Origin: Parahoeflea alexandrii
GTDB lineage: Bacteria > Pseudomonadota > Alphaproteobacteria > Rhizobiales > Rhizobiaceae
Reading direction: 5' to 3'
NCBI RefSeq assembly: GCF_024105735.1
Contig: NZ_JAAAML010000002.1
Coordinates: forward strand, 372,001 to 436,000
Length of the DNA stretch: 64,000 nt
The notes beneath the pieces are model-generated. The model was not told where the DNA came from, made no database searches, and worked only from the letters and a program-made list of their open reading frames with translations. The position numbers were made by a program, and so were the translations under genes. Position 1 is the stretch's first letter. Each line of letters opens with the position of its first letter. Below are positions 1-64,000 of the stretch, piece after piece.

Positions 1-858
1 ATCTCTTTCACCGAACCTGACGATCTTGTCCTCGATCGACGGGCAATAGCGTGGGCCGACGCCTTCGATCTGACCCGAATACATGGCTGACCGATGTATG
101 TTGTCCTGGATGATCCGGTGGGTTTCAGGCGTAGTCCGCGTGATACCGCACCTGATCTGGCGTACTTCGATCCGATCGGTAAGAAAAGAAAAGGGGATGG
201 GCTCGGCATCGGCTTCCTGCCACTCGACACGATCCCAGTTTATGGTGTTACCGTCGAGCCGTGCCGGTGTGCCCGTCTTCAGCCTTCCGAGTTGAAACCC
301 TGACCTTTCCAGTGTCCCCGACAAGCCTACAGACGGATCTTCGTTCATTCTGCCGGCAGGTATCTTCCGATCGCCAATGTGAATGAGGCCGCGGAGAAAG
401 GTTCCGGTGGTCAGAACAACCGCACCGCAATCGATCAGCCGTCCGTCCTTGAGCAAAACACCTTCGATTCCGTCCTCGTTCATCTTGAGGTCTTCCGCCT
501 CGCCCTCGATGATGTCGAGATTGGGTATAGCGTCCAGCAATCCCCGGATCGCTTCCCTGTAGAGCTTCCGGTCAGCCTGTGTTCTCGGACCCCATACGGC
601 CGGTCCCTTGCGGCGGTTCAGCATGCGGAACTGAATACCTGATTGGTCAGCGGCAAGGCCCATGAGGCCATCCATGGCATCGATCTCTCGAACAAGATGA
701 CCCTTCCCAAGACCACCGATGGCCGGATTGCAAGACATGGTGCCAATCGTGTCTCGCCGATGAGTCACCAGCGCGGTCTTCACTCCAAGACGTGCAGCGG
801 CAGCGGCAGCCTCGCTGCCTGCATGGCCTCCGCCAATCACAACTACATCGTACTTCAT
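1..858 (-). CDS. mnmG: tRNA uridine-5-carboxymethylaminomethyl modification enzyme MnmG (N-terminal part)
   Basis: MnmG (GidA) is the FAD-dependent partner of MnmE; the complex modifies uridine 34 in the wobble position of certain tRNAs. The reading frame starts at an ATG at 858 and is open to the window edge, giving 286 residues of a protein usually about 620 long, so the C-terminal half lies outside. The start carries a classical FAD-binding glycine motif ([10 protein letters not shown], residues 5-14), followed by SCNPAIGG and the conserved [12 protein letters not shown] stretch. It reads in the same direction as mnmE just upstream, with parS-like sites between them. In relatives rsmG, parA and parB follow further left, which fits the parS sites here. 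Confidence 0.96.
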
Positions 859-915
859 AGAATGCCTCCAGGAGACGGTGTTCTTGGTCAGCCAAAGCCG
901 AAAGTCAAGGCACAT

Positions 916-931
916 CGTTTCACGTGAAACG
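916..931. promoter_or_regulatory. parS site (perfect palindrome)
   Basis: CGTTTCACGTGAAACG is a perfect 16-bp palindrome whose inner 14 bases equal the widely conserved chromosomal ParB-binding parS core. It lies between mnmG and mnmE, next to where parAB sits in relatives. ParB loading here would organise origin segregation. Identified by motif only. Confidence 0.88.
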
Positions 932-969
932 TACACGATGCTCGCTGAGCTGGCTGTTGTTGGGGTCAG

Positions 970-985
970 TGTTTCACGTGAATCA
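970..985. promoter_or_regulatory. parS site (one mismatch)
   Basis: TGTTTCACGTGAATCA matches the parS palindrome with one changed base in the right half (GAAAC to GAATC). The change makes a GANTC site, the target of the CcrM methylase of alphaproteobacteria. It is 54 bp (start to start) from the perfect site at 916. Confidence 0.82.
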
Positions 986-1007
986 CAGGCATGGCCCAGT
1001 AATGCAC

Positions 1008-1023
1008 TGTTCCACGTGAATCA
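1008..1023. promoter_or_regulatory. parS site (two mismatches), overlapping the mnmE stop codon
   Basis: TGTTCCACGTGAATCA is the third parS-like site in about 110 bp. Its last three bases are the stop codon of mnmE on the minus strand. It carries the same GAATC right half as the neighbouring site, plus a T-to-C change in the left half. Confidence 0.75.
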
Positions 1024-2346
1024 TTTGCCTACACAGAATTCCGAAAAAATAACGCCGAGCAGATCTTCAACATCGACCTTGCCGGTAATGCGGCCCAAGG
1101 CGGTTGCCGCGTTCCGCAGATACTCGGATCGGACTTCAATTGGCAGATTCCGACCTATTACTGCCTTTTCTGCCTCGGCGACGCAGGTCTTGAGATATTG
1201 AACATGCCTATCTCTCGTGGGCAGTGCTTCACCTGCCCCCGGATGGTTCTGGCCGATCCGGTTCTTTATTTCCTTCATCAGAAAATCAATGCCGGATCCC
1301 GTCTTGGCAGATATGGACAGGACTTCGGAGGCTGTTGTCCCAAATTCCAACTGGCGTAAATCCGACTTTGTCAACAGAAGCAGACTGTTTGGGCTTACAC
1401 CGGCTGTCGCGCCAACGGCAGTATCAACAGCTGTGGCATCTCTCAGCTCGAGCACCAAATCCGCCTCTTCCGCGGCCCTCAGACTTCGCCTTATGCCCTC
1501 GAGTTCAATCTGGTCCTCCGAAGACCGAATGCCAGCGGTATCCTGAACCAGGACAAGATGCCCGCCAATATCCAGGCGAACCTCGACAATATCCCGTGTG
1601 GTACCCGCAATATCGGATACTATGGCGACATCGCGTTGGGCCAGCGCGTTCAACAATGACGATTTGCCGGCGTTCGGCGGACCTATCAGGGCTATCCTGA
1701 ATCCATCCCTGACAATTTCCCCCACCCTTGCCCTGGACAAGTGCTGCTTCATCTCGTCAAGCAGAGCCTGCATCTCTGGCCATATCCGGTCTGAAACCGC
1801 GCCCGGAATGTCGTCTTCATCTGAAAAATCGAGTTCGGCTTCCACCATCGCCCGGGCATGTGTCATCTTGTGCGCCCAGCCGGAATAAAGTGAACCCAGA
1901 ACACCTTCTGCCTGGCCCATAGCCTGTTTCCGCTGTGCCTCGGTTTCTGCCCGGATGAGATCGGACAGTCCTTCGACTGCCGTCAGATCCATTCGGCCGT
2001 TCTCGAAAGCCCGCTTGGTGAATTCACCAGCTTCTGCATGACGTAGACCGGGTAAATCCGACAGGCGAGAGAGCACCGCGGATATCGACGCCCGTCCGCC
2101 ATGGATCTGCAGTTCAGCGACATCTTCACCGGTAAACGAATGCGGCGATGGAAAAAACAGGCTGAGTCCGTGATCGAGAACCTGACCCGAGGCATCACGC
2201 AACTTGGCAAGTCGTGCCATACGGGGTTGCGGTACTTCTCCGACGATTGTTTCGAGTACGAATCGAACTTGCGGCCCCGAAACCCGTATGATTGCAACCC
2301 CGGCCGGCGGAGCGCCTGAGGACAGGGCGAATATTGTATCCCGCAT
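1021..2346 (-). CDS. mnmE: tRNA modification GTPase MnmE
   Basis: MnmE (TrmE) is the GTPase that works with MnmG to modify tRNA wobble uridines. The 441-residue protein has the expected order: an N-terminal tetrahydrofolate-binding domain opening MRDTIFALSSG with the conserved SFTGEDVAELQIHGG near residue 70; a helical domain; an inserted G domain with Walker A GPPNAGKSS near 222-230, DTAGI and TKSDL; and the C-terminal CVGK ending that supplies the conserved cysteine. Length is normal (about 440-455). It starts at ATG 2346 and is followed by a parS cluster and then mnmG on the same strand. Confidence 0.97.
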   Translation of the reverse strand: MRDTIFALSSGAPPAGVAIIRVSGPQVRFVLETIVGEVPQPRMARLAKLRDASGQVLDHGLSLFFPSPHSFTGEDVAELQIHGGRASISAVLSRLSDLPGLRHAEAGEFTKRAFENGRMDLTAVEGLSDLIRAETEAQRKQAMGQAEGVLGSLYSGWAHKMTHARAMVEAELDFSDEDDIPGAVSDRIWPEMQALLDEMKQHLSRARVGEIVRDGFRIALIGPPNAGKSSLLNALAQRDVAIVSDIAGTTRDIVEVRLDIGGHLVLVQDTAGIRSSEDQIELEGIRRSLRAAEEADLVLELRDATAVDTAVGATAGVSPNSLLLLTKSDLRQLEFGTTASEVLSISAKTGSGIDFLMKEIKNRIGQNHPGAGEALPTRDRHVQYLKTCVAEAEKAVIGRNLPIEVRSEYLRNAATALGRITGKVDVEDLLGVIFSEFCVGK

Positions 2347-2389
2347 ATTCGTACCGGTTTCGAACCAAATCGGAGGTTTGTGAGATTCG

Positions 2390-3655
2390 TCAGGTATTCA
2401 TGGAATCGAAGAAGTCGCTGTTGGTCTTGGTCTGCTTCAGCTTGTCGATCAGGAACTCGATAGCGTCGGTGGTGCCCATCGGTGCCAGGATGCGGCGCAG
2501 CACGAAAATCTTCTGAAGATCCTGTTTCGGCACCAGCAGGTCTTCTTTGCGGGTACCGGATTTGAGAATATCCATTGACGGGAATATTCTCTTGTCTGCA
2601 ACCTTGCGGTCCAAAACGATTTCAGAGTTGCCGGTACCCTTGAATTCTTCAAAGATGACTTCGTCCATGCGCGACCCGGTGTCGATCAACGCGGTCGCAA
2701 TGATGGTCAGTGACCCGCCTTCCTCGATGTTTCGCGCTGCACCGAAGAACCTCTTCGGGCGCTGCAGCGCATTTGCATCCACACCGCCGGTCAGCACCTT
2801 GCCCGATGAAGGAACAACTGTGTTGTAGGCGCGGCCAAGGCGTGTGATCGAATCCAGCAGGATGATCACGTCACGGCCGTGCTCGACAAGCCGCTTGGCC
2901 TTCTCGATGACCATCTCCGCCACCTGAACGTGGCGCACAGCCGGTTCGTCGAACGTGGAGGCCACCACCTCGCCCTTGACCGAGCGCTGCATGTCCGTGA
3001 CTTCTTCCGGACGTTCGTCGATCAACAGAACGATCAGGTAGCAATCGGGATGGTTGGCTGTAATTGAATGGGCGATGTTCTGCAGGAGAACCGTTTTACC
3101 TGTGCGCGGCGGTGCAACAATCAGCCCACGCTGGCCCTTGCCGAGCGGTGCGACCAGGTCGATTACGCGCGCCGAGATATCCTTGGTCGTGGGATTGTCG
3201 ATTTCCATCTTGAACCGCTCATCCGGATAAAGCGGCGTGAGATTGTCAAAATGAACCTTGTGACGGATCTTTTCGGGATCCTCGAAATTGATCGTGTTGA
3301 CCTTCAACAGGGCAAAATAGCGCTCGCCCTCCTTCGGACCCCGAATCGGACCTTCAACGGTATCGCCGGTCTTCAGCGAGAACCGACGAATCTGCGATGG
3401 CGAGATGTAGATATCATCCGGCCCCGGAAGGTAGTTCGCATTGGCCGAGCGCATGAAACCAAAGCCGTCCTGCAGAACCTCGACCACGCCTTCGCCGATG
3501 ATTTCGACTTCCTGTGCAGCCAGCTGCTTGAGGATCGCAAACATCAATTCCTGCTTGCGCATCACACCAGCATTTTCGACCTCGACCGATTCTGCAAACG
3601 CCAGAAGATCGGTAGGAGTTTTGTTCTTGAGCTCTTGAAGCTTCATTTCCTGCAT
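2390..3655 (-). CDS. rho: transcription termination factor Rho
   Basis: Rho is the hexameric RNA helicase that terminates transcription of untranslated RNA. The protein opens [10 protein letters not shown] with the Rho N-terminal domain, then the cold-shock-like RNA-binding domain ([14 protein letters not shown]) and the ATPase core with Walker A APPRTGKT and the [13 protein letters not shown] segment. The frame stays open upstream to 3751, but family alignment favours the ATG at 3655, giving 421 residues, the usual rhizobial length; the 32 extra residues look like non-coding sequence. It ends about 45 bp before the mnmE start and lies on the same strand. The leader contains a parS-like site at 3775. 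Confidence 0.96.
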
Positions 3656-3774
3656 GGGAAATCCAAATTTCGACATTGAAGATATGGGAAGTGGCGGGCA
3701 TTCACGATCCGGCCTGTGCAGGCCGGCCAGACTGGTACTGGCGCCCACCATAGAAGGTGTTGATTGCTAAATAG

Positions 3775-3790
3775 CGATTCACGTGAAACG
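3775..3790. promoter_or_regulatory. parS site (one mismatch) between hemJ and rho
   Basis: CGATTCACGTGAAACG lies in the 212-bp gap between rho and hemJ. Read on the other strand it is CGTTTCACGTGAATCG, so it has the same GAATC-type half as the sites at 970 and 1008. It is the parS-like site closest to the proposed oriC (about 1.7 kb). Confidence 0.8.
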
Positions 3791-3867
3791 TCGCAAGCCC
3801 TGTCCGCGCATATTCTCTCGCGCTTGGGCAGTGACGGATGCTCCGGCCAAACCCTGGCCCTGCACAG

Positions 3868-4413
3868 TCAGGCGAAGGGCTTGATGATCACCATGATCAC
3901 CACGAGGATCATCAGCACCGTCGGGATTTCATTGGCCATCCGCCATTGGCGTGCCGTCATGGTGTTCTGCCCGGCCGCAAACCGCCGTGCCGACCGGCTG
4001 AGAAAGACGTGAAACGCAGTCAGACCGACAACGGCCACGATCTTGATCCAAAGCCAGGTACCCATGAAGCTGAACCCGTCCCATGCCAGCCACAGACCCA
4101 CGACCCAGGACACCATCATGGCCGGGTTCATGATCACCTTGACCAGACGCTGCTCCATGACAACGAATGTGGTCGAGGGCTCGCTCCCGGCCGCAGCGTC
4201 GGCATGATAGACAAAAAGCCGCGGCAGGTAGAACAACCCGACCATCCATGAAATGACAGCGACGATGTGCAGAACCTTGAGCCAGCCATAAAGCCAGTCC
4301 GGCTGGAACCACCAGGCAGCCAGTGCGGCCAGAACCACCACGGCAATGCTGAGATAGGCCTTGGTGCGGGCCTTGCTGCCTTCGGCCTGGCTTGTAGCGC
4401 GTTGCTCGTTCAC
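3868..4413 (-). CDS. hemJ: protoporphyrinogen oxidase HemJ
   Basis: HemJ is the membrane enzyme that oxidises protoporphyrinogen IX to protoporphyrin IX in bacteria without HemG or HemY. The 181-residue product has four to five membrane segments and the family hallmarks [12 protein letters not shown] (with the conserved histidine) and [10 protein letters not shown] in the first half, then a second helical pair and a short basic loop. It begins with GTG at 4413, overlapping the hemE stop by four bases (GTGA), so the two haem genes are translationally coupled. The N-terminal ~20 residues are polar and not conserved in the family. Confidence 0.93.
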
Positions 4414-5450
4414 CGGCCTGCGGCGCCCCGGATCCGGTTCATCAACCGGGTGACGTTCTCGGGATCGGCTTGCGGCGTGATTCCATGGCCCAGATTGAAG
4501 ATCAGCGGACCTTTGCCAAGCGTATCGAGCACTTCGTCGATGCCTTCATCCAGCGCAGTGCCGCCTGCCACCATGCGCAGCGGATCAAGATTACCCTGCA
4601 CAGCACCACCCTGCTGGATCTGCCGCGCCAGCTTGGACGGCACCGTCCAGTCGAGACCGACACAATCGACGCCGGTGGCAGCCCGATAGGTTTCCAGAAG
4701 TGCGCCAGCTCCCTTGGCAAATCCGATGATCGGAACCCCCGGGCGTTCACGGCGGATCCGGTCGACCATGTGTTTCACCGGACCGATCGAATAGCGCGCA
4801 AAATCCGTTTCCGACAGCACTCCCGCCCAGGAGTCGAAGATCTGGACCGCATCCGCCCCAGCATCGATCTGCGCGATCAGGTAATCGGCCGACATATCCG
4901 ACAGCAATGTGAGAAGGGACATGAAGGCTTCCGGATGCTGCATGGCAAACAATCGCGCCGGCGCCTGGTCAGGCGTCCCATGCCCGGCGATCATGTAGGT
5001 CGCCACCGTCCAGGGAGCCCCGCAGAAACCGAGTAGCGTCGTCTCGGCTGGCAGTTCCGCTCTCAGCCTGCGCACCGTCTCATAGACCGGCGCAAGGTGC
5101 GTGTGAATGTTCGAGGCATCAAGCGATGCAATGGCTTCCGGTGCAATCGGATCCATCAATGGCCCCGTGCCTTCGACAAACCGTACATTCCGGTCAAGCG
5201 CATCAGGAATGACAAGAATGTCGGAAAACAGGATGGCGGCATCAAAACCAAACCGTCTGATCGGTTGCAAGGTGACCTCGACAGCCAGGTCCGGTGTGTA
5301 GCAAAGGTCGAGAAAGCCCTTGGCCTTCGATCTGGTTGCTCGATACTCCGGCAGATATCTCCCTGCCTGCCGCATCAGCCACACCGGTGGAGGGAAGACG
5401 CTTTCACCGCCCAGCACCTTCATGACTTTACGATCACCGGTTTTTGTCAT
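4410..5450 (-). CDS. hemE: uroporphyrinogen decarboxylase
   Basis: HemE removes four carboxyl groups from uroporphyrinogen III to give coproporphyrinogen III in haem synthesis. The 346-residue sequence has the N-terminal signature [16 protein letters not shown] near residues 22-37, the [13 protein letters not shown] segment and FNLGHGITP near the end, all typical of the family; length is normal. Start ATG 5450. It is the first gene of a leftward hemE-hemJ unit. On its other side is the proposed replication origin, an arrangement known from Caulobacter, Rickettsia and rhizobia. Confidence 0.97.
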
Positions 5451-5526
5451 CCACCACTTCCCTTAAATAAATCCTTATTGAAAAGGATTCTGATTCTTAG
5501 ACTCTGTGTTTTACGGGGATTCGCCG

Positions 5527-5546
5527 TTATCCACACTTCATCCACA
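5527..5546 (+). promoter_or_regulatory. DnaA boxes, tandem pair in oriC
   Basis: TTATCCACA (5527-5535) is an exact consensus DnaA box. TCATCCACA (5538-5546) follows 11 bp later (start to start), on the same face of the helix. Both lie just right of the AT-rich stretch, as expected for DnaA-driven unwinding. Confidence 0.78.
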
Positions 5547-5733
5547 GCTTGTCCATATAAGCAAGGACGGCCTTGAAGGCCAATCCGATTTCGAATTCAG
5601 ATTTGCCGGAGACGGATTCGCCGCGTGATTCCAATCCCCTGCACGATACTTCGAATTTCCTTAACGCCGATGCCGGCACATTTTTCCCTGTTGTTCAACT
5701 CACCCCTGCCGAAACTCTCCCGGAGATCGCCAT

Positions 5734-5742
5734 TGTGGACAA
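5734..5742 (-). promoter_or_regulatory. DnaA box in oriC, right part
   Basis: On the minus strand this reads TTGTCCACA, one mismatch from the consensus and a form also bound by DnaA. A further TTATCAACA on the plus strand lies at 5803-5811, just before the PPSR start codon. Confidence 0.6.
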
Positions 5743-5827
5743 ACTGGTGGTTTATCCCTTGCAATGAGAAGCCCCGGCGACCTACTTCGGACTTGTCCCG
5801 GTTTATCAACACCCTGCGGAGAATATT

Positions 5828-6649
5828 GTGGAGCAGACCAAAAACTATTTCCATCTGCATTTGATCTCCGATTCGACCGGCGAAACGCTGATGGCCGCAG
5901 GCCGGGCTGCCGCCGCCCAGTTCCAGGGGGCCCAGGCGCTCGAGCATGTCTACCCGCTGATCCGCACCCGCAAACAGTTGTTCGCGGTCCTCGATGCCAT
6001 AGATGGTGCTCCGGGAATCGTCCTCTACACCATCGTAGACACCGAACTGGCATCGATCATTGAGCTCAAATGCCGGGACATGGGGCTTCCCAGCGTGTCG
6101 GTGCTGGAGCCGGTGATCAATGTCTTCCAGTCCTATCTTGGTGCGCCCTCCCGCCGTCGTGTCGGCGCCCAGCACGATATGGGAGAGGAATACTTCAAAC
6201 GCATCGATGCGCTGAATTTCACCCTGGACCATGACGACGGCCAGCTGCCGGCCGATTTCAACGAGGCGGATCTGGTCATTCTCGGGATCAGCCGGACCTC
6301 GAAGACGCCGACGAGCATCTACCTCGCCAACCGCGGTATCAAGACAGCCAATATCCCGATCGTCCATGGCGTTCCGCTACCCCAAGACCTGATCAAGGCG
6401 ACAAGGCCTGTCGTTGTCGGGCTCATTGCTTCCGTCGACAGGATCGCACAGGTCCGTCAAAACCGGATTCTCGGCGCAACCACCGGATATCAGGGCGAGC
6501 ACTACACCGACCGCTCCCTGATCAGCGAAGAACTCAAATACGCCAGATCCCTGTGCGAGCGGCACGGCTGGCCGGTCATAGATGTGACCCGGCGGTCTAT
6601 CGAGGAGACCGCAGCGGCCATTCTTGCCTTGCGCCCGAAGTGGCGTTAA
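5828..6649 (+). CDS. pyruvate, water dikinase/PPDK regulatory protein (PPSR, DUF299 family)
   Basis: This family is a combined ADP-dependent kinase and Pi-dependent pyrophosphorylase that switches pyruvate phosphate dikinase or PEP synthase off and on. The 273-residue sequence has the N-terminal [13 protein letters not shown] motif and the family P-loop-like stretch [18 protein letters not shown] near residue 155, followed by KTANIPIV. It starts with GTG at 5828, directly at the right edge of the proposed oriC. It is the first gene of a rightward run, with maf beginning 42 bp downstream. In Rickettsia the equivalent gene, RP001, also borders the origin. Confidence 0.95.
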
Positions 6650-6691
6650 CCCCCTTTGGGTCCGCGACCCGCTTCGACAAAGGAGACCTCC

Positions 6692-7285
6692 ATGCCGCCG
6701 CGCCTCGTTCTTGCTTCGGCGAGCCCATTTCGAAAGACCCTTCTCGAAAACGCCGGGCTCCATTTTGATGCCGAACCTGCGCAGATAGATGAACGGGCGG
6801 TCGAGGACACCATCGAAGGCCTGGATCCGGACGATGTGGCATTGATCCTGGCTGAGGCCAAGGCACAGGATGTATCGGGCCGCCACCCCGGCGCCCTCGT
6901 GATCGGCTCCGACCAGACCCTGTCGCTGGGAGGCGACATCTTCCACAAGCCCGCAAGCATGGATGAAGCCCGCCGCCGGCTTCTCAAGCTTTCGGGCAAG
7001 ACCCACGAACTCAACAGCGCCATCGTGCTGGCAAGGGACGGCGAAACACTCTGGCGCCACATGTCGATCGCGCAGATGACCATGCGTGATCTGGATCCCG
7101 GCTTCGTCGGGCGTCACCTGGCCAATGTCGGAGACAGGGCGCTTTCCTCGGTCGGTGCCTACCAGTTTGAAGGTGAAGGCATCCAGTTGTTCGAGCGGAT
7201 CGAGGGCGACTATTTTGCCATCATTGGTCTGCCGCTTCTGCCGCTCCTGGCAAAGCTCAGGGATCTGGAAGCCATTGATGGCTGA
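6692..7285 (+). CDS. maf: Maf family nucleotide pyrophosphatase
   Basis: Maf proteins hydrolyse non-canonical nucleoside triphosphates to monophosphates as a house-cleaning activity. The chosen start ATG 6692 ([14 protein letters not shown]) has a strong ribosome-binding site (AAGGAG) 8 bases upstream; the frame is open further left to 6656 but those residues do not fit the family. The 197-residue protein has the opening [14 protein letters not shown] and a closing [12 protein letters not shown]. It appears closest to the YceF-like (7-methyl-GTP) branch, but that assignment is uncertain. It overlaps aroE by 8 bases in a different frame. Confidence 0.93.
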
Positions 7286-8135
7286 GTCTGAAAGCAATCC
7301 AACCCGTGCTTTCGTCATCGGGCATCCGATCGGTCATTCCCGCTCTCCGCTGATCCATGGATACTGGCTCAGGCTGGCCGGTCTTCCGGGCAGTTACCAG
7401 CCTGTCGAGGTGGCACCGGCCGAGCTGCCTGTCTTCATTCGTGCCTTGAAGGATGGATCTTCCGGTTTTGCCGGCGGCAATGTGACCATCCCCCACAAGG
7501 AAGCTGTTCTGGATCTTGTCGATGAGGCTGATCCCGTCGCCCGGGAGATCGGAGCCGCAAACACGCTTTGGTGCGAGAACGGGCGGGTCATGGCCACGAA
7601 TACCGATTCGCACGGGTTTTCCGCCAATCTCGATCATCAGGCATCCGGATGGGATACGGGACGGACTGCGGTGATCCTGGGTGCCGGCGGAGCAAGCCGC
7701 GCCATCATTCATGCGCTGCTGTCGCGCGGCTTCAGCACAGTTCATGTCGTCAACCGCACCGAGACAAGAGCCCGTGCTCTGGTCGAAGCATTTGGCCCCC
7801 GACTTCAAGCCCACGCCATGGCAGAGCTTCCAGTTCTTCTTCGCGGGGCAGACCTGTTCGTCAACACAACATCTCTCGGCATGGACGGAAACGCGGTGCC
7901 GGAGATTGATTTCACCGTCATGAACCCGCAGGCGCTGGTCACCGATATCGTCTATGTTCCGCTCGAAACGCCAATCCTGGCCATGGCAAGGCGGCAGGGT
8001 CTGAAAACGGTCGACGGGTTGGGAATGCTGCTTCACCAGGCAGCGCCCGGTTTCGAGAAGTGGTTCGGAACACGACCGGAGGTTACGCCGGACTTGCGCC
8101 GGCTGATCATTGCCGACATGGAGGCGCACACATGA
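7278..8135 (+). CDS. aroE: shikimate dehydrogenase
   Basis: AroE reduces 3-dehydroshikimate to shikimate with NADPH in aromatic amino-acid synthesis. From ATG 7278 ([10 protein letters not shown]) the protein is 285 residues, normal for the family. It shows the substrate-binding [15 protein letters not shown] near residues 13-27, [10 protein letters not shown] with the catalytic lysine, the NADP-binding [10 protein letters not shown], and a closing [14 protein letters not shown]. The open frame upstream of 7278 is the shadow of maf. It overlaps maf by 8 bases and coaE by 4 (ATGA), so the run is probably one operon. Confidence 0.96.
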
Positions 8136-8728
8136 TCATCATCGGCCTGACCGGCTCGATCGGCATGGGAAAATCGACCACCTCCGAGATGTTCAAATCA
8201 CTCGGAGTTCCAGTCATCAGCGCCGACGAGATCGTCCATGATCTCTACAGTGCCGAGGCCGCCCCCCTCATCGAGGCGGCCTTTCCCGGCACGACAACCG
8301 GCGGGGTGGTCGATCGCCAGGCTCTTTCCGCGAAGCTGATGGCGGCGCCAGAGGGTTTTGCCCGTCTTGAGGCGATCATCCATCCGCTGGTGCGCGCGCG
8401 CGAAAAACAGTTTGTCGACGAGGCCGCAGACCGGGGCGAAACCCTGGTGCTCCTTGACATTCCACTGCTCTTTGAAACCGGATCGACTGACCGCGTCGAC
8501 ACAGTCATTGTCGTCAGTTGTGCGCCGGAGATCCAGCGCCAGCGGGTCATGGCCAGACCGGACATGACCGCGGAGAAATTCGAGGCAATATTGTCAAGGC
8601 AGACCCCGGACGCCGAAAAACGAGCCCGCGCCGATTACGTGATCGACACCGGTCAGGGTCTGGAAGCAGCCCGGGCACAGGTCAACGATATTGTTGCCGA
8701 GCTTACTGCTGCCAGCAAGAAAGGGTGA
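8132..8728 (+). CDS. coaE: dephospho-CoA kinase
   Basis: CoaE phosphorylates dephospho-CoA, the last step of coenzyme A synthesis. From ATG 8132 ([16 protein letters not shown]) the protein is 198 residues, the usual length. The Walker [10 protein letters not shown] is at residues 8-16, [10 protein letters not shown] follows as the typical D-x-I-x-H motif, and [13 protein letters not shown] is the conserved middle block. The start overlaps the aroE stop as ATGA, and dnaQ begins 5 bp after the stop. Together with coaA at 22276, two steps of CoA synthesis are present in this window. Confidence 0.96.
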
Positions 8729-8733
8729 AGACC

Positions 8734-9438
8734 ATGCGCGAGATCATCTTCGACACCGAAACCACCGGACTGGAAGACCAGGCTGACAGGATCATCGAAA
8801 TCGGCTGTATCGAACTCGAGAACCAGTTCCCGACAGGGCGAACACTGCATCTCTTCATCAATCCCGATGGCCGCAAGGTACATCCCGATGCCCTCGCAGT
8901 TCATGGCATCACCGATGCCTTTCTGGCCGACAAGCCGCTTTTTGCGGATGTCGCGGACGAAATCCTCTCGTTCTTTGAAGGAGCGCGCTATGTGGCCCAC
9001 AATGCCTCCTTCGACATCGGCTTTATCAATGCCGAGTATCAGAGGGTGGGGATTCCCGCGGTCGCCCCGGACATGGTGATCGATACGCTCTCACTCGCCC
9101 GCCGCCGTCATCCGATGGGCCCCAACAGCCTCGATGCGCTCTGTCGTCGCTATGGCATCGACAATTCGCACCGGACCAAGCACGGGGCACTTCTGGATGC
9201 CGAACTGCTGACTGACGTCTATATCGAGATGCTGGGGGGCCGGCAGGCGGCTCTCGGCCTGTCCGCCAAAGACACTAATACCGTAGAGAGAAAGACTGAC
9301 GAAGAGGTGGTGGCGATCGGCCAACGCCCGCGGCCGCTTGCCCCACGTCTGACGGACACAGATCTTCAGGCCCATTCGGCGCTGGTCGAGCGCATCGGCG
9401 AGAGTGCCTTGTGGCGACGGGTGTCAGGCGACGCCTGA
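8734..9438 (+). CDS. dnaQ: DNA polymerase III epsilon subunit (proofreading exonuclease)
   Basis: DnaQ is the 3'-5' proofreading exonuclease of the replicative polymerase. From ATG 8734 the protein is 234 residues. All three exonuclease motifs are visible: Exo I FDTETTG with the catalytic Asp7 and Glu9, Exo II AHNASFDIGF, and Exo III with HGALLDAELL. The C-terminal ~60 residues are less conserved and would contact the polymerase alpha subunit. It is the last gene of the rightward run from the origin; a bidirectional hairpin terminator follows before the convergent secB. Confidence 0.96.
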   Translation: MREIIFDTETTGLEDQADRIIEIGCIELENQFPTGRTLHLFINPDGRKVHPDALAVHGITDAFLADKPLFADVADEILSFFEGARYVAHNASFDIGFINAEYQRVGIPAVAPDMVIDTLSLARRRHPMGPNSLDALCRRYGIDNSHRTKHGALLDAELLTDVYIEMLGGRQAALGLSAKDTNTVERKTDEEVVAIGQRPRPLAPRLTDTDLQAHSALVERIGESALWRRVSGDA

Positions 9439-9460
9439 TCCTGCAGAACCATGTCGGCAT

Positions 9461-9493
9461 GAAAAAAGCCGCCCGGAGGCGGCTTTGTTTTTG
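9461..9493. terminator. bidirectional terminator between dnaQ and secB
   Basis: AAAGCCGCC and GGCGGCTTT form a GC-rich hairpin with a CGGA-type loop, flanked by a run of A on the left and T on the right. It can therefore stop both the rightward dnaQ transcript and the leftward secB transcript. Confidence 0.88.
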
Positions 9494-9520
9494 ATGGTGG
9501 CCGGTATGTGGCCCGTTGTC

Positions 9521-10033
9521 TCAGTTGGCCTTGTTGGCAACCTGTGCCTTGGCGTTTTCTTCCGCCATGCGCTGCTGGAACATCTGTGCAAAGTCGATCG
9601 GATCGACCAGGAGCGGCGGAAACCCGCCATTGCGGGTGGCATCGGCCACGATCTGGCGCGCGAACGGGAACAGCATCCGCGGGCATTCGATGAACAACAG
9701 CGGCAGCATGTGTTCCTGCGGGAAATTGGCAACCCGGAAGACACCGCCATAGGTCAGCTCGACATTGAACAGCACGGCTTCGCCGCTCTTGGCCTCGGCG
9801 TTCATGGTCAGCACAACGTCGAATTCGGTTTCGCTCAACGGGTTGGCATTGACGTTGACGTTGATGTTGATGTCGGGAGCTTTTTCGCGTGGACCGAGCG
9901 ACTTCGGTGCGCCCGGATTTTCAAACGACAGATCCTTGATGTATTGGGCCAGGATGTTCAGGGTCGGAGCCTGTCCGTTTCCCTGTGCTTCCGTTGCTGC
10001 TGCGCCGCCTTTGCCGGTAGTATCTTTTGCCAT
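9521..10033 (-). CDS. secB: protein-export chaperone SecB
   Basis: SecB keeps preproteins unfolded and hands them to SecA. The 170-residue protein carries the family core: [19 protein letters not shown] near residues 25-43, YGGVFRVAN, the conserved [15 protein letters not shown], and [13 protein letters not shown]. The N-terminal 22 residues (Gly/Ala/Lys-rich) are a low-complexity extension. ATG 10033. Convergent with dnaQ; an alternating Asn/Val stretch near residues 57-63 makes the repetitive DNA around 9850. Confidence 0.97.
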
Positions 10034-10114
10034 CTGGCTCTTCCCTGTTTTTCATCCGCGAGTGCGGTAATCCGGTAAATTGTTCGGCATTGGGCTAGCA
10101 TTTCGCCACAGGGC

Positions 10115-10651
10115 TTACAACCCGTTTGAGCCGTCCCTGTCCGGCTTGCCGGGCCTCGACAAGCGATCGGTCTCCTCGGACCATGGCGATGACGGATCCG
10201 GATGGCGCTGGAACTCGTCCTCGTCAAGATCGACGACACCGTCTGCTTTCCGGGGTCTTCTGGCTCTGCTGTCAAAGCCGGCCGACATGCTCTGGACCAC
10301 GATCCGGTCTTTCACCGAACGCCAGACGAGATCGCGAATGCCGGGGACGAAAAGCAGAAAGCCCAGCGAATCGGTCACGAAGCCGGGGGTCAGCAGCAGC
10401 ACGCCGGCGATCAGGATCATCACCCCATGGACCAGTTCACGTCCGGGAACACGATTTGCGCGCAATTCCGTGTTGATTCTGTTGAACAGGCCGACGCCCT
10501 GCCAGCGGAGCAGAAGGCTGCCGATAATTGCCGTCAGAAGCACCATGCCAAGTGTAGCCCACACCCCGATCTGCCCGCCGATGACGACAAAGGCGGCAAT
10601 CTCGGCCAGTGGCACCACGAGCAGCAGAAACGGGATCAGGGAGAAGCGCAT
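10115..10651 (-). CDS. fxsA: FxsA family membrane protein
   Basis: FxsA-like proteins are small inner-membrane proteins; E. coli FxsA affects exclusion of phage T7 by the F plasmid, but the cellular role is unclear. From ATG 10651 (MRFSLIPFLLLVVP) the product is 178 residues with membrane segments near 5-22, 25-45 and 70-98, the typical PGFVTDSLGFLLFVPGIRDLVW block, then a charged Asp/Arg-rich cytoplasmic tail. The frame continues to 10699, but those 16 extra residues are polar and not conserved. It lies behind secB on the same strand and diverges from the Tim44-like gene. Confidence 0.87.
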   Translation of the reverse strand: MRFSLIPFLLLVVPLAEIAAFVVIGGQIGVWATLGMVLLTAIIGSLLLRWQGVGLFNRINTELRANRVPGRELVHGVMILIAGVLLLTPGFVTDSLGFLLFVPGIRDLVWRSVKDRIVVQSMSAGFDSRARRPRKADGVVDLDEDEFQRHPDPSSPWSEETDRLSRPGKPDRDGSNGL

Positions 10652-10782
10652 GAGGTTTGTCCGAAGCAGAAAACGGCCTGATTGTTCAGCCGATGACAAA
10701 TAGAATGGCGTGACCCTTTGATTGATGGGCCTGAGGGGATTATATGCATCCTGATTGATGATGTAACCGAAAGAAGGCGGGA

Positions 10783-11487
10783 ATGGGTTCCTTTGATTTT
10801 GTGACGTTCTTCTTTTTTGTGGCGGCTGTGATCATATTCATCCAGCTCCGCTCGGTGCTGGGCAAGCGAACCGGCCACGAGCGTCCGCCGCAGGATCAGA
10901 TGGCCCGCCGTGATGAGGCCAGTGCGTCCGAAGGGCTGGACGATCCGAAAGTTGTAACATTGCCGCGGCGTGGCCGGGAGAACGCCGAGCCGGACATGTT
11001 CGGCGCGGTTGATGCTTACGCCGAACCGGGAACCGAACTGAACGCGGGCTTGCGCGAAGTGGTTACCGCTGATCCTTCCTTCGCGCCGAAGGATTTTGTC
11101 GGCGGCGCCACTACAGCTTACGAGATGATCGTGACAGCCTATGCGGACGGTGACCGCAAGACCCTTAAGGGGCTGCTGTCACGTGAGGTCTATGAAGGCT
11201 TTGTCGCCGCCATAGAGGATCGTGAAGCCCGCGGCGAAACGGTCCGTTCCAATTTCGTTGGCATAGACAAGGCCGCAATCATTCAGGCCGAGATGAAGGG
11301 TACGGAAGCCAACATCACGCTGCGAATCATCAGCCAGCTGATCTCGGCGACGCTCGACAAGGACGGCGAAGTCATCGATGGCGATCTCGTCGAGGTGGCC
11401 GACGTCAATGATGTCTGGACCTTCGCCCGCGACACACGGTCGCGCGATCCCAACTGGCGTTTGATTGCGACGGAAGCCGATCAGTAA
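10783..11487 (+). CDS. Tim44/TimA-like domain protein
   Basis: A 234-residue protein with one N-terminal membrane anchor (residues 4-22, very Phe-rich), a charged linker to about 95, and a C-terminal Tim44-like domain (SF NTF2-like fold) of about 140 residues. Alphaproteobacterial relatives (TimA) are bacterial counterparts of the mitochondrial inner-membrane Tim44 C-terminal domain. The molecular role in bacteria is not settled. It is divergent from fxsA, with secB just beyond, a protein-export neighbourhood. Its stop TAA shares a base with the mltA start, so the two are co-translated. Confidence 0.88.
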   Translation: MGSFDFVTFFFFVAAVIIFIQLRSVLGKRTGHERPPQDQMARRDEASASEGLDDPKVVTLPRRGRENAEPDMFGAVDAYAEPGTELNAGLREVVTADPSFAPKDFVGGATTAYEMIVTAYADGDRKTLKGLLSREVYEGFVAAIEDREARGETVRSNFVGIDKAAIIQAEMKGTEANITLRIISQLISATLDKDGEVIDGDLVEVADVNDVWTFARDTRSRDPNWRLIATEADQ

Positions 11488-12620
11488 TGGGACTGTCGCT
11501 TGACCGGGAAGACTTCTCGACCCTTCCCGGTTGGGCGGATGACAGTCAGGCAGCGGCATTCGCAGCCTTCCGCCGCTCGGCTGAGCATGCAACACAAACC
11601 AGACCCTATAGCACCGGTTCACTTGGTCTCTGCCATTCCGATTTCGCGCCTGCCTATGCAGCAGCACTTTCGATCACCAACTCTGAATCCGGCTATCCAT
11701 CCGATTCCGAAGCACGCTCCTTCTTTGAAACCTGGTTCCGCCCGGTTGAGATCAGGCTCGAGCATCCGGACGGATTGGTCACTGGCTATTATGAGCCGCA
11801 GGTGGCGGTCAGTGATGCCCCAGAATCCGGCTATCGATATCCTTTCCTTCGCAAACCCGGCAAGCTGATCAAGGTACCGGACCCGGACAATCCGCCTGCC
11901 GGTATCCCCCGGGGCCATGCTTTCATGATCGCGGATGCGGACGGGATGAAATGCTGTCCCGACCGGCAAGCCATCGAATCCGGCGCCTTTGCCGGCGAAG
12001 GGCTCGAGATCGCCTGGGCGAAATCCAGTGTCGATGTGTTCTTTGCCCATATCCAGGGCTGCGCCCGGCTGAACTACGCCGATGGCAGGGTCGAGCGGAT
12101 CACTTATGCCGCCAAGAGCGGCCATCCCTTTACGGGCATAGGCGGCTTGCTGGTCGAGCGCGGTGCCGTCCCTGCCGACACGGTGTCGATGGCTTCAATC
12201 CGACAATGGCTCGCCGACAACCCGTCGCTGGCACAAGCGTTGATGTGGGAGAACCGGTCGTTCATCTTCTTTGAGAAGGCGGACGTCGAAAACCCTTATC
12301 TCGGACCGGTCGCCGCCGCCAAGGTCCCGCTTGAGCCAGGCCGGTCTCTCGCGGTGGATCGCCGCATTCACACGTTCGGAACCCCGATCTTCGTCTCCGC
12401 AACCGGTTTGCAGGATTTTGACGAGCCGCGGCCATTCGCCCGGCTGATGATCGCCCAGGACACCGGCACCGCGATTGTAGGGCCGGTACGCGGCGATCTG
12501 TTTGCCGGATGCGGATCTGCTGCCGGTGACAAAGCAGGATCAATCAAGGCTGTTGCCCGGTTTGTCATTCTTGCACCGGCCGGGTCGGAAATCGCACGGC
12601 AGGCCGGCCATGAGCAGTGA
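11487..12620 (+). CDS. mltA: membrane-bound lytic murein transglycosylase A (MltA)
   Basis: MltA cleaves the glycan strands of peptidoglycan to 1,6-anhydromuropeptides. The 377-residue product has the MltA barrel domain (VTGYYEPQVAVSD near 93-105; AWAKSSVDVFFAHIQGCARL near 175) and the C-terminal 3D domain with IAQDTGTAIVGPVRGDLFAG, which holds the conserved catalytic aspartate. No clear lipobox or signal peptide is visible at this start, which is odd for a secreted enzyme; many rhizobial copies are annotated the same way. The start overlaps the Tim44-like stop by one base; the smr gene overlaps its 3' end by 11 bases. Confidence 0.93.
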   Translation: MGLSLDREDFSTLPGWADDSQAAAFAAFRRSAEHATQTRPYSTGSLGLCHSDFAPAYAAALSITNSESGYPSDSEARSFFETWFRPVEIRLEHPDGLVTGYYEPQVAVSDAPESGYRYPFLRKPGKLIKVPDPDNPPAGIPRGHAFMIADADGMKCCPDRQAIESGAFAGEGLEIAWAKSSVDVFFAHIQGCARLNYADGRVERITYAAKSGHPFTGIGGLLVERGAVPADTVSMASIRQWLADNPSLAQALMWENRSFIFFEKADVENPYLGPVAAAKVPLEPGRSLAVDRRIHTFGTPIFVSATGLQDFDEPRPFARLMIAQDTGTAIVGPVRGDLFAGCGSAAGDKAGSIKAVARFVILAPAGSEIARQAGHEQ

Positions 12621-13161
12621 CAAGTCCAGGCTGAGCCACGAGGATCGTATCATCTGGGCCAGGATCGCACGCACGGTCGAGGCCTTTCCCGGCAAGGAAA
12701 TCGTGGAGGAAGACTGGTTTGCGGTCGAGGCACCACCATCCGTGGCGCCACCCACACCTGAGAGGCCGGCGAAACAGGTGGATTCCTCTAACCCCCGCTC
12801 GCCGACGCCCCGTCAGCAGCCGCATCCGATCGAAAAACCCGTTATCCGCAAGCTGGCTCGCGGCCGCCTGCCCATCGATGGCCGCATCGATCTGCATGGC
12901 CTGACTCAGAGCGAAGCCCACAACCTGCTGTTTGGCTTTCTCGCGCGTGCCCACGAAAGAGGTCTTCGCCATGTGCTTGTCATCACCGGCAAGGGCGCTT
13001 CCCGCGGCAGCGAAGGCGCTCTCAAACGGGCGGTTCCGGTGTGGTTGAGCAAGCCGGAGTTCCGTTTCCTGATCTCAGGCCATGAAGAAGCCGCCAGAAG
13101 TCACGGCGGCGAAGGTGCGCTCTACATTCGCCTGCGCCGCGAAAAGGGCATCGCACGATGA
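12610..13161 (+). CDS. Smr domain protein
   Basis: Smr domains are small nuclease-like domains found alone or at the end of MutS2. From ATG 12610 (MSSDKSRLSH) the protein is 183 residues: a charged N-terminal half with a Pro-rich linker (about 55-80), then the Smr domain with DLHGLTQSEA near residue 95, the LRHVLVITGKG block with the conserved TGKG, and a closing GGEGALYIRLRR. It overlaps mltA by 11 bases and the following XRE gene by 4 (ATGA), suggesting an operon Tim44-mltA-smr-xre. Confidence 0.9.
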   Translation: MSSDKSRLSHEDRIIWARIARTVEAFPGKEIVEEDWFAVEAPPSVAPPTPERPAKQVDSSNPRSPTPRQQPHPIEKPVIRKLARGRLPIDGRIDLHGLTQSEAHNLLFGFLARAHERGLRHVLVITGKGASRGSEGALKRAVPVWLSKPEFRFLISGHEEAARSHGGEGALYIRLRREKGIAR

Positions 13162-13577
13162 CGCCCTTTGGTCAGGCTGTGCGGCGATTGCGTGCCGAAC
13201 GCGGCATCACCCAGCGCCAGATGGCAAAGGCGATCGGTGTCTCGCCGGCCTATCTGTCAGCTCTGGAACATGGAAATCGCTCCGAGCCGAGTTGGGAATT
13301 CGTTCAGCGAGTGATCGGATACTTCAACATTATCTGGGACGAAGCCGAGGAATTGCAGATGCTCGCCGGCCTGTCCAGGCCCCGGGTAAGCATCAACACC
13401 TCGGGCCTTGATCCCAAGGCCACCGAAGTTGCCAACAAGCTGGCGGCGGTTATCGACAGGCTGGATGTGGCGACACTTGAACGGATCGAGGCGCTCATGG
13501 ACGGCGCCGGGCTCTCCAGCGAAGGGCGCAACGATGGAGCAAACCAGATCGTGGCAAAAGACAGGCATCGCCGCTAG
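13158..13577 (+). CDS. XRE family helix-turn-helix regulator
   Basis: A 139-residue DNA-binding protein. An N-terminal Cro/C1-type helix-turn-helix covers residues 1-65 (RRLRAERGITQRQMAKAIGV, then SPAYLSALEHGNR, the recognition-helix region). The C-terminal half is helical with no recognised effector domain. The ATG at 13158 overlaps the smr stop. Its target is unknown; because it closes the mltA operon it may regulate that unit or cell-wall genes, which is inference from position only. Confidence 0.88.
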   Translation: MTPFGQAVRRLRAERGITQRQMAKAIGVSPAYLSALEHGNRSEPSWEFVQRVIGYFNIIWDEAEELQMLAGLSRPRVSINTSGLDPKATEVANKLAAVIDRLDVATLERIEALMDGAGLSSEGRNDGANQIVAKDRHRR

Positions 13578-13613
13578 AACCGGATGGATTGCGACGCAAT
13601 CGATCCGCTGCAT

Positions 13614-14603
13614 TCAGCGTTCGATGATTTCCCGCAGCTCGTCTTCGTGTTCGTTGACCAGCCAGCCATAGTAGTTTTCGCTTGGCGGCCTGGGCCTGAG
13701 GCCGCGTTTCTTTCGCTTTTCATTGTCAGCGGCCAGGGCAAGCGCCCTGCGCGACACGTTGCCGAGATTGTAGAGCGTTGCAGTCAGTCCGGGGTTTCCG
13801 GAGATGTCATAGCCGGTAATATCCCGGTAGATGTCGATCGAGTCCGCGATCGAGGCCGCCATGTAAGCGAGCGTCGAATCCGGCTCCATGATTGCCTTGT
13901 AGACGTCGGAAGCCTTGCCGGCGTCGAGTTTCCTCAAACGCGAGACCTTGTTGACCCGGTCGGTATGCATCAATGCGGTCAGCGGGTTGAGCTGACCCAG
14001 GCCGAAGGTCTGCCCGGCATAGAACGGCTGGAAGAAAACTGCGCCGAATCGATCGTCGGGATAGGATTTCCCGTCAACCTTCTTGCCGCGGTAGGCCTTT
14101 TCCCAGACCTCCTCGCGGCAGGTCCAGAGTTCGAGTGATCCGGAATTCTCGTCACAGTCCTCGAATTCGGGCCGCGCTACGAAGTCCAGCACGCTTTCAC
14201 CACCATGTTCGAAGCGAAACCGTTCACCGGCATAGGAGACTGCCTTGATGTAATAGGTTTGGAGCCGGTCATAAGCATCGACATTGTAGGTGTGCTCGCC
14301 GACCAGCGCGCCGACGATATGGATTGGGTCGATCTTGTAGGCTTTCGATACCGACCGGATTTTCCGGCGCAACCGGTCATCATCGGCGATCAGGTCGCGG
14401 ATCTTCTCGTACTTCGCGTCAAAGGTCGACTTGGTTGCCTGTGTGCGGCGTTTCGAGGCCCCGGGCACGTCCGGCTGCTGGGCGTTGCGGTTTCCCTTGG
14501 GAACCAGTTCGGCGGAATAGACCTGTGGCACAACGGCAAAGCTCATGGTGAATGCGATTGCTGTCGCCATCACTGTGTTGAGCTGCCAGCTGGGCACGAT
14601 CAT
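13614..14603 (-). CDS. DUF1402 family exported protein
   Basis: From ATG 14603 (MIVPSWQLNT) the product is 329 residues; an AGGAG ribosome-binding site sits just upstream. The open frame extends to 14873 but that part overlaps the 3' end of hslU and is not conserved. Residues 1-30 form a signal peptide ending near VYSAEL. The rest matches the rhizobial DUF1402 family: IDPIHIVGALVGEHTYNVDAYD near 110, FGLGQLNPLTALMHTD, LYNLGN near the end. The glutamate in the GEHTYN segment and the FGLGQLNPL block resemble a lysozyme-like transglycosylase fold, but this is inference. It is convergent with the XRE gene. Confidence 0.82.
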   Translation of the reverse strand: MIVPSWQLNTVMATAIAFTMSFAVVPQVYSAELVPKGNRNAQQPDVPGASKRRTQATKSTFDAKYEKIRDLIADDDRLRRKIRSVSKAYKIDPIHIVGALVGEHTYNVDAYDRLQTYYIKAVSYAGERFRFEHGGESVLDFVARPEFEDCDENSGSLELWTCREEVWEKAYRGKKVDGKSYPDDRFGAVFFQPFYAGQTFGLGQLNPLTALMHTDRVNKVSRLRKLDAGKASDVYKAIMEPDSTLAYMAASIADSIDIYRDITGYDISGNPGLTATLYNLGNVSRRALALAADNEKRKKRGLRPRPPSENYYGWLVNEHEDELREIIER

Positions 14604-14691
14604 TCTCCTCTCCGGTACGTAACCTGATCTCGGCGCAAACGCGTTTACAGAATTACATATTGCTTCAAGCGCGGATTGGAAGATTCGCGGT

Positions 14692-15999
14692 TCAGAGAAT
14701 AAAACGCGACAGATCCGTATTCTGCGCCAGGTCGCCGACATGTTCCCGGACATAGTCTGAATCAATCGTGATTGTCGAGCCCGGCTGGTCGGGCGCGGTA
14801 AAAGAAATCTCGTCGAGAACCCGTTCCATGACCGTCTGCAACCGCCGCGCACCGATGTTCTCGATACTCGCATTCAGATGCACCGCAACCTCTGCCAGGG
14901 CGTCGATGGCGTCCTCGGTGAATTCCAGCGTCAGGTCCTCGGTTGCCATCAAGGCCACATACTGTTTGATCAAACTGGCTTCGGTCTCTGTCAGGATCCG
15001 GCGGAAATCGTCCTTGCCGAGCGCCCTCAACTCGACCCGGATCGGCAGGCGGCCCTGCAGTTCCGGCAAAAGGTCCGACGGCTTTGAGACATGGAACGCG
15101 CCCGACGCGATAAACAAAATGTGATCGGTCTTCACCGGCCCGTACTTTGTTGCCACCGTCGTGCCTTCCACCAGCGGCAGCAGATCGCGCTGCACGCCTT
15201 CGCGGGAAACGCCTGCCCCCATTCCGCCCTCGCGGGATGCAATCTTGTCGATTTCATCGATGAACACGATGCCGTCATCTTGCGCGGACTTCAGGGCCTC
15301 CTGGTGGACCTGCTCCATGTCCAGCAGCTTGTCGGACTCGTCATTCAGAAGCGAATCGTGGGATTCCCGAACCGTCGTCTTGATCTTGCGCGTGCGTCCA
15401 CCCATCGCCTTGCCGAACAGGTCGCCGAGGTTGAGAACGCCGACATTTGCGCCCTGCATGCCAGGCAGTTCGAATTGCGGCATGCCGGACGAGCTGTCGG
15501 CCACTTCGATCTCGATTTCCTTGTCGTCCAGCAGCCCGTCCCGCAGCTTCTTGCGGAAAGACTCGCGCGTCGCCGGAGAGGCCGTGGCGCCGACCAGGGC
15601 GTCAAGAACACGTTCTTCCGCATTCTGTTTCGCCTTGGCCTGGACTTCCTCGCGTTTGCGCTCGCGCACCAGCGAGATACCGACTTCCACCAGGTCACGG
15701 ATGATCTGCTCGACGTCGCGGCCGACATAGCCGACCTCGGTGAACTTGGTTGCTTCCACCTTGACAAAGGGAGCGCCTGCCAGCTTCGCCAGCCGACGCG
15801 AGATCTCGGTCTTGCCGACACCGGTCGGTCCGATCATCAGGATGTTCTTCGGCATCACCTCTTCGCGCAACAGCCCTTCGAGCTTCTGCCGCCGCCAGCG
15901 GTTCCTGAGCGCGATGGCGACAGCCCGCTTGGCATCCTTCTGACCGATGATGAAGCGGTCGAGTTCGGTGACGGTTTCACGTGGGGAGAAATTGCTCAT
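14692..15999 (-). CDS. hslU: ATP-dependent protease ATPase subunit HslU
   Basis: HslU (ClpY) is the AAA+ unfoldase that feeds substrates to the HslV peptidase. The 435-residue protein opens [14 protein letters not shown], has Walker [10 protein letters not shown] near 61-69, the pore motif GYVGRD, an intermediate domain (about 110-230), Walker [11 protein letters not shown], and the C-terminal tail RFIL that docks into HslV. Length is normal. Its partner hslV is 1.7 kb upstream on the same strand, separated by a membrane protein gene and a GNAT gene, as in other rhizobia. Confidence 0.97.
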
Positions 16000-16006
16000 G
16001 TCGGAA

Positions 16007-17170
16007 TCATGCCTTTATCGGGGGAAGTCTCTCGAGGAGCGATGTGGGAAGCAGAGGACGGATAATCAAGCGCCGGATCCTCTGCCAACCGGCTCCAAAC
16101 AGGATGACGATGGCGCCGATGGTCAACAAAATCAGCGCAAAAGGCGGAATGCCGGTGGTGTTGGCAGCACTGTTGACCAGGTAGTAGATCCCGACGGAAC
16201 CGAAATACGCGAGCGTTGGCGCAAGCAGCGAGCGACGGTCGATGGCGAGCGCCACCAGCACAAAGCCAGCGATCATCAGGCCGAGCATGACGCTGGCGCT
16301 CATTCCCGGTTCTATCCGGCCGGAAAGCACGTCCTGTCCCGTGGCGAGGATGAACAGCGGGTGCACCAGCAACGGCGCCGAAACCACATGCAGCCAGAAG
16401 GCGCAGTCCGACCAGACCGTCTGCCGTTCGCGATCGTGCAGATCGAGAAAAACCGCTACCGCGAAAACCACGAACCCGCAAACCAGCGGAATGCTCAGGG
16501 CGTTTGAAACCACCTGCGCCAGTTGGTCCGGTGCCGGCGCCGCTATGCTGCCGTTGATCATCTGCTCGTAGTAGACCAGAACGGCGGCCAGAAAGGCGAG
16601 ACCGGTCGCGGCAATCGCGACAATGGCTGCAAGCACCGGAACCTTGAAGCGCATGAAATAGACGGCCGAAGCCGCGATCAGACCGCCCGCCAGGATAAGC
16701 CCGATCGGCAGCGCATCGTCTCTCAGCGCCAGCAGGGAGAACGCGTTGATCGCTCCCGGCAGGCTGAATTGCTGACCGACGAAATCGATCAGCAGGGTCA
16801 GGACCGCCGCACTGAACACCAGCGCCAGCAAGGTGCTCGAAAGCCGCATCCGCTTCTGCCGCGTGACGATTTCGGCAACGACCCAGCTTCCTGCAGCGAG
16901 CAGCGCAGCCAGCAGCATGCTGTCCGGCGGCAGTACGGCCTGAAGTGCAAATAGCGCGCCTGAAAACAGCAGCACGATACCGACGGTGACGAAGATGTCA
17001 TTTCCGCCGCCGACCAGCCGCATCTGGTCATCGACCGACAACCGGTCGGACGTGGGGCCCAGTGCTACAGAAGGCCCGGCGCTGGCCGCGAGGTCCAGAA
17101 GTGCCGTTCGCTGTGCCGCATCGAGGATGCCGGCGGAGACCGCACGATCAAGTGTTGCTTTGTCAATCAT
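16007..17170 (-). CDS. multi-spanning membrane protein of unknown function
   Basis: A 387-residue protein with a polar N-terminal ~60 residues ([20 protein letters not shown], resembling the start of DUF2157-type membrane proteins) followed by about ten hydrophobic segments to the C-terminus. No catalytic motif was recognised. It lies between hslU (7 bp gap) and the GNAT gene (4-bp overlap), all on the minus strand, so it is probably co-transcribed with hslV and hslU. Position between the two HslUV genes is a conserved rhizobial arrangement, but a role in proteolysis is not shown. Function unknown. Confidence 0.82.
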
Positions 17171-17736
17171 GGGGTGGTCTCGCTGGTTTTCCGGGCGGTC
17201 TCGGGCATCTGTACCATGATCAGTACGGGAGTGTCGGTGCCATCCAGTGATTCACGTGAAACAAGCAGCGGCCTGAACCCGGCCTTCTCGTAGGCGCGAA
17301 TTGCACGCTTGTTGGCAACGTCGGGATCGATGACGATCGTGCCGTGGCCTTCCGCGCGGAGCCCCTCGGTGAATGCCTTCAGCACGGCCGAACCCAGACC
17401 CTGCGACAGTCTTGCCGCATCACCGATACTCATGTCGACGCCAATGCTGTCCGCAGGGACTTGCGCCAGCCAAGGCGCGTTGGTCAACCAGGGTTCTTCC
17501 AGATGATCGCCGACAAACCAGTACTGAATATAGCCTGCGGGCATTCCATCGACCATGAACAAGAACGGACGCGTTGTGTCCCGGTCCTCGACCATGTCGC
17601 GGATATAGCCGATTTCGGCTTCGGGTTCGCCCCACCAGTCACGCCAGTGCGGCGTCTTCAGCCAGTCTTCCAGCAATGCATAGTCATCCGGCGTGACAGT
17701 CCGGAAGCCGATTCTGCCGGCTTCAATTGAGCTCAA
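17167..17736 (-). CDS. GNAT family N-acetyltransferase
   Basis: A 189-residue single-domain acetyltransferase of the GNAT fold. The segment [21 protein letters not shown] near the N-terminus and [10 protein letters not shown]-like plus the acetyl-CoA-binding [14 protein letters not shown] resemble the AAC(6')/IucB-like branch; the motif [15 protein letters not shown] follows. The acceptor substrate cannot be told. The start is taken as TTG 17736, overlapping the hslV 3' end by 14 bases; a later start is possible. A parS-like site (17248-17263) is embedded in its coding sequence near the 3' end, where it encodes part of LVSRESL. Confidence 0.87.
17248..17263. promoter_or_regulatory. parS site (one mismatch) inside the GNAT gene
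   Basis: TGATTCACGTGAAACA is the exact reverse complement of the site at 970-985. It lies about 11.5 kb right of the proposed oriC, inside coding sequence. parS sites within genes near the origin are usual in bacteria. Confidence 0.8.
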
Positions 17737-18283
17737 GGGTTTCGATCACGATATTCGAATTGGTGTAGACGCAGATGTCCCCCGCGATCTCCATGGAGCG
17801 CCGCGCAATCTCCTCGGCGCTCTTCTCGCTGTCCATCAGCGCCCGCGCGGCGGCGTAGGCATAGTTGCCGCCCGAGCCGATCGCCATGGTGCCGTGTTCG
17901 GGCTCCAGCACATCGCCATTGCCGGTGATCGCCAGCGTCACCGTCTTGTCGGCCACCAGCATCATCGCCTCGAGTCTTCTGAGGTAGCGGTCGGTGCGCC
18001 AGTCCTTGGCAAGTTCCACCGCGGCCCGGGTCAGCTGGTCGGGATATTGCTCGAGCTTGGCCTCGAGCCGTTCCAGAAGCGTGAAGGCGTCGGCCGTGGC
18101 CCCGGCAAAACCGGCGATCACATTGTTGTCCTTGCCAATGCGGCGGACCTTTCGCGCATTGCCTTTCATCACCGTCTGGCCAAGGCTGACCTGGCCATCT
18201 CCGGCCATCACCACCTGCGAACCCTTGCGCACGGTAATGATTGTGGTTGCGTGCATGTCGCCGAAGGGGTTGTGCTCGCCCAT
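17723..18283 (-). CDS. hslV: ATP-dependent protease peptidase subunit HslV
   Basis: HslV (ClpQ) is the proteasome-like threonine peptidase working with HslU. The 186-residue product has the propeptide [12 protein letters not shown] followed by TTIITVRKG, where the first threonine becomes the N-terminal nucleophile after cleavage, then [29 protein letters not shown], and [16 protein letters not shown] 18283; an internal ATG at 18256 (MHATT) would give a shorter propeptide. First gene of the leftward hslV-GNAT-membrane protein-hslU unit and divergent from hisB. Confidence 0.97.
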
Positions 18284-18483
18284 GTGGCATCCTTTCCTGG
18301 AGGCGGCCCGTCCGGCCGCACTATGATGATGTCAGTCCTATGTAAGTGCCCGGGGAACGAATGCAAATCCGCCTTTGCGCCTTCTTCAGCCGCGCCCTGC
18401 ATTTCGCAATCGCGAAAGCCGTTCTGGATATTTGCATTGCAGGCTGATAATGAGCGCATCATCATAGCGTTCGGAGACGACCG

Positions 18484-19092
18484 ATGGCCAACACCGAGAC
18501 CGCGCGCAGCGCTTCCGTTGCCCGCAAGACCAACGAAACCGACATATCCGTATCCCTGTCCGTGGACGGCAATGGAACCGGGTCGATTCATACCGGTGTT
18601 GGTTTTTTTGATCACATGCTCGAGCAGCTGTCGCGCCATTCGCTGATCGATATGGAGATCAAGGCCAAGGGCGATCTGCACATCGACGATCACCATACGG
18701 TCGAGGACACCGGCATCGCCATCGGCCAGGCGCTGGCCAAAGCGCTGGGCGACCGCAAGGGCATCAATCGCTACGCGTCGCTTGACCTGGCCATGGATGA
18801 GACGCTGACGCGCGCCGCCATCGACATTTCCGGTCGGCCGTTTCTGGTCTGGGACGTGACCTTCACCTCGCCCAAGATCGGCACCTTTGACACCGAACTG
18901 GTTCGCGAGTTCTTCCAGGCGCTGGCCCAGCATGGCGGCATCACGCTGCATGTCAGCAATCTTTATGGCGCCAACAACCATCACATTGCCGAGACCTGCT
19001 TCAAGGCAGTCGCGCGCGTGTTGCGCGTGGCATGCGAGGTTGATCCGCGGCAGAAGGACCGGATTCCTTCCACCAAGGGGTCGCTGGCCTGA
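18484..19092 (+). CDS. hisB: imidazoleglycerol-phosphate dehydratase
   Basis: HisB dehydrates imidazoleglycerol phosphate in histidine synthesis. The 202-residue protein is the single-function type. It has the two metal-binding signatures: [16 protein letters not shown] near 41-56 with [11 protein letters not shown], and the C-terminal [23 protein letters not shown] 18484. First gene of the rightward his cluster; a 200-bp gap separates it from the divergent hslV. Confidence 0.97.
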
Positions 19093-19127
19093 GCCTGTTT
19101 CGGCCTGGCTGATCGGAGAAAACCGCA

Positions 19128-19610
19128 ATGACCGCCTATCTTGTTCTGGCAAGTCCCGGTGCACAGATACCCGACGAGCGTTCGGTGGTGATCGCCGATC
19201 GCTTTGCACCATGGGCGCTGATAGCGCCTGTTATCTGGCTTCTGTTCAACCGGTTGTGGATTGAGGCTTTTGCGGCTTTCCTGGTCATGGTCGTGGCGGC
19301 CTACCTTGCCGGCTCTGCCGGTCAGCCCGCTCTGGGGATCGGCCTCGATATGGCGCTTTCGCTGATAACAGCGCTTGAAGGCCGCAACTGGCGGGCGGCA
19401 GCACTCCAGCGCCGCGGCTGGCGTCTGGTAGACGTGATTGAAACCGATGATGCTGAAGTGGCCTTCGAAATCCATGCAGCGCAAGCCGCAGCCGATCAGG
19501 GATCTGCAATGCCGGCAAGCGTCAAACCGGCTCTTCCCTCATGGAAACCGGCTCGTCAGGCCGGCAGGGAAACCGGCTCCATCGGTCTTGTGCCGGTTGA
19601 AAGGAACTGA
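19128..19610 (+). CDS. DUF2628 family membrane protein
   Basis: A 160-residue protein with a polar start ([21 protein letters not shown]), two or three hydrophobic segments between about 28 and 85, and a conserved [23 protein letters not shown] block before a charged tail. It matches the DUF2628 family found between hisB and hisH in many rhizobia. The role is unknown. It sits 35 bp after hisB and 5 bp before hisH on the same strand, so it is transcribed with the his genes, though nothing indicates a catalytic role in histidine synthesis. Confidence 0.87.
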
Positions 19611-19615
19611 ACCTG

Positions 19616-20266
19616 ATGCAGGTTGTCATAGTCGATTACGGGTCGGGCAATCTGCGCTCGGCGCTCAAGGCTTTCGAACGCGCGGCCCGCGAAGCCGGCG
19701 TTGCAGCCACTGTCACGCTCAGTGCTGATGCGGATCATGTCGCCAGCGCCGACAGGGTCGTGCTTCCCGGTGTCGGCGCCTACGCCGATTGCCGTGCCGG
19801 GCTCGATGCGATTGACGGCATGAACGCGGCTTTGCGCCACGCGGTCGAGGACAAGGCACGGCCTTTCCTGGGGATCTGCGTCGGCATGCAGCTCATGTCG
19901 ACCCGCGGATTGGAAAAGACGGTGACCGAAGGCTTCGACTGGATCCCGGGTGACGTGGTCGAAATCAAGCCTTCGAATCCGGCTTTGAAAATCCCGCAGA
20001 TCGGCTGGAACACGCTCGATCTGAAAACGCCCCACCCGCTCTTCGACGGCATTCCGACCGGCCCCGATGGGCTGCACGCCTATTTCGTTCACTCCTATCA
20101 ATTGGCGGCGAACAACCCGCAGGACGTGATTGCCGTGACCGATTACGGCGGACCGGTGACCGCTGCTGTCGCGCGCGGCAACAAGGCCGGCACCCAGTTC
20201 CACCCGGAAAAGAGCCAGGCACTCGGCCTTGCGCTGATCGCCAATTTCCTCAAATGGAAGCCCTGA
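19616..20266 (+). CDS. hisH: imidazole glycerol phosphate synthase, glutaminase subunit
   Basis: HisH releases ammonia from glutamine and passes it to HisF. The 216-residue protein is a class I glutamine amidotransferase: [10 protein letters not shown] at the start, PGVGAYADC, the nucleophile elbow [11 protein letters not shown] with the catalytic cysteine near residue 86, and TQFHPEKSQ with the catalytic His-x-Glu near the end. ATG 19616 follows an AAGGA site. hisA begins one base after the stop. Confidence 0.97.
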
Positions 20267-20267
20267 C

Positions 20268-21038
20268 ATGATCCTGTTTCCCGCAATCGATCTGAAAGAC
20301 GGCCAGTGCGTCCGGCTCAAGCTGGGTGAAATGGACTCGGCGACAGTTTACAATGAAGATCCTGCCGCCCAGGCGCGCGCCTTCGAGGAGCAGGGTTTCG
20401 AATGGCTGCACGTGGTCGATCTCAACGGCGCCTTCGAAGGCCAGTCGGTCAACGGTGCTGCGGTCGAGGCCATTCTGAAGGCGACGAAGAATCCGGTGCA
20501 GCTCGGTGGTGGCATTCGCACCCTGGCCCACATCGAGGCCTGGCTCGACAAGGGTCTGGCCCGTGTGATCCTCGGCACCATTGCCGTCCGTGATCCCGAG
20601 CTGGTGCGTGAGGCCTGCAGATTGTTTCCAGGCAAGGTCGCCGTTGGCATCGATGCCAAGGGCGGCAAGGTTGCCGTCGAGGGCTGGGCCGAAGCCTCCG
20701 AGCTCGGCGTCATCGAACTGGCGCAGCGATTTGAAGGGGCCGGCGTTGCCGCCATCATCTACACCGACATCGACCGCGATGGCGTCCTGACCGGCATCAA
20801 CTGGGAATCGACCATAGAGCTGGCCGGTGCCGTTTCGATTCCGGTTATCGCCTCGGGCGGTCTCGCCTCGATCGCCGACATTGTGCGCATGAAAATGCCC
20901 GATGCCGCGCGCCTGGAAGGCGCCATATCGGGCCGTGCCCTCTATGACGGCCGCATCGACCCGGCAGAGGCGCTGGGCATCCTCGGCGGCACGCTGACCG
21001 TAGAGCCGGCAAAGTTTGAAGAGGAAGACCGCTCGTGA
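20268..21038 (+). CDS. hisA: phosphoribosyl-formimino-AICAR-phosphate isomerase
   Basis: HisA isomerises ProFAR to PRFAR on a (beta-alpha)8 barrel. The 256-residue protein opens [16 protein letters not shown] with the catalytic aspartate, contains GGGIRTL and [13 protein letters not shown] with the second catalytic aspartate, and SGGLAS near the end. It is 1 bp behind hisH. A GTG at 21035 overlaps its stop (GTGA) and starts a vestigial copy of the hisF N-terminus. Confidence 0.97.
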
Positions 21039-21148
21039 CCCTAAAATCCCGTGTCATTCCCTGTCTGGATGTGAAGGACGGCCCGCGCGCCGCGCAGCGG
21101 CTTTGCCGCGAGGACGCGCAATCCGGAAAGGCGGATGTCCGATGCTGA
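21035..21148 (+). pseudogene. vestigial duplicate of the hisF 5' end
   Basis: From GTG 21035, overlapping the hisA stop, a 37-codon frame encodes a start nearly identical to HisF ([12 protein letters not shown]), then diverges into an unrelated Arg/Ala-rich tail and stops at TGA 21146-21148, just inside the true hisF start (ATG 21142). Bases 21041-21083 match 21145-21187 at 40 of 43 positions, and the three differences are all third-codon-position changes. This looks like a partial tandem duplication that displaced the original coupled start of hisF. Between the copies lies a GC-rich stretch with a small GCGGC/GCCGC hairpin at 21097-21109. Confidence 0.75.
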
Positions 21149-21915
21149 AATCCCGCGTCATCCCCTGTCTGGATGTGAAGGACGGCCGAGTCGTCAAGGG
21201 TGTCAATTTCGTCGACCTGATCGATGCCGGCGATCCGGTGGAGGCCGCCCAGGCCTATGATGCGGCGGGCGCCGACGAGCTCTGCTTCCTCGACATCACC
21301 GCGTCGTCCGACGATCGCGACACCATTTTCGACGTTGTCGCCCAGACGGCGGAGCATTGCTTCATGCCGCTCACTGTTGGCGGCGGCATTCGCACCGTGG
21401 CAGACATACGCAAACTGCTGCTGTCGGGCGCCGACAAGGTTTCGATCAACTCGGCTGCGGTCAAAAACCCCGATTTCGTCGCCGAAGCAGCCGACAAGTT
21501 CGGCAACCAGTGCATCGTCGTTTCCATCGATTCCAAGAAGGTCTCGGCGCCTGGTGAGGCCGATCGCTGGGAGATCTTCACCCATGGCGGCCGTGAGCCG
21601 ACCGGGATAGATGCCGTCGCCTTCGCCGAGAAGATGGTGGAGCGCGGCGCCGGCGAGCTTCTGCTCACCTCGATGGACCGCGACGGAACCAAAGCCGGCT
21701 ATGATATTGCGCTGACCCGCACCATTGCCGATGCTGTTCGTGTGCCTGTCATCGCCTCCGGTGGGGTGGGCAATCTGGAGCACCTGGTCGAGGGCATCCG
21801 TGACGGCCATGCCACCGCCGTGCTCGCAGCCTCGATTTTCCACTTCGGAACCTATACGATCTCCGAAGCCAAGCAGTATATGGCCGATGCCGGGCTCGAC
21901 ATGCGCCTGAACTAG
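21142..21915 (+). CDS. hisF: imidazole glycerol phosphate synthase, cyclase subunit
   Basis: HisF takes PRFAR and the ammonia from HisH to form imidazoleglycerol phosphate and AICAR. From ATG 21142 ([15 protein letters not shown]) the protein is 257 residues, the normal length. It shows the catalytic aspartate in [42 protein letters not shown] with the second aspartate, and [10 protein letters not shown]. The frame is open back to 21016 but the upstream part is not HisF-like. The stop of the vestigial copy overlaps this start region, which could allow re-initiation. Confidence 0.96.
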
Positions 21916-21955
21916 GCTTGCCTGCCGGGACAATGCGCCAGGAGACACATCCGCA

Positions 21956-22279
21956 ATGAGCAGTTTCACCCTCGCCGATCTTGAACGGATAGTCTCCGAA
22001 CGGTCACTGGCTGATCCCGCAAACTCCTGGACGGCGAAACTGGTTGCGGCCGGCATGCCGAAAGCTGCCAAGAAGCTGGGCGAGGAGGCGGTCGAGACCG
22101 TTATCGCTGCAACTGCGCAAGGCCGTGATGAACTGGTCAGCGAAACGGCTGATCTTCTGTATCACCTCATGGTCGTGCTAAAGGTAGCAGATGTACCTCT
22201 TGGCGAGGTGATGGCGGAGCTTGAAGGCCGGACCGTACAGTCAGGCCTTAGCGAGAAGGCAAGCCGCACGGCGGAGTGA
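21956..22279 (+). CDS. hisE: phosphoribosyl-ATP pyrophosphatase
   Basis: HisE hydrolyses phosphoribosyl-ATP to phosphoribosyl-AMP, step two of histidine synthesis. The 107-residue all-helical protein has the metal-binding [14 protein letters not shown] near residues 38-51 and [13 protein letters not shown]. hisI is not in this window, so HisE is a separate protein here. ATG 21956 with GGAG upstream. The stop overlaps the coaA GTG start (GTGA). Confidence 0.96.
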
Positions 22280-23268
22280 ATATGGACCAGACCACTATCC
22301 AACCCCCTGCCCTGGACCATTTCAAGGCTGACGAGTTTTCGCCCTATCGGTTTTTCACGGCCGACAAGTGGGCCGAGTTCCGCGCCGATACGCCGATGAC
22401 CCTGACCGAGGACGAAGTCCGGCGGCTGCGCTCGCTCAACGATCCGGTCAATCTCGATGAAGTCCGGCGGATCTATCTGTCATTGTCGCGGCTGTTGTCA
22501 GCGCACGTGGAATCCTCGCAGCTGCTGTTCGAGCAGCGCAAGCGCTTCCTCAATCTCTCCAATGTGGCCAAGACACCGTTCATCATCGGGATCGCCGGCT
22601 CTGTGGCGGTCGGCAAGTCCACCACGGCACGCGTTCTGGCGGAGCTTCTCAAGCGCTGGCCGTCGAGCCCGAAGGTGGACCTGGTGACCACCGATGGTTT
22701 TCTCTATCCCAATGAAGTGCTGCGGCGTGAAAACCTCATGGACCGCAAGGGTTTTCCCGAAAGCTATGATGTCGGCGCGGTGCTGCGCTTTCTCTCGGAG
22801 ATCAAGGCCGGACAGCACAGCGTCAAGGCGCCGTGCTATTCGCACCTGACCTATGACGTGCTGCCGGGCAAGTTCACCACCATCGACCGGCCGGACATCC
22901 TGATTTTCGAGGGCATCAATGTGCTGCAGGTGCGCGATCTGCCCGAGGACGGCAAGATCGTCCCCTTCGTGTCTGATTTCTTCGATTTCTCGATCTATAT
23001 CGATGCCGAGGAGGTCGACATCCACAAATGGTATGTCGACCGGTTCATGAACCTCAGGCAGACCGCCTTCCGCGATCCTGAATCCTTCTTCCACCGCTAT
23101 GCCGCGATCAAGGAAGACGCCGCGCGCGCCATCGCCGAGAGCCTGTGGGAGAACATCAACCTGAAGAACCTGCGCCAGAACATCCTGCCCACGCGTCCGC
23201 GCGCCGACCTGATCCTGCGCAAGTCCCCCAACCATCTCATCGAGCAGGTGGCGTTGCGCAAGCTTTAG
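22276..23268 (+). CDS. coaA: type I pantothenate kinase
   Basis: CoaA phosphorylates pantothenate, the first and regulated step of CoA synthesis. The 330-residue protein has the conserved FSPYRFF-type opening, the P-loop [13 protein letters not shown] near 105-117, [20 protein letters not shown], and FIYIDAEE-like [20 protein letters not shown]. The start may be GTG 22276, overlapping the hisE stop, or ATG 22282 two codons later; both give an essentially identical product. Last gene of the his-linked rightward unit, convergent with alkB. Confidence 0.96.
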
Positions 23269-23293
23269 CCCGAACCTGGCAAACACCGGATGC

Positions 23294-23905
23294 TCAGCTT
23301 GCGGTCACCCGTCTGAGTGTAAGGTTGATGCGTCCGCCATCCTTGAGCAGCGTCGAGGTCATCGGGTAGATCCGGTCGACGCCATGGAAAGCCAGCCGGC
23401 TTTCGCCTCCCAGAATGACCACGTCACCGCTTTCCAGCCGGAAAGATCGGGTCGGCTGCCGCCTTTCGGTTCCCCCGATGCGAAACAGGCAGGCATCGCC
23501 GAGCGAGATCGACAGGACCGGAGCGGAGAAATCGCTTTCGTCGCGATCCTGGTGAAGGCCCATGCGGGCGCTGGTATGGTAGAAATTCACCAGGCAGGCC
23601 TGAGGCGGACCAGGATAACCGGTCAGGTCGTCCCAGAGTTTCAGCAGGCGCTCGGGAATCGGCGGCCATGGCGCGCCGGTGACCGGATGCCGGTCCTGGT
23701 AGCGGTAACTGGCCTTGTCGGCCACCCATCCCAGATCGCCGCAATTTGTCATGCGGACGCTGAACGGCTTGCCGCTGCGCGGCATTTCCGGGCGGTAGAG
23801 CGGCGCCTGGCCCACTACCGCCCGGATGTCTTCGAGAAGGCTTTGCTGCTCGTCCCGATCGAGATGGCCGGGAATATGGCGGACCCCATTGGGCAGAACG
23901 AGCAT
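23294..23905 (-). CDS. alkB: alpha-ketoglutarate-dependent DNA dealkylase AlkB
   Basis: AlkB-type dioxygenases remove methyl groups from 1-methyladenine and 3-methylcytosine in DNA using Fe(II) and 2-oxoglutarate. The 203-residue protein has VNFYHTSARMGLHQDRDE with the iron-binding His-x-Asp near residue 120, the third iron ligand in RLAFHGVDRI, and the 2-oxoglutarate-binding RINLTLRR at the end. Length is normal for bacterial AlkB. ATG 23905. It is convergent with coaA and 28 bp downstream of the LysM gene on the same strand. Confidence 0.94.
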   Translation of the reverse strand: MLVLPNGVRHIPGHLDRDEQQSLLEDIRAVVGQAPLYRPEMPRSGKPFSVRMTNCGDLGWVADKASYRYQDRHPVTGAPWPPIPERLLKLWDDLTGYPGPPQACLVNFYHTSARMGLHQDRDESDFSAPVLSISLGDACLFRIGGTERRQPTRSFRLESGDVVILGGESRLAFHGVDRIYPMTSTLLKDGGRINLTLRRVTAS

Positions 23906-23933
23906 TGCGGGCCTTCTTGGTCTGTTTTCGGTC

Positions 23934-24449
23934 TCAGGCGGTTTCCAGATCCGGAATCCGCAGCACTTGGCCCGGATAGATCTTGTCGGGATCCGACAGC
24001 ATCGGCTTGTTGGCTTCGAAGATCACGGTGTATTTCGGACCCTTGCCCTTGCCATAGGCGGCTTCGGCAACCTTCCAGAGATTGTCGCCCTTTTTGACGG
24101 TGTGGAACTTCGGCTCCTTTGCCGGGGTCGAAGCCTTGACCAGTTCGGTCATGTCGGCGCTGCCCAGCGACAGGCCGGAGTCCGGTATCACCACCTTGAG
24201 CTCGGACGCCTCGACCTTGGAAATGCCCAGCGTGTTACCGACTGCGACAATCGCCTTCTCGAAGATCGACTGGTCTTCGACCACGCCGGAGAGCACGATC
24301 TTGTCGCCCTCGACCTTTACATCGACCTTGTCGGTGCCGAGCTTGTGTGAATCCAGCTCTTTTTTCACCGCATCGGCATCAGGTGCATCATCATCGCCGC
24401 CGATCCCGAGTTTCTTGCCTGCTGACTTGATGAAATCGAAAATACCCAT
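23934..24449 (-). CDS. BON and LysM domain protein (YgaU/Kbp-like)
   Basis: From ATG 24449 (MGIFDFIKSAGKKLG) the protein is 171 residues. It contains a BON domain at about 25-100 (VDVKVEGDKIVLSGVVED) and a C-terminal LysM domain at about 115-165 (TVKKGDNLWKVAEAAYG, then PGQVLRIP). This is the layout of E. coli YgaU/Kbp, reported as a cytoplasmic potassium-binding protein; no signal peptide is visible here either, so LysM need not mean peptidoglycan binding. The open frame up to 24590 is not conserved. Confidence 0.9.
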   Translation of the reverse strand: MGIFDFIKSAGKKLGIGGDDDAPDADAVKKELDSHKLGTDKVDVKVEGDKIVLSGVVEDQSIFEKAIVAVGNTLGISKVEASELKVVIPDSGLSLGSADMTELVKASTPAKEPKFHTVKKGDNLWKVAEAAYGKGKGPKYTVIFEANKPMLSDPDKIYPGQVLRIPDLETA

Positions 24450-24528
24450 TGGTTGTCGTCTCCCCGAGTGAATGGTGCGCAACTTAACCACGCGCGCTCT
24501 GATGTGCCAACCAAAAGCTTTCGCTAAT

Positions 24529-24963
24529 CTAGTCTTCGGTAACCTTGCCGCGGGCCTTCTTGATCTGGCCGCGGCCTGTCTTGGCGGCAAGCCGGCGTTC
24601 GACCGATCCCCGGGTTGGTCGCGTCTTCCGGCGTGGCGGCGGCGGCGGCTCCGAGGCCTGGTCGATCAGCTCGACCAGCCGGGCCCGCGCGTCGGCGCGA
24701 TTGCGCTCCTGGGTCCGGAACCGGTTGGCTTCGATGATGATGACCCCGTCTTTGGAAACCCGGCTGCCACCGAGTTTCAGCGCGTTCTTCTTGACCCTTT
24801 CGGGAAGCGACGGCGAGTTGCGGATATCAAACCGGAGCTGCACCGCCGTCGCCACCTTGTTGACGTTCTGTCCGCCCGGACCGGAGGCGCGGATAAAGCT
24901 CTCGCCAAGCTCCCAGCCGGCGATGACGATATCGCGCGCTGCATGCAGCGGATCCGCGCTCAT
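24529..24963 (-). CDS. arfB: alternative ribosome-rescue factor ArfB (peptidyl-tRNA hydrolase domain)
   Basis: ArfB (YaeJ) frees ribosomes stalled on broken mRNA by hydrolysing the peptidyl-tRNA. The 144-residue protein has the release-factor signature [18 protein letters not shown] near residues 26-43, with the catalytic GGQ, and a basic C-terminal tail rich in Arg and Lys that would enter the empty mRNA channel. ATG 24963. Four-base overlap with the nitroreductase gene upstream (ATGA). Confidence 0.94.
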
Positions 24964-25637
24964 GGCGCGGTCTTCCAGAACAGCACTTCGTTCTCCGGCT
25001 TGCGGCTGATCGCCGGAACCCTCGCCCCTTCAGCCGGATGGCCGACCACCAGCAGCACCAGCGGCTTCTCGTTGTCCGGACGGCCGCAGATCTGGTTGAG
25101 GAAGCCCATCGGCGAGGGCGTGTGCGTTAGCGTTGCCAGTCCGGCCGAATGCAGGCTGGCAACCAGCAGCCCGATGGCGATCGAGACCGATTCGGGCACG
25201 TAGTAGTGCTTGACCTTGCGGCCCTCTGCATCCACGCCCCAGCGTTGCGCAAAGATGGCAATCAGCCAGGGCGCCGTTTCCAGGAACGGCTTCTCCGAAT
25301 CGGTACCCAGATGCGCCAAGGCGCCCAGCCACTCCTCGCCCGCCCGGCCCTGGTAGAAGGCGCGTTCCTCTTCCTCCGCTGCAAGCCTGATCTTTCGCTT
25401 GATATCCGGGTCGCCGATGGCAACGAAACTCCACGGCTGCTGATTGGCGCCCGAGGGTGCGGTCGCGGCTGCCCGGACTGCAAGGCGGATGATCTCCGGG
25501 TCCACCGGATCGGCGGAAAAGTCCCGGACTGTCCTGCGCGATTGCATGAGATCGAAAAAGCTCTGCGCCTCGGCCCGCATCTCCGCATCCGTCTTCCGGG
25601 CAATCGAATGCGCAACGGTTTCGACGGGTCTGGTCAT
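24960..25637 (-). CDS. nitroreductase, iodotyrosine deiodinase-like
   Basis: A 225-residue FMN-dependent nitroreductase-fold protein from ATG 25637, with GGAAGGAG 7-14 bases upstream; the frame continues to 25712 but without conservation. Hallmarks: SRRTVRDFS near 33-41 (FMN phosphate binding), [17 protein letters not shown], and [23 protein letters not shown], split here as the [12 protein letters not shown] and RPDNEKP blocks typical of the bacterial relatives of iodotyrosine deiodinase. The lid region [11 protein letters not shown] is also present. The natural substrate in bacteria is unclear. It follows pckA after a hairpin terminator. Confidence 0.88.
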
Positions 25638-25681
25638 GGCGGAACGCTCCTTCCGGGGTTGGACCTGCGGAAAATGCGCGA

Positions 25682-25708
25682 CAGGCCCCGTCGGGTCAAC
25701 GGGGCCTG
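25682..25708 (-). terminator. terminator downstream of pckA
   Basis: CAGGCCCCGT and ACGGGGCCTG form a perfect 10-bp stem with a 7-base loop. On the minus strand it comes 28 bases after the pckA stop; the T-run that follows is short, so strength is uncertain. Confidence 0.72.
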
Positions 25709-25736
25709 CCAAAGATCGTAGGAAGTGTTTGAATGC

Positions 25737-27350
<1,614 letters not shown>

Positions 27351-27692
27351 GTCGGATTCCTTTTCACTCTGGCGCGGGACAGGTTCAAATTTCGCCGGAC
27401 CATAGGGAGTGGAATTTTAAAAAACAACAAGTAATTCTAAGATTAATTAATGAAATCAGAGTATTAATCGATTTAAAAAAAATCAGACTTGTTTAAATCG
27501 GTTCAATTGCCGTGGCCGGTTTACCCGGTGCGCATTCAGGGAATGACTCCGGTTTGGAACTGTGCCACATTTTGTTCTCACTTTATCCTCATGGACGTGG
27601 CGGCGGGATCCGGAAATGACGCTTCACAGCGGCTTGTCCGGAAAAACGGGGGCACTTCCCAGAGGTGCAAGACCATGATGGAGACGACAGAC
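27351..27692. promoter_or_regulatory. pckA/chvI divergent control region
   Basis: This 342-bp gap has no gene of its own. Its central part (about 27411-27500) is strongly AT-rich, unlike its surroundings. Two similar CG-centred motifs are present: TTAATCGATTTAAA at 27464-27477 and TTTAAATCGGTTCA at 27492-27505; on opposite strands both read TTTAAATCGRTTMA. They fit a LacI/GalR-type operator. In Sinorhizobium pckA is controlled by the LacI-family regulator PckR, so that is the likely class of protein, by inference. Confidence 0.6.
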
Positions 27693-28409
27693 ATGCAGAC
27701 AATCGCGCTCGTCGACGACGACCGCAACATCCTTACCTCGGTTTCGATCGCACTCGAAACAGAAGGGTATCGTGTTGAAACCTACACCGATGGTGCCTCT
27801 GCCCTGGATGGATTGCTGGCACGTCCTCCCCAGCTTGCCATTTTCGACATCAAGATGCCGCGCATGGACGGCATGGAACTGTTGCGCCGCCTGCGCCAGA
27901 AATCCGATGTTCCGGTCATCTTTCTGACGTCCAAGGATGAAGAGATCGATGAACTGTTTGGTCTCAAGATGGGCGCCGACGACTTCATCACCAAGCCGTT
28001 CTCGCAGCGTCTTCTTGTCGAGCGGGTCAAGGCCGTGCTCCGCCGGGCGGCAAACCGGGAAGCCGCTGCGGCAGCCCCGGGCCGGGCCGATGCGGCGCCG
28101 ACCAAGTCGCTGGAGCGCGGCAACCTGATCATGGATCAGGAGCGCCATACCTGCACCTGGAAGAACGAGCCGGTGACCCTGACCGTGACCGAATTCCTTA
28201 TCTTGCAATCGCTGGCCCAGCGTCCCGGCGTGGTCAAGAGCCGCGATGCGCTGATGGATGCCGCCTATGACGAGCAGGTCTATGTTGATGACCGCACCAT
28301 TGACAGCCACATCAAGCGGCTGCGCAAGAAGTTCAAGATGGTCGATGATGACTTCGACATGATCGAAACCCTTTACGGGGTCGGCTACCGGTTCCGGGAA
28401 GCGGCATGA
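27693..28409 (+). CDS. chvI: two-component response regulator ChvI
   Basis: ChvI is the response regulator of the ChvG-ChvI system, which controls envelope, exopolysaccharide and acid responses in rhizobia and Agrobacterium. From ATG 27693 ([12 protein letters not shown]) the protein is 238 residues: receiver domain with the acidic pocket at Asp8-10, phospho-acceptor Asp52 ([10 protein letters not shown]) and the KPF lysine near 105, then an OmpR-type winged helix ending [11 protein letters not shown]. ATGs at 27675 and 27678 are in frame, but the family start fits 27693. chvG follows 47 bp downstream. Confidence 0.95.
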
Positions 28410-28456
28410 CCGTCACCTGCCCACCAACCGGTCGCGGGATCTAGCGAAAAGCGCCA

Positions 28457-30241
28457 ATGGCTATTGAAACCGAGGACAATGCGGACGCAAAGGACAGGGC
28501 TTCGTCCGAGGTCCGTACGCTGGCAAGCTGGGCCCATCCGGTCAAGCTGGTCCGGCGGATGTTCGGTAATCTCATTTTTTCGAGCCTTACCCGCCGCATC
28601 CTGTTTCTCAATCTGGCGGCGCTGGTCGTGCTGGTCTCGGGAATCCTCTATCTTAACCAGTTCCGGGAAGGCCTCATCGATGCCCGGGTGGAAAGCCTCC
28701 TGACCCAGGGTGAGATCATTGCCGGCGCCGTCGCGGCCTCGGCCTCGGTCGACACGAACTCGATCACCATCGACCCGGAGAAACTGCTCGAGTTGCAGGC
28801 CGGCCAGAGCATTTCGCCGACCAATTCCAACGAGAACCTGGATTTCCCGATCAATCCCGAGCGGGTTGCGCCGGTGCTTCGAAGGCTGATCTCGCCGACC
28901 CGCACCCGCGCCCGCATCTACGATGATGATGCGAGCCTGATTCTGGATTCGCGCTATCTCTACACCTCCGGCCAGGTGCTTCGCTACGACCTGCCGCCGG
29001 CCGAAACCGCGTCTCCCGGCCTGACCGAAATGGTCACCACCTGGTTCAACCGGTTTTTCCAGCGCCGTGATCTGCCGTTGTACCGCGAACCGCCGGGTGC
29101 GGATGGCTCGATCTATCCCGAAGTGATGAATGCTCTGACCGGTGGCCGTGGCGCTGTGGTGCGGGTCACCGAAAAGGGTGAGCTGATCGTGTCGGTGGCT
29201 GTTCCGGTCCAGCGCTTCCGTGCGGTGCTCGGGGTCTTGCTGCTGTCCACGCAGGCAGGGGACATCGACAAGATCGTCCATGCCGAGCGTATGGCTATTT
29301 TCCGGGTGTTTGGCGTGGCCGCCATGGTCAACATCGTCCTGTCGCTGCTTCTGGCAAGCACCATTGCCACGCCGCTCAGGCGTCTGTCTGCCGCCGCCGT
29401 CCGTGTCCGGCGCGGCGCCCGGGTCCGTGAGGAAATTCCGGATTTTTCGGACCGCCAGGACGAGATCGGCAATCTGTCGGTGGCACTGCGCGGCATGACC
29501 AATGCGCTCTATGACCGGATTGCCGCCATCGAGAGTTTTGCCGCTGATGTCAGCCATGAACTCAAGAATCCGCTGACTTCACTGCGTAGCGCGGTGGAAA
29601 CCCTGCCTTTGGCGCGCAACGAGCACTCCCGCAAGCGCCTCATGGATGTCATCCAGCACGATGTCCGCCGCATGGACCGGCTGATCAGCGATATCTCCGA
29701 CGCGTCCCGGCTCGATGCAGAGCTGGCGCGCCAGGACGGCGTGGCGGTCGACATGGAGAAGCTGCTCACCGACCTCGTGGATATTGCCCGGCAAACCCGC
29801 GCTGCGGGCAAGGATGTTGCCATTGAGCTCAAGATCGACAGGCGCAATGCCGGAAAATCCGGTTTCACCGTGCTTGGCCATGATCTCAGACTCGGCCAGG
29901 TGGTGACCAATCTGATCGAGAATGCCCGCTCCTTCGTCTCCGAGACCGGCGGCCGCATTGTCATCCACCTGGCCCGGCGCCGCGGCACGGTCCAGGTCCG
30001 TGTCGAGGACAATGGTCCCGGAATTCGCGCCGAGGTCATCGAGCGGGTGTTCGAGCGGTTTTACACCGACCGGCCCGATGGCGAAGATTTTGGCCAGAAC
30101 TCCGGCCTTGGCCTGTCGATCAGCCGCCAGATCATCGAGGCCCATGGTGGCACCCTGACAGCCGAGAACATCCCCGGCGATGAAGCCGGCAGCTGGCGCG
30201 GGGCGCGTTTCATCATCGAACTGCCTGCCGAAACCCCGTGA
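28457..30241 (+). CDS. chvG: sensor histidine kinase ChvG
   Basis: ChvG is the membrane sensor kinase for ChvI. The 594-residue protein has a cytoplasmic N-terminus, a membrane segment near 48-68, a periplasmic sensor of about 210 residues, a second membrane segment near 280-305, a HAMP linker, a HisKA domain with DVSHELKNPLTSLRSAVE (phospho-acceptor His367), and an ATPase domain with NLIENARSF, VEDNGPGI and GLGLSISRQI. ATG 28457. Its stop overlaps the hprK GTG start (GTGA), linking the two-component system to the downstream PTS proteins. Confidence 0.95.
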   Translation: MAIETEDNADAKDRASSEVRTLASWAHPVKLVRRMFGNLIFSSLTRRILFLNLAALVVLVSGILYLNQFREGLIDARVESLLTQGEIIAGAVAASASVDTNSITIDPEKLLELQAGQSISPTNSNENLDFPINPERVAPVLRRLISPTRTRARIYDDDASLILDSRYLYTSGQVLRYDLPPAETASPGLTEMVTTWFNRFFQRRDLPLYREPPGADGSIYPEVMNALTGGRGAVVRVTEKGELIVSVAVPVQRFRAVLGVLLLSTQAGDIDKIVHAERMAIFRVFGVAAMVNIVLSLLLASTIATPLRRLSAAAVRVRRGARVREEIPDFSDRQDEIGNLSVALRGMTNALYDRIAAIESFAADVSHELKNPLTSLRSAVETLPLARNEHSRKRLMDVIQHDVRRMDRLISDISDASRLDAELARQDGVAVDMEKLLTDLVDIARQTRAAGKDVAIELKIDRRNAGKSGFTVLGHDLRLGQVVTNLIENARSFVSETGGRIVIHLARRRGTVQVRVEDNGPGIRAEVIERVFERFYTDRPDGEDFGQNSGLGLSISRQIIEAHGGTLTAENIPGDEAGSWRGARFIIELPAETP

Positions 30242-30741
30242 CCGGCATCTCCGTACCAGCAGGCGAAGCCGTGCATGCCACCGCGATTGTCGTTGGCCAG
30301 ACGGGCTTGCTGTTTCTTGGCCCGTCCGGGTCGGGAAAGAGCACCACCGCCTTTGCCTGCCTTTGCGAGGCGCAGGCCCTGGGATGGAATGCCGCTGTCA
30401 TTGCTGATGACCGGACCCTGCTGACAGTGCAGGCAGGGCGCTGCATAGCCTCCTGTCCGGATTCGATCCGCGGGCTTCTTGAACTGCGTGGCACCGGAGT
30501 GGTCACTGCCCGGCACGTTGATCGCGCCGTCCTGCATGCTGCGGTGCTGCTCACGGAGCCGTCGGCGGGGACGCGGGTCCCGGAGGAGAATGAAACCTTT
30601 TCGTGTGGCGGCGCATCAATTCCTCTTATGCGTCTGTGGCACGATGGCGCAGCCCTTCCCCTGGCGCGGCTGCGCACCCGGCGGCCAAGCCTGTTTTTCG
30701 AGCCCGCGTGGTATCCTCAGGGCAATTTGCCTGTTTTCTGA
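30238..30741 (+). CDS. hprK: HPr kinase/phosphorylase, short alphaproteobacterial type
   Basis: HprK phosphorylates and dephosphorylates HPr on a serine. This 167-residue protein lacks the N-terminal half found in Firmicutes enzymes and corresponds to the catalytic domain only, as usual in alphaproteobacteria. Walker A GPSGSGKST is at residues 28-36, then ADDRTLL, and the family signature LLELRGTGVV. GTG 30238 overlaps the chvG stop. It forms a block with EIIA-Man and HPr, whose seryl target is present at Ser52. It ends FFEPAWYPQGNLPVF. Confidence 0.9.
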   Translation: MTGISVPAGEAVHATAIVVGQTGLLFLGPSGSGKSTTAFACLCEAQALGWNAAVIADDRTLLTVQAGRCIASCPDSIRGLLELRGTGVVTARHVDRAVLHAAVLLTEPSAGTRVPEENETFSCGGASIPLMRLWHDGAALPLARLRTRRPSLFFEPAWYPQGNLPVF

Positions 30742-30864
30742 CGTTTTTTGGCTTGAACTTCGCCTGCTTCTGTCCAAGATGAAATTCACAAACTGTTCGC
30801 AACTGCGAAACTATTGGCATGGCCTGGCGGAAGACCGCGTCGGCCGCATGCTGCTGGAGGCAAA

Positions 30865-31266
30865 ATGATCGGATTGGTGCTTGTCACTCATGGCAAGCTC
30901 GCGGAAGAGTTCAGGCATGCGCTTGAGCATGTTGTCGGACCGCAAACCGCCCTTGAAACCGTCAGCATCGGACCCGAGGATGATATGGACCAGCGGCGGC
31001 TGGATATTGTCGGAGCGGTATCACGTGTCGAAAATGGTCATGGCGTCATCATTCTCACCGACATGTTTGGCGGAACACCCTCGAACCTGTCGATCTCGGT
31101 GATGGATTCCGGACGCATCGAAGTCATTGCCGGGGTCAATCTGCCGATGCTGATCAAGCTCGCAGGTGTCCGCGGCGCCAATGACATGCAAAAGGCTCTT
31201 GCCGACGCGCAGGATGCCGGCCGCAAGTATATCAACGTGGCGAGCCGCCTTTTGACCGGCAAATGA
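30865..31266 (+). CDS. PTS EIIA component, mannose family (regulatory)
   Basis: A 133-residue EIIA-Man domain starting ATG 30865 (MIGLVLVTHGKLAEE). The phospho-acceptor is His9 in VTHG; the LTDMFGGTPSN motif confirms the family. The frame is open to 30814 but without a fitting start. No EIIB or EIIC permease genes are nearby, so it is expected to act in regulation, receiving phosphate from HPr, rather than in sugar uptake. The stop overlaps the HPr start (ATGA). Confidence 0.93.
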   Translation: MIGLVLVTHGKLAEEFRHALEHVVGPQTALETVSIGPEDDMDQRRLDIVGAVSRVENGHGVIILTDMFGGTPSNLSISVMDSGRIEVIAGVNLPMLIKLAGVRGANDMQKALADAQDAGRKYINVASRLLTGK

Positions 31267-31550
31267 CGTCAAAAGCCGCAACCCTGTCCAGAACCTTCAA
31301 GATCGTCAACAAGCGTGGCCTTCACGCCCGCGCGTCAGCCCGTTTCGTTCAGACTGTCGAGGGCTTTGACGCCGTTGTTCGGGTGACCCGTGAAGGGTCC
31401 ACCGTCGGGGGCACATCGATCATGGGCCTTATGATGCTCGCGGCGAGCACCGGTTGCACCATTGATGTCGAAGCCGAAGGCCGGCAGGCCGAAAAGGTGC
31501 TTGACGCACTCGAGGTGCTGATTGCCGGCCGCTTCGGCGAAGAAGTTTGA
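31263..31550 (+). CDS. phosphocarrier protein HPr
   Basis: A 95-residue HPr. KRGLHARASA holds the EI-dependent phospho-site His21, and GGTSIMGLMMLAAS holds Ser52, six residues offset from the classical His15/Ser46 pair, so both the PEP-dependent and HprK-dependent sites are present. ATG 31263 overlaps the EIIA stop. Enzyme I for this branch is not in this window. With hprK and EIIA it makes up the sugar-free regulatory PTS of rhizobia. Confidence 0.95.
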   Translation: MTSKAATLSRTFKIVNKRGLHARASARFVQTVEGFDAVVRVTREGSTVGGTSIMGLMMLAASTGCTIDVEAEGRQAEKVLDALEVLIAGRFGEEV

Positions 31551-31560
31551 ATATTCCCAC

Positions 31561-31576
31561 ATAAAGACATCTTTAT
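31561..31576. promoter_or_regulatory. palindromic operator upstream of ahcY (SahR-type candidate)
   Basis: ATAAAGACATCTTTAT is a perfect 7-bp inverted repeat around a CA spacer, between the HPr stop and the ahcY start. ArsR-family SahR regulators control methionine-cycle genes such as ahcY through motifs of this kind in proteobacteria. The identification is by symmetry and position; the regulator is not in this window. Confidence 0.65.
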
Positions 31577-31666
31577 ATCGTATTGCCAGCATGGGCTTTT
31601 CCTGCTATGGCAGCGCCCATGCAATCCCGCCTGTCCCGGCCGGATCCCGAACTTTTGGAAAATCTC

Positions 31667-33061
31667 ATGACCGCTACCCAGGACTATGTCGTCGCCAACA
31701 TCGATCTGGCTGATTTCGGCCGCAAGGAGCTCGATATCGCCGAAACCGAAATGCCGGGCCTGATGTCGCTCCGCGAGGAGTACGGTTCGGAAAAGCCGCT
31801 GAAGGGCGCCCGCATTGTCGGTTCACTGCACATGACCATCCAGACTGCAGTGCTGATCGAGACCCTGACGGCACTGGGAGCCGATGTGCGCTGGGCGTCC
31901 TGCAACATCTACTCGACCCAGGATCACGCCGCGGCTGCCATTGCAAAGAGCGGTGTCCCGGTGTTTGCCGTCAAGGGTCAGAGCCTTGAGGAGCATTGGG
32001 ACTATCTCGACAAGTCTTTCCAGTTCGCAGACGGCCCGAACCTGATCCTGGACGATGGCGGCGATGCCACACTCTACGTGCTGCTCGGTGCCCGCGCCGA
32101 AGCCGGAGAAGACATCATCCCGGTTCCCGCTTCCGATGAGGAAGCCGTCATCAAGGCGCAGATCAAGAAGCGTATGGACGCTTCTCCGGGCTGGTTCACC
32201 AAGGTGCGCGAACAGATCGTCGGGGTCTCCGAGGAAACCACGACCGGTGTTCACCGCCTTTATGAACTGCAGAAAAAGGGCCTGCTGCCCTTCCCGGCGA
32301 TCAACGTCAATGACTCTGTCACCAAGTCGAAATTCGACAACAAGTACGGCTGCAAGGAAAGCCTCGTCGACGGCATCCGCCGCGCCACCGACACCATGAT
32401 GGCCGGCAAGGTTGCCGTGGTCTGCGGCTACGGCGATGTCGGCAAGGGGTCGGCCGCTTCGCTGCGCGGTGCCGGTGCCCGGGTCAAGGTTACCGAAATC
32501 GATCCGATCTGCGCGCTGCAGGCAGCCATGGACGGTTTCGAGGTGGTGACGCTCGAAGATGTCGCATCGAGTGCCGACATCTTCATCACCACCACCGGCA
32601 ACAAGGACGTGATCCGCCTCGAGCACATGCGCGAGATGAAGGACATGGCCATCGTCGGCAATATCGGCCATTTCGACAACGAGATCCAGGTCGCGGCGCT
32701 CAGGAACCACAAGTGGACCAACATCAAGGACCAGGTCGACATGATCGAGATGCCTTCGGGCAACCGCATGATCCTGTTGAGCCAGGGCCGCCTTCTCAAC
32801 CTTGGCAACGCCACCGGTCACCCGAGCTTCGTCATGTCAGCATCCTTCACCAACCAGGTGTTGGCGCAGATGGAGCTCTGGACCAAGGGCGACGAGTACA
32901 AGAATCAGGTCTATGTGCTGCCCAAGCATCTCGATGAGAAGGTCGCTCGTCTCCATCTCGACAAGATCGGTGCCAAGCTGACCGAGCTGAAGGTTGAGCA
33001 GGCCGATTATATTGGGGTGACCGTCGAGGGCCCGTTCAAGCCGGAACACTACCGCTACTGA
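31667..33061 (+). CDS. ahcY: adenosylhomocysteinase
   Basis: AhcY hydrolyses S-adenosylhomocysteine to adenosine and homocysteine, clearing the product of methylation reactions. From ATG 31667 ([15 protein letters not shown]) the protein is 464 residues, the usual rhizobial length; the frame is open to 31583 but that part includes the operator region and is not conserved. SNIYSTQD-like [25 protein letters not shown], the NAD-binding [13 protein letters not shown] and the C-terminal PEHYRY ending are all present. A hairpin with a T-rich tail follows at 33092. Confidence 0.97.
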
Positions 33062-33091
33062 TTTTCTCGGCAATACCCACAACATATTGAG

Positions 33092-33127
33092 ATCGCGTTC
33101 TTGACAACAGGGGCGCGATTTCTTTTT
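33092..33127 (+). terminator. possible terminator after ahcY
   Basis: ATCGCG (33092-33097) and CGCGAT (33114-33119) can pair around a 16-base loop, followed by TTTCTTTTT. It is a weak stem, but the T-rich tail and position fit a terminator. Confidence 0.42.
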
Positions 33128-33263
33128 GCACTGCTTCCCCTTCACCGTGATTCGCGAAACAGGTATGTTTTTGCCAATGATTCGTTTGCGTTGTGGCGGC
33201 GCGAAAATCGGACTGGCAAGGATTGGCGATATTCTGTCAGACAGGCGACGAGGGGACTGCGAC

Positions 33264-35810
33264 ATGCCGGTGAAGACCGATTCACTTGGGCGCAAGGGGC
33301 TTTCCGGACTGACAAGAGCTGTTATCGGTGATCTTCGCGGGTTCCGGCGCAGGATTCTGACCGGAACGGCCCTGCTCACTGGCTCCTTTCTGACCTCGGC
33401 GCTGCCGGCCCTCGCCCAAACCTCTGGCGAGGCGGCAGCATCCGGAAAGCTCTCCGTATCCACCCTCGAGGTTGTCAACTTCGCCATGGTCATCGGCGCC
33501 ATTTCGGCTGCCATGATCTCGGCGATCTGGCTTATTCGCGAGCGTGGCAAGATCGATCTGGAAAATGTGCATCTGCGCGCTGCCCTCGCGGATGCGAACG
33601 CCCGGATCTCCCGCCACGAGGCGCTTATCGTCGACCGTGACCGGCAGATCGTGGTCTGGGATGGCGTCGGCCTGCCCGCCGAAGTGATGGGCAAGCTCGC
33701 GGCTGAAACCGGGGCGCCGCAGATTCCGGCCGATTTTCTCGCTTTCGGCCGTTGGCTGGAACCCAGATCCGCAGCAGCACTCGACGAATCGATCGACCGG
33801 TTGCGCGCCCATGCGGAACGCTTCGACATGATCGTTGAAACCGTTCGCGGTCATGTCATCGAGGCGCAGGGCCGGGTCTCCGGAGGCCGTGCCTTTGTCC
33901 GGTTTGTCACCCTGTCGAATGTGCGCGCCGAACTCGCCGAACTCAAGACCGAACGCGACCGTCTGCTCACTTCGCTCGATACCTTCCAGGCGCTTATGGA
34001 TGTCATCGACATGCCGGTCTGGCTGCGCGGACCGGACGCGAAGCTCGTCTGGGTCAACAACGCCTATGTCCAGGCGGTCGAGGGTGAGGACCGGCAGGAC
34101 ACGCTGCAACGCGGGCTCGAATTGCTGGGTACAGCGGCGCGCGAAAGGGTCCGGGCAACCGCCACGCCAGAGCGGCCTTTCCTCGACAAGGTCTCGACGG
34201 TCATCCACGGTCATCGCCGTTTCCTTGAGGTTGCCGATGCCAAGACACCGGCCGGCAATGCAGGACTGGCATTGGACGTCTCGGTCGAGGAGGATCTTCG
34301 CCAGGAGCTCAAGCGCACCATCCAGAGCCATGCCGAAACGCTCGATCACCTGGCCACGCCGGTGGCGATCTTTGACCGTGATCAGCGTTTGCAGTTCCAC
34401 AACCAGGCATTCCAGCGCCTTTGGGAACTGGATACGCCATTCCTCTCCCGCCGTCCCGACAATGGCGAGTTTCTCGAGCGTCTCCGCGCCGACGGCAAAC
34501 TCCCCGAGCCGCATGCCTGGCGAGACTGGAAGGAGCAGATGCTCTCGGTCTACCGCTCGGTCGAGAGCACACCGCATCTCTGGCATCTTCCCGATGGCCA
34601 GACCCTCAATGTCTTCGCCAACGCCCACCCGCAGGGCGGCGTTACCTGGGTGTTCGAGAACCTGACCGAGAAGGTGGATCTGGAATCCCGGTACAACGCG
34701 CTTCTCCAGGCCCAGGGTGAGACCATTGACCACCTGGCCGAAGGCGTTGGCGTGTTCGGACCTGACGGCAAGATCCGCCTGTCAAATCCGTCCTTCCGCG
34801 CCCTTTGGGGCCTGACCGAACAGCAGGTCAAGCCCGGCACCCATATCCGCCAGATTGCCGAAGCCTGTGAACCGTCGCATCGCGATCCGGATGGCTGGAG
34901 ACTGTTTGCCGGCGTGATCACTGGTTTCGATGAAGAACGCCGAACCCATGACGGCCGTATCGAACTGACCACCGGCCTCATTCTCGATTACGCAATCGTG
35001 CCTCTGCCCAATGGTCAGACCATGATCGCCTTCGTCAACGTGACTGATAGCGTCGGCGCCGAACGCATGTTGACCGAAAAGAACGAGGCGCTGCGCAAGG
35101 CCGATGCGCTGAAGAACGATTTCGTCCAGCACGTCTCCTACGAGCTGCGCTCGCCGCTGACCAACATCATCGGCTTCACCGAACTGCTGCAGACCCCCGG
35201 CATCGGCGAGCTCAACGAGCGCCAGTCCGAGTATCTCGATCACATCGCCACATCGTCTTCGGTGCTGCTGACCATCGTCAATGACATTCTCGATCTTGCC
35301 ACCGTTGATGCCGGTATCATGCGCCTGGATACCGGCGTGGTCGACATTCCGGCGCTCTTTGCCGAGGCTGGCGAGCAGATCGCCGATCGGCTGAAGGAAA
35401 ACGATCTGTCGCTTGAGATCGACACCGCCGGCGCCCCGGCTCAGATGATTGGCGATCACCAGCGGCTCAAGCAGATCCTTTTCAAGCTTCTGATGAACGC
35501 CGCCAACTTCGCCCCCGACGGCACGGTCGTGCGCTTGCGTTGCCGCCAGGACGACGAGGCAATCTGCTTCTCGGTAACCGATTCGGGTCCCGGAATCCCG
35601 GAAGACGCGCGCAAGGATGTCTTTGCCCGCTTCGAGACCAACGGCCAATCCGGACGCCGGCGCGGCGCCGGCCTGGGCCTGTCCATCGTCCAGAGCTTTG
35701 TCGGCCTTCATAACGGCACAGTCTCCATCGAATCCGGCGAGGAAGGCGGCGCAACCATCGTCTGCCGCTTCCCGTCCAGCCGTCCGCTTGCCCGCGACGC
35801 GGCCGAGTAA
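33264..35810 (+). CDS. divL: DivL-like PAS sensor kinase with Tyr replacing the phospho-His
   Basis: From ATG 33264 the protein is 848 residues. It has a signal-like hydrophobic stretch near 25-45, a membrane segment near 70-90, two or more PAS-like regions (about 250-350 and 375-600), then a HisKA-like helix and an ATPase domain with NAANFAPDG, VTDSGPGIP and GAGLGLSIVQSF. The kinase box reads HVSYELRSPLTN, so the phospho-acceptor position is Tyr (residue 626) instead of His. This is the mark of Caulobacter DivL, which acts in the CckA-CtrA cell-cycle pathway without using its own His. An upstream start (33126) is possible. It follows ahcY, as in rhizobia. Confidence 0.88.
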   Translation: MPVKTDSLGRKGLSGLTRAVIGDLRGFRRRILTGTALLTGSFLTSALPALAQTSGEAAASGKLSVSTLEVVNFAMVIGAISAAMISAIWLIRERGKIDLENVHLRAALADANARISRHEALIVDRDRQIVVWDGVGLPAEVMGKLAAETGAPQIPADFLAFGRWLEPRSAAALDESIDRLRAHAERFDMIVETVRGHVIEAQGRVSGGRAFVRFVTLSNVRAELAELKTERDRLLTSLDTFQALMDVIDMPVWLRGPDAKLVWVNNAYVQAVEGEDRQDTLQRGLELLGTAARERVRATATPERPFLDKVSTVIHGHRRFLEVADAKTPAGNAGLALDVSVEEDLRQELKRTIQSHAETLDHLATPVAIFDRDQRLQFHNQAFQRLWELDTPFLSRRPDNGEFLERLRADGKLPEPHAWRDWKEQMLSVYRSVESTPHLWHLPDGQTLNVFANAHPQGGVTWVFENLTEKVDLESRYNALLQAQGETIDHLAEGVGVFGPDGKIRLSNPSFRALWGLTEQQVKPGTHIRQIAEACEPSHRDPDGWRLFAGVITGFDEERRTHDGRIELTTGLILDYAIVPLPNGQTMIAFVNVTDSVGAERMLTEKNEALRKADALKNDFVQHVSYELRSPLTNIIGFTELLQTPGIGELNERQSEYLDHIATSSSVLLTIVNDILDLATVDAGIMRLDTGVVDIPALFAEAGEQIADRLKENDLSLEIDTAGAPAQMIGDHQRLKQILFKLLMNAANFAPDGTVVRLRCRQDDEAICFSVTDSGPGIPEDARKDVFARFETNGQSGRRRGAGLGLSIVQSFVGLHNGTVSIESGEEGGATIVCRFPSSRPLARDAAE

Positions 35811-35816
35811 GCCTTG

Positions 35817-37325
35817 ATGGCGACTGCGCCCCTCCGCGTGGAACTGGCGAGCCCGGAAGCGACAGCCTTGTTCGCCGAAGATGTCTCGCTGGCAATCCGG
35901 CAAGGCGATTGCCTGTGCCTGTCGGGTGATCTTGGCGCCGGCAAGTCGACCTTCGCCCGCGCGTTGATCCGCGCGATTGCCGACGATCCAGACCTCGAGG
36001 CCCCGAGCCCCACCTTCACGCTGGTGCAGGCCTACCAGCTGCGGCTTCCGATCTCGCACATGGATCTCTACCGCCTCGGCTCCCCCGAGGAACTCGATGA
36101 ATTGGGTCTCGATGACGCGCTCGCCGAAGGCGCGGCTCTGGTCGAATGGCCGGAAAAGGCGATCGATCTCCTGCCCGAGGACAGAATCATGATCCGGTTT
36201 GACGGGTTTGGTGACAGCCGCACCGTGACCATCACGGCACCGGCGCCCTTCATCGAAAGGCTTGAACGCTCCTTCGCTGCCCGCGCCTTTCTTGAGCGGC
36301 ATTATTCCCGCCCGGTGGTCCGGCGGCACCTGCAGGGCGACGCCTCCTCCCGCACCTACGAAACCATCCGGCCTGAAGGCAGCGACCCTCTGATCCTGAT
36401 GAATGCGCCGCGAAAGCCGGATGGCCCGCCGGTGCGCGACGGCCTGCCCTATTCCCAGATCGCCCATCTGGCCGAAGATGTCGTTCCCTTTGTCGCCATT
36501 GCTCGCTGGCTGCGCGCGCAAGGGTTTGCAGCCCCCGAAATCCTCGGCGAGGATCTCGACCAGGGGTTTCTGCTGGTCGAAAACCTCGGCGCCGAAGGCA
36601 TTCTCGATCAGGCCGGCAAGCCTGATCCGGAACGCTATGGCGTGGCGGTCGACTGCCTCGCGATGTTGCATGGCAAGGATCTTCCAGGCCCGCTTCCGGT
36701 CGGCGATAGAGTACATCATGTGCCGGCTTACGATCCCCGCGCCATGCAGATCGAAGTCGAGCTTCTGACCGACTGGTACCTGCCCTGGCGCCGCGGCGCT
36801 TCGGTTCCAGACGATGAGCGGGCCGGTTATCTCGACCTCTGGCGAGTCTTGTTCGAGCGCCTCGAAAGCGCGGAAAAGGCGCTGGTCCTGCGCGACTACC
36901 ATTCGCCCAACCTGATCTGGCGGCCGGAAAAGACCGGGCTTGACCGGCTTGGCATCATCGATTTCCAGGACGCGATGATCGGTCCGTCGGCCTATGACGT
37001 CGCATCGCTCTGCCAGGATGCGCGGGTAACGGTCGATCAGGAACTGGCCGATGCGCTGCTCGACCGCTACGTCGCCGCCCGCCGGGACGCCAACCCGGAT
37101 TTTGACGAGCCAGGTTTCCGCGAGGCCTATGCGATCATGGCCGCCCAGCGCGCCGCGAAAATCCTCGGTATCTTCGTCCGGCTCAAGCAGCGGGACGGAA
37201 AGCCCGGCTATTTGCGGCATCTGCCGCGAATGGAGGCCTATATTTCGGCGTCTCTCGCCCATCCGGTGCTGCAACCCTTGCGCAACTGGTTCACAAAGGC
37301 TGGTATCGGCGAAAGCGAATCATAA
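35817..37325 (+). CDS. TsaE-AmgK fusion: tRNA threonylcarbamoyladenosine protein E plus sugar kinase (APH fold)
   Basis: A two-domain fusion of 502 residues. Residues 1-150 are TsaE, the ATPase needed for the t6A37 tRNA modification (Walker A GDLGAGKST, PSPTFTLVQAY, HMDLYRL, VEWPEKA). Residues about 160-502 are an aminoglycoside-phosphotransferase-fold kinase with LRDYHSPNLIW and GIIDFQDAMIGPSAYDVASL, close to AmgK, the anomeric MurNAc/GlcNAc kinase. A nucleotidyltransferase like MurU follows 18 bp later, as expected for the cell-wall sugar recycling pair. Start is ATG 35817; a TTG one codon earlier is also in frame. Two unrelated functions in one protein is usual in this order. Confidence 0.9.
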   Translation: MATAPLRVELASPEATALFAEDVSLAIRQGDCLCLSGDLGAGKSTFARALIRAIADDPDLEAPSPTFTLVQAYQLRLPISHMDLYRLGSPEELDELGLDDALAEGAALVEWPEKAIDLLPEDRIMIRFDGFGDSRTVTITAPAPFIERLERSFAARAFLERHYSRPVVRRHLQGDASSRTYETIRPEGSDPLILMNAPRKPDGPPVRDGLPYSQIAHLAEDVVPFVAIARWLRAQGFAAPEILGEDLDQGFLLVENLGAEGILDQAGKPDPERYGVAVDCLAMLHGKDLPGPLPVGDRVHHVPAYDPRAMQIEVELLTDWYLPWRRGASVPDDERAGYLDLWRVLFERLESAEKALVLRDYHSPNLIWRPEKTGLDRLGIIDFQDAMIGPSAYDVASLCQDARVTVDQELADALLDRYVAARRDANPDFDEPGFREAYAIMAAQRAAKILGIFVRLKQRDGKPGYLRHLPRMEAYISASLAHPVLQPLRNWFTKAGIGESES

Positions 37326-37343
37326 ACCGGAACCGCCTGACCG

Positions 37344-38078
37344 ATGACAATCACATCCGCCATGATCCTGGCCGCGGGGCTTGGTACCCGCATGCGGCCG
37401 ATCACCGACACGCTGCCCAAGCCCCTGGTCGAAGTGGCCGGAAAGCCCTTGATTGCCTACGGGCTGGAAGCGCTTGGCCGTGCCGGTATCAAGAATGTCG
37501 TCGTCAACGTGCATTATCTGGCGCCGCTACTGGCCGACTGGCTGTCGGCATGGCCCGGCGCACATATCAGGATCTCCGACGAGACCGCGGAACTGCTTGA
37601 TTCGGGCGGCGGCATCGTCAAGGCCCTGCCCATGCTCGGAACCGAGCCGTTCCTGGTCCTCAACGCCGACACGTTCTGGCTGGAGGAACCGGGAAGCACG
37701 ACGGACAACCTCGCCCGGATGATGGATCGTTTCGATTCCGAATCGATGGATATCCTGCTGATGACAGCACGGCTCGACCAGGCCACCGGCCACACCGGCG
37801 CAGGTGATTTCACCATTGGCGATGATGGCCGACTGACCCGCTACAAGGGGGCCGGTGATCCGGTCATCTACGCCGGCGCGATCATCCTGCATCCGAGCAT
37901 TTTCCGGGATATCAGCGAGAAACGCTTCTCCATCAATCGCTGCTTCGATACGGCCGCGGGCGAAGGCCGCCTGTTCGGCTCCCCCATGCACGGCCATTGG
38001 CTGACCGTAGGCACCCCCGAGGCCATCGCCGAGGCCGAAGCCGCCCGCGCCGCCTATCTCGGCGAACCGGTCCCGTGA
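37344..38078 (+). CDS. murU: nucleotidyltransferase family protein (MurU-like)
   Basis: A 244-residue sugar-1-phosphate nucleotidyltransferase. The N-terminal MILAAGLGTRMRPITDTLPKP (split by the family as LAAGLGTRM and the PKP lysine) and VLNADTFW are diagnostic. With the AmgK-like kinase upstream it should make UDP-MurNAc from MurNAc-1-phosphate, a peptidoglycan recycling route that bypasses MurA; the exact sugar is inferred from context. Its stop overlaps the addB GTG start (GTGA). Confidence 0.88.
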   Translation: MTITSAMILAAGLGTRMRPITDTLPKPLVEVAGKPLIAYGLEALGRAGIKNVVVNVHYLAPLLADWLSAWPGAHIRISDETAELLDSGGGIVKALPMLGTEPFLVLNADTFWLEEPGSTTDNLARMMDRFDSESMDILLMTARLDQATGHTGAGDFTIGDDGRLTRYKGAGDPVIYAGAIILHPSIFRDISEKRFSINRCFDTAAGEGRLFGSPMHGHWLTVGTPEAIAEAEAARAAYLGEPVP

Positions 38079-41000
38079 GCCGGGCCGCACCCCGTATTGC
38101 AACCATCCCGCCCGGCGTGGATTTCCTCGCCACGCTTGCCGGGCAGATCATCAACGGCGGGCTGGTCCCCGGCCTCGCCTACAATCCCGAGGATCCGCTG
38201 TCGCTGGCCGGCGCCACGGTATTCGTGCCAACGCGCCGCGCCGCCCGGGTGCTTCGCTCCGAACTCACCGATCTCATCGGCAAGGGCTCGGCGATCCTGC
38301 CGTCGATCCGTCCGCTGGGCGAGACCGACGACGATGCCGGCTATTTCGATTCCGCCGAGCCCGAGACGCTGGCGCTGGATCCGCCGATACCGCCGATTGC
38401 CGCTACTCTGCGCCTTGCCGATCTGGTTCTGGCCTGGAAACGGGCCCTGCCGCAGACTGTCAGGGATCATCTCGGCGGCGTGCCGCTGGTGGCCCCCGCC
38501 AACCCGGCCGACGCCATCTGGCTCGGCCGTGCTCTGTCGGACCTGATCCAGGCGGTGGAGACTGAGGAGTGCGACTTTGCCGGCCTTGATGATGTCGCCT
38601 CCGCGGATCTGCAGCAATGGTGGCAGCTGACGGCGGAGTTCCTGAAGATCGCGCGCGAGTACTGGCCGGCGCTGCTTGAGGAAATCCACCGGTCCAGCCC
38701 GGCGCGGCATCACAATGCGATGCTTGACGTGTTCACCCGCAGCCTCGCCGCATCCCCGGAAGGCCGCCCGGTCATCGTCGCCGGATCGACCGGAACCCGT
38801 CCCTCGACCGCCCGGCTGATTGCCACGGTCGCGCAGCTGCCCCACGGAGCGGTCGTTCTGCCCGGATTGGATCATGCCATGCGGCGCTCGCATTGGCAGG
38901 CGCTGGCCGAGGCTGCCCTGACAAGGCAATCGCCCGATGGCCGCGTCCTGGTCGATGTCGCCATCCGCAGTCACCCGCAATATGGTCTTCATTCCCTGCT
39001 TGGGAGCTGCGGCGTCGAGACCGGCGGGATCGGGGACATCCCGGAGATCGGCGCGCTTTCGCCGGAACTGGAAATGCGCCGCAGGCTGGTTTCGCACGCC
39101 CTGTTGCCTGCGATCGCCACCGAAGCCTGGGGTGAACCGGATTTCCTTCCGGGTCCAGAGGCCATTGCCCCGGGCTTTGAACATGTGAGCCTGATTGAAG
39201 CCGCCAACGAGCGCGAGGAAGCCTCGGCCCTGGCAGCCGCCATGCGCCGCGCGCTCGAACCGCGCCCCGATGTCCCCGAGCCGACGGCGGCGCTGGTCAC
39301 GCCTGACCGTAACCTGGCCCGGCGGGTCGTCACCGAACTGGCCCGCTTCGGCATCGAGGCCAATGATTCCGGCGGCTCGCCGCTGACCTCGAGCCTGCAG
39401 GGCGGTCTCGTCCGGCTCGTCGTGCATGCCGCCTTCGCGCCGGGCGATCCGGTGGCGATCGCGGCACTGCTCAAGCACCCGCTCGCCCGCTTTGGTCTCT
39501 CCGGTCCCGAGGCAAGAGCCCGCGCCGGCTTCATCGAGCGGATTGCCTTGCGTGGCGGCAGCGGGTCGGCCGACATTGAGGAGCTGGAAGCCCTGGTCAG
39601 CAAGCGCGAAGCCGGAAGGCACGAGCGCCATGCGCCCCGGTGGCTGCAGCGTATCGGCGATGATGAGGCCGAACACGCGCGTGATTTCGCCGCACGTGCA
39701 GCCGAGGCTCTCTCACCGCTGAACTCTCTGCTGGTCGAGCGCGCCGGTCCGGGTGTCACCAACGAGATCCCGATCGGCCGGCTTGCTGCGCTGACCGCCG
39801 ACGCCTTGGAGCGGATCTGCATTGATGATACCGGCGCTCTGGAGGCCCTTTGGGGCGACGAGGCCGGGGCCGACCTTGCCGCCGTGCTGCTTGAAACCCG
39901 CGACAGCGGCTCGACGCTGAGCATGACCGGCCACGAATGGATAGGTGCACTCGATGCGCTTGTTTCGGGCCGGATGATCAAGCCGCGCGCCGGCGGTCAT
40001 CCCCGCGCCTTCATCTGGGGCGCGCTCGAAGCCCGGCTCCAGCACGTCGACACCCTGCTGATGGGCGGCCTCAACGAAGGCGTCTGGCCGCAGGCCGGCC
40101 AGGAAGACCCGTTCCTGTCGCGCTCGATGAAGGCCGCCATCGGTCTCGAGCCGCCGGAACGCCGCATCGGCCAGGCGGCGCATGATTTCCAGATGGCGAT
40201 GGGCGCGCCGGAAGTGGTGCTTTCGCGCTCGCACCGCTCCGGCAAGGCGCCGACCGTTGCCTCCCGCTGGCTGCAGCGGCTTCTGGCGGTCATCGGTCCG
40301 CAGCCGGCGGCGTTGCTCAGGTCACGCGGCGAGGCATTGCTTACCCACGCCCGCACGCTCGATCAGGACCCCTCCACGCCCACAGCCTCCCGCCCGGAAC
40401 CGCGCCCGCCGGAAGAGCTGCAGCCAAAATCCTATTCCTTCTCGGAAGTCGGCAAACTGCGGCGTGACCCCTACGCCATTTACGCCCGGCGCATTCTCGG
40501 CCTAGATCCGCTGGAGCCGTTTCTCGCCGATCCCGGACCGCGCGAGCGCGGTACGCTCTACCACGAGATCCTTGAGGCGTTCGTTACCGGAACCGAGCCT
40601 GGCTCGCGCTCATACGAAACTCTTCGCGCGATTGCCGCGGAGCATTTTGCCAGGGCCGGATTGCCGGATGCCACGGCGCTGGTCTGGCGGATGCGCTTTG
40701 AAAAGGCGGCCGAAGCCGTAGCCAACTGGGAAAGCGACACCGCGGCGGGACTGGTCCGTTCGCTGGTCGAAACCCGCGCCAGCCTCGATCTGCCGCTCGC
40801 TGGCCTCAGGCTGACCGGCATGGCCGACCGGCTCGACCTGCGCCGCGACGGAACCGCCTGGATCATCGACTACAAGACCGGCGGCACCCCTTCGCGCAAG
40901 GAGGCCCGCATCCTGCTCGATCCGCAACTGGCACTCGAAGCCTATGCGCTGATCAATGGCGGCTTTAAAGATGCCGGCAGCATGCCGGTCTCCGGGCTCT

Positions 41001-41281
41001 TGTATCTGCGCCTGACCGGCAGGGAGCCTTTCGCCGAACGCATCGATACGGATCCGGATAAACCGGGCCGCGACGAGTTTCTGGGCCCCGCTGATCTGGC
41101 TGCCAAGGCGGTCGAGGAATTCGTCAAGCTGGTCGGCCTGCTCCGGTCCGGCCGGCGCGGCTTCCTGTCGCGCGCCATCCCGCGCAGCGCCCGCGATTTT
41201 GGTGGCGAATACGACCATCTGGCGCGGGTTGCCGAATGGCAGACCGCCGTGGACGGCGATGGAGGCGATGGCGATGACTGA
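38075..41281 (+). CDS. addB: double-strand break repair protein AddB
   Basis: AddB is the second nuclease/helicase-like subunit of the AddAB recombination complex that resects double-strand breaks. From GTG 38075 (VSRAAPRIATIPPG, read as Met) the protein is 1068 residues. An inactivated helicase-like core (VFVPTRRAARVLRSEL) leads to the C-terminal PD-(D/E)XK nuclease domain with WIIDYKTG near residue 930. The frame is open to 37997 but that part is a murU shadow. addA overlaps its 3' end by 8 bases. Confidence 0.94.
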   Translation: MSRAAPRIATIPPGVDFLATLAGQIINGGLVPGLAYNPEDPLSLAGATVFVPTRRAARVLRSELTDLIGKGSAILPSIRPLGETDDDAGYFDSAEPETLALDPPIPPIAATLRLADLVLAWKRALPQTVRDHLGGVPLVAPANPADAIWLGRALSDLIQAVETEECDFAGLDDVASADLQQWWQLTAEFLKIAREYWPALLEEIHRSSPARHHNAMLDVFTRSLAASPEGRPVIVAGSTGTRPSTARLIATVAQLPHGAVVLPGLDHAMRRSHWQALAEAALTRQSPDGRVLVDVAIRSHPQYGLHSLLGSCGVETGGIGDIPEIGALSPELEMRRRLVSHALLPAIATEAWGEPDFLPGPEAIAPGFEHVSLIEAANEREEASALAAAMRRALEPRPDVPEPTAALVTPDRNLARRVVTELARFGIEANDSGGSPLTSSLQGGLVRLVVHAAFAPGDPVAIAALLKHPLARFGLSGPEARARAGFIERIALRGGSGSADIEELEALVSKREAGRHERHAPRWLQRIGDDEAEHARDFAARAAEALSPLNSLLVERAGPGVTNEIPIGRLAALTADALERICIDDTGALEALWGDEAGADLAAVLLETRDSGSTLSMTGHEWIGALDALVSGRMIKPRAGGHPRAFIWGALEARLQHVDTLLMGGLNEGVWPQAGQEDPFLSRSMKAAIGLEPPERRIGQAAHDFQMAMGAPEVVLSRSHRSGKAPTVASRWLQRLLAVIGPQPAALLRSRGEALLTHARTLDQDPSTPTASRPEPRPPEELQPKSYSFSEVGKLRRDPYAIYARRILGLDPLEPFLADPGPRERGTLYHEILEAFVTGTEPGSRSYETLRAIAAEHFARAGLPDATALVWRMRFEKAAEAVANWESDTAAGLVRSLVETRASLDLPLAGLRLTGMADRLDLRRDGTAWIIDYKTGGTPSRKEARILLDPQLALEAYALINGGFKDAGSMPVSGLLYLRLTGREPFAERIDTDPDKPGRDEFLGPADLAAKAVEEFVKLVGLLRSGRRGFLSRAIPRSARDFGGEYDHLARVAEWQTAVDGDGGDGDD

Positions 41282-44200
41282 CGACAGCGGCATGAGCGTC
41301 ATTTCCGACACCACGTTGCGGCAGAACCTCGCCGCGACGCCGACGCTGTCAGCCTGGGTGTCCGCCAATGCCGGGTCAGGCAAAACCCACGTCCTGGCCC
41401 GCCGGGTGATCCGGCTGTTGCTGCGCGGCGCGCGCCCCTCGGCGATCCTGTGCCTGACCTACACCAAGGCCGCGTCGGCCGAGATGTCCAACCGCATTTT
41501 CCGCACACTTGGCGAGTGGGTCCGGCTCGACGATGCCGGGCTGGCCGGCAGGATTGCCGAACTCGAGGGGCGCGAAGCCGAGCCGCACCAGCTGATCCGC
41601 GCCCGTCGGCTGTTCGCCACGGCGCTCGAAACGCCGGGCGGCCTCAAGATCCAGACCATTCATGCCTTCTGCGAGGCCGTGCTGCACCGGTTTCCGCTTG
41701 AGGCCAACATTCCCGGCCATTTCAGCGTGCTTGACGACCAGAAGGCCACTGAGCTGCTGGCCGAAGCCCGCCGCCAGCTGATGTCGACCCAGTCATTCGA
41801 GAACGACCCGGATCTGGCGGCCGCTGTTACCGAAGCGCTCGACACCGGCGGCGAGGCTGGCTTCGACAAGCTGCTTCAAGGCCTCTATGCCCGCCGCCGC
41901 GACTACATGGCCTTCGACGCCAGGGCGCGGACACCGCAAGCGGCCGAGGCCCTGATCCGGGACGCGTTGGGTCTGTTGCCGCAGGAAAACGAGGCTTCGC
42001 TCGTCGAGACCGCCTGGCCGCTCGATGCGCTGCCGGTCGACTACATCCGGGCGGTCTTCGATTTCGCCGGCTCGGCCAAATCATCGACCAAGGCCTATAA
42101 TTTCGCCTACGGATTGCTGGCCGTCGGGTCCGAACCCGAAGCGCGGGAACGGCTGCAGCTGCTCAGGGATGTGTTCTTCACCAAGTCCGGATCGCCGGCC
42201 AGCCTCGGCGGTGTCGCCTCGAAGACGGTTCAGGACCGCTTTCCCGACCTCGCCGACCGCGTCGCCGAGGCCCAGGCCCAGGTGGTCGCCATCTTCGATC
42301 GCCTGGCGCGGCTCAGGATGCTCGCGGCCTCGCTGACCGCTTTCCGGCTGGCGCGGCGCTATCTCGGCGAATTCGAACGGTTGAAAACCCGCCAGGCTCT
42401 GCTCGATTATGACGATCTGATTGGCGCGACCGAGGCGCTCTTGTCAAAAAGCGGCGCCAGCGCCTGGGTCCACTACAAGCTCGACCAGGGTATCGACCAT
42501 GTGCTGGTCGACGAAGCCCAGGACACCGCGCCGCTGCAATGGAACGTCATCGGCGCGCTCTCCGACGAATTCTTTGCCGGCGAAGGAGCCCGTCCGGCCA
42601 TGCGCACGCTGTTCGCGGTCGGTGACGAGAAACAGTCGATCTATTCGTTCCAGGGCGCCCGGCCCGAGCGGTTTGCCGAGGAACGCAGCCGCATCGCGCG
42701 GCTTGCACGGGCGGCCGATGCGGAGTTCGCCGAGGTCTCGCTGCGGGTGTCCTTCCGCTCCTCCACCGAGGTGCTCAAGCTCGTAGACCATGTCTTTGCC
42801 GATGCGGACGCGCTGCGCGGCATGGGCTCGGCCGATGAGCCGGTGATCCATGAGACGGCGCGCATGCAGGCGCCGGGTCTGGCCGAGGTCTGGCCGATGA
42901 TTGCGAAGGAACAGGCCGGCAATGACGAGGACTGGACCGCCGCGTTCGACGAGGTGCCGGAAACCGCGCCCGCCGCCCGGCTCTCCCGCCGCATCGCCGA
43001 TGTGCTCTCCCGCTGGGTCGGTCACGAGCTGATCGAGGACCAGAAATCGAAACAGATGCGGCCGGTGGCGCCGGGCGACATTCTGGTGCTGGTCAGGAAG
43101 CGTGATGGTTTCGTGCCGACGCTGCTGCGCACGCTCAAGGCAACCACCGATATTCCCGTGGCCGGCGCCGACCGCTTGCGGCTGACAGATCACATCGCGG
43201 TGCAGGACCTGATGGCGCTCGGCCGTTTCGTGCTGCTGGGCGATGACGATCTCTCGCTTGCCGCCCTTTTCAAGAGCCCGCTCCTGGATCTGGACGAGGA
43301 TGACCTGTTTGCCGTGACCGCCGAGCGGCCTGATGGGATCTCCGTCTGGCACCGGTTGCAGGAGCTTGCGGAAGCCGAACCGCGTTTCGCCCGGGCGGTC
43401 GAAAAGCTCAAGCGCTGGCAAACCCGGTCGGCGCACCAGCCGCCGCATGATTTCTATGCGGCGCTGCTCGGCCCGGATGGCGGCCGCAAGGCCTATCTCT
43501 CCCGTCTCGGCCATGAAGTCGGCGATGTGCTCGACGAGTTTCTCGGCCTGACGCTTGATCACGAGCAGGCGGGCCTGCCCGGTCTGCAGTCGTTCCTCGC
43601 CATGCTCGAAACCGACACGCCGGAAATCAAGCGTGAGATGGAAGGCCAGTCCGGCGCGGTGCGGATCATGACCGTGCATGCGGCCAAGGGGCTGGAAGCC
43701 CCGATCGTGTTCCTGGTTGATTCCGGCGGCGAGGCCTTCCAGCACAGCCATCAGCCCCGGCTCTGGCTGCTGCCTGCCGCGCCCAAAAGTGAAGAAGCAC
43801 CGTCGATCCCGGTCTGGCTGCCCGACAAGACCCACGAGAACGAGGCGATCGGGCCCGTCCGCGAAAAGATGCGTGAGCAGGCCGAAGAAGAGTATCGCCG
43901 CCTGCTCTATGTCGGCTTGACCCGGGCAGCCGACCGGCTGGTGATCTGCGGTTACCGGGGGCTCCGGGAGGTCAAAACGCCGACCTGGCATTCGATGGCA
44001 TCAGTGGGTCTCGAACGGGCCGTCGTCGAAGCCGGTTACACCGTCTGCGACGGGGTGCATGACGCCGGAGACGAAGCCTTTGAAGTCCGCCGCTTTTTCC
44101 GTACCCGCCCCGCACCGGCGATGCCCGGCACGGCCACTTCGGCAACCGGTCCGACGCCGGCACCTTCCACCGAAGCGATCTCGATTCCGTCCGATCCCCT

Positions 44201-44834
44201 GCCGCCGCCTGCCCGGCTGCCCCGGCCACTGGCCCCGTCCGGTGTCAGCGCCGTGCTCGAGGACAGCGCGGATGTGGCGTCCCGCTCGCCCTTTGCCGAC
44301 GGCCAGGCCGGATCGGCCGCAGCACTGGAACGCGGCAGCATGATCCATCGCCTGCTCCAGGTCCTGCCTTCGGTCCCTGAGACCGAGCGCCAGGCGGTGC
44401 TTTCGCGCTACCTCGCGCGCGCCTTGCCGGAAGCCGAGGCAGCAACGGCCGAGACCATGCAGCGCCAGGTGCTTGCCGTTCTGCAGGATCCGCAATTCGC
44501 GCCGATCTTCGATGCGCCTGGTGAGGCCGAGGTCTCGGTCATGGGCACCTTGCGGGTCAGGGGTGAGGAGCGCGCCGTATCGGGGCGCATAGACCGCATT
44601 GCGCTCGATGGTGACCGTGTTCTGATCATCGACTACAAGACCGGGCTGGCGCCGAGGCCTGGCGAAGATCCCCCGGCCGGCCATATCTCCCAGCTCGCCA
44701 TCTATCGCGCCTTGCTGGCACCACTCTACCCGGGGCGGCGAATCGACGCTGCGCTGGTCTATGTTTCGGCGCCCGTACTGGTCGAAATCCCGGCGTCGAC
44801 CCTGGACCAGGCGCTTGCCGCTCTCGATCAATGA
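41274..44834 (+). CDS. addA: double-strand break repair helicase AddA
   Basis: AddA is the UvrD-type helicase and nuclease of AddAB. From ATG 41274 (MTDDSGMSVISD), with GGAGG 8 bases upstream, the protein is 1186 residues. It has Walker A SANAGSGKTHVLARR near residue 30, CLTYTKAASAEM, the DEAQDTAPLQW Walker B, VGDEKQSIYSFQGA, IMTVHAAKGLEAPIV, and the C-terminal nuclease VLIIDYKTGLAP. Two ATGs just upstream (41259, 41268) are in frame. Together with addB it replaces RecBCD here. Confidence 0.95.
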   Translation: MTDDSGMSVISDTTLRQNLAATPTLSAWVSANAGSGKTHVLARRVIRLLLRGARPSAILCLTYTKAASAEMSNRIFRTLGEWVRLDDAGLAGRIAELEGREAEPHQLIRARRLFATALETPGGLKIQTIHAFCEAVLHRFPLEANIPGHFSVLDDQKATELLAEARRQLMSTQSFENDPDLAAAVTEALDTGGEAGFDKLLQGLYARRRDYMAFDARARTPQAAEALIRDALGLLPQENEASLVETAWPLDALPVDYIRAVFDFAGSAKSSTKAYNFAYGLLAVGSEPEARERLQLLRDVFFTKSGSPASLGGVASKTVQDRFPDLADRVAEAQAQVVAIFDRLARLRMLAASLTAFRLARRYLGEFERLKTRQALLDYDDLIGATEALLSKSGASAWVHYKLDQGIDHVLVDEAQDTAPLQWNVIGALSDEFFAGEGARPAMRTLFAVGDEKQSIYSFQGARPERFAEERSRIARLARAADAEFAEVSLRVSFRSSTEVLKLVDHVFADADALRGMGSADEPVIHETARMQAPGLAEVWPMIAKEQAGNDEDWTAAFDEVPETAPAARLSRRIADVLSRWVGHELIEDQKSKQMRPVAPGDILVLVRKRDGFVPTLLRTLKATTDIPVAGADRLRLTDHIAVQDLMALGRFVLLGDDDLSLAALFKSPLLDLDEDDLFAVTAERPDGISVWHRLQELAEAEPRFARAVEKLKRWQTRSAHQPPHDFYAALLGPDGGRKAYLSRLGHEVGDVLDEFLGLTLDHEQAGLPGLQSFLAMLETDTPEIKREMEGQSGAVRIMTVHAAKGLEAPIVFLVDSGGEAFQHSHQPRLWLLPAAPKSEEAPSIPVWLPDKTHENEAIGPVREKMREQAEEEYRRLLYVGLTRAADRLVICGYRGLREVKTPTWHSMASVGLERAVVEAGYTVCDGVHDAGDEAFEVRRFFRTRPAPAMPGTATSATGPTPAPSTEAISIPSDPLPPPARLPRPLAPSGVSAVLEDSADVASRSPFADGQAGSAAALERGSMIHRLLQVLPSVPETERQAVLSRYLARALPEAEAATAETMQRQVLAVLQDPQFAPIFDAPGEAEVSVMGTLRVRGEERAVSGRIDRIALDGDRVLIIDYKTGLAPRPGEDPPAGHISQLAIYRALLAPLYPGRRIDAALVYVSAPVLVEIPASTLDQALAALDQ

Positions 44835-44894
44835 TCCCGGCCTGTTTGTCACGGCTCGGTGAAGCCGGCCGAAATGCCTTGAATACTTACGGGC

Positions 44895-44922
44895 GAATCA
44901 TCACATTGGACTCATCTGAGTC
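44895..44922. promoter_or_regulatory. palindrome with clustered GANTC sites upstream of trxA
   Basis: GACTCATCTGAGTC (44909-44922) is a perfect 6-bp inverted repeat around TC, and both arms are GANTC methylation sites. A third GANTC (GAATC) lies at 44895-44899. It is 24 bp before the trxA start. It may be an operator or a CcrM-sensitive promoter element. Confidence 0.45.
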
Positions 44923-44945
44923 ATCCATCAAAGGAGTGCCAAACC

Positions 44946-45269
44946 ATGGCAACCGTTAAAGTAGACAGCGCCAATTTCCAGAGCGAGGTGCTCGATTCGA
45001 CAGTACCCGTTGTCGTCGACTTCTGGGCGGAGTGGTGCGGACCGTGCAAGATGATCGCTCCGAGCCTCGAGGAAATCTCCAACGAGATGGAAGGCAGCGT
45101 CAAGGTCGCCAAGCTCAACATCGATGAGAATCCGGAACTCGCTTCGCAGTTCGGCGTTCGCTCGATTCCCACGCTGGCCATGTTCAAGGGCGGCGCCGTC
45201 GCTGACATCAAGGTCGGCGCTTCGCCCAAGACCGCACTTTCGAGCTGGATTTCAGGCGCCATCGCCTGA
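44946..45269 (+). CDS. trxA: thioredoxin
   Basis: A 107-residue thioredoxin, the small disulfide reductant of the cytoplasm. The active site AEWCGPCK has Cys31 and Cys34; the conserved Asp25 (VVVDFW), [13 protein letters not shown] with the cis-proline, and the final helix are present. ATG 44946 with AAGGAG upstream. A hairpin terminator follows. As in other rhizobia it sits between addA and folC. Confidence 0.97.
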
Positions 45270-45295
45270 GGTCGGCTCCTCGCGGCAATTCAATG

Positions 45296-45326
45296 AAACC
45301 CGTCTGGTCAACCGGGCGGGTTTTTT
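45296..45326 (+). terminator. terminator after trxA
   Basis: AAACCCG pairs with CGGGTTT around a 17-base loop, followed by a run of six Ts. It ends the rightward trxA transcript before the convergent folC. The 233 bp from here to folC hold nothing recognisable. Confidence 0.8.
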
Positions 45327-45559
45327 GCTGCCTTCAGTCAGATGCGCAAACCCTTGTGATGCAGGCTTAGAGCCGATCATCTTTAGATTATGGTGGATTG
45401 GTTCTGGTCGAACTACCCGTCTCCGCCAGGCTTGGACGCCTTTTCCGCGCCAGTTTCGGCAAAATCCTCGCAAGATGCGCTGCATCGCGCTTCCGGCTTT
45501 TCCTCGCTGGCAAGCAAAATCCTGTCCATCAAATCGCTTCCAGCTAAAAATGCTCGGCT

Positions 45560-46885
45560 CTAGACCGGCGGCGTGCCGTTGACCCTGAGCACGTCACCCA
45601 GAAGATAGAGCGAACCGCCAATCAGGATCCGTGGAGGCCGTTCGAGGCCGTTCCAGTTCCTGCAGATGGCGGCAATCGCCGTCTCGACATCTTCGGCAGC
45701 TTCGGCGGTCAAGCCCGCCTCGTCGGCTGTATCGGCGAGGAATTCAGGATCGAGCCCCGCCTCGGAATCTGGCACAGGCACGGTGAACACATGCCGTGCC
45801 ATACCGGCAAAGGCTTCGAAATAGCCGACCGGGTCCTTGGTGTTGATCATTCCGGTGATCAGGAACAGCGGTCGGGATTGGCGGTCATTGAGATTGGCCA
45901 TCGCCTCTGCAATGACCTGGCCCGCGCCGGGATTGTGTCCGCCGTCGATCCAGAATTCGACGCCATCCATGGCGCTCTCGACAAGCCGGCCATGAGTGAG
46001 CCGCTCCAGCCGCCCGGGCCAGGAGACATTGACCAGGCCTTCGGCTATGGCGTTTTCGCTCAACGGGAACCCGGCAGCCTTCAACGCCCTTATAGCTGCT
46101 GCGGCATTGGCCTGCTGGTGCCGGCCCGCGAGCTTTGGCAGTGGCAGATCGAGCAATTCGTCTTCATCCTGGTAGGCCAGGCGGCCGTTTTCTTCCAGTG
46201 CAAGAAAATCCTGGCCATAGACGCTGTGCGGGCATCTGTGTCGTTCGGCGGTTTCGACCAGCACCTCGCGCGCCGCCTCCTGGCTTTGAGCGCCGATCAC
46301 CACCGGCGAGCCTGGCTTGATGATGCCTGCCTTCTCCGCCGCGATCAGCTCCACCCTGTCGCCGAGATAGGCCTGATGATCGAGCGAGATCGACATGATC
46401 ACTGAAACCGCCGGATGGGCAATCACATTCGTTGCATCAAACCGGCCGCCAAGCCCGACCTCGATCACGGCGGCGTCCGCGGGATGTTCCGAAAACAGCA
46501 CGAACATGACAGCGGTCAGGATTTCGAAGACGGTGATCGTCTCGCCCTGATTGGCCTCGGCGACCCGGCGGACAGCGTCGGCAAGCACCTCGTCGCCAAC
46601 CAGTTTGCCGCCGCCCTCCGCCCCGATGCGGAACCGCTCGTGCCAGTTGACCAGGTGCGGCGATGTATGAACGTGAACCTTGAGGCCCTGTGCCTCGAGA
46701 ATGGCGCGGCAGAAGGCGCTGGTCGACCCCTTGCCGTTGGTCCCGGCAATGTGGATCACCGGCGGCAGTTTCTCATGCGGGTTGCCCAGCCGCTCGAGCA
46801 ACCGGGTGATACGGCCGAGCGACAGGTCGAAACCCTTCGGATGCAGCGCCATGAGCGCGTTGATTTCCCGTTCGGCAGCCGACAC
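45560..46885 (-). CDS. folC: bifunctional folylpolyglutamate synthase/dihydrofolate synthase
   Basis: FolC adds glutamate to dihydropteroate and to folates. From GTG 46885, which has GAGAGGAG 6-13 bases upstream, the protein is 441 residues. ALHPKGFDLSLGRI near the start, the P-loop IHIAGTNGKGSTSAF near 48-62, VIEVGLGGRFDATN, and WIDGGHNPGAG are the family markers. The frame remains open to 47377, but that extension is antisense-like Arg-rich shadow of accD. It is the last gene of the leftward trpF-trpB-trpA-accD-folC run, 41 bp after accD. Confidence 0.95.
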   Translation of the reverse strand: MSAAEREINALMALHPKGFDLSLGRITRLLERLGNPHEKLPPVIHIAGTNGKGSTSAFCRAILEAQGLKVHVHTSPHLVNWHERFRIGAEGGGKLVGDEVLADAVRRVAEANQGETITVFEILTAVMFVLFSEHPADAAVIEVGLGGRFDATNVIAHPAVSVIMSISLDHQAYLGDRVELIAAEKAGIIKPGSPVVIGAQSQEAAREVLVETAERHRCPHSVYGQDFLALEENGRLAYQDEDELLDLPLPKLAGRHQQANAAAAIRALKAAGFPLSENAIAEGLVNVSWPGRLERLTHGRLVESAMDGVEFWIDGGHNPGAGQVIAEAMANLNDRQSRPLFLITGMINTKDPVGYFEAFAGMARHVFTVPVPDSEAGLDPEFLADTADEAGLTAEAAEDVETAIAAICRNWNGLERPPRILIGGSLYLLGDVLRVNGTPPV

Positions 46886-46926
46886 GACCGCTCCTCTCGC
46901 CGAAGGTCCCGGCTCTTGCTGGAGGT

Positions 46927-47841
46927 TTACTCCGCCGCTTCCGCCGGCACGGTCTCTGCAATGGGTGCGGGAAGCGCTGCCGGTGCCGGCGCATCCATCT
47001 TGAGGAAGATCCGCAGCAGCCGGGCGACGGTCGCCGGGATGTCGTGACGATGCACAACCATGTCGATCATACCGTGGTCGAGCAGATATTCGGAGGTCTG
47101 GAACCCCTCGGGAAGTTTTTCCCGGATGGTCTGCTCGATCACCCTTTTGCCGGCAAAGCAGATTTCCGCGCCCGGTTCTGCCAGGTGAATGTCCCCAAGC
47201 ATGGCATAAGAGGCAGAGACGCCACCGGTGGTCGGATTGGTCAGCACCACGATGTAGGGCAGGCCGGCTTCCTTGAGCATCTCCACTGCGACGGTGGTGC
47301 GTGGCAACTGCATCAGCGACAGAATGCCTTCCTGCATGCGGGCGCCTCCGGACGCCGGGAACATCACCAGCGGGCAATGCCGTGCAATGGCGGCCTCGAA
47401 GGCCTGGATGATTGCCTCACCCGCGGCAATGCCGAGCGAGCCGCCCATGAAGGAGAAATCATGCACGCAGGCAACGATCTCGACGCCCTGGACCTTGCCG
47501 TGCGCGGCAACGACCGAATCCTCGAGGCCGGTCTTGGTCCGGCTGTCGCGCAGCCGGTCGCTGTATTTCTTCGAATCCCGGAACTTGAGCGGGTCCTGCG
47601 GCACCTTCGGTGACGGCAGCAGCTCGTACTTTCCCTCGTCGAACATGTGCTTGAGCCGCGCCTCGGCCGACATCTTCATGTGGTAGCCCGAGGCGGGGAT
47701 CACGAAATGGTTTTCTTCCAGATCATTGTGGAACACCATTTCACCGGTCTCGGGACACTTGATCCAGAGATTTTCGGGCACCTCGCGACGGCCCAGCATC
47801 GAATTGATCTTCGGCCTGACGTAGTTGGTAATCCAGTTCAA
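46927..47841 (-). CDS. accD: acetyl-CoA carboxylase carboxyltransferase subunit beta (no zinc ribbon)
   Basis: AccD and AccA transfer the carboxyl group from biotin to acetyl-CoA in fatty-acid synthesis. The 304-residue protein starts TTG 47841 with GGAG upstream. The crotonase-like core is clear: [54 protein letters not shown]. The E. coli protein carries a four-cysteine zinc ribbon at the N-terminus; here only one of those cysteines remains (LWIKCPETG, then VIPASGYH), as in other rhizobial AccD. The last ~25 residues are Ala/Pro-rich. Confidence 0.96.
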
Positions 47842-47876
47842 CGCGTTATCTCCGGTTCATACCCAATGTGGGATTG

Positions 47877-48716
47877 TTACTGCGTCGGCGCAAGACGTGC
47901 GGCGCGCACGCCGGTGGCAAGCCCGCGCACCATCGTGGCGACGCTCTCGACGGTATCGGAGGTTGCAGCACCCTTGGCGTCAAGCGTGTTGGCGATCTGG
48001 TTGACGATCGCGGTGCCGACCACGACGCCGTCGGCAGACTGGCCGATGGCGCGCGCCTGCTCGGCGGTTTTCACCCCGAAGCCGACGCAAACCGGCAGGT
48101 CGGTATGGCTCTTGATCCGGTCGACGGCCTGGTTGACCTTGGAGGTGTCGGCAATTGCCGATCCGGTGATCCCGGTCATCGACACGTAATAGACGAAGCC
48201 CGACGTGTTGGAGAGCACCAGCGGCAACCGCTTGTCATCCGTTGTCGGGGTCGCGAGCCGGATGAAGTTGACGCCTGCCTTCAGTGCCGGCAGGCACAGT
48301 TCCTCATCCATTTCAGGCGGAAGGTCGACCACGATCAGCCCGTCGATCCCTGCCTCGATGGCATCTGCCAGAAAGCGCTCCACACCGTAGATGTAGATCG
48401 GATTGTAATAGCCCATCAGCACGATCGGCGTTTCATTGTCGCCCTTGCGGAAATCTGCTGCCAGCGACAGGGTCTTTTTCAGCGACTGGCCGGCCTTGAG
48501 CGCCCGTTGTCCCGCCATCTGGATCGCCGGGCCGTCGGCCATCGGGTCGGAGAACGGCATGCCGAGTTCGATCACGTCCGAGCCGGCACCCGGCAGCGCC
48601 TGCATGATCTTCAGCGAGGTGTCGTAATCCGGGTCGCCGCCCATGAAATAGGTCACCAGCGCCGGCCGGCCTTCGGCTTTCAGCTTCTCAAAACGGGTAT
48701 CGATGCGAGTGGTCAT
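47877..48716 (-). CDS. trpA: tryptophan synthase alpha subunit
   Basis: TrpA cleaves indole-glycerol phosphate to indole. From ATG 48716 ([16 protein letters not shown]) the protein is 279 residues. Catalytic Glu in [16 protein letters not shown] near residue 52, the second acid in [11 protein letters not shown], and [10 protein letters not shown] are visible. The frame is open to 48779, inside trpB, without family support. It begins 2 bp after the trpB stop, so the two subunits are made together. Confidence 0.97.
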
Positions 48717-48718
48717 GA

Positions 48719-49939
48719 TCAGAGCTCCACGCCGAGGATCTTGCCGACCGTGAAGATGTCCTTGTCGCCGCGGCCGCACAGGTTCATCACGATGATCTGG
48801 TCCTTGCCCATTTTCGGCGCCCGCTTGATCACCTCGGCAAGGGCGTGGCTGGGTTCCAGCGCCGGAATGATGCCTTCAAGCCGGGTCAGCAGCTGGAAGG
48901 CTTCCAGCGCTTCGGTATCCATGATCGGCACATATTCGACCCGGTTGGATTCTTTCAGCCACGAATGTTCGGGCCCGATACCGGGATAGTCGAGGCCCGC
49001 CGAAATCGAATGGCCTTCCTTGATCTGTCCGTCGCCATCCTGCAGCAGGTAGGTGCGGTTGCCGTGCAGGACGCCCGGAGAGCCGGCGGTCAGCGAGGCG
49101 CAATGCTCTTCGCCGTCGAGGCCCTTGCCGCCGGCTTCGACGCCGACAATCTGCACGTCCTTGTCATCGAGGAACGGATGGAACAGGCCGATGGCGTTGG
49201 AGCCGCCGCCGACAGCGGCAATCAGCATGTCGGGCACGCGGCCTTCCATGGCGATCATCTGCTCGCGGGCTTCCTGGCCGATCACCGACTGGAATGTGCG
49301 CACCATTTCCGGGTAGGGATGCGGTCCGGCCGCAGTCCCGATCAGGTAATAGGTATCGTCGACATTGGTCACCCAGTCCCTGAGCGCTTCGTTCATCGCG
49401 TCCTTCAGCGTGCCGTGGCCGGATGTCACCGGGTGCACCTTGGCGCCGAGCAGCTTCATGCGGAACACGTTCGGTGCCTGCCGCTGCACGTCGGTGGCGC
49501 CCATGTAGACTTCGCACGGATAGCCGAAGCGTGCCGCAACCGTTGCAGAAGCGACGCCGTGCTGGCCGGCGCCGGTTTCGGCGATGATCCTTGTCTTGCC
49601 CATGCGCTTGGCAAGCAGGATCTGGCCGACGCAATTGTTGATCTTGTGCGAACCGGTGTGATTGAGCTCGTCGCGCTTGAAGTAGATCTTGGCGCCGCCG
49701 AGGTGCTCGGTCAGCCGCTCGGCAAAATACATCGGCGAAGGGCGGCCGGTATAATGCGCGTTGAGATGATCGAGCTCGGCCCGGAAGGCCGGATCGGCCT
49801 TCGCCCTGGTCCACTCCTCTTCCAGTTCCAGGATCAGCGGCATCAGCGTTTCGGCAACGAAACGGCCGCCGAAAATGCCGAACATGCCCTGCTCGTCGGG
49901 TCCGGTACGGAATGAGTTGGGATTGGTTGTCTGGTTCAA
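48719..49939 (-). CDS. trpB: tryptophan synthase beta subunit
   Basis: TrpB joins indole and serine to make tryptophan using pyridoxal phosphate. The 406-residue protein has [13 protein letters not shown], the PLP lysine in [11 protein letters not shown] near residue 93, [11 protein letters not shown], and VGGGSNAIG. The start is TTG 49939 ([10 protein letters not shown]), supported by GGAG 9 bases upstream and by the family N-terminus; no ATG is available nearby in frame. It is 5 bp behind trpF. Confidence 0.97.
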
Positions 49940-49944
49940 GTCAT

Positions 49945-50625
49945 CTACTCCTGAGACCGGCCCTGGTCTGGTTGCGCGACTTCCGCCTCGCGAACAGCCT
50001 GGACGAAATCATTCATCATGCCGAGGTCCTTGATACCGGGCGCGCTTTCGACGCCCGATGACACATCGACCCCGGGCGCCTGGCTGATGCCGATTGCCTC
50101 GCCGATATTGTCTTTTGTCAGCCCACCGGAAAGCATGTAACTGGGAGCCCCGTCAAGCGTGGCAAGGTGCCGCCAGTCAAAGCTTACTCCGTTCCCGCCC
50201 GGAAGGTCAGAGCCTTTCGGCGGCTTGGCATCGAACAGGAACCGGTCAGCAATGCCGTGATAGGGTTTGATTCGTGTCAGATCCGAAGCGTCGCGGATGG
50301 CGAATGCCTTCATCACCGGCAGTCCGTAGCGGGCTTTGACAACCGAGGCGCGCTCAGGGCTTTCGCCGCCATGCAATTGCAACCAATCCGGCTTCATGCT
50401 GGCGACAATTGCATCCAGACCGTCATCATCCATGTCGACCGTCACGGCGACCGTCTTAAGACCACGCGCCCGGGCCCGCTCTGCCAGCGTGGCAGCGGTC
50501 CCGATCGACACGTGGCGGGGGCTCTTTTCGAAAAAGATGAACCCGGCCATGTCGGCGTTGAGATCGGCCGCGCGATCCACCGCTTCGGGCGTGCTCAGGC
50601 CGCAAATCTTGATCTGTATCGTCAT
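49945..50625 (-). CDS. trpF: phosphoribosylanthranilate isomerase
   Basis: TrpF isomerises phosphoribosylanthranilate in tryptophan synthesis. The 226-residue protein opens [12 protein letters not shown] with the catalytic cysteine, then [21 protein letters not shown], and the C-terminal [10 protein letters not shown] with GVDVSSGVE, a typical phosphate-binding end. ATG 50625. First gene of the trpF-trpB-trpA-accD-folC unit. Confidence 0.97.
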
Positions 50626-50720
50626 GGCGGCTGACGTCGCACAAATCGGCGCCAGAGTCGAGATATGGTCGAGATATGGATGGGTTGACCGTCGGTGCTA
50701 ACCAGACCGGGTGAGCCGTC

Positions 50721-51467
50721 CTAGAATGCCACCGCGAACAGCCGTGAGCCGTTCTGCTTGAGCCAGCGCTTGGCCTCGGTCGTCCGTGGGCAAAGCGCCT
50801 TGCAGGTGGCCCAGAAGTCCGGTCCGTGGTTCATTTCCTTCAGATGCGCCACCTCGTGGGCGGCGAGATAGTCGATAACGAAATCCGGCGCCATCGCGAT
50901 CCGCCAGGAAAACGACAGGTTTCCCTCCGAGGTGCACGACCCCCAGCGGCTCTTCGTGTCCTTGTAGGCGATGGCACGCACAGGTTCTCCCAGCGTTGCC
51001 GCGTGCATGTGGACCAGCCGCTGCAGCTCGGTCTTTGCCACCCGCTTGAGGTGATCCGATACCCGCCGACCGATATGCTCGGGCAATCCCGAGACCAGAA
51101 GCGTGGGAACCCCGTCCAACTCGGTCTGCTCAGCGATGCCGCGCAGCTTGCCGGTCAAGGCGATACGGTGATCTACTCCGCGAATGCTGATCTTTCCCTG
51201 GTCTGCGAGCGGCCCGGCATCCTCGACCCTCGCCAGCCGGGTCATCAGCCAGCCGTGATGACGGGTGAGGAATTCATCGATTTCGCGTACCGCCAGACCT
51301 TTTGGGATGGTCAGCTTCAGCGCCTGACCGCCTGGTTCGATGCGCAAGGTCATGCGGGTTGCCCGGGCGTTCTCGCGGATCGCCAGGGGCAGATCGCGGC
51401 CATTGACGGTGACCGCGCTGGGGCGCGGCTGAGCGGTTCTGCGGGTGGGGCGACCAAGTCCGAACAT
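50721..51467 (-). CDS. YgjP-like metallopeptidase domain protein (DUF45/M48-type)
   Basis: From ATG 51467 (MFGLGRPTRR) the protein is 248 residues; a GTG at 51494 is also in frame. The zinc-binding signature LAAHEVAHLKEMNHGPDFW lies near residue 205, preceded by SRWGSCTSEGNLSFSWRI, the two blocks that define the YgjP/SprT-like DUF45 family. The N-terminal half is a beta-rich region (RMTLRIEPGG). The substrate is unknown; some relatives sit in restriction loci, but nothing here suggests that. It is a single gene behind DUF2852, separated by a hairpin terminator. Confidence 0.9.
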   Translation of the reverse strand: MFGLGRPTRRTAQPRPSAVTVNGRDLPLAIRENARATRMTLRIEPGGQALKLTIPKGLAVREIDEFLTRHHGWLMTRLARVEDAGPLADQGKISIRGVDHRIALTGKLRGIAEQTELDGVPTLLVSGLPEHIGRRVSDHLKRVAKTELQRLVHMHAATLGEPVRAIAYKDTKSRWGSCTSEGNLSFSWRIAMAPDFVIDYLAAHEVAHLKEMNHGPDFWATCKALCPRTTEAKRWLKQNGSRLFAVAF

Positions 51468-51544
51468 GTTTGGGTATTTATCCGATTCGATCACAATGCG
51501 GGGATCGAAAATGCCACGCGCTGTGGCACCGCTGCGGGCAACAA

Positions 51545-51573
51545 AAAGGGCGGCGTTCGAAACGCCGCCCTTT
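51545..51573 (-). terminator. terminator after the DUF2852 gene
   Basis: AAAGGGCGGCGTT and AACGCCGCCCTTT form a 13-bp perfect stem with a 3-base loop. On the minus strand it is followed by TTTTTGT, so it should stop transcription coming from the DUF2852 gene. Confidence 0.9.
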
Positions 51574-51596
51574 CGGGGAGGTCATGTGTATTGCGG

Positions 51597-52040
51597 TTAC
51601 CCGTCGATTTCGGGAACCGACCCGGATGTCCGGGGCTTGCTGTTCTGGCTTGCCTGACGGCTGGCCATGAAGCGGTCGAACTCCTCGCGGTCGCGAGCCA
51701 TGCGCAGGTCCCGCATGTGCTGGTCGAACTCGCGGCGCATCTCGTCGAGCTTCTTGCGCTCTTCGTCGAGACGGGCCAGTTCGGCATCACGCCAGTCGTC
51801 GAATGCGGCATTGCCGCTGCTGGCGCGCATGCCATGCCTGCCCTGAGTGGACTTGCGGAAAGAGCATGCGAAGTTGTCGGTGGCGCGGTTGACGTCTGCC
51901 TTGAAGCCTTCGAGCCGGTCGCCCCAGATTATGTAGGCGAGCATGGCAAGGCCGAGCGGCCAGAACACCATGAAGCCAAGGACCATCAGGGCGATGGTGG
52001 CGGGCGTCCAGGCGGGACGGATCAATGCGGTCTGTGTCAT
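51597..52040 (-). CDS. DUF2852 family membrane protein
   Basis: A 147-residue protein with one membrane segment near residues 13-38 (ATIALMVLGFMVFWPLGLAM), a loop with a Ser/Gly stretch, and a long charged coiled-coil-like helix from about 80 to 130 (DAELARLDEERKKLDEMR). This is the DUF2852 family common in rhizobia; function unknown. ATG 52040. A strong hairpin terminator follows. Confidence 0.88.
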   Translation of the reverse strand: MTQTALIRPAWTPATIALMVLGFMVFWPLGLAMLAYIIWGDRLEGFKADVNRATDNFACSFRKSTQGRHGMRASSGNAAFDDWRDAELARLDEERKKLDEMRREFDQHMRDLRMARDREEFDRFMASRQASQNSKPRTSGSVPEIDG

Positions 52041-52201
52041 CGGTCAAAACCTCATCTGGTAAAGGGAAGCGGGGATCGTTCCCTTGTGAATTTGATGTGG
52101 TATGGGCCGCGACCCTATTCAAGAAAATGCCCGCAGGAATCCGACATCCTCTTGTATTAAAAGAGAAATTTCGGATACCTAAAATGCTTCTCAAATGATT
52201 T

Positions 52202-53485
52202 TCAGTCGCTCCGGCCGCCCTTGATCAGCTTCGGCTTGGCTTTCTTGGCAGAGTTGCTGCGGGCATGGGTCCGCATGAAATCTAGGATCCGCGGCGCGAT
52301 TTCGGAGCGGAATCGCGACCCGTTGAACACCCCGTAGTGACCCACTTTCGGCTGGACATAGTGGTGCCGCATGTCATCGGGAATATTGGGGCAGATGGTC
52401 TGCGCGGCTTCGGTCTGACCCAGGCCGGAGATATCGTCGTTCTCGCCTTCGACCGTCAGCAGCGCGACATTGCGGATCGCCTTGGTGTTGACCGTGCGGC
52501 CACGATGCATCATCTCGCCCTTTGGCAAGGAATGCTTGATGAACACCGTGTCGACGGTCTGCAGGTAGAATTCGGACGTCATGTCCATGACGGCCAGATA
52601 CTCGTCGTAGAATTCGCGATGCCGTTCGGCCGAATCGCCGTCGTCCTTGACCAGATGCATGAAGAAATCCTTCTGCGCGATCATGTGACGGTCGAGATTC
52701 ATCGTCATGAAGCCCGACAGCTGCAGGAAGCCGGGATAGACCGAGCGTGTGAAGCCCGGCAGTGGCCACGGCACCTGCATGATGACATTGTCTTCGAACC
52801 ATTCGATCGGCTTGGCCTGCGCCAGCTCGTTGACGCCGGTCGGATTGATGCGGGTGTCGATCGGGCCGCCCATCAGCGTCATGCTCGAAGGTGCGAAGGT
52901 GTCGCCGCTTTCTTCCATCACCGCGACAGCGGCGAGAACCGGGACCGACGGCTGGCAGACCGCGAGCACATGGGTATCGGGGCCAAGCGCATGCAGCATC
53001 GAGATGATGTAATCGATATAATCATCAAGGTCGAAGCGCCCCTCTGTGATTGGCACCATGCGCGCGTCGGTCCAGTCGGTGATGTAGACCTCGGCCTTGG
53101 GCAGCAGTGTTTCCACGGTTCCGCGCAGCAAAGTCGCATAGTGGCCCGACATCGGCGCAACGATCAGGATCTTCGGATCCGGCCGGTGATTGGCCGGCAG
53201 CGTGCGCTCGAAATGGATCAGGTCGCAGAAAGGCCGCGACCAGACAACTTTCTCATGAACCGAGACCCGGCCGGTGTTCAACGAGGTTTCTTTCAGTCCG
53301 AACTCAGGCTTTCCGTAGCGGCGGGTGGTGCGCTCGAACAGCTCGAAACCGGCGGCGACCGAGCGGCCGAACGGCGTATGCGACATCGGATTGACCGGGT
53401 TTCGGAAGGTCAGGCGCATCGCGTCAGCATAGGCCCGCATGGGCGCCATGGCGGCATGATTGAGTTCATACATCTGGTAGAACAT
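52202..53485 (-). CDS. phaZ: intracellular polyhydroxyalkanoate depolymerase
   Basis: PhaZ hydrolyses stored polyhydroxybutyrate. From ATG 53485 (MFYQMYELNHAAM) the protein is 427 residues, the usual size. It is an alpha/beta hydrolase in which the lipase-box nucleophile is cysteine (VCQPSVPVL near residue 175), as known for intracellular depolymerases; the acid and His lie in TVEGENDDISG and VGHYGVFNGSRF. The frame is open to 53545 without conservation. It implies that the organism stores PHB, although no synthase is in this window. Confidence 0.93.
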   Translation of the reverse strand: MFYQMYELNHAAMAPMRAYADAMRLTFRNPVNPMSHTPFGRSVAAGFELFERTTRRYGKPEFGLKETSLNTGRVSVHEKVVWSRPFCDLIHFERTLPANHRPDPKILIVAPMSGHYATLLRGTVETLLPKAEVYITDWTDARMVPITEGRFDLDDYIDYIISMLHALGPDTHVLAVCQPSVPVLAAVAVMEESGDTFAPSSMTLMGGPIDTRINPTGVNELAQAKPIEWFEDNVIMQVPWPLPGFTRSVYPGFLQLSGFMTMNLDRHMIAQKDFFMHLVKDDGDSAERHREFYDEYLAVMDMTSEFYLQTVDTVFIKHSLPKGEMMHRGRTVNTKAIRNVALLTVEGENDDISGLGQTEAAQTICPNIPDDMRHHYVQPKVGHYGVFNGSRFRSEIAPRILDFMRTHARSNSAKKAKPKLIKGGRSD

Positions 53486-53841
53486 GAAAAATTGTCCCTT
53501 GTTGCGACAGTCAGACTGCCCGGTTCCCGCCATCATGCATGCCAATTCCTTTCCGGAAGCTGACTTTTTGCAGCGCGCAAACAGTGAGCGAGCCTATCAC
53601 GCTTCTGCTGCATTGCAACAACAGCCCCCTTATTTTGCGGGGCTGTGCGACCTTCTGATGAGAGCCGGGGCCGTAGAGACGTCTGCAGCTCGGCGGTTTG
53701 CAGCCGAACCTCTGGCAAACGATGTCGCAGGCTCCTGATCAACTCGATGCTGCGCCGCGTTCAGGACTGTTGTCCATATGGATGCGGGCGAACTGGCGTT
53801 AAGATCAGGGCCGGCTTCGTTCTATTGCGGAAGCGCGCAGC
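53486..53841. promoter_or_regulatory. phaZ upstream / intergenic region
   Basis: This 356-bp gap contains no convincing gene. CTGCATTGCAA at 53608-53618 resembles the TGC-N3-GCA operator of the PHB regulator PhaR, which would fit control of phaZ; this is a weak match. ACAGCCCC (53621-53628) and GGGGCTGT (53639-53646) form a perfect 8-bp stem with an AT-rich 10-base loop and no T-run. Nothing else was recognised up to the DegT gene. Confidence 0.35.
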
Positions 53842-55062
53842 ATGTCTGGCCAGGGAGGCAGGCTTTTGAAACCGTTCACCGGCAGTTTTACCCAGCAGGA
53901 GGCATTGGATGACGCGGTCATTGCTGCCGCCACCGAGATCCTGAGATCCGGCCGCCTGCACCGCTACAACAGCGGACCGGGAGAGCTCTCCAAGGCCTCC
54001 GAGCTTGAACAGGCCTATGCCGCCTATCAGGGTGCGCGCTACTGCCTCGCCTGCGCTTCAGGCGGATATGCCATGGCCATCGCCCTGCGTGCGGCGGGCC
54101 TCGGCCAGGGGGAAACGGTTCTCACCAATGGTTTTACGCTCGCTCCTGTGCCCGGTGCCATAGCGGCTGCCGGTGGAAAAGCCCTGCTGGTGGAAATCAC
54201 CGAGGATCTGGTGATCGATCTGGAAGATCTCGACCGCAAGGCCGCCACATCCGGCGCGCGCTTCCTCTTGTTGTCCAACATGCGCGGTCATCTGGCCGAC
54301 ATGGAGCGTCTCGTCGCCATTGTCACAAAACACGATCTGATCCTGATCGAGGATTGCGCCCACACCATGGGCGCAGCCTGGAACGGCCGCAAGAGCGGCA
54401 GTTTCGGTCTGGCCGGCTGCTTTTCCACCCAGACCTACAAGCATCTCAATTCCGGTGAAGGCGGACTGCTGACATCGGACGACCCGGAATTCATGGCCCG
54501 TGCCATCATTCTGTCGGGCTCCTACATGCTCTACGAACGCCATGGAGCAGCACCCTCGGCCGATGTCTTCGAGCGGATCCGGCTGGAAACGCCCAACATG
54601 TCCGGCCGAATGGACAATCTGCGCGCGGCAGTTCTGCTGCCGCAGCTCGCCCGCCTGGAAGACAGCATCGAGCGCTGGAACGAACGCTACCGGGCCGTCG
54701 AACAGGTGCTCGCCGGTGCAGACGGCGTCGCCTTGCCCGGGCGAGCGGCGGCGGAACGCTATGTCGGCAGTTCCATCCAGTTCCGCCTGCCCGGCATATC
54801 GCCGGCTTTGGCCAGCGCTTTCGTCGCGGCAAACAAGGCCCTGGGCGTCGAGTTGAAGTGGTTCGGCGCCGCCGAGCCGGTGGCGTTCACCTCCAACCAC
54901 CACAGCTGGCGCTATGTCGATCCGCAGGCCTTGCCCGAAACCGACAGGATCCTTTCAAGCCTGTTCGACATGCGCCTGCCTCTGACGTTCTCCGTCGAGG
55001 ACTGCTGCCACATCGGTTCGATCATTGCCCATTGCGCCGCGGAAATCGGCGCCCCTGCCTAG
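53842..55062 (+). CDS. DegT/DnrJ/EryC1/StrS family aminotransferase
   Basis: A 406-residue PLP-dependent enzyme of the family that aminates keto-sugars. The PLP lysine is in CFSTQTYKHLNSGEGG near residue 200, and IEDCAHTMGAAWNG carries the aspartate that binds the cofactor nitrogen. PGELSKASELEQAYAAYQGAR near 50-70 is typical of the N-terminal part. No other sugar-biosynthesis gene is nearby, so its substrate is unknown. It is convergent with the IclR gene and stands alone. A link to the downstream sulfonate genes is possible but unsupported; known taurine transaminases belong to a different fold class. Confidence 0.88.
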   Translation: MSGQGGRLLKPFTGSFTQQEALDDAVIAAATEILRSGRLHRYNSGPGELSKASELEQAYAAYQGARYCLACASGGYAMAIALRAAGLGQGETVLTNGFTLAPVPGAIAAAGGKALLVEITEDLVIDLEDLDRKAATSGARFLLLSNMRGHLADMERLVAIVTKHDLILIEDCAHTMGAAWNGRKSGSFGLAGCFSTQTYKHLNSGEGGLLTSDDPEFMARAIILSGSYMLYERHGAAPSADVFERIRLETPNMSGRMDNLRAAVLLPQLARLEDSIERWNERYRAVEQVLAGADGVALPGRAAAERYVGSSIQFRLPGISPALASAFVAANKALGVELKWFGAAEPVAFTSNHHSWRYVDPQALPETDRILSSLFDMRLPLTFSVEDCCHIGSIIAHCAAEIGAPA

Positions 55063-55101
55063 GCTGAACGCCCCGTCAGCTGTTGTTCTTGAACGCTGTC
55101 A

Positions 55102-55863
55102 TCAGGCCAGCACGGCGCGCATCTTCTCGACGGCGGTGTTGAATTCGCCCAGGAACCCCCGAAGCGCATCGAGTGACAGCCGCACATTCGGGCCATGGCA
55201 GGCAATTGCTGCGAGAAACCGTCCCGAATCGTCGGTCACCGGAACCGCGATCGCCACCATGCCGTCCATGAATTCCTCATTGTCGATCGCAAAACCATCC
55301 CTGGCGACAGCCGTCAATTCCCTGAGAAGCATATCCGGATCGGTGATGGTCTTGGGCGTCTTCCGTTCCAGCGTCAGTCCGCGGGCAAAGGCTCGGCGTT
55401 TCCGGATGTCGAGACTGGCCAGGAATGTCTTGCCGCTGGCGGTACAATGAAACGGCACGTTCGAGCCGATCGGCAATTGCACCCGGAACGCCCAGCCGGT
55501 TTCAACCCGGTCGAGATAACTCATCCCGTCATCCTCGGGGATCACATAATTGATGGTTTCTCCGGTTTTCATGGCCAGATCCACCAGGATCTGCCGGCGC
55601 AGGATGTGATCGCGCGAAGAGTGCAGCAGTCCCGCCCCAAGCACACGGGCCCGTCGTGCGGCCCTCAGCCGCTTTCCATTCGGCTCGTAGACCAGGAAAC
55701 CCTCTTCCACAAGGGTGGCGCACAGACGGTGAATGGTCTGCTTGGGCAGGCCTATCGACTGGTTGATCTCGGTCGGCGTCATCGGTTCGCCCGACGTCCC
55801 CACGACTTCCAGGATCAGCAGGGTTCGCATGTTTGTTGCGATGCGGTCGTCTGAATTCGGCAT
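55102..55863 (-). CDS. IclR family transcriptional regulator
   Basis: A 253-residue regulator from ATG 55863 (a TTG start at 55884 is also in frame). The N-terminal winged helix includes MTPTEINQSIGLPKQTIHRL near residues 28-47; the C-terminal effector domain includes FHCTASGKTFLASL and AIAVPVTDDSGR. It diverges from the GMC dehydrogenase gene, so it most likely controls the sulfonate cluster. An IclR-type gene (iseR) is reported beside the isethionate dehydrogenase gene in Cupriavidus, which supports the reading but is recalled, not checked. Confidence 0.92.
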   Translation of the reverse strand: MPNSDDRIATNMRTLLILEVVGTSGEPMTPTEINQSIGLPKQTIHRLCATLVEEGFLVYEPNGKRLRAARRARVLGAGLLHSSRDHILRRQILVDLAMKTGETINYVIPEDDGMSYLDRVETGWAFRVQLPIGSNVPFHCTASGKTFLASLDIRKRRAFARGLTLERKTPKTITDPDMLLRELTAVARDGFAIDNEEFMDGMVAIAVPVTDDSGRFLAAIACHGPNVRLSLDALRGFLGEFNTAVEKMRAVLA

Positions 55864-55958
55864 TTCGGAACCAGTTTTGAACAATCAATAGAGCCAGTTG
55901 TGCCGGGTCTTGCACCACGGCCAGAGAAATGAATACGATCATTAACGAGAAGTAAAGT

Positions 55959-55978
55959 CTCAATTTTTGAATATTGAG
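55959..55978. promoter_or_regulatory. inverted repeat before the GMC gene (candidate IclR operator)
   Basis: CTCAAT (55959-55964) and ATTGAG (55973-55978) form a perfect 6-bp inverted repeat with an 8-base AT-rich spacer in the 125-bp gap between the IclR gene and the GMC gene. The right arm overlaps the ribosome-binding site of the GMC gene, so it could act as an operator or as an mRNA hairpin. Confidence 0.45.
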
Positions 55979-55988
55979 GTGATTTCGG

Positions 55989-57587
55989 GTGGAGTTCGAC
56001 TTTGTCATCGTCGGAGCAGGATCAGCCGGTTGCGTCTTGGCCAACCGGCTTTCGGCCGATCCATCCGTCTCGGTGGCAGTGATAGAGGCCGGTGGTCGCG
56101 ATGCTTCCCCGTGGATTCATGTGCCCGTCGGTTACTTCAAGACCATCAAGGATCCGGCACTCAACTGGATGTACCGGACCGAGGCGGACGAAGGCCTCAA
56201 CGGCAGGCAGCTCAACTGGCCGCGTGGCAAGACGCTCGGTGGCTCCAGCTCGATCAACGGTCTGCTTTATGTCCGCGGACAGCCGCAGGATTATGATCGA
56301 TGGCGGCAGATGGGAAACATCGGCTGGGGTTGGGACGATCTGCTGCCCTTGTTCCGGCGCAGCGAGTCCTGGGAGGGCGGTGCTGATCAACTCAGGGGCG
56401 ACCGGGGAGAGCTGTCGGTCTCCCGCTCGCGGCAATCCTGGCAGGTTGTCGATGCCTGGGTTGAGGCGGCCAAGGCGGCCGGCTTCGCCTTCAACCCGGA
56501 TTACAATGGCGCAAGCCAGGAAGGTGTCGGCTATTTCCAGCTGACCGCGCGCAACGGCTTGCGCTGCAGTTCCGCCAAGGCCTTTCTCAAACCCGCGAGG
56601 TCGCGGCCAAATCTCACCGTTCTCACCCATATTCAGGTCGAGAACGTCGAACTTGATGGCTCCAGGGTGGTGGCGGTGCGCGGCCGTCGCCACGGATCGC
56701 TGGTGCGGGTTGCCGCACGACGGGAGATCATACTGTCGGCTGGGGCGATCGGTTCGCCACAGATCCTGATGCTCTCGGGCATCGGCGAACCTGCTCACCT
56801 GGCCGATCACGGAATTCGGCCCAGGCACACCCTGCCAGGCGTCGGCCAGAACCTGCAGGATCACCTCCAGGCCCGCCCGGTCTATCGCTGCACCGCGCCC
56901 ACCATCAACACCCGCACCCGGGGCCTGTTCAACCAGGCCAGGATCGGGCTTGAATACATGCTCAGCCGTTCCGGGCCGCTGACACTCGCTGCGAGCCTCG
57001 GAACCGGTTTCCTGAAAACCCGGCCGGACCTGGAAACGCCCGACATCCAGTTTCACATCCAGCCTTTCAGCGCCAACAACCCGACCACCGATACCGATGA
57101 TTTCGACGCCTTCACGGCCTCGGTATTGCAGTTGCGGCCCGAAAGCACCGGCGAAATCAGGCTGCGCTCGGCCCGGGCCGAAGATCATCCGCTGATCCAC
57201 CCCAATTACCTCTCGACTGCTCTGGACCAGCAAACCATCGTCGAAGGCATTCGCATGGCCCGCCGCATCTGCCGTCAGGGGCCGGTGGCAGACCTTGTCA
57301 CAGAGGAGCATGCACCGGGACGATCGGTTCCCGACGAGGATTTCGACGGCCTGCTCGACTGGGCCCGCAACACCGCGACAACGATCTATCACCCGACCGG
57401 CACCTGCAGGATGGGCCGGGACAAGATGGCGGTGGTCGACGAGCGCTTGCGCGTGCATGGCTTGGACGGGCTGAGGGTAGCCGATGCCTCGATCATGCCG
57501 GTGATTGTCTCCGGCAACACCAATGCCCCGGCGATCATGATTGGCGAAAAGGCCTCGGACTTGATCCGGGAGGATATGGGCGCATGA
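55989..57587 (+). CDS. GMC family FAD-dependent dehydrogenase (candidate isethionate dehydrogenase)
   Basis: A 532-residue alcohol dehydrogenase of the glucose-methanol-choline family. FAD-binding VGAGSAGCVLANRLS is near residues 7-21, the first GMC signature GKTLGGSSSINGLLYVRG near 80, the second GAIGSPQILMLSGIG near 255, and the catalytic histidine in YHPTGTCRMG near 470. Start GTG 55989 with GAGGTG upstream. Position next to IclR, TRAP and xsc genes suggests that it oxidises isethionate to sulfoacetaldehyde, like IseJ; without context it would be called choline-dehydrogenase-like. Its end overlaps a 13-codon frame. Confidence 0.88.
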   Translation: MEFDFVIVGAGSAGCVLANRLSADPSVSVAVIEAGGRDASPWIHVPVGYFKTIKDPALNWMYRTEADEGLNGRQLNWPRGKTLGGSSSINGLLYVRGQPQDYDRWRQMGNIGWGWDDLLPLFRRSESWEGGADQLRGDRGELSVSRSRQSWQVVDAWVEAAKAAGFAFNPDYNGASQEGVGYFQLTARNGLRCSSAKAFLKPARSRPNLTVLTHIQVENVELDGSRVVAVRGRRHGSLVRVAARREIILSAGAIGSPQILMLSGIGEPAHLADHGIRPRHTLPGVGQNLQDHLQARPVYRCTAPTINTRTRGLFNQARIGLEYMLSRSGPLTLAASLGTGFLKTRPDLETPDIQFHIQPFSANNPTTDTDDFDAFTASVLQLRPESTGEIRLRSARAEDHPLIHPNYLSTALDQQTIVEGIRMARRICRQGPVADLVTEEHAPGRSVPDEDFDGLLDWARNTATTIYHPTGTCRMGRDKMAVVDERLRVHGLDGLRVADASIMPVIVSGNTNAPAIMIGEKASDLIREDMGA

Positions 57588-57625
57588 GCGAGGCTTTGAC
57601 CAAATTGCTGGAGGCGAGCCGCTGA
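57584..57625 (+). CDS. 13-codon open frame linking GMC and TerC genes
   Basis: ATG 57584 overlaps the GMC stop (ATGA) and a frame of 13 residues, MSEALTKLLEASR, ends with TGA sharing its last base with the TerC ATG (TGATG). GGAGG-like sequence inside it serves as the TerC ribosome-binding site. It may be a coupling device or a decayed gene; it is too short for a family call. Confidence 0.25.
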   Translation: MSEALTKLLEASR

Positions 57626-58272
57626 TGCTGCAGCAGCTTTTTGATTTCGGCGCGATTGTACTGGCCGACCTGGTGCTGTCAGGCGACAACGCCCTGATCA
57701 TCGGCATGGCCGCGGCGTCGCTGTCGCCCGAACTGCGCAAGCGGGCCATACTTTTCGGTATCATCGTCGCTGCCGGGCTGAGAATCATTTTCGCGCTGGT
57801 CGCCACCAAGCTTCTCGGCGTTCCGGGGCTCCTGTTCTTGGGGTCGTTGCTGCTTTTCTGGGTCTGCTGGCGCCTCTATGGCGAAATCCGCGACAATATT
57901 GACCGCGAGGCGGCCAAGGCGCTCGAGACCGCCGAGCATCTCGATGAGGGATACACCGGACCGGCGAGGAAATCCCTTGGTCAGGCGCTGCTGTCGATCA
58001 CCGTCGCCGATCTGTCGATGTCGATCGACAATGTTCTTGCCGTTGCCGCCATTGCCGACGGCAATACCGAGATGCTGGTGTTCGGCCTTGGTCTCGCCAT
58101 CCTGCTGATGGCCTTTGCCGCAACCCTGATCATGAAGATCCTGACCCGGTTCCCGGCCATTTCCTGGCTTGGGCTGGCGGTGCTGATCTATGTCGCCAGC
58201 GACATGTTCTATCGTGGCATCATTGATCCTGCGACAGGCCTCCTGACGATGCTCGGAGGGAGCGTGTCGTGA
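57625..58272 (+). CDS. TerC family integral membrane protein
   Basis: A 215-residue protein with about seven membrane segments. The two internal repeats carry DLVLSGDNALIIGMAAA near residues 14-30 and DLSMSIDNVLAVAAI near 128-142, the conserved acidic motifs of TerC/YjbE-type transporters. Characterised TerC proteins export manganese or protect against metals. Here it sits inside a sulfonate cluster between the dehydrogenase and the TRAP genes, so a role in exporting sulfite or another product is possible but unproven. ATG 57625. Confidence 0.9.
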   Translation: MLQQLFDFGAIVLADLVLSGDNALIIGMAAASLSPELRKRAILFGIIVAAGLRIIFALVATKLLGVPGLLFLGSLLLFWVCWRLYGEIRDNIDREAAKALETAEHLDEGYTGPARKSLGQALLSITVADLSMSIDNVLAVAAIADGNTEMLVFGLGLAILLMAFAATLIMKILTRFPAISWLGLAVLIYVASDMFYRGIIDPATGLLTMLGGSVS

Positions 58273-58379
58273 GCTGGATCCCTCAACCACACTTTTCCAA
58301 TGCTGTTCGGGAAGCCTTCGCCGAACACGTCCGACTGTCGCACAATCGAAGGCGAGACATGAAACGGGAGGAGAACCCC

Positions 58380-59498
58380 ATGTCGAGACTAACCAAGCTA
58401 ACCAAGGGTGTCGCAGCTGTCGCACTGTTGGCGGCCACGTCGATGTTCGGCGTGTCGGCTGATGCGGCGACGAAGATCCAGGTCCAGTCGGTTATCCCCA
58501 ACACGGCTGACGAAGTGGTCATGCTTCAGGATTTCGCCGATGACGTCAAAGCCCTGACCAATGGCGAAGTCGAATTCGAGATCCTGCCCGCCGGCGCTGT
58601 TGTTGGCGTCCAGGAAATCCTCGATGCCGTTGACGCCGGCCTGATTGATGGCGGCTTCGCCTGGACCCACTACTGGTCCGGCAAGCATCCCGCAGCCATG
58701 CTGTTCGGATCGCCGGTTGCCGGTGCCGGTATCGGCATTGACAACATTGCCTTCATGTCCTGGTACCTGAATGCCGGCGGCAAGGAGCTCTACGACCAGC
58801 TCTGGAAGGAGATGGGCGTCAATGTGAAGGGTTTCATGCTGCAGCCGGTGGGCCCGGAAGCACTCGGCTGGTTCAAGGAACCGATCGAAACCATGGCCGA
58901 TTTCCGCAAGTATCGGTTCCGTACGCCTCCGGGCATCCCCGGCCAGACCTACAAGGACATCGGCGTAGCCTCGGTCGCCATGGGTGGCGGCGATATTCTG
59001 CCTGCGCTTGAAAAGGGTACCATCGATGCCGCCGAATGGTGCTGCCCCAAACCCGACTCGGTGTTCGGTTTCCAGAAGGTGCTCAAGCATTACTACCTGC
59101 AGGGCCTTCACCAGGTTGTGGTCAATGCTGACCTCTACATCAACGGCGATGTCTACAATTCGCTCACCCCGCTGCAGCAGAAGGCCATCGAAGTGGCCGC
59201 AAACGCCTCGCTGATGAAGGCCATGGCCTACCGCATCAACGAGAACGGCAAGGCGCTCGACAAGCTGATCAACGAGGACGGCGTCATCCTGCACGACACT
59301 CCGGCGGAATACTTCACCGAGTATATGGCCGCCGCCAATGCCGCACTTGAGAAGAATGCAGCTGAAAACGCCTTCTTCAAGCAGGTCTGGGACAGCCAGA
59401 AGGCTTTCGCCAGAACAGCGGTACCTTATTGGGCGCAGGCCCAGCGCACCAACGCCAACCTGGGCGCGGCCTATGCTGAAACGCTGAAGAAGCAATAG
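58380..59498 (+). CDS. TRAP transporter substrate-binding protein (DctP family)
   Basis: From ATG 58380, with GGGAGGAG upstream, the protein is 372 residues. A signal peptide ends near VSADAA (residue ~30). The core follows the DctP layout: IQVQSVIPNTADEVVMLQDFADD, FRTPPGIPGQTYKDIG with the conserved arginine that binds the carboxylate or sulfonate of the ligand, and EWCCPKPDSVFGF, the helix-loop region with WCC. It delivers substrate to the DctQM membrane proteins that follow. Ligand predicted as a C2 sulfonate from the neighbouring xsc. A strong hairpin separates it from dctQ. Confidence 0.93.
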   Translation: MSRLTKLTKGVAAVALLAATSMFGVSADAATKIQVQSVIPNTADEVVMLQDFADDVKALTNGEVEFEILPAGAVVGVQEILDAVDAGLIDGGFAWTHYWSGKHPAAMLFGSPVAGAGIGIDNIAFMSWYLNAGGKELYDQLWKEMGVNVKGFMLQPVGPEALGWFKEPIETMADFRKYRFRTPPGIPGQTYKDIGVASVAMGGGDILPALEKGTIDAAEWCCPKPDSVFGFQKVLKHYYLQGLHQVVVNADLYINGDVYNSLTPLQQKAIEVAANASLMKAMAYRINENGKALDKLINEDGVILHDTPAEYFTEYMAAANAALEKNAAENAFFKQVWDSQKAFARTAVPYWAQAQRTNANLGAAYAETLKKQ

Positions 59499-59512
59499 GC
59501 AAGACGGCACCT

Positions 59513-59541
59513 GGTCCGCCCTGCTTGCAGCGGGGCGGACC
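59513..59541 (+). terminator. intercistronic hairpin between TRAP P and Q genes
   Basis: GGTCCGCCC and GGGCGGACC form a perfect 9-bp stem with an 11-base loop, with no T-run. In binding-protein transport operons such hairpins protect the upstream message and damp downstream expression, giving more binding protein than permease. Confidence 0.72.
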
Positions 59542-59587
59542 TAGCTAAACCTGCAGGGGGCAGGGAAACCTGGTGGAGGAGGCCGTC

Positions 59588-60202
59588 ATGGCCGGCAATG
59601 AAACAGACGATACGATTCCGATCGGCGACGAGTTGCTCGCCGAAAGGCGCGCAGGGCCCGGATCCCGCATGCCCGATGACATGCATCCCGCGGCCCGCTC
59701 CATTATTCACGGCATCGACACGATGTCCGAATGGGTCGGCCGGATCGTCGCCCTGCTGGTCGTGCCTATCATGTTCGCCATGGTCTACGAAGTCATCGCG
59801 CGCAAGTTCTTTGTCGCGCCGACGCTCTGGGCTTTTGATATCTCGCGCATGCTCTATGGCATGTCCTTCATGCTCGGCGCTGCCTATGCGCTGATGCACG
59901 GTCTGCATATCCGCGCCGATTTCCTCTACCGCAATTTCGAGGTCAAGACGCAAGGCCGCGTCGACCTTGTCCTCTATATTGTCCTTTTCATGCCGGCGAT
60001 GATCTTCCTGCTGATCGCCGGCTACGATTTTGCCCTCAAATCGGTGATGCAGGGCGAGCGCGCCGGCGACAGCACATGGGCGCCGGTAGTCTGGCCGGTC
60101 AAGGTCTCGCTCGCCGTTGGCGTCGCCCTGTTGCTGGTTCAGGGTGTCTCCGAGATCCTCAAGTCATGGTATGCGGCAACCCGCGGAAGGTGGCCGTCAT
60201 GA
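59588..60202 (+). CDS. TRAP transporter small permease (DctQ family)
   Basis: A 204-residue membrane protein from ATG 59588, preceded by GGAGGAGG (the GTG at 59573 also fits the frame but lacks support). A polar N-terminus of about 45 residues is followed by four membrane helices near 48-70, 80-105, 120-145 and 165-190, the usual DctQ layout, with TLWAFDISRMLYGMSFMLGAAYAL in the second helix area. It forms the small subunit of the symporter with DctM; the DctM start overlaps its stop (ATGA). Confidence 0.92.
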   Translation: MAGNETDDTIPIGDELLAERRAGPGSRMPDDMHPAARSIIHGIDTMSEWVGRIVALLVVPIMFAMVYEVIARKFFVAPTLWAFDISRMLYGMSFMLGAAYALMHGLHIRADFLYRNFEVKTQGRVDLVLYIVLFMPAMIFLLIAGYDFALKSVMQGERAGDSTWAPVVWPVKVSLAVGVALLLVQGVSEILKSWYAATRGRWPS

Positions 60203-61536
60203 GCTTCTTCGAGATAGCCCCGGAGATCATCGGCTTTTTGATGATCGGGGCGATGCTGTTCGCCATTTTCATCGGCTTTCCGATTTCCTTCACCCTGATC
60301 TTCCTGGGCATCGTCTTCGGCGCCTGGGGCTTCGGCATGAAGCTGACCATCTTCCTCATGACCCTGCAGTTCTACGGCTCGATGATGGAGCAGACGCTGG
60401 CTGCCGTGCCGCTCTTTGTCTTCATGGGCTTCATGATGGAGCAGGCCGGCCTGATGGAGCGATTGTTCAAGGCGGTACAGCTGATGCTCGCCCGGATGAC
60501 CGGTTCGCTGTTCGTTGCGGTCCTCTTCGTCTCCGTCGTCTTCGGCGCGGCCACCGGCATCGTCGGCGCTTCAGTGACGATCCTCGGTATCATGGCCGCC
60601 AAGACCATGAGCGAATCCGGCTACGATGTCCGTTTGGCCGCCGGAACCATCACCGCCGGCGGAACGCTCGGGATTCTCATTCCTCCCTCGATCATGCTTG
60701 TGGTCATGGGTCCGGTTCTCGAGGTCCCGGTCACGGATCTGTTCGCCGGCGCCATCCTGCCCGGCGTGATGATGGCGGTGCTCTACCTGGTCTACGCGCT
60801 GGGACGCTGCTGGCTCAATCCGAAACTCGGCCCGCCGCTACGCGATGACCAGATCCCCGACAGTCGCAGCCATGTCTGGCGGGAATTCATCCTCGGGCTG
60901 GTGCCACCGACAATCCTGATCGCCTTCGCCATGGGCTCGATCCTGTTCGGCTGGGCGACCCCTACAGAAGGGGCAGGGATGGGCGCCCTCGGCTCCGTGC
61001 TGCTCACCATCGGCTACCGCAAGTTCACGTGGAAGCGCACCTATGACGCGCTGCTCAAGACCCTCGAGATTTCAGTGCTGATCCTGTTCCTCGTCGCAGC
61101 ATCGAATTTCTTCGGCGCAGTCTTCTCGCGGCTGGGCACGCCCGGCATGATCACCGACTGGCTGCTGGCGCTCGACCTCTCGCCAAGCCTGATCATCATC
61201 ATGATCCTGGCCATGGTCTTCATTCTCGGCTGGCCGCTCGAATGGGTGCCTATCGTGCTGATCATCCTGCCGATCCTGCAGCCGGTCCTGGTTGAAATGA
61301 ATGTCAACATGACCTGGTTCGCCATTCTGGTCGCGGTGTGCCTGCAGACGGCCTGGCTCAGTCCGCCGGTCGCCCTGTCGGCCTACTTCCTCAAGGGCGT
61401 GGCGCCCGACTGGGATCTCAAGGATATCTATTACGGCATGATGCAGTTCATGACCGTGCAGATTTTCGGCCTGACCCTGGTGTTCCTGTTCCCGTGGCTG
61501 GCGCTGTGGCTGCCGGGGTACCTCTATGGAAACTGA
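60199..61536 (+). CDS. TRAP transporter large permease (DctM family)
   Basis: A 445-residue protein from ATG 60199, overlapping the dctQ stop; the frame is open to 60076 but only as a shadow. About twelve membrane helices. The family motifs AGGTLGILIPPSI near residue 150 and GWATPTEGAGMGALGSV near 255 are clear, as is WLSPPVALSAYFLKGVAPDW near the end. It is the sodium-driven transport channel of the TRAP system. Homologues next to xsc have been named TauM or IseM; which substrate applies here cannot be told. Confidence 0.94.
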   Translation: MSFFEIAPEIIGFLMIGAMLFAIFIGFPISFTLIFLGIVFGAWGFGMKLTIFLMTLQFYGSMMEQTLAAVPLFVFMGFMMEQAGLMERLFKAVQLMLARMTGSLFVAVLFVSVVFGAATGIVGASVTILGIMAAKTMSESGYDVRLAAGTITAGGTLGILIPPSIMLVVMGPVLEVPVTDLFAGAILPGVMMAVLYLVYALGRCWLNPKLGPPLRDDQIPDSRSHVWREFILGLVPPTILIAFAMGSILFGWATPTEGAGMGALGSVLLTIGYRKFTWKRTYDALLKTLEISVLILFLVAASNFFGAVFSRLGTPGMITDWLLALDLSPSLIIIMILAMVFILGWPLEWVPIVLIILPILQPVLVEMNVNMTWFAILVAVCLQTAWLSPPVALSAYFLKGVAPDWDLKDIYYGMMQFMTVQIFGLTLVFLFPWLALWLPGYLYGN

Positions 61537-61652
61537 CAGACTTGTGCCGGAGCATGTCAACAAACCGATCTGGCGTTGCGAAGCTGCCAAACTGGCACTA
61601 GAGCGGATCGGACCAGTTGTGGTTTCTAGCCCTCAACAAGGAGGATCATCCC

Positions 61653-63437
61653 ATGCCTAAAATGACCACCGAAGAAGCTTTCGTCAAAGTGCTTCAGATG
61701 CACGGCATCGAACACGCGTTCGGCATCATCGGTTCGGCCATGATGCCGGTGTCGGATCTTTTCCCGAAGGCCGGTATCACCTTCTGGGACTGTGCCCATG
61801 AAACCAATGCCGGGCTGATGTGTGACGGCTACATCCGCACCACCGGCAAGATGGCCATGGCCATCGCCCAGAACGGCCCCGGCGTCACCGGCTTTGTCAC
61901 GCCGGTGAAGACCGCCTACTGGAACCACACGCCGATGCTGCTGATCACCCCGCAGGCCGCCAACAAGACCATCGGTCAGGGCGGCTTCCAGGAAATGGAG
62001 CAGATGCGGCTGTTTGCCGATTGCGTCTGCTATCAGGAAGAGGTCCGCGACGGGTCGCGTATCCCGGAAGTGCTCAACCGGGTGATCATGAAGGCATGGC
62101 GGGGTTCCGCGCCGGCGCAAATGAACATTCCGCGCGACATGTGGACCCAGGTCATCGATGTAGAACTGCCGCAGATGGTTCGCTTCGAGCGTCCCGCCGG
62201 TGGCGAGGAAGCCATCGCGAAGGCTGCCGATCTTCTGTCGAAGGCCAGTTTCCCGGTCATCCTCTCCGGCGCCGGCGTGGTTCTCTCGGGCGCGATCCCC
62301 GATCTGGCCAAGCTTGCCGAACGGCTCGATGCGCCGGTCTGCTCGAACTACCAGCACAATGACAGCTTCCCTGGTTCGCATCCGCTCGCCGTCGGCCCCC
62401 TCGGCTACAACGGCTCCAAGGCCGCCATGGAACTGATCGCCAAGGCCGATGTCGTGCTGGCGCTCGGCACACGGCTCAACCCGTTCTCGACCCTGCCCGG
62501 TTACGGTATCGATTACTGGCCGAAGAATGCAGACGTCATCCAGGTCGACATCAATGCCGACCGGATCGGCCTGACCAAGAAGGTCACCGTTGGTATCGAG
62601 GGCGACGCCACCAAGGTGGCCCGCGCCATCCTCGCGCAATTGTCCGATGACGCCGGCGACGCCGGTCGCGAGGATCGCCGCAACCTGGTCTCCCTGACCA
62701 AGTCCCGCTGGGCGCAGGAGCTTTCCTCGCTCGATCACGAGGACGATGATCCCGGCACCACCTGGAACGAGGAATCGCGCCAGCGCGACGCTGAACTGAT
62801 GTCGCCGCGGCAGGCCTGGCGCGCCATCCAGTCCGCACTTCCCAAGGATGCGATCATCTCGTCCGACATCGGCAACAACTGCGCCATCGGCAATGCCTAC
62901 CCGACTTTTGAGGAGGGCCGCAAATATCTGGCCCCCGGCCTGTTCGGCCCCTGCGGCTACGGCTTCCCGTCGATCCTTGGCGCCAAGGTCGGCCAGCCCG
63001 ACGTGCCGGTGGTCGGTTTCGCCGGCGATGGCGCCTTCGGCATTTCCATGAACGAGATGACCGCCTGCGGCCGCGACAACTGGCCGGCCATCACCATGGT
63101 CATCTTCCGCAACTACCAGTGGGGTGCGGAAAAGCGCAACACAACGCTCTGGTACGACAACAATTTCGTCGGCACAGAGCTCGACCGCGACACCTCCTAC
63201 GCCAAGATCGCCGAGGCCTGTGGCGCGAAGGGAGTGGTGGTGAAGGACCAGCAGGGCCTGACCGATGAGCTTGCCAAGGCCGTCGAGCGGCAGATGAAGA
63301 ATGGTGAAACCACCTTCATCGAGGTGCTGCTCAACCAGGAGTTGGGCGAACCTTTCCGCCGCGATGCCATGAAGAAGCCGGTGGTTGTCGCCGGGATCAA
63401 CCGCGACGACATGCGCCCGCAACAGGGTGCGGTCTGA
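61653..63437 (+). CDS. xsc: sulfoacetaldehyde acetyltransferase
   Basis: Xsc is the thiamine-diphosphate enzyme that splits sulfoacetaldehyde with phosphate into acetyl phosphate and sulfite, the meeting point of taurine, isethionate and other C2 sulfonate routes. From ATG 61653 (MPKMTTEEAFVKVLQ) the protein is 594 residues, the normal size, with AAGGAGG upstream. GIIGSAMMPVSDLFPKAG, CAHETNAGLMCDGY with the TPP-activating Glu, WNHTPMLLITPQAANKT and the TPP-binding GDGAFGISMNEMTACGR are characteristic and separate it from acetolactate synthases. A hairpin terminator follows. Confidence 0.96.
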   Translation: MPKMTTEEAFVKVLQMHGIEHAFGIIGSAMMPVSDLFPKAGITFWDCAHETNAGLMCDGYIRTTGKMAMAIAQNGPGVTGFVTPVKTAYWNHTPMLLITPQAANKTIGQGGFQEMEQMRLFADCVCYQEEVRDGSRIPEVLNRVIMKAWRGSAPAQMNIPRDMWTQVIDVELPQMVRFERPAGGEEAIAKAADLLSKASFPVILSGAGVVLSGAIPDLAKLAERLDAPVCSNYQHNDSFPGSHPLAVGPLGYNGSKAAMELIAKADVVLALGTRLNPFSTLPGYGIDYWPKNADVIQVDINADRIGLTKKVTVGIEGDATKVARAILAQLSDDAGDAGREDRRNLVSLTKSRWAQELSSLDHEDDDPGTTWNEESRQRDAELMSPRQAWRAIQSALPKDAIISSDIGNNCAIGNAYPTFEEGRKYLAPGLFGPCGYGFPSILGAKVGQPDVPVVGFAGDGAFGISMNEMTACGRDNWPAITMVIFRNYQWGAEKRNTTLWYDNNFVGTELDRDTSYAKIAEACGAKGVVVKDQQGLTDELAKAVERQMKNGETTFIEVLLNQELGEPFRRDAMKKPVVVAGINRDDMRPQQGAV

Positions 63438-63460
63438 GGTTCAACCGGATAGAGAGTGCC

Positions 63461-63491
63461 AAAGAGGCCACGCCAAGTGCGTGGCCTTTGT
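63461..63491. terminator. terminator between xsc and the MocR gene
   Basis: AGGCCACGC and GCGTGGCCT form a 9-bp stem with a 5-base loop, flanked by AAAG on the left and TTTG on the right, so it could serve both the rightward xsc and the leftward MocR transcripts. Confidence 0.68.
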
Positions 63492-64000
63492 CATTTGCTG
63501 CCGAACGCCTCGATCGTGTCGGCGATGATATCGATCCCGCCCGGAATCCTGGCGCTGTCGATCGAGGAATAGGCGATACGGAAATTGTGCCGGCCGTCCT
63601 CGGGGTTCTCGAAGAAGAAATGGCCCGGCTCGAGCAGCACACCCCTTTGCCTGACCGCCTGGGCAAGATCGCGGGCGTCGATCCCGTCCGGCGTCTTCAT
63701 CCAGAAGCTTGAGCCGCCCGAAACATCGGAGCCGGCGACATGCAGTCCGCGCCGGTCTATGGCCTCCTGCATCACGTCGCGGCGGCGCCGGTAGGTCTGG
63801 CCCATGCGCGCCACCAGCGCATCGAAATGGCCGAGCGACAGGAAATTCGCCACCGTTCGCTGCAGATGACCCGGCGGATGCCGGACAACCACCATGCGCA
63901 GGGCGCGCGCTTCGCGGATGAAGGTCTCCGAACCGACCATGTAGCCAAGCCGCAGCCCCGGGAAAAGGGACTTGGAAAACGAGCCGACATAGATCACCCG
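63491..64000 (-). CDS. MocR-type PLP-dependent regulator/aminotransferase, C-terminal part (candidate TauR)
   Basis: The last 170 residues of a protein whose start lies beyond the window. The PLP lysine is in VGSFSKSLFPGLRLGYMVG near the fragment start, followed by the typical class I aminotransferase C-terminal domain (GGSSFWMK, FRIAYSSID). GntR-aminotransferase fusion regulators (MocR) end like this. TauR, a MocR-type activator of taurine genes, sits beside xsc in Rhodobacter, so TauR is a reasonable guess; the missing N-terminal winged helix would decide between regulator and plain transaminase. Confidence 0.78.
   Translation of the reverse strand, partial: RVIYVGSFSKSLFPGLRLGYMVGSETFIREARALRMVVVRHPPGHLQRTVANFLSLGHFDALVARMGQTYRRRRDVMQEAIDRRGLHVAGSDVSGGSSFWMKTPDGIDARDLAQAVRQRGVLLEPGHFFFENPEDGRHNFRIAYSSIDSARIPGGIDIIADTIEAFGSK

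Follow-up and report, generated by a model that had tools for sequence, protein, structure and literature searches.

A predicted chromosomal replication origin between hemE and the PPSR gene in a Hoeflea-type genome, and a conserved 20-bp element within it

Results and Discussion

The intergenic region between hemE and PPSR

The sequence analysed here, called the window below, is a stretch of 64,000 nucleotides covering bases 372001–436000 of contig C7, in a genome of 4.91 Mb distributed over 13 contigs. Within it, hemE and a PPSR gene are separated by a gap of 377 bp, which lies at 377,451–377,827 of the contig. The order of genes around the gap is mnmE, rho, UPF0093 and hemE on one side, and PPSR, maf, aroE, coaE and an exonuclease of RNase T type (dnaQ-like) on the other. 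The PPSR protein shares 96% identity with its Hoeflea alexandrii counterpart, so the genome is that of a Hoeflea or of a very near relative. The features of the locus, in window positions, are the following.

4410..5450, minus strand: hemE, uroporphyrinogen decarboxylase, left flank (Pfam PF01208, E 1.6e-112)
5451..5827 (377 bp), no strand: oriC candidate between hemE and PPSR, with a skew step, a DnaA-box cluster and parS-like neighbours
5461..5515, no strand: AT-rich stretch of low helix stability, probable unwinding region
5486..5631, no strand: six GANTC sites, starting at 5486, 5492, 5500, 5518, 5615 and 5627; the site at 5500 is kept across the family
5488..5507, plus strand: conserved element TTCTNWTTCTWWGASTCNGT, here TTCTGATTCTTAGACTCTGT; holds a GANTC and adjoins the least stable DNA of the gap
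5527..5535, plus strand: DnaA box 1, TTATCCACA, consensus; starts 39 bp from the element start
5538..5546, plus strand: DnaA box 2, TCATCCACA, one mismatch; 11 bp from box 1
5734..5742, minus strand: DnaA box 3, TTGTCCACA, one mismatch
5752..5762, plus strand: TTATCCCTTGC, kept in 11 of 13 Hoeflea
5803..5811, plus strand: DnaA box 4, TTATCAACA, one mismatch
5827..5835, minus strand: weak box TGCTCCACA with two mismatches, covering the start codon of PPSR; kept in 13 of 13 Hoeflea
5828..6649, plus strand: PPSR (kinase/pyrophosphorylase, COG1806/DUF299 type), right flank, GTG start (Pfam PF03618, E 1.4e-88)
916..1023, no strand: three parS-like sites, at 916, 970 and 1008 (consensus scan)
17248..17263, no strand: parS-like site on the opposite side of the origin (consensus scan)

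An earlier note on this DNA had proposed that the gap is a chromosomal origin and had pointed to a flip in gene direction here, which the annotation bears out, hemE being on the minus strand and PPSR on the plus strand. Divergent hemE (leftward) and COG1806/PPSR (rightward) genes also bound the hemE/COG1806 class of alphaproteobacterial origins, which has been established in Caulobacter and is a prediction in Rickettsia (PMC1914354), and the hemE-bounded location that the note gave for these two genera agrees with the published one. With the Caulobacter Cori/Rickettsia type the gap shares the two flanking genes, several DnaA boxes and an AT-rich stretch.

In an alignment of 13 Hoeflea sequences, the DnaA boxes, the left block and the right end of the gap are conserved, and its middle is variable. 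The conservation of the weak box TGCTCCACA may reflect the coding sequence of PPSR. A palindrome, GGCCTTGAAGGCC, is found within the gap at 5569–5581 and is not conserved in the other Hoeflea sequences. A non-coding RNA in the region was considered and dropped, with zero Rfam matches at the gathering score in 4400–6700.

Placement of the origin

The strongest GC-skew changepoint in C7:1–680000 is at 379,024, which is 1,384 bases from the gap centre used. Its bootstrap 95% interval is 364–394 kb, and none of 2000 block permutations gave a changepoint as strong. The skew was expected to switch at the gap rather than elsewhere and did so, with the changepoint 1.4 kb away, over the 680 contiguous kb of C7 only. 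For 400 kb of G046, another genome from the genus, the changepoint was 1,092 bases from the origin of that genome, again with 0 of 2000 block permutations equally strong. In C7 both flanks of the gap have negative skew (−0.0288 and −0.0083 per base), so that the step alone supports an origin. In C7:1–680000 the skew of the hemE-side arm is roughly three times as strong as that of the PPSR-side arm, and the hemE-side arm is likewise the stronger one in G046.

The polar octamer GGGNAGGG gives weaker support, being biased to the left of the gap (9 forward vs 30 reverse) and unbiased to its right (22 forward vs 21 reverse, within 300 kb). Its cumulative minimum, with contig C7 read with gaps, is at 409,623, that is, 32 kb from the gap. 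In G046, for which 20 samples of 20 kb were taken, the octamer flips strand from the 1.88-Mb to the 2.115-Mb sample, a place opposite the origin at 4.467 Mb if the contig of 4.84 Mb is assumed to be closed, and its counts near that origin are too few to judge.

The consensus DnaA box with at least three near matches reported in the earlier note was recovered as TTATCCACA at 5527–5535 and three boxes with one mismatch each. With up to one mismatch allowed, the gap thus holds four boxes, against a mean of 0.031 per 377 bp in C7:1–680000 (contiguous), and it is the only 377-bp stretch there with at least three. A perfect box alone is undiagnostic, with 7 copies genome-wide vs 26 for the reversed control pattern. 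The tandem pattern RTCCACA-N4-RTCCACA, however, has a single occurrence in the genome, which is the gap, and is kept in 13 of 13 Hoeflea. In the origin regions of the family (n=106), the mean is 2.93 DnaA boxes, compared with 0.07 in single-base shuffles, and every region has at least one. A box on the strand of box 3 stands 90–96 bp before PPSR in 54 of these 106 regions, and one at −26 to −22 before PPSR (compare box 4) in 27.

The parS-like sites were searched with the parS consensus. At two mismatches or fewer, six sites were found in the 4.9-Mb genome, every one on C7 (370,924, 372,916, 372,970, 373,008, 389,248 and 460,237), and the control pattern gave 0. The first five of them are within 12 kb of the gap. 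The clustering of these putative sites is support for the origin independent of the skew and of the DnaA boxes. When one to three mismatches are allowed, the window contains five parS-like inverted repeats (916–931, 970–985, 1008–1023, 3775–3790 and 17248–17263), where shuffles expect 0.11; four of the five are among the six genome-wide sites.

DnaA doubles as a transcription factor, and the skew interval spans 30 kb, so the gap might be only a conserved promoter region regulated by DnaA, with the origin elsewhere nearby. We consider this very improbable, given that three or more boxes are gathered nowhere else in 680 kb, that boxes are present in all the family regions counted and that parS-like sites lie on both sides of the gap. 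The gap at 5451–5827 is, by contrast, almost certainly a DnaA-dependent chromosomal origin, oriC, as far as sequence can tell. The origin proposed between hemE and PPSR is upheld by its position, the skew step, the unique box cluster, the parS-like neighbours and the conservation of the boxes in Hoeflea, and the Hoeflea origin is in this way placed by several independent lines of evidence.

In the sequence of events that we propose, DnaA would fill the tandem pair at 5527/5538, spread from it to the boxes at 5734, 5803 and 5827, and open the AT-rich stretch 5461–5515, to the left of the pair. Two forks would then leave, one past hemE and the other past PPSR, and ParB bound to the nearby parS-like sites would separate the new origins.

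A 20-bp element conserved in the family

The deepest conservation in the gap, as read from the aligned sequences, is that of the 20-bp element TTCTNWTTCTWWGASTCNGT, and not of a DnaA box. For this comparison 114 regions were collected, 54 of them distinct regions from the initial sets (the window included) and 60 fetched later. The set leaves out two duplicates, a copy of the window and two loci that lack hemE, and three of the 93 family genomes bearing PPSR are missing from it. The element is present at two mismatches or fewer in 102 of the 114 regions. One region without it, L082, is titled Methyloligella, a genus outside the family.

At one mismatch or fewer, the element was found in 290 of 394 family genomes and in 90 of 109 genera; in the same scan, the reversed control was found in 10 genomes and one genome had two copies of the element (table read by eye). 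An order-wide draw gave it in 14 of 297 genomes, namely 12 of 13 family members and 2 of 284 others. The genome studied here has one match at two mismatches or fewer, which is perfect, and the reversed control also has one match. Among the 106 regions that carry the element at three mismatches or fewer, positions 0, 3, 6, 7, 9, 15, 16, 18 and 19 are invariant, with position 14 restricted to G or C. These positions rank among the most conserved of the 90 columns examined, a ranking somewhat inflated by the pattern-based selection of the set, whose rows are also related to one another.

The oriC of Sinorhizobium meliloti, in the same family, reportedly adjoins hemE, and the element is perfect in ten loci (L072–L081), nine titled Sinorhizobium or Ensifer and one Pararhizobium. 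The layout of the boxes differs: in these ten loci the better ones are about 220 and 267 bp from hemE, whereas the Hoeflea tandem pair is at about 77 and 88. The S. meliloti oriC appears in the literature as sra01 (PMC2245857).

No report of such an element appeared among the literature matches listed, as judged from titles and abstract openings and with subscription papers mostly uncovered, and the matches listed for exact-letter searches with parts of the element were all unrelated by title. The element would be an addition to a known origin type, and its novelty is not claimed. It could serve as a signature for marking oriC in draft genomes of most of the genera sampled in the family.

Spacing of the element and the hemE promoter

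The distance from the element to the first DnaA-box position is fixed to a large extent. In 75 of the 106 regions, ties included, the position most like TTATCCACA is offset 39, counted from the start of the element; the mean there is 2.98 mismatches to TTATCCACA vs 6.73 overall, and offset 50 comes second (26 regions). In the window, the tandem boxes (5527 and 5538) occupy these two offsets. The quality of the box at offset 39 is, however, low, with one mismatch or fewer in only 14 of 106 regions and two or fewer in 35; outside Hoeflea, the sequence there is mostly a weak match, and in L072–L081 it has 3 or 4 mismatches.

This weakness of the box outside Hoeflea loosens the link between the element and DnaA, and is one of the reasons to consider that the element is mainly the promoter of hemE, perhaps controlled by GcrA and CcrM with GASTC in the spacer, its conservation having little to do with replication. 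The element is near hemE, at a median of 39 bp, and many rhizobia show by eye a TTGATA-like hexamer at promoter spacing in the direction of hemE. Matches to GcrA and to a CcrM-type enzyme exist in the genome. In addition, hemE neighbours the element in 18 of 20 places that were fetched, mostly from genomes with no PPSR match there or with odd matches; the two others are both one-mismatch matches and probably due to chance.

The spacing tells against a promoter: in 104 sequences, whose start codons were extrapolated from alignments, hemE lies anywhere between 27 and 82 bp away, yet the box-like position keeps to offset 39, and this combination favours an origin role for the element. A good −10 hexamer is also absent by eye, and the −35-like hexamer is missing in Hoeflea although the intervening sequence persists. 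Moreover, the intergenic oriC of S. meliloti is reported as untranscribed (PMC2245857), although this perhaps leaves out the hemE leader. As the element was parted from hemE only in the two chance-like cases, a promoter role keeps a substantial probability, which we place somewhat short of even.

Genomes without PPSR at this place were also read. In the cases read where PPSR is missing, the order hemE, element, maf, aroE is retained, and among these loci there was none in which hemE had moved off the element, which leaves the roles of origin and promoter unseparated. Altogether, a PPSR match was lacking in 28 of 121 family genomes; in L231–L238 and L242–L247, loci from such genomes, hemE and the element still stand next to maf and aroE. 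Several loci of this kind had no DnaA box at one mismatch in the 520 bp scanned, and the initiator of these genomes may recognise other boxes. In G490, a genome with no PPSR at this place, there is no step in GC skew at the element (0.0011 on either side), and the octamer alone switches strand nearby, with counts of three.

The low-stability stretch and opening of the origin

The AT-rich stretch that the earlier note had placed beside the boxes is indeed there. Its 30 bp at 5462–5491 are the second least stable distinct spot in the 64 kb, and the gap has the low helix stability and AT richness by which hemE/COG1806 origins of alphaproteobacteria are recognised. On the mean of the 106 regions, helix stability is lowest just to the left of the element start and over it. 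Because the element overlaps the AT-rich stretch, with the weakest part of that stretch on one side and the tandem pair on the other, we read it as a candidate part of an opening module, whose single strand would be held by DnaA or which would be the site of another origin-binding protein. On this evidence, the element may help the DNA to open at the origin.

The E. coli R1 box has the opposite polarity to the tandem boxes found here. Since these boxes read TTATCCACA towards PPSR, against both the R1 layout and the box/trio rule, opening on the left side is something that we infer. The latter rule asks for a DnaA box, a spacer of 0–16 and then at least three DnaA-trios in a set polarity, as described for the basal unwinding system of Bacillus subtilis and Helicobacter pylori (PMC8287927, PMC8235120). 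The gap shares with that system paired DnaA boxes near a stretch of low stability, but the polarity of the tandem pair and the spacing of the element break its rule.

Opening by a DnaA-box/DnaA-trio system, with the trios in or beside the conserved element, was nevertheless weighed. The element is T-rich and reads as TTA repeats in some deep members, and trio-like runs beside a box are longer in the regions than in shuffles (3.04 vs 1.15). A DnaA-box-like TCATCCACC covers the start of hemE, and three trios of the right polarity go with it in the AT-rich stretch; this arrangement is seen in the window and is shared by 5 of 13 Hoeflea. This match has two mismatches, though, and is absent from 8 of 13 Hoeflea, and trios at the start of the element have a box on the side required, no more than 16 bp away, in 1 of 106 regions. 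With that single fit, the trio reading of the element itself was rejected, and we regard opening by such a system as quite improbable. The window has two weak three-trio matches with boxes of two mismatches, one near hemE, the TCATCCACC match just described, and the other near PPSR, neither of which uses the tandem pair.

GANTC sites and candidate regulators

All six GANTC sites counted in the gap by the earlier note were confirmed. They compare with a mean of 0.60 per 377 bp over 680 kb, although the gap is not unique in this respect, as two other stretches of that size reach 9 and 6. In the whole 64-kb window, GANTC is strongly under-represented, with 128 sites vs 348 expected from shuffles.

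The genome has matches for the genes of DnaA, GcrA and a CcrM-type enzyme (RAMA), so methylation of the conserved GANTC would be possible, and this site in the element could report the methylation state set by CcrM. In Agrobacterium tumefaciens, depletion or excess of CcrM affected ori2 and had no clear effect on ori1 (PMC11514494), and the result for ori1 speaks against a methylation switch.

The broadest reading of the element is that most Rhizobiaceae share a dedicated 20-bp origin element with a GA(G/C)TC methylation site, its distance to the first DnaA-box position being fixed, which would act as a switch for chromosome opening and licensing, an alphaproteobacterial counterpart of the 13-mer/GATC region of E. 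coli read by DnaA or by another origin-binding protein. We advance it tentatively and consider it rather unlikely. If the element were such an opening and licensing site, rhizobial opening and once-per-cycle control without CtrA consensus sites at the origin would become testable.

The full CtrA consensus TTAA-N7-TTAA is indeed absent from the gap and from the 13 Hoeflea, and occurs in 5 of the 114 regions. A looser TTAA-N7-CTTA stands at 5463–5477, which the earlier note had itself called weak, rightly so; 4 of 13 Hoeflea carry one. Control by CtrA was rejected on these counts. Involvement of IHF was also set aside: in a consensus scan, the site WATCAN5WTR had 0 matches in the gap, and was seen in 1 of 13 Hoeflea and in 22 of 114 regions. 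With neither the full CtrA site nor the IHF consensus site, the gap differs from the Caulobacter Cori type; CtrA sites are predicted in several Wolbachia origins (PMC1914354). Caulobacter has G- and W-boxes (PMC4468827), and the gap has a consensus DnaA box instead.

Finally, C1:884708–885480 carries a second copy of a DnaA C-terminal-type domain and, adjacent to it, a second GcrA-like stretch (the latter with one in-frame TGA), and a third match of the DnaA C-terminal type is at C8:434264–434401 (loci L225, L227 and L228). These extra copies perhaps belong to a mobile element with its own cell-cycle genes.
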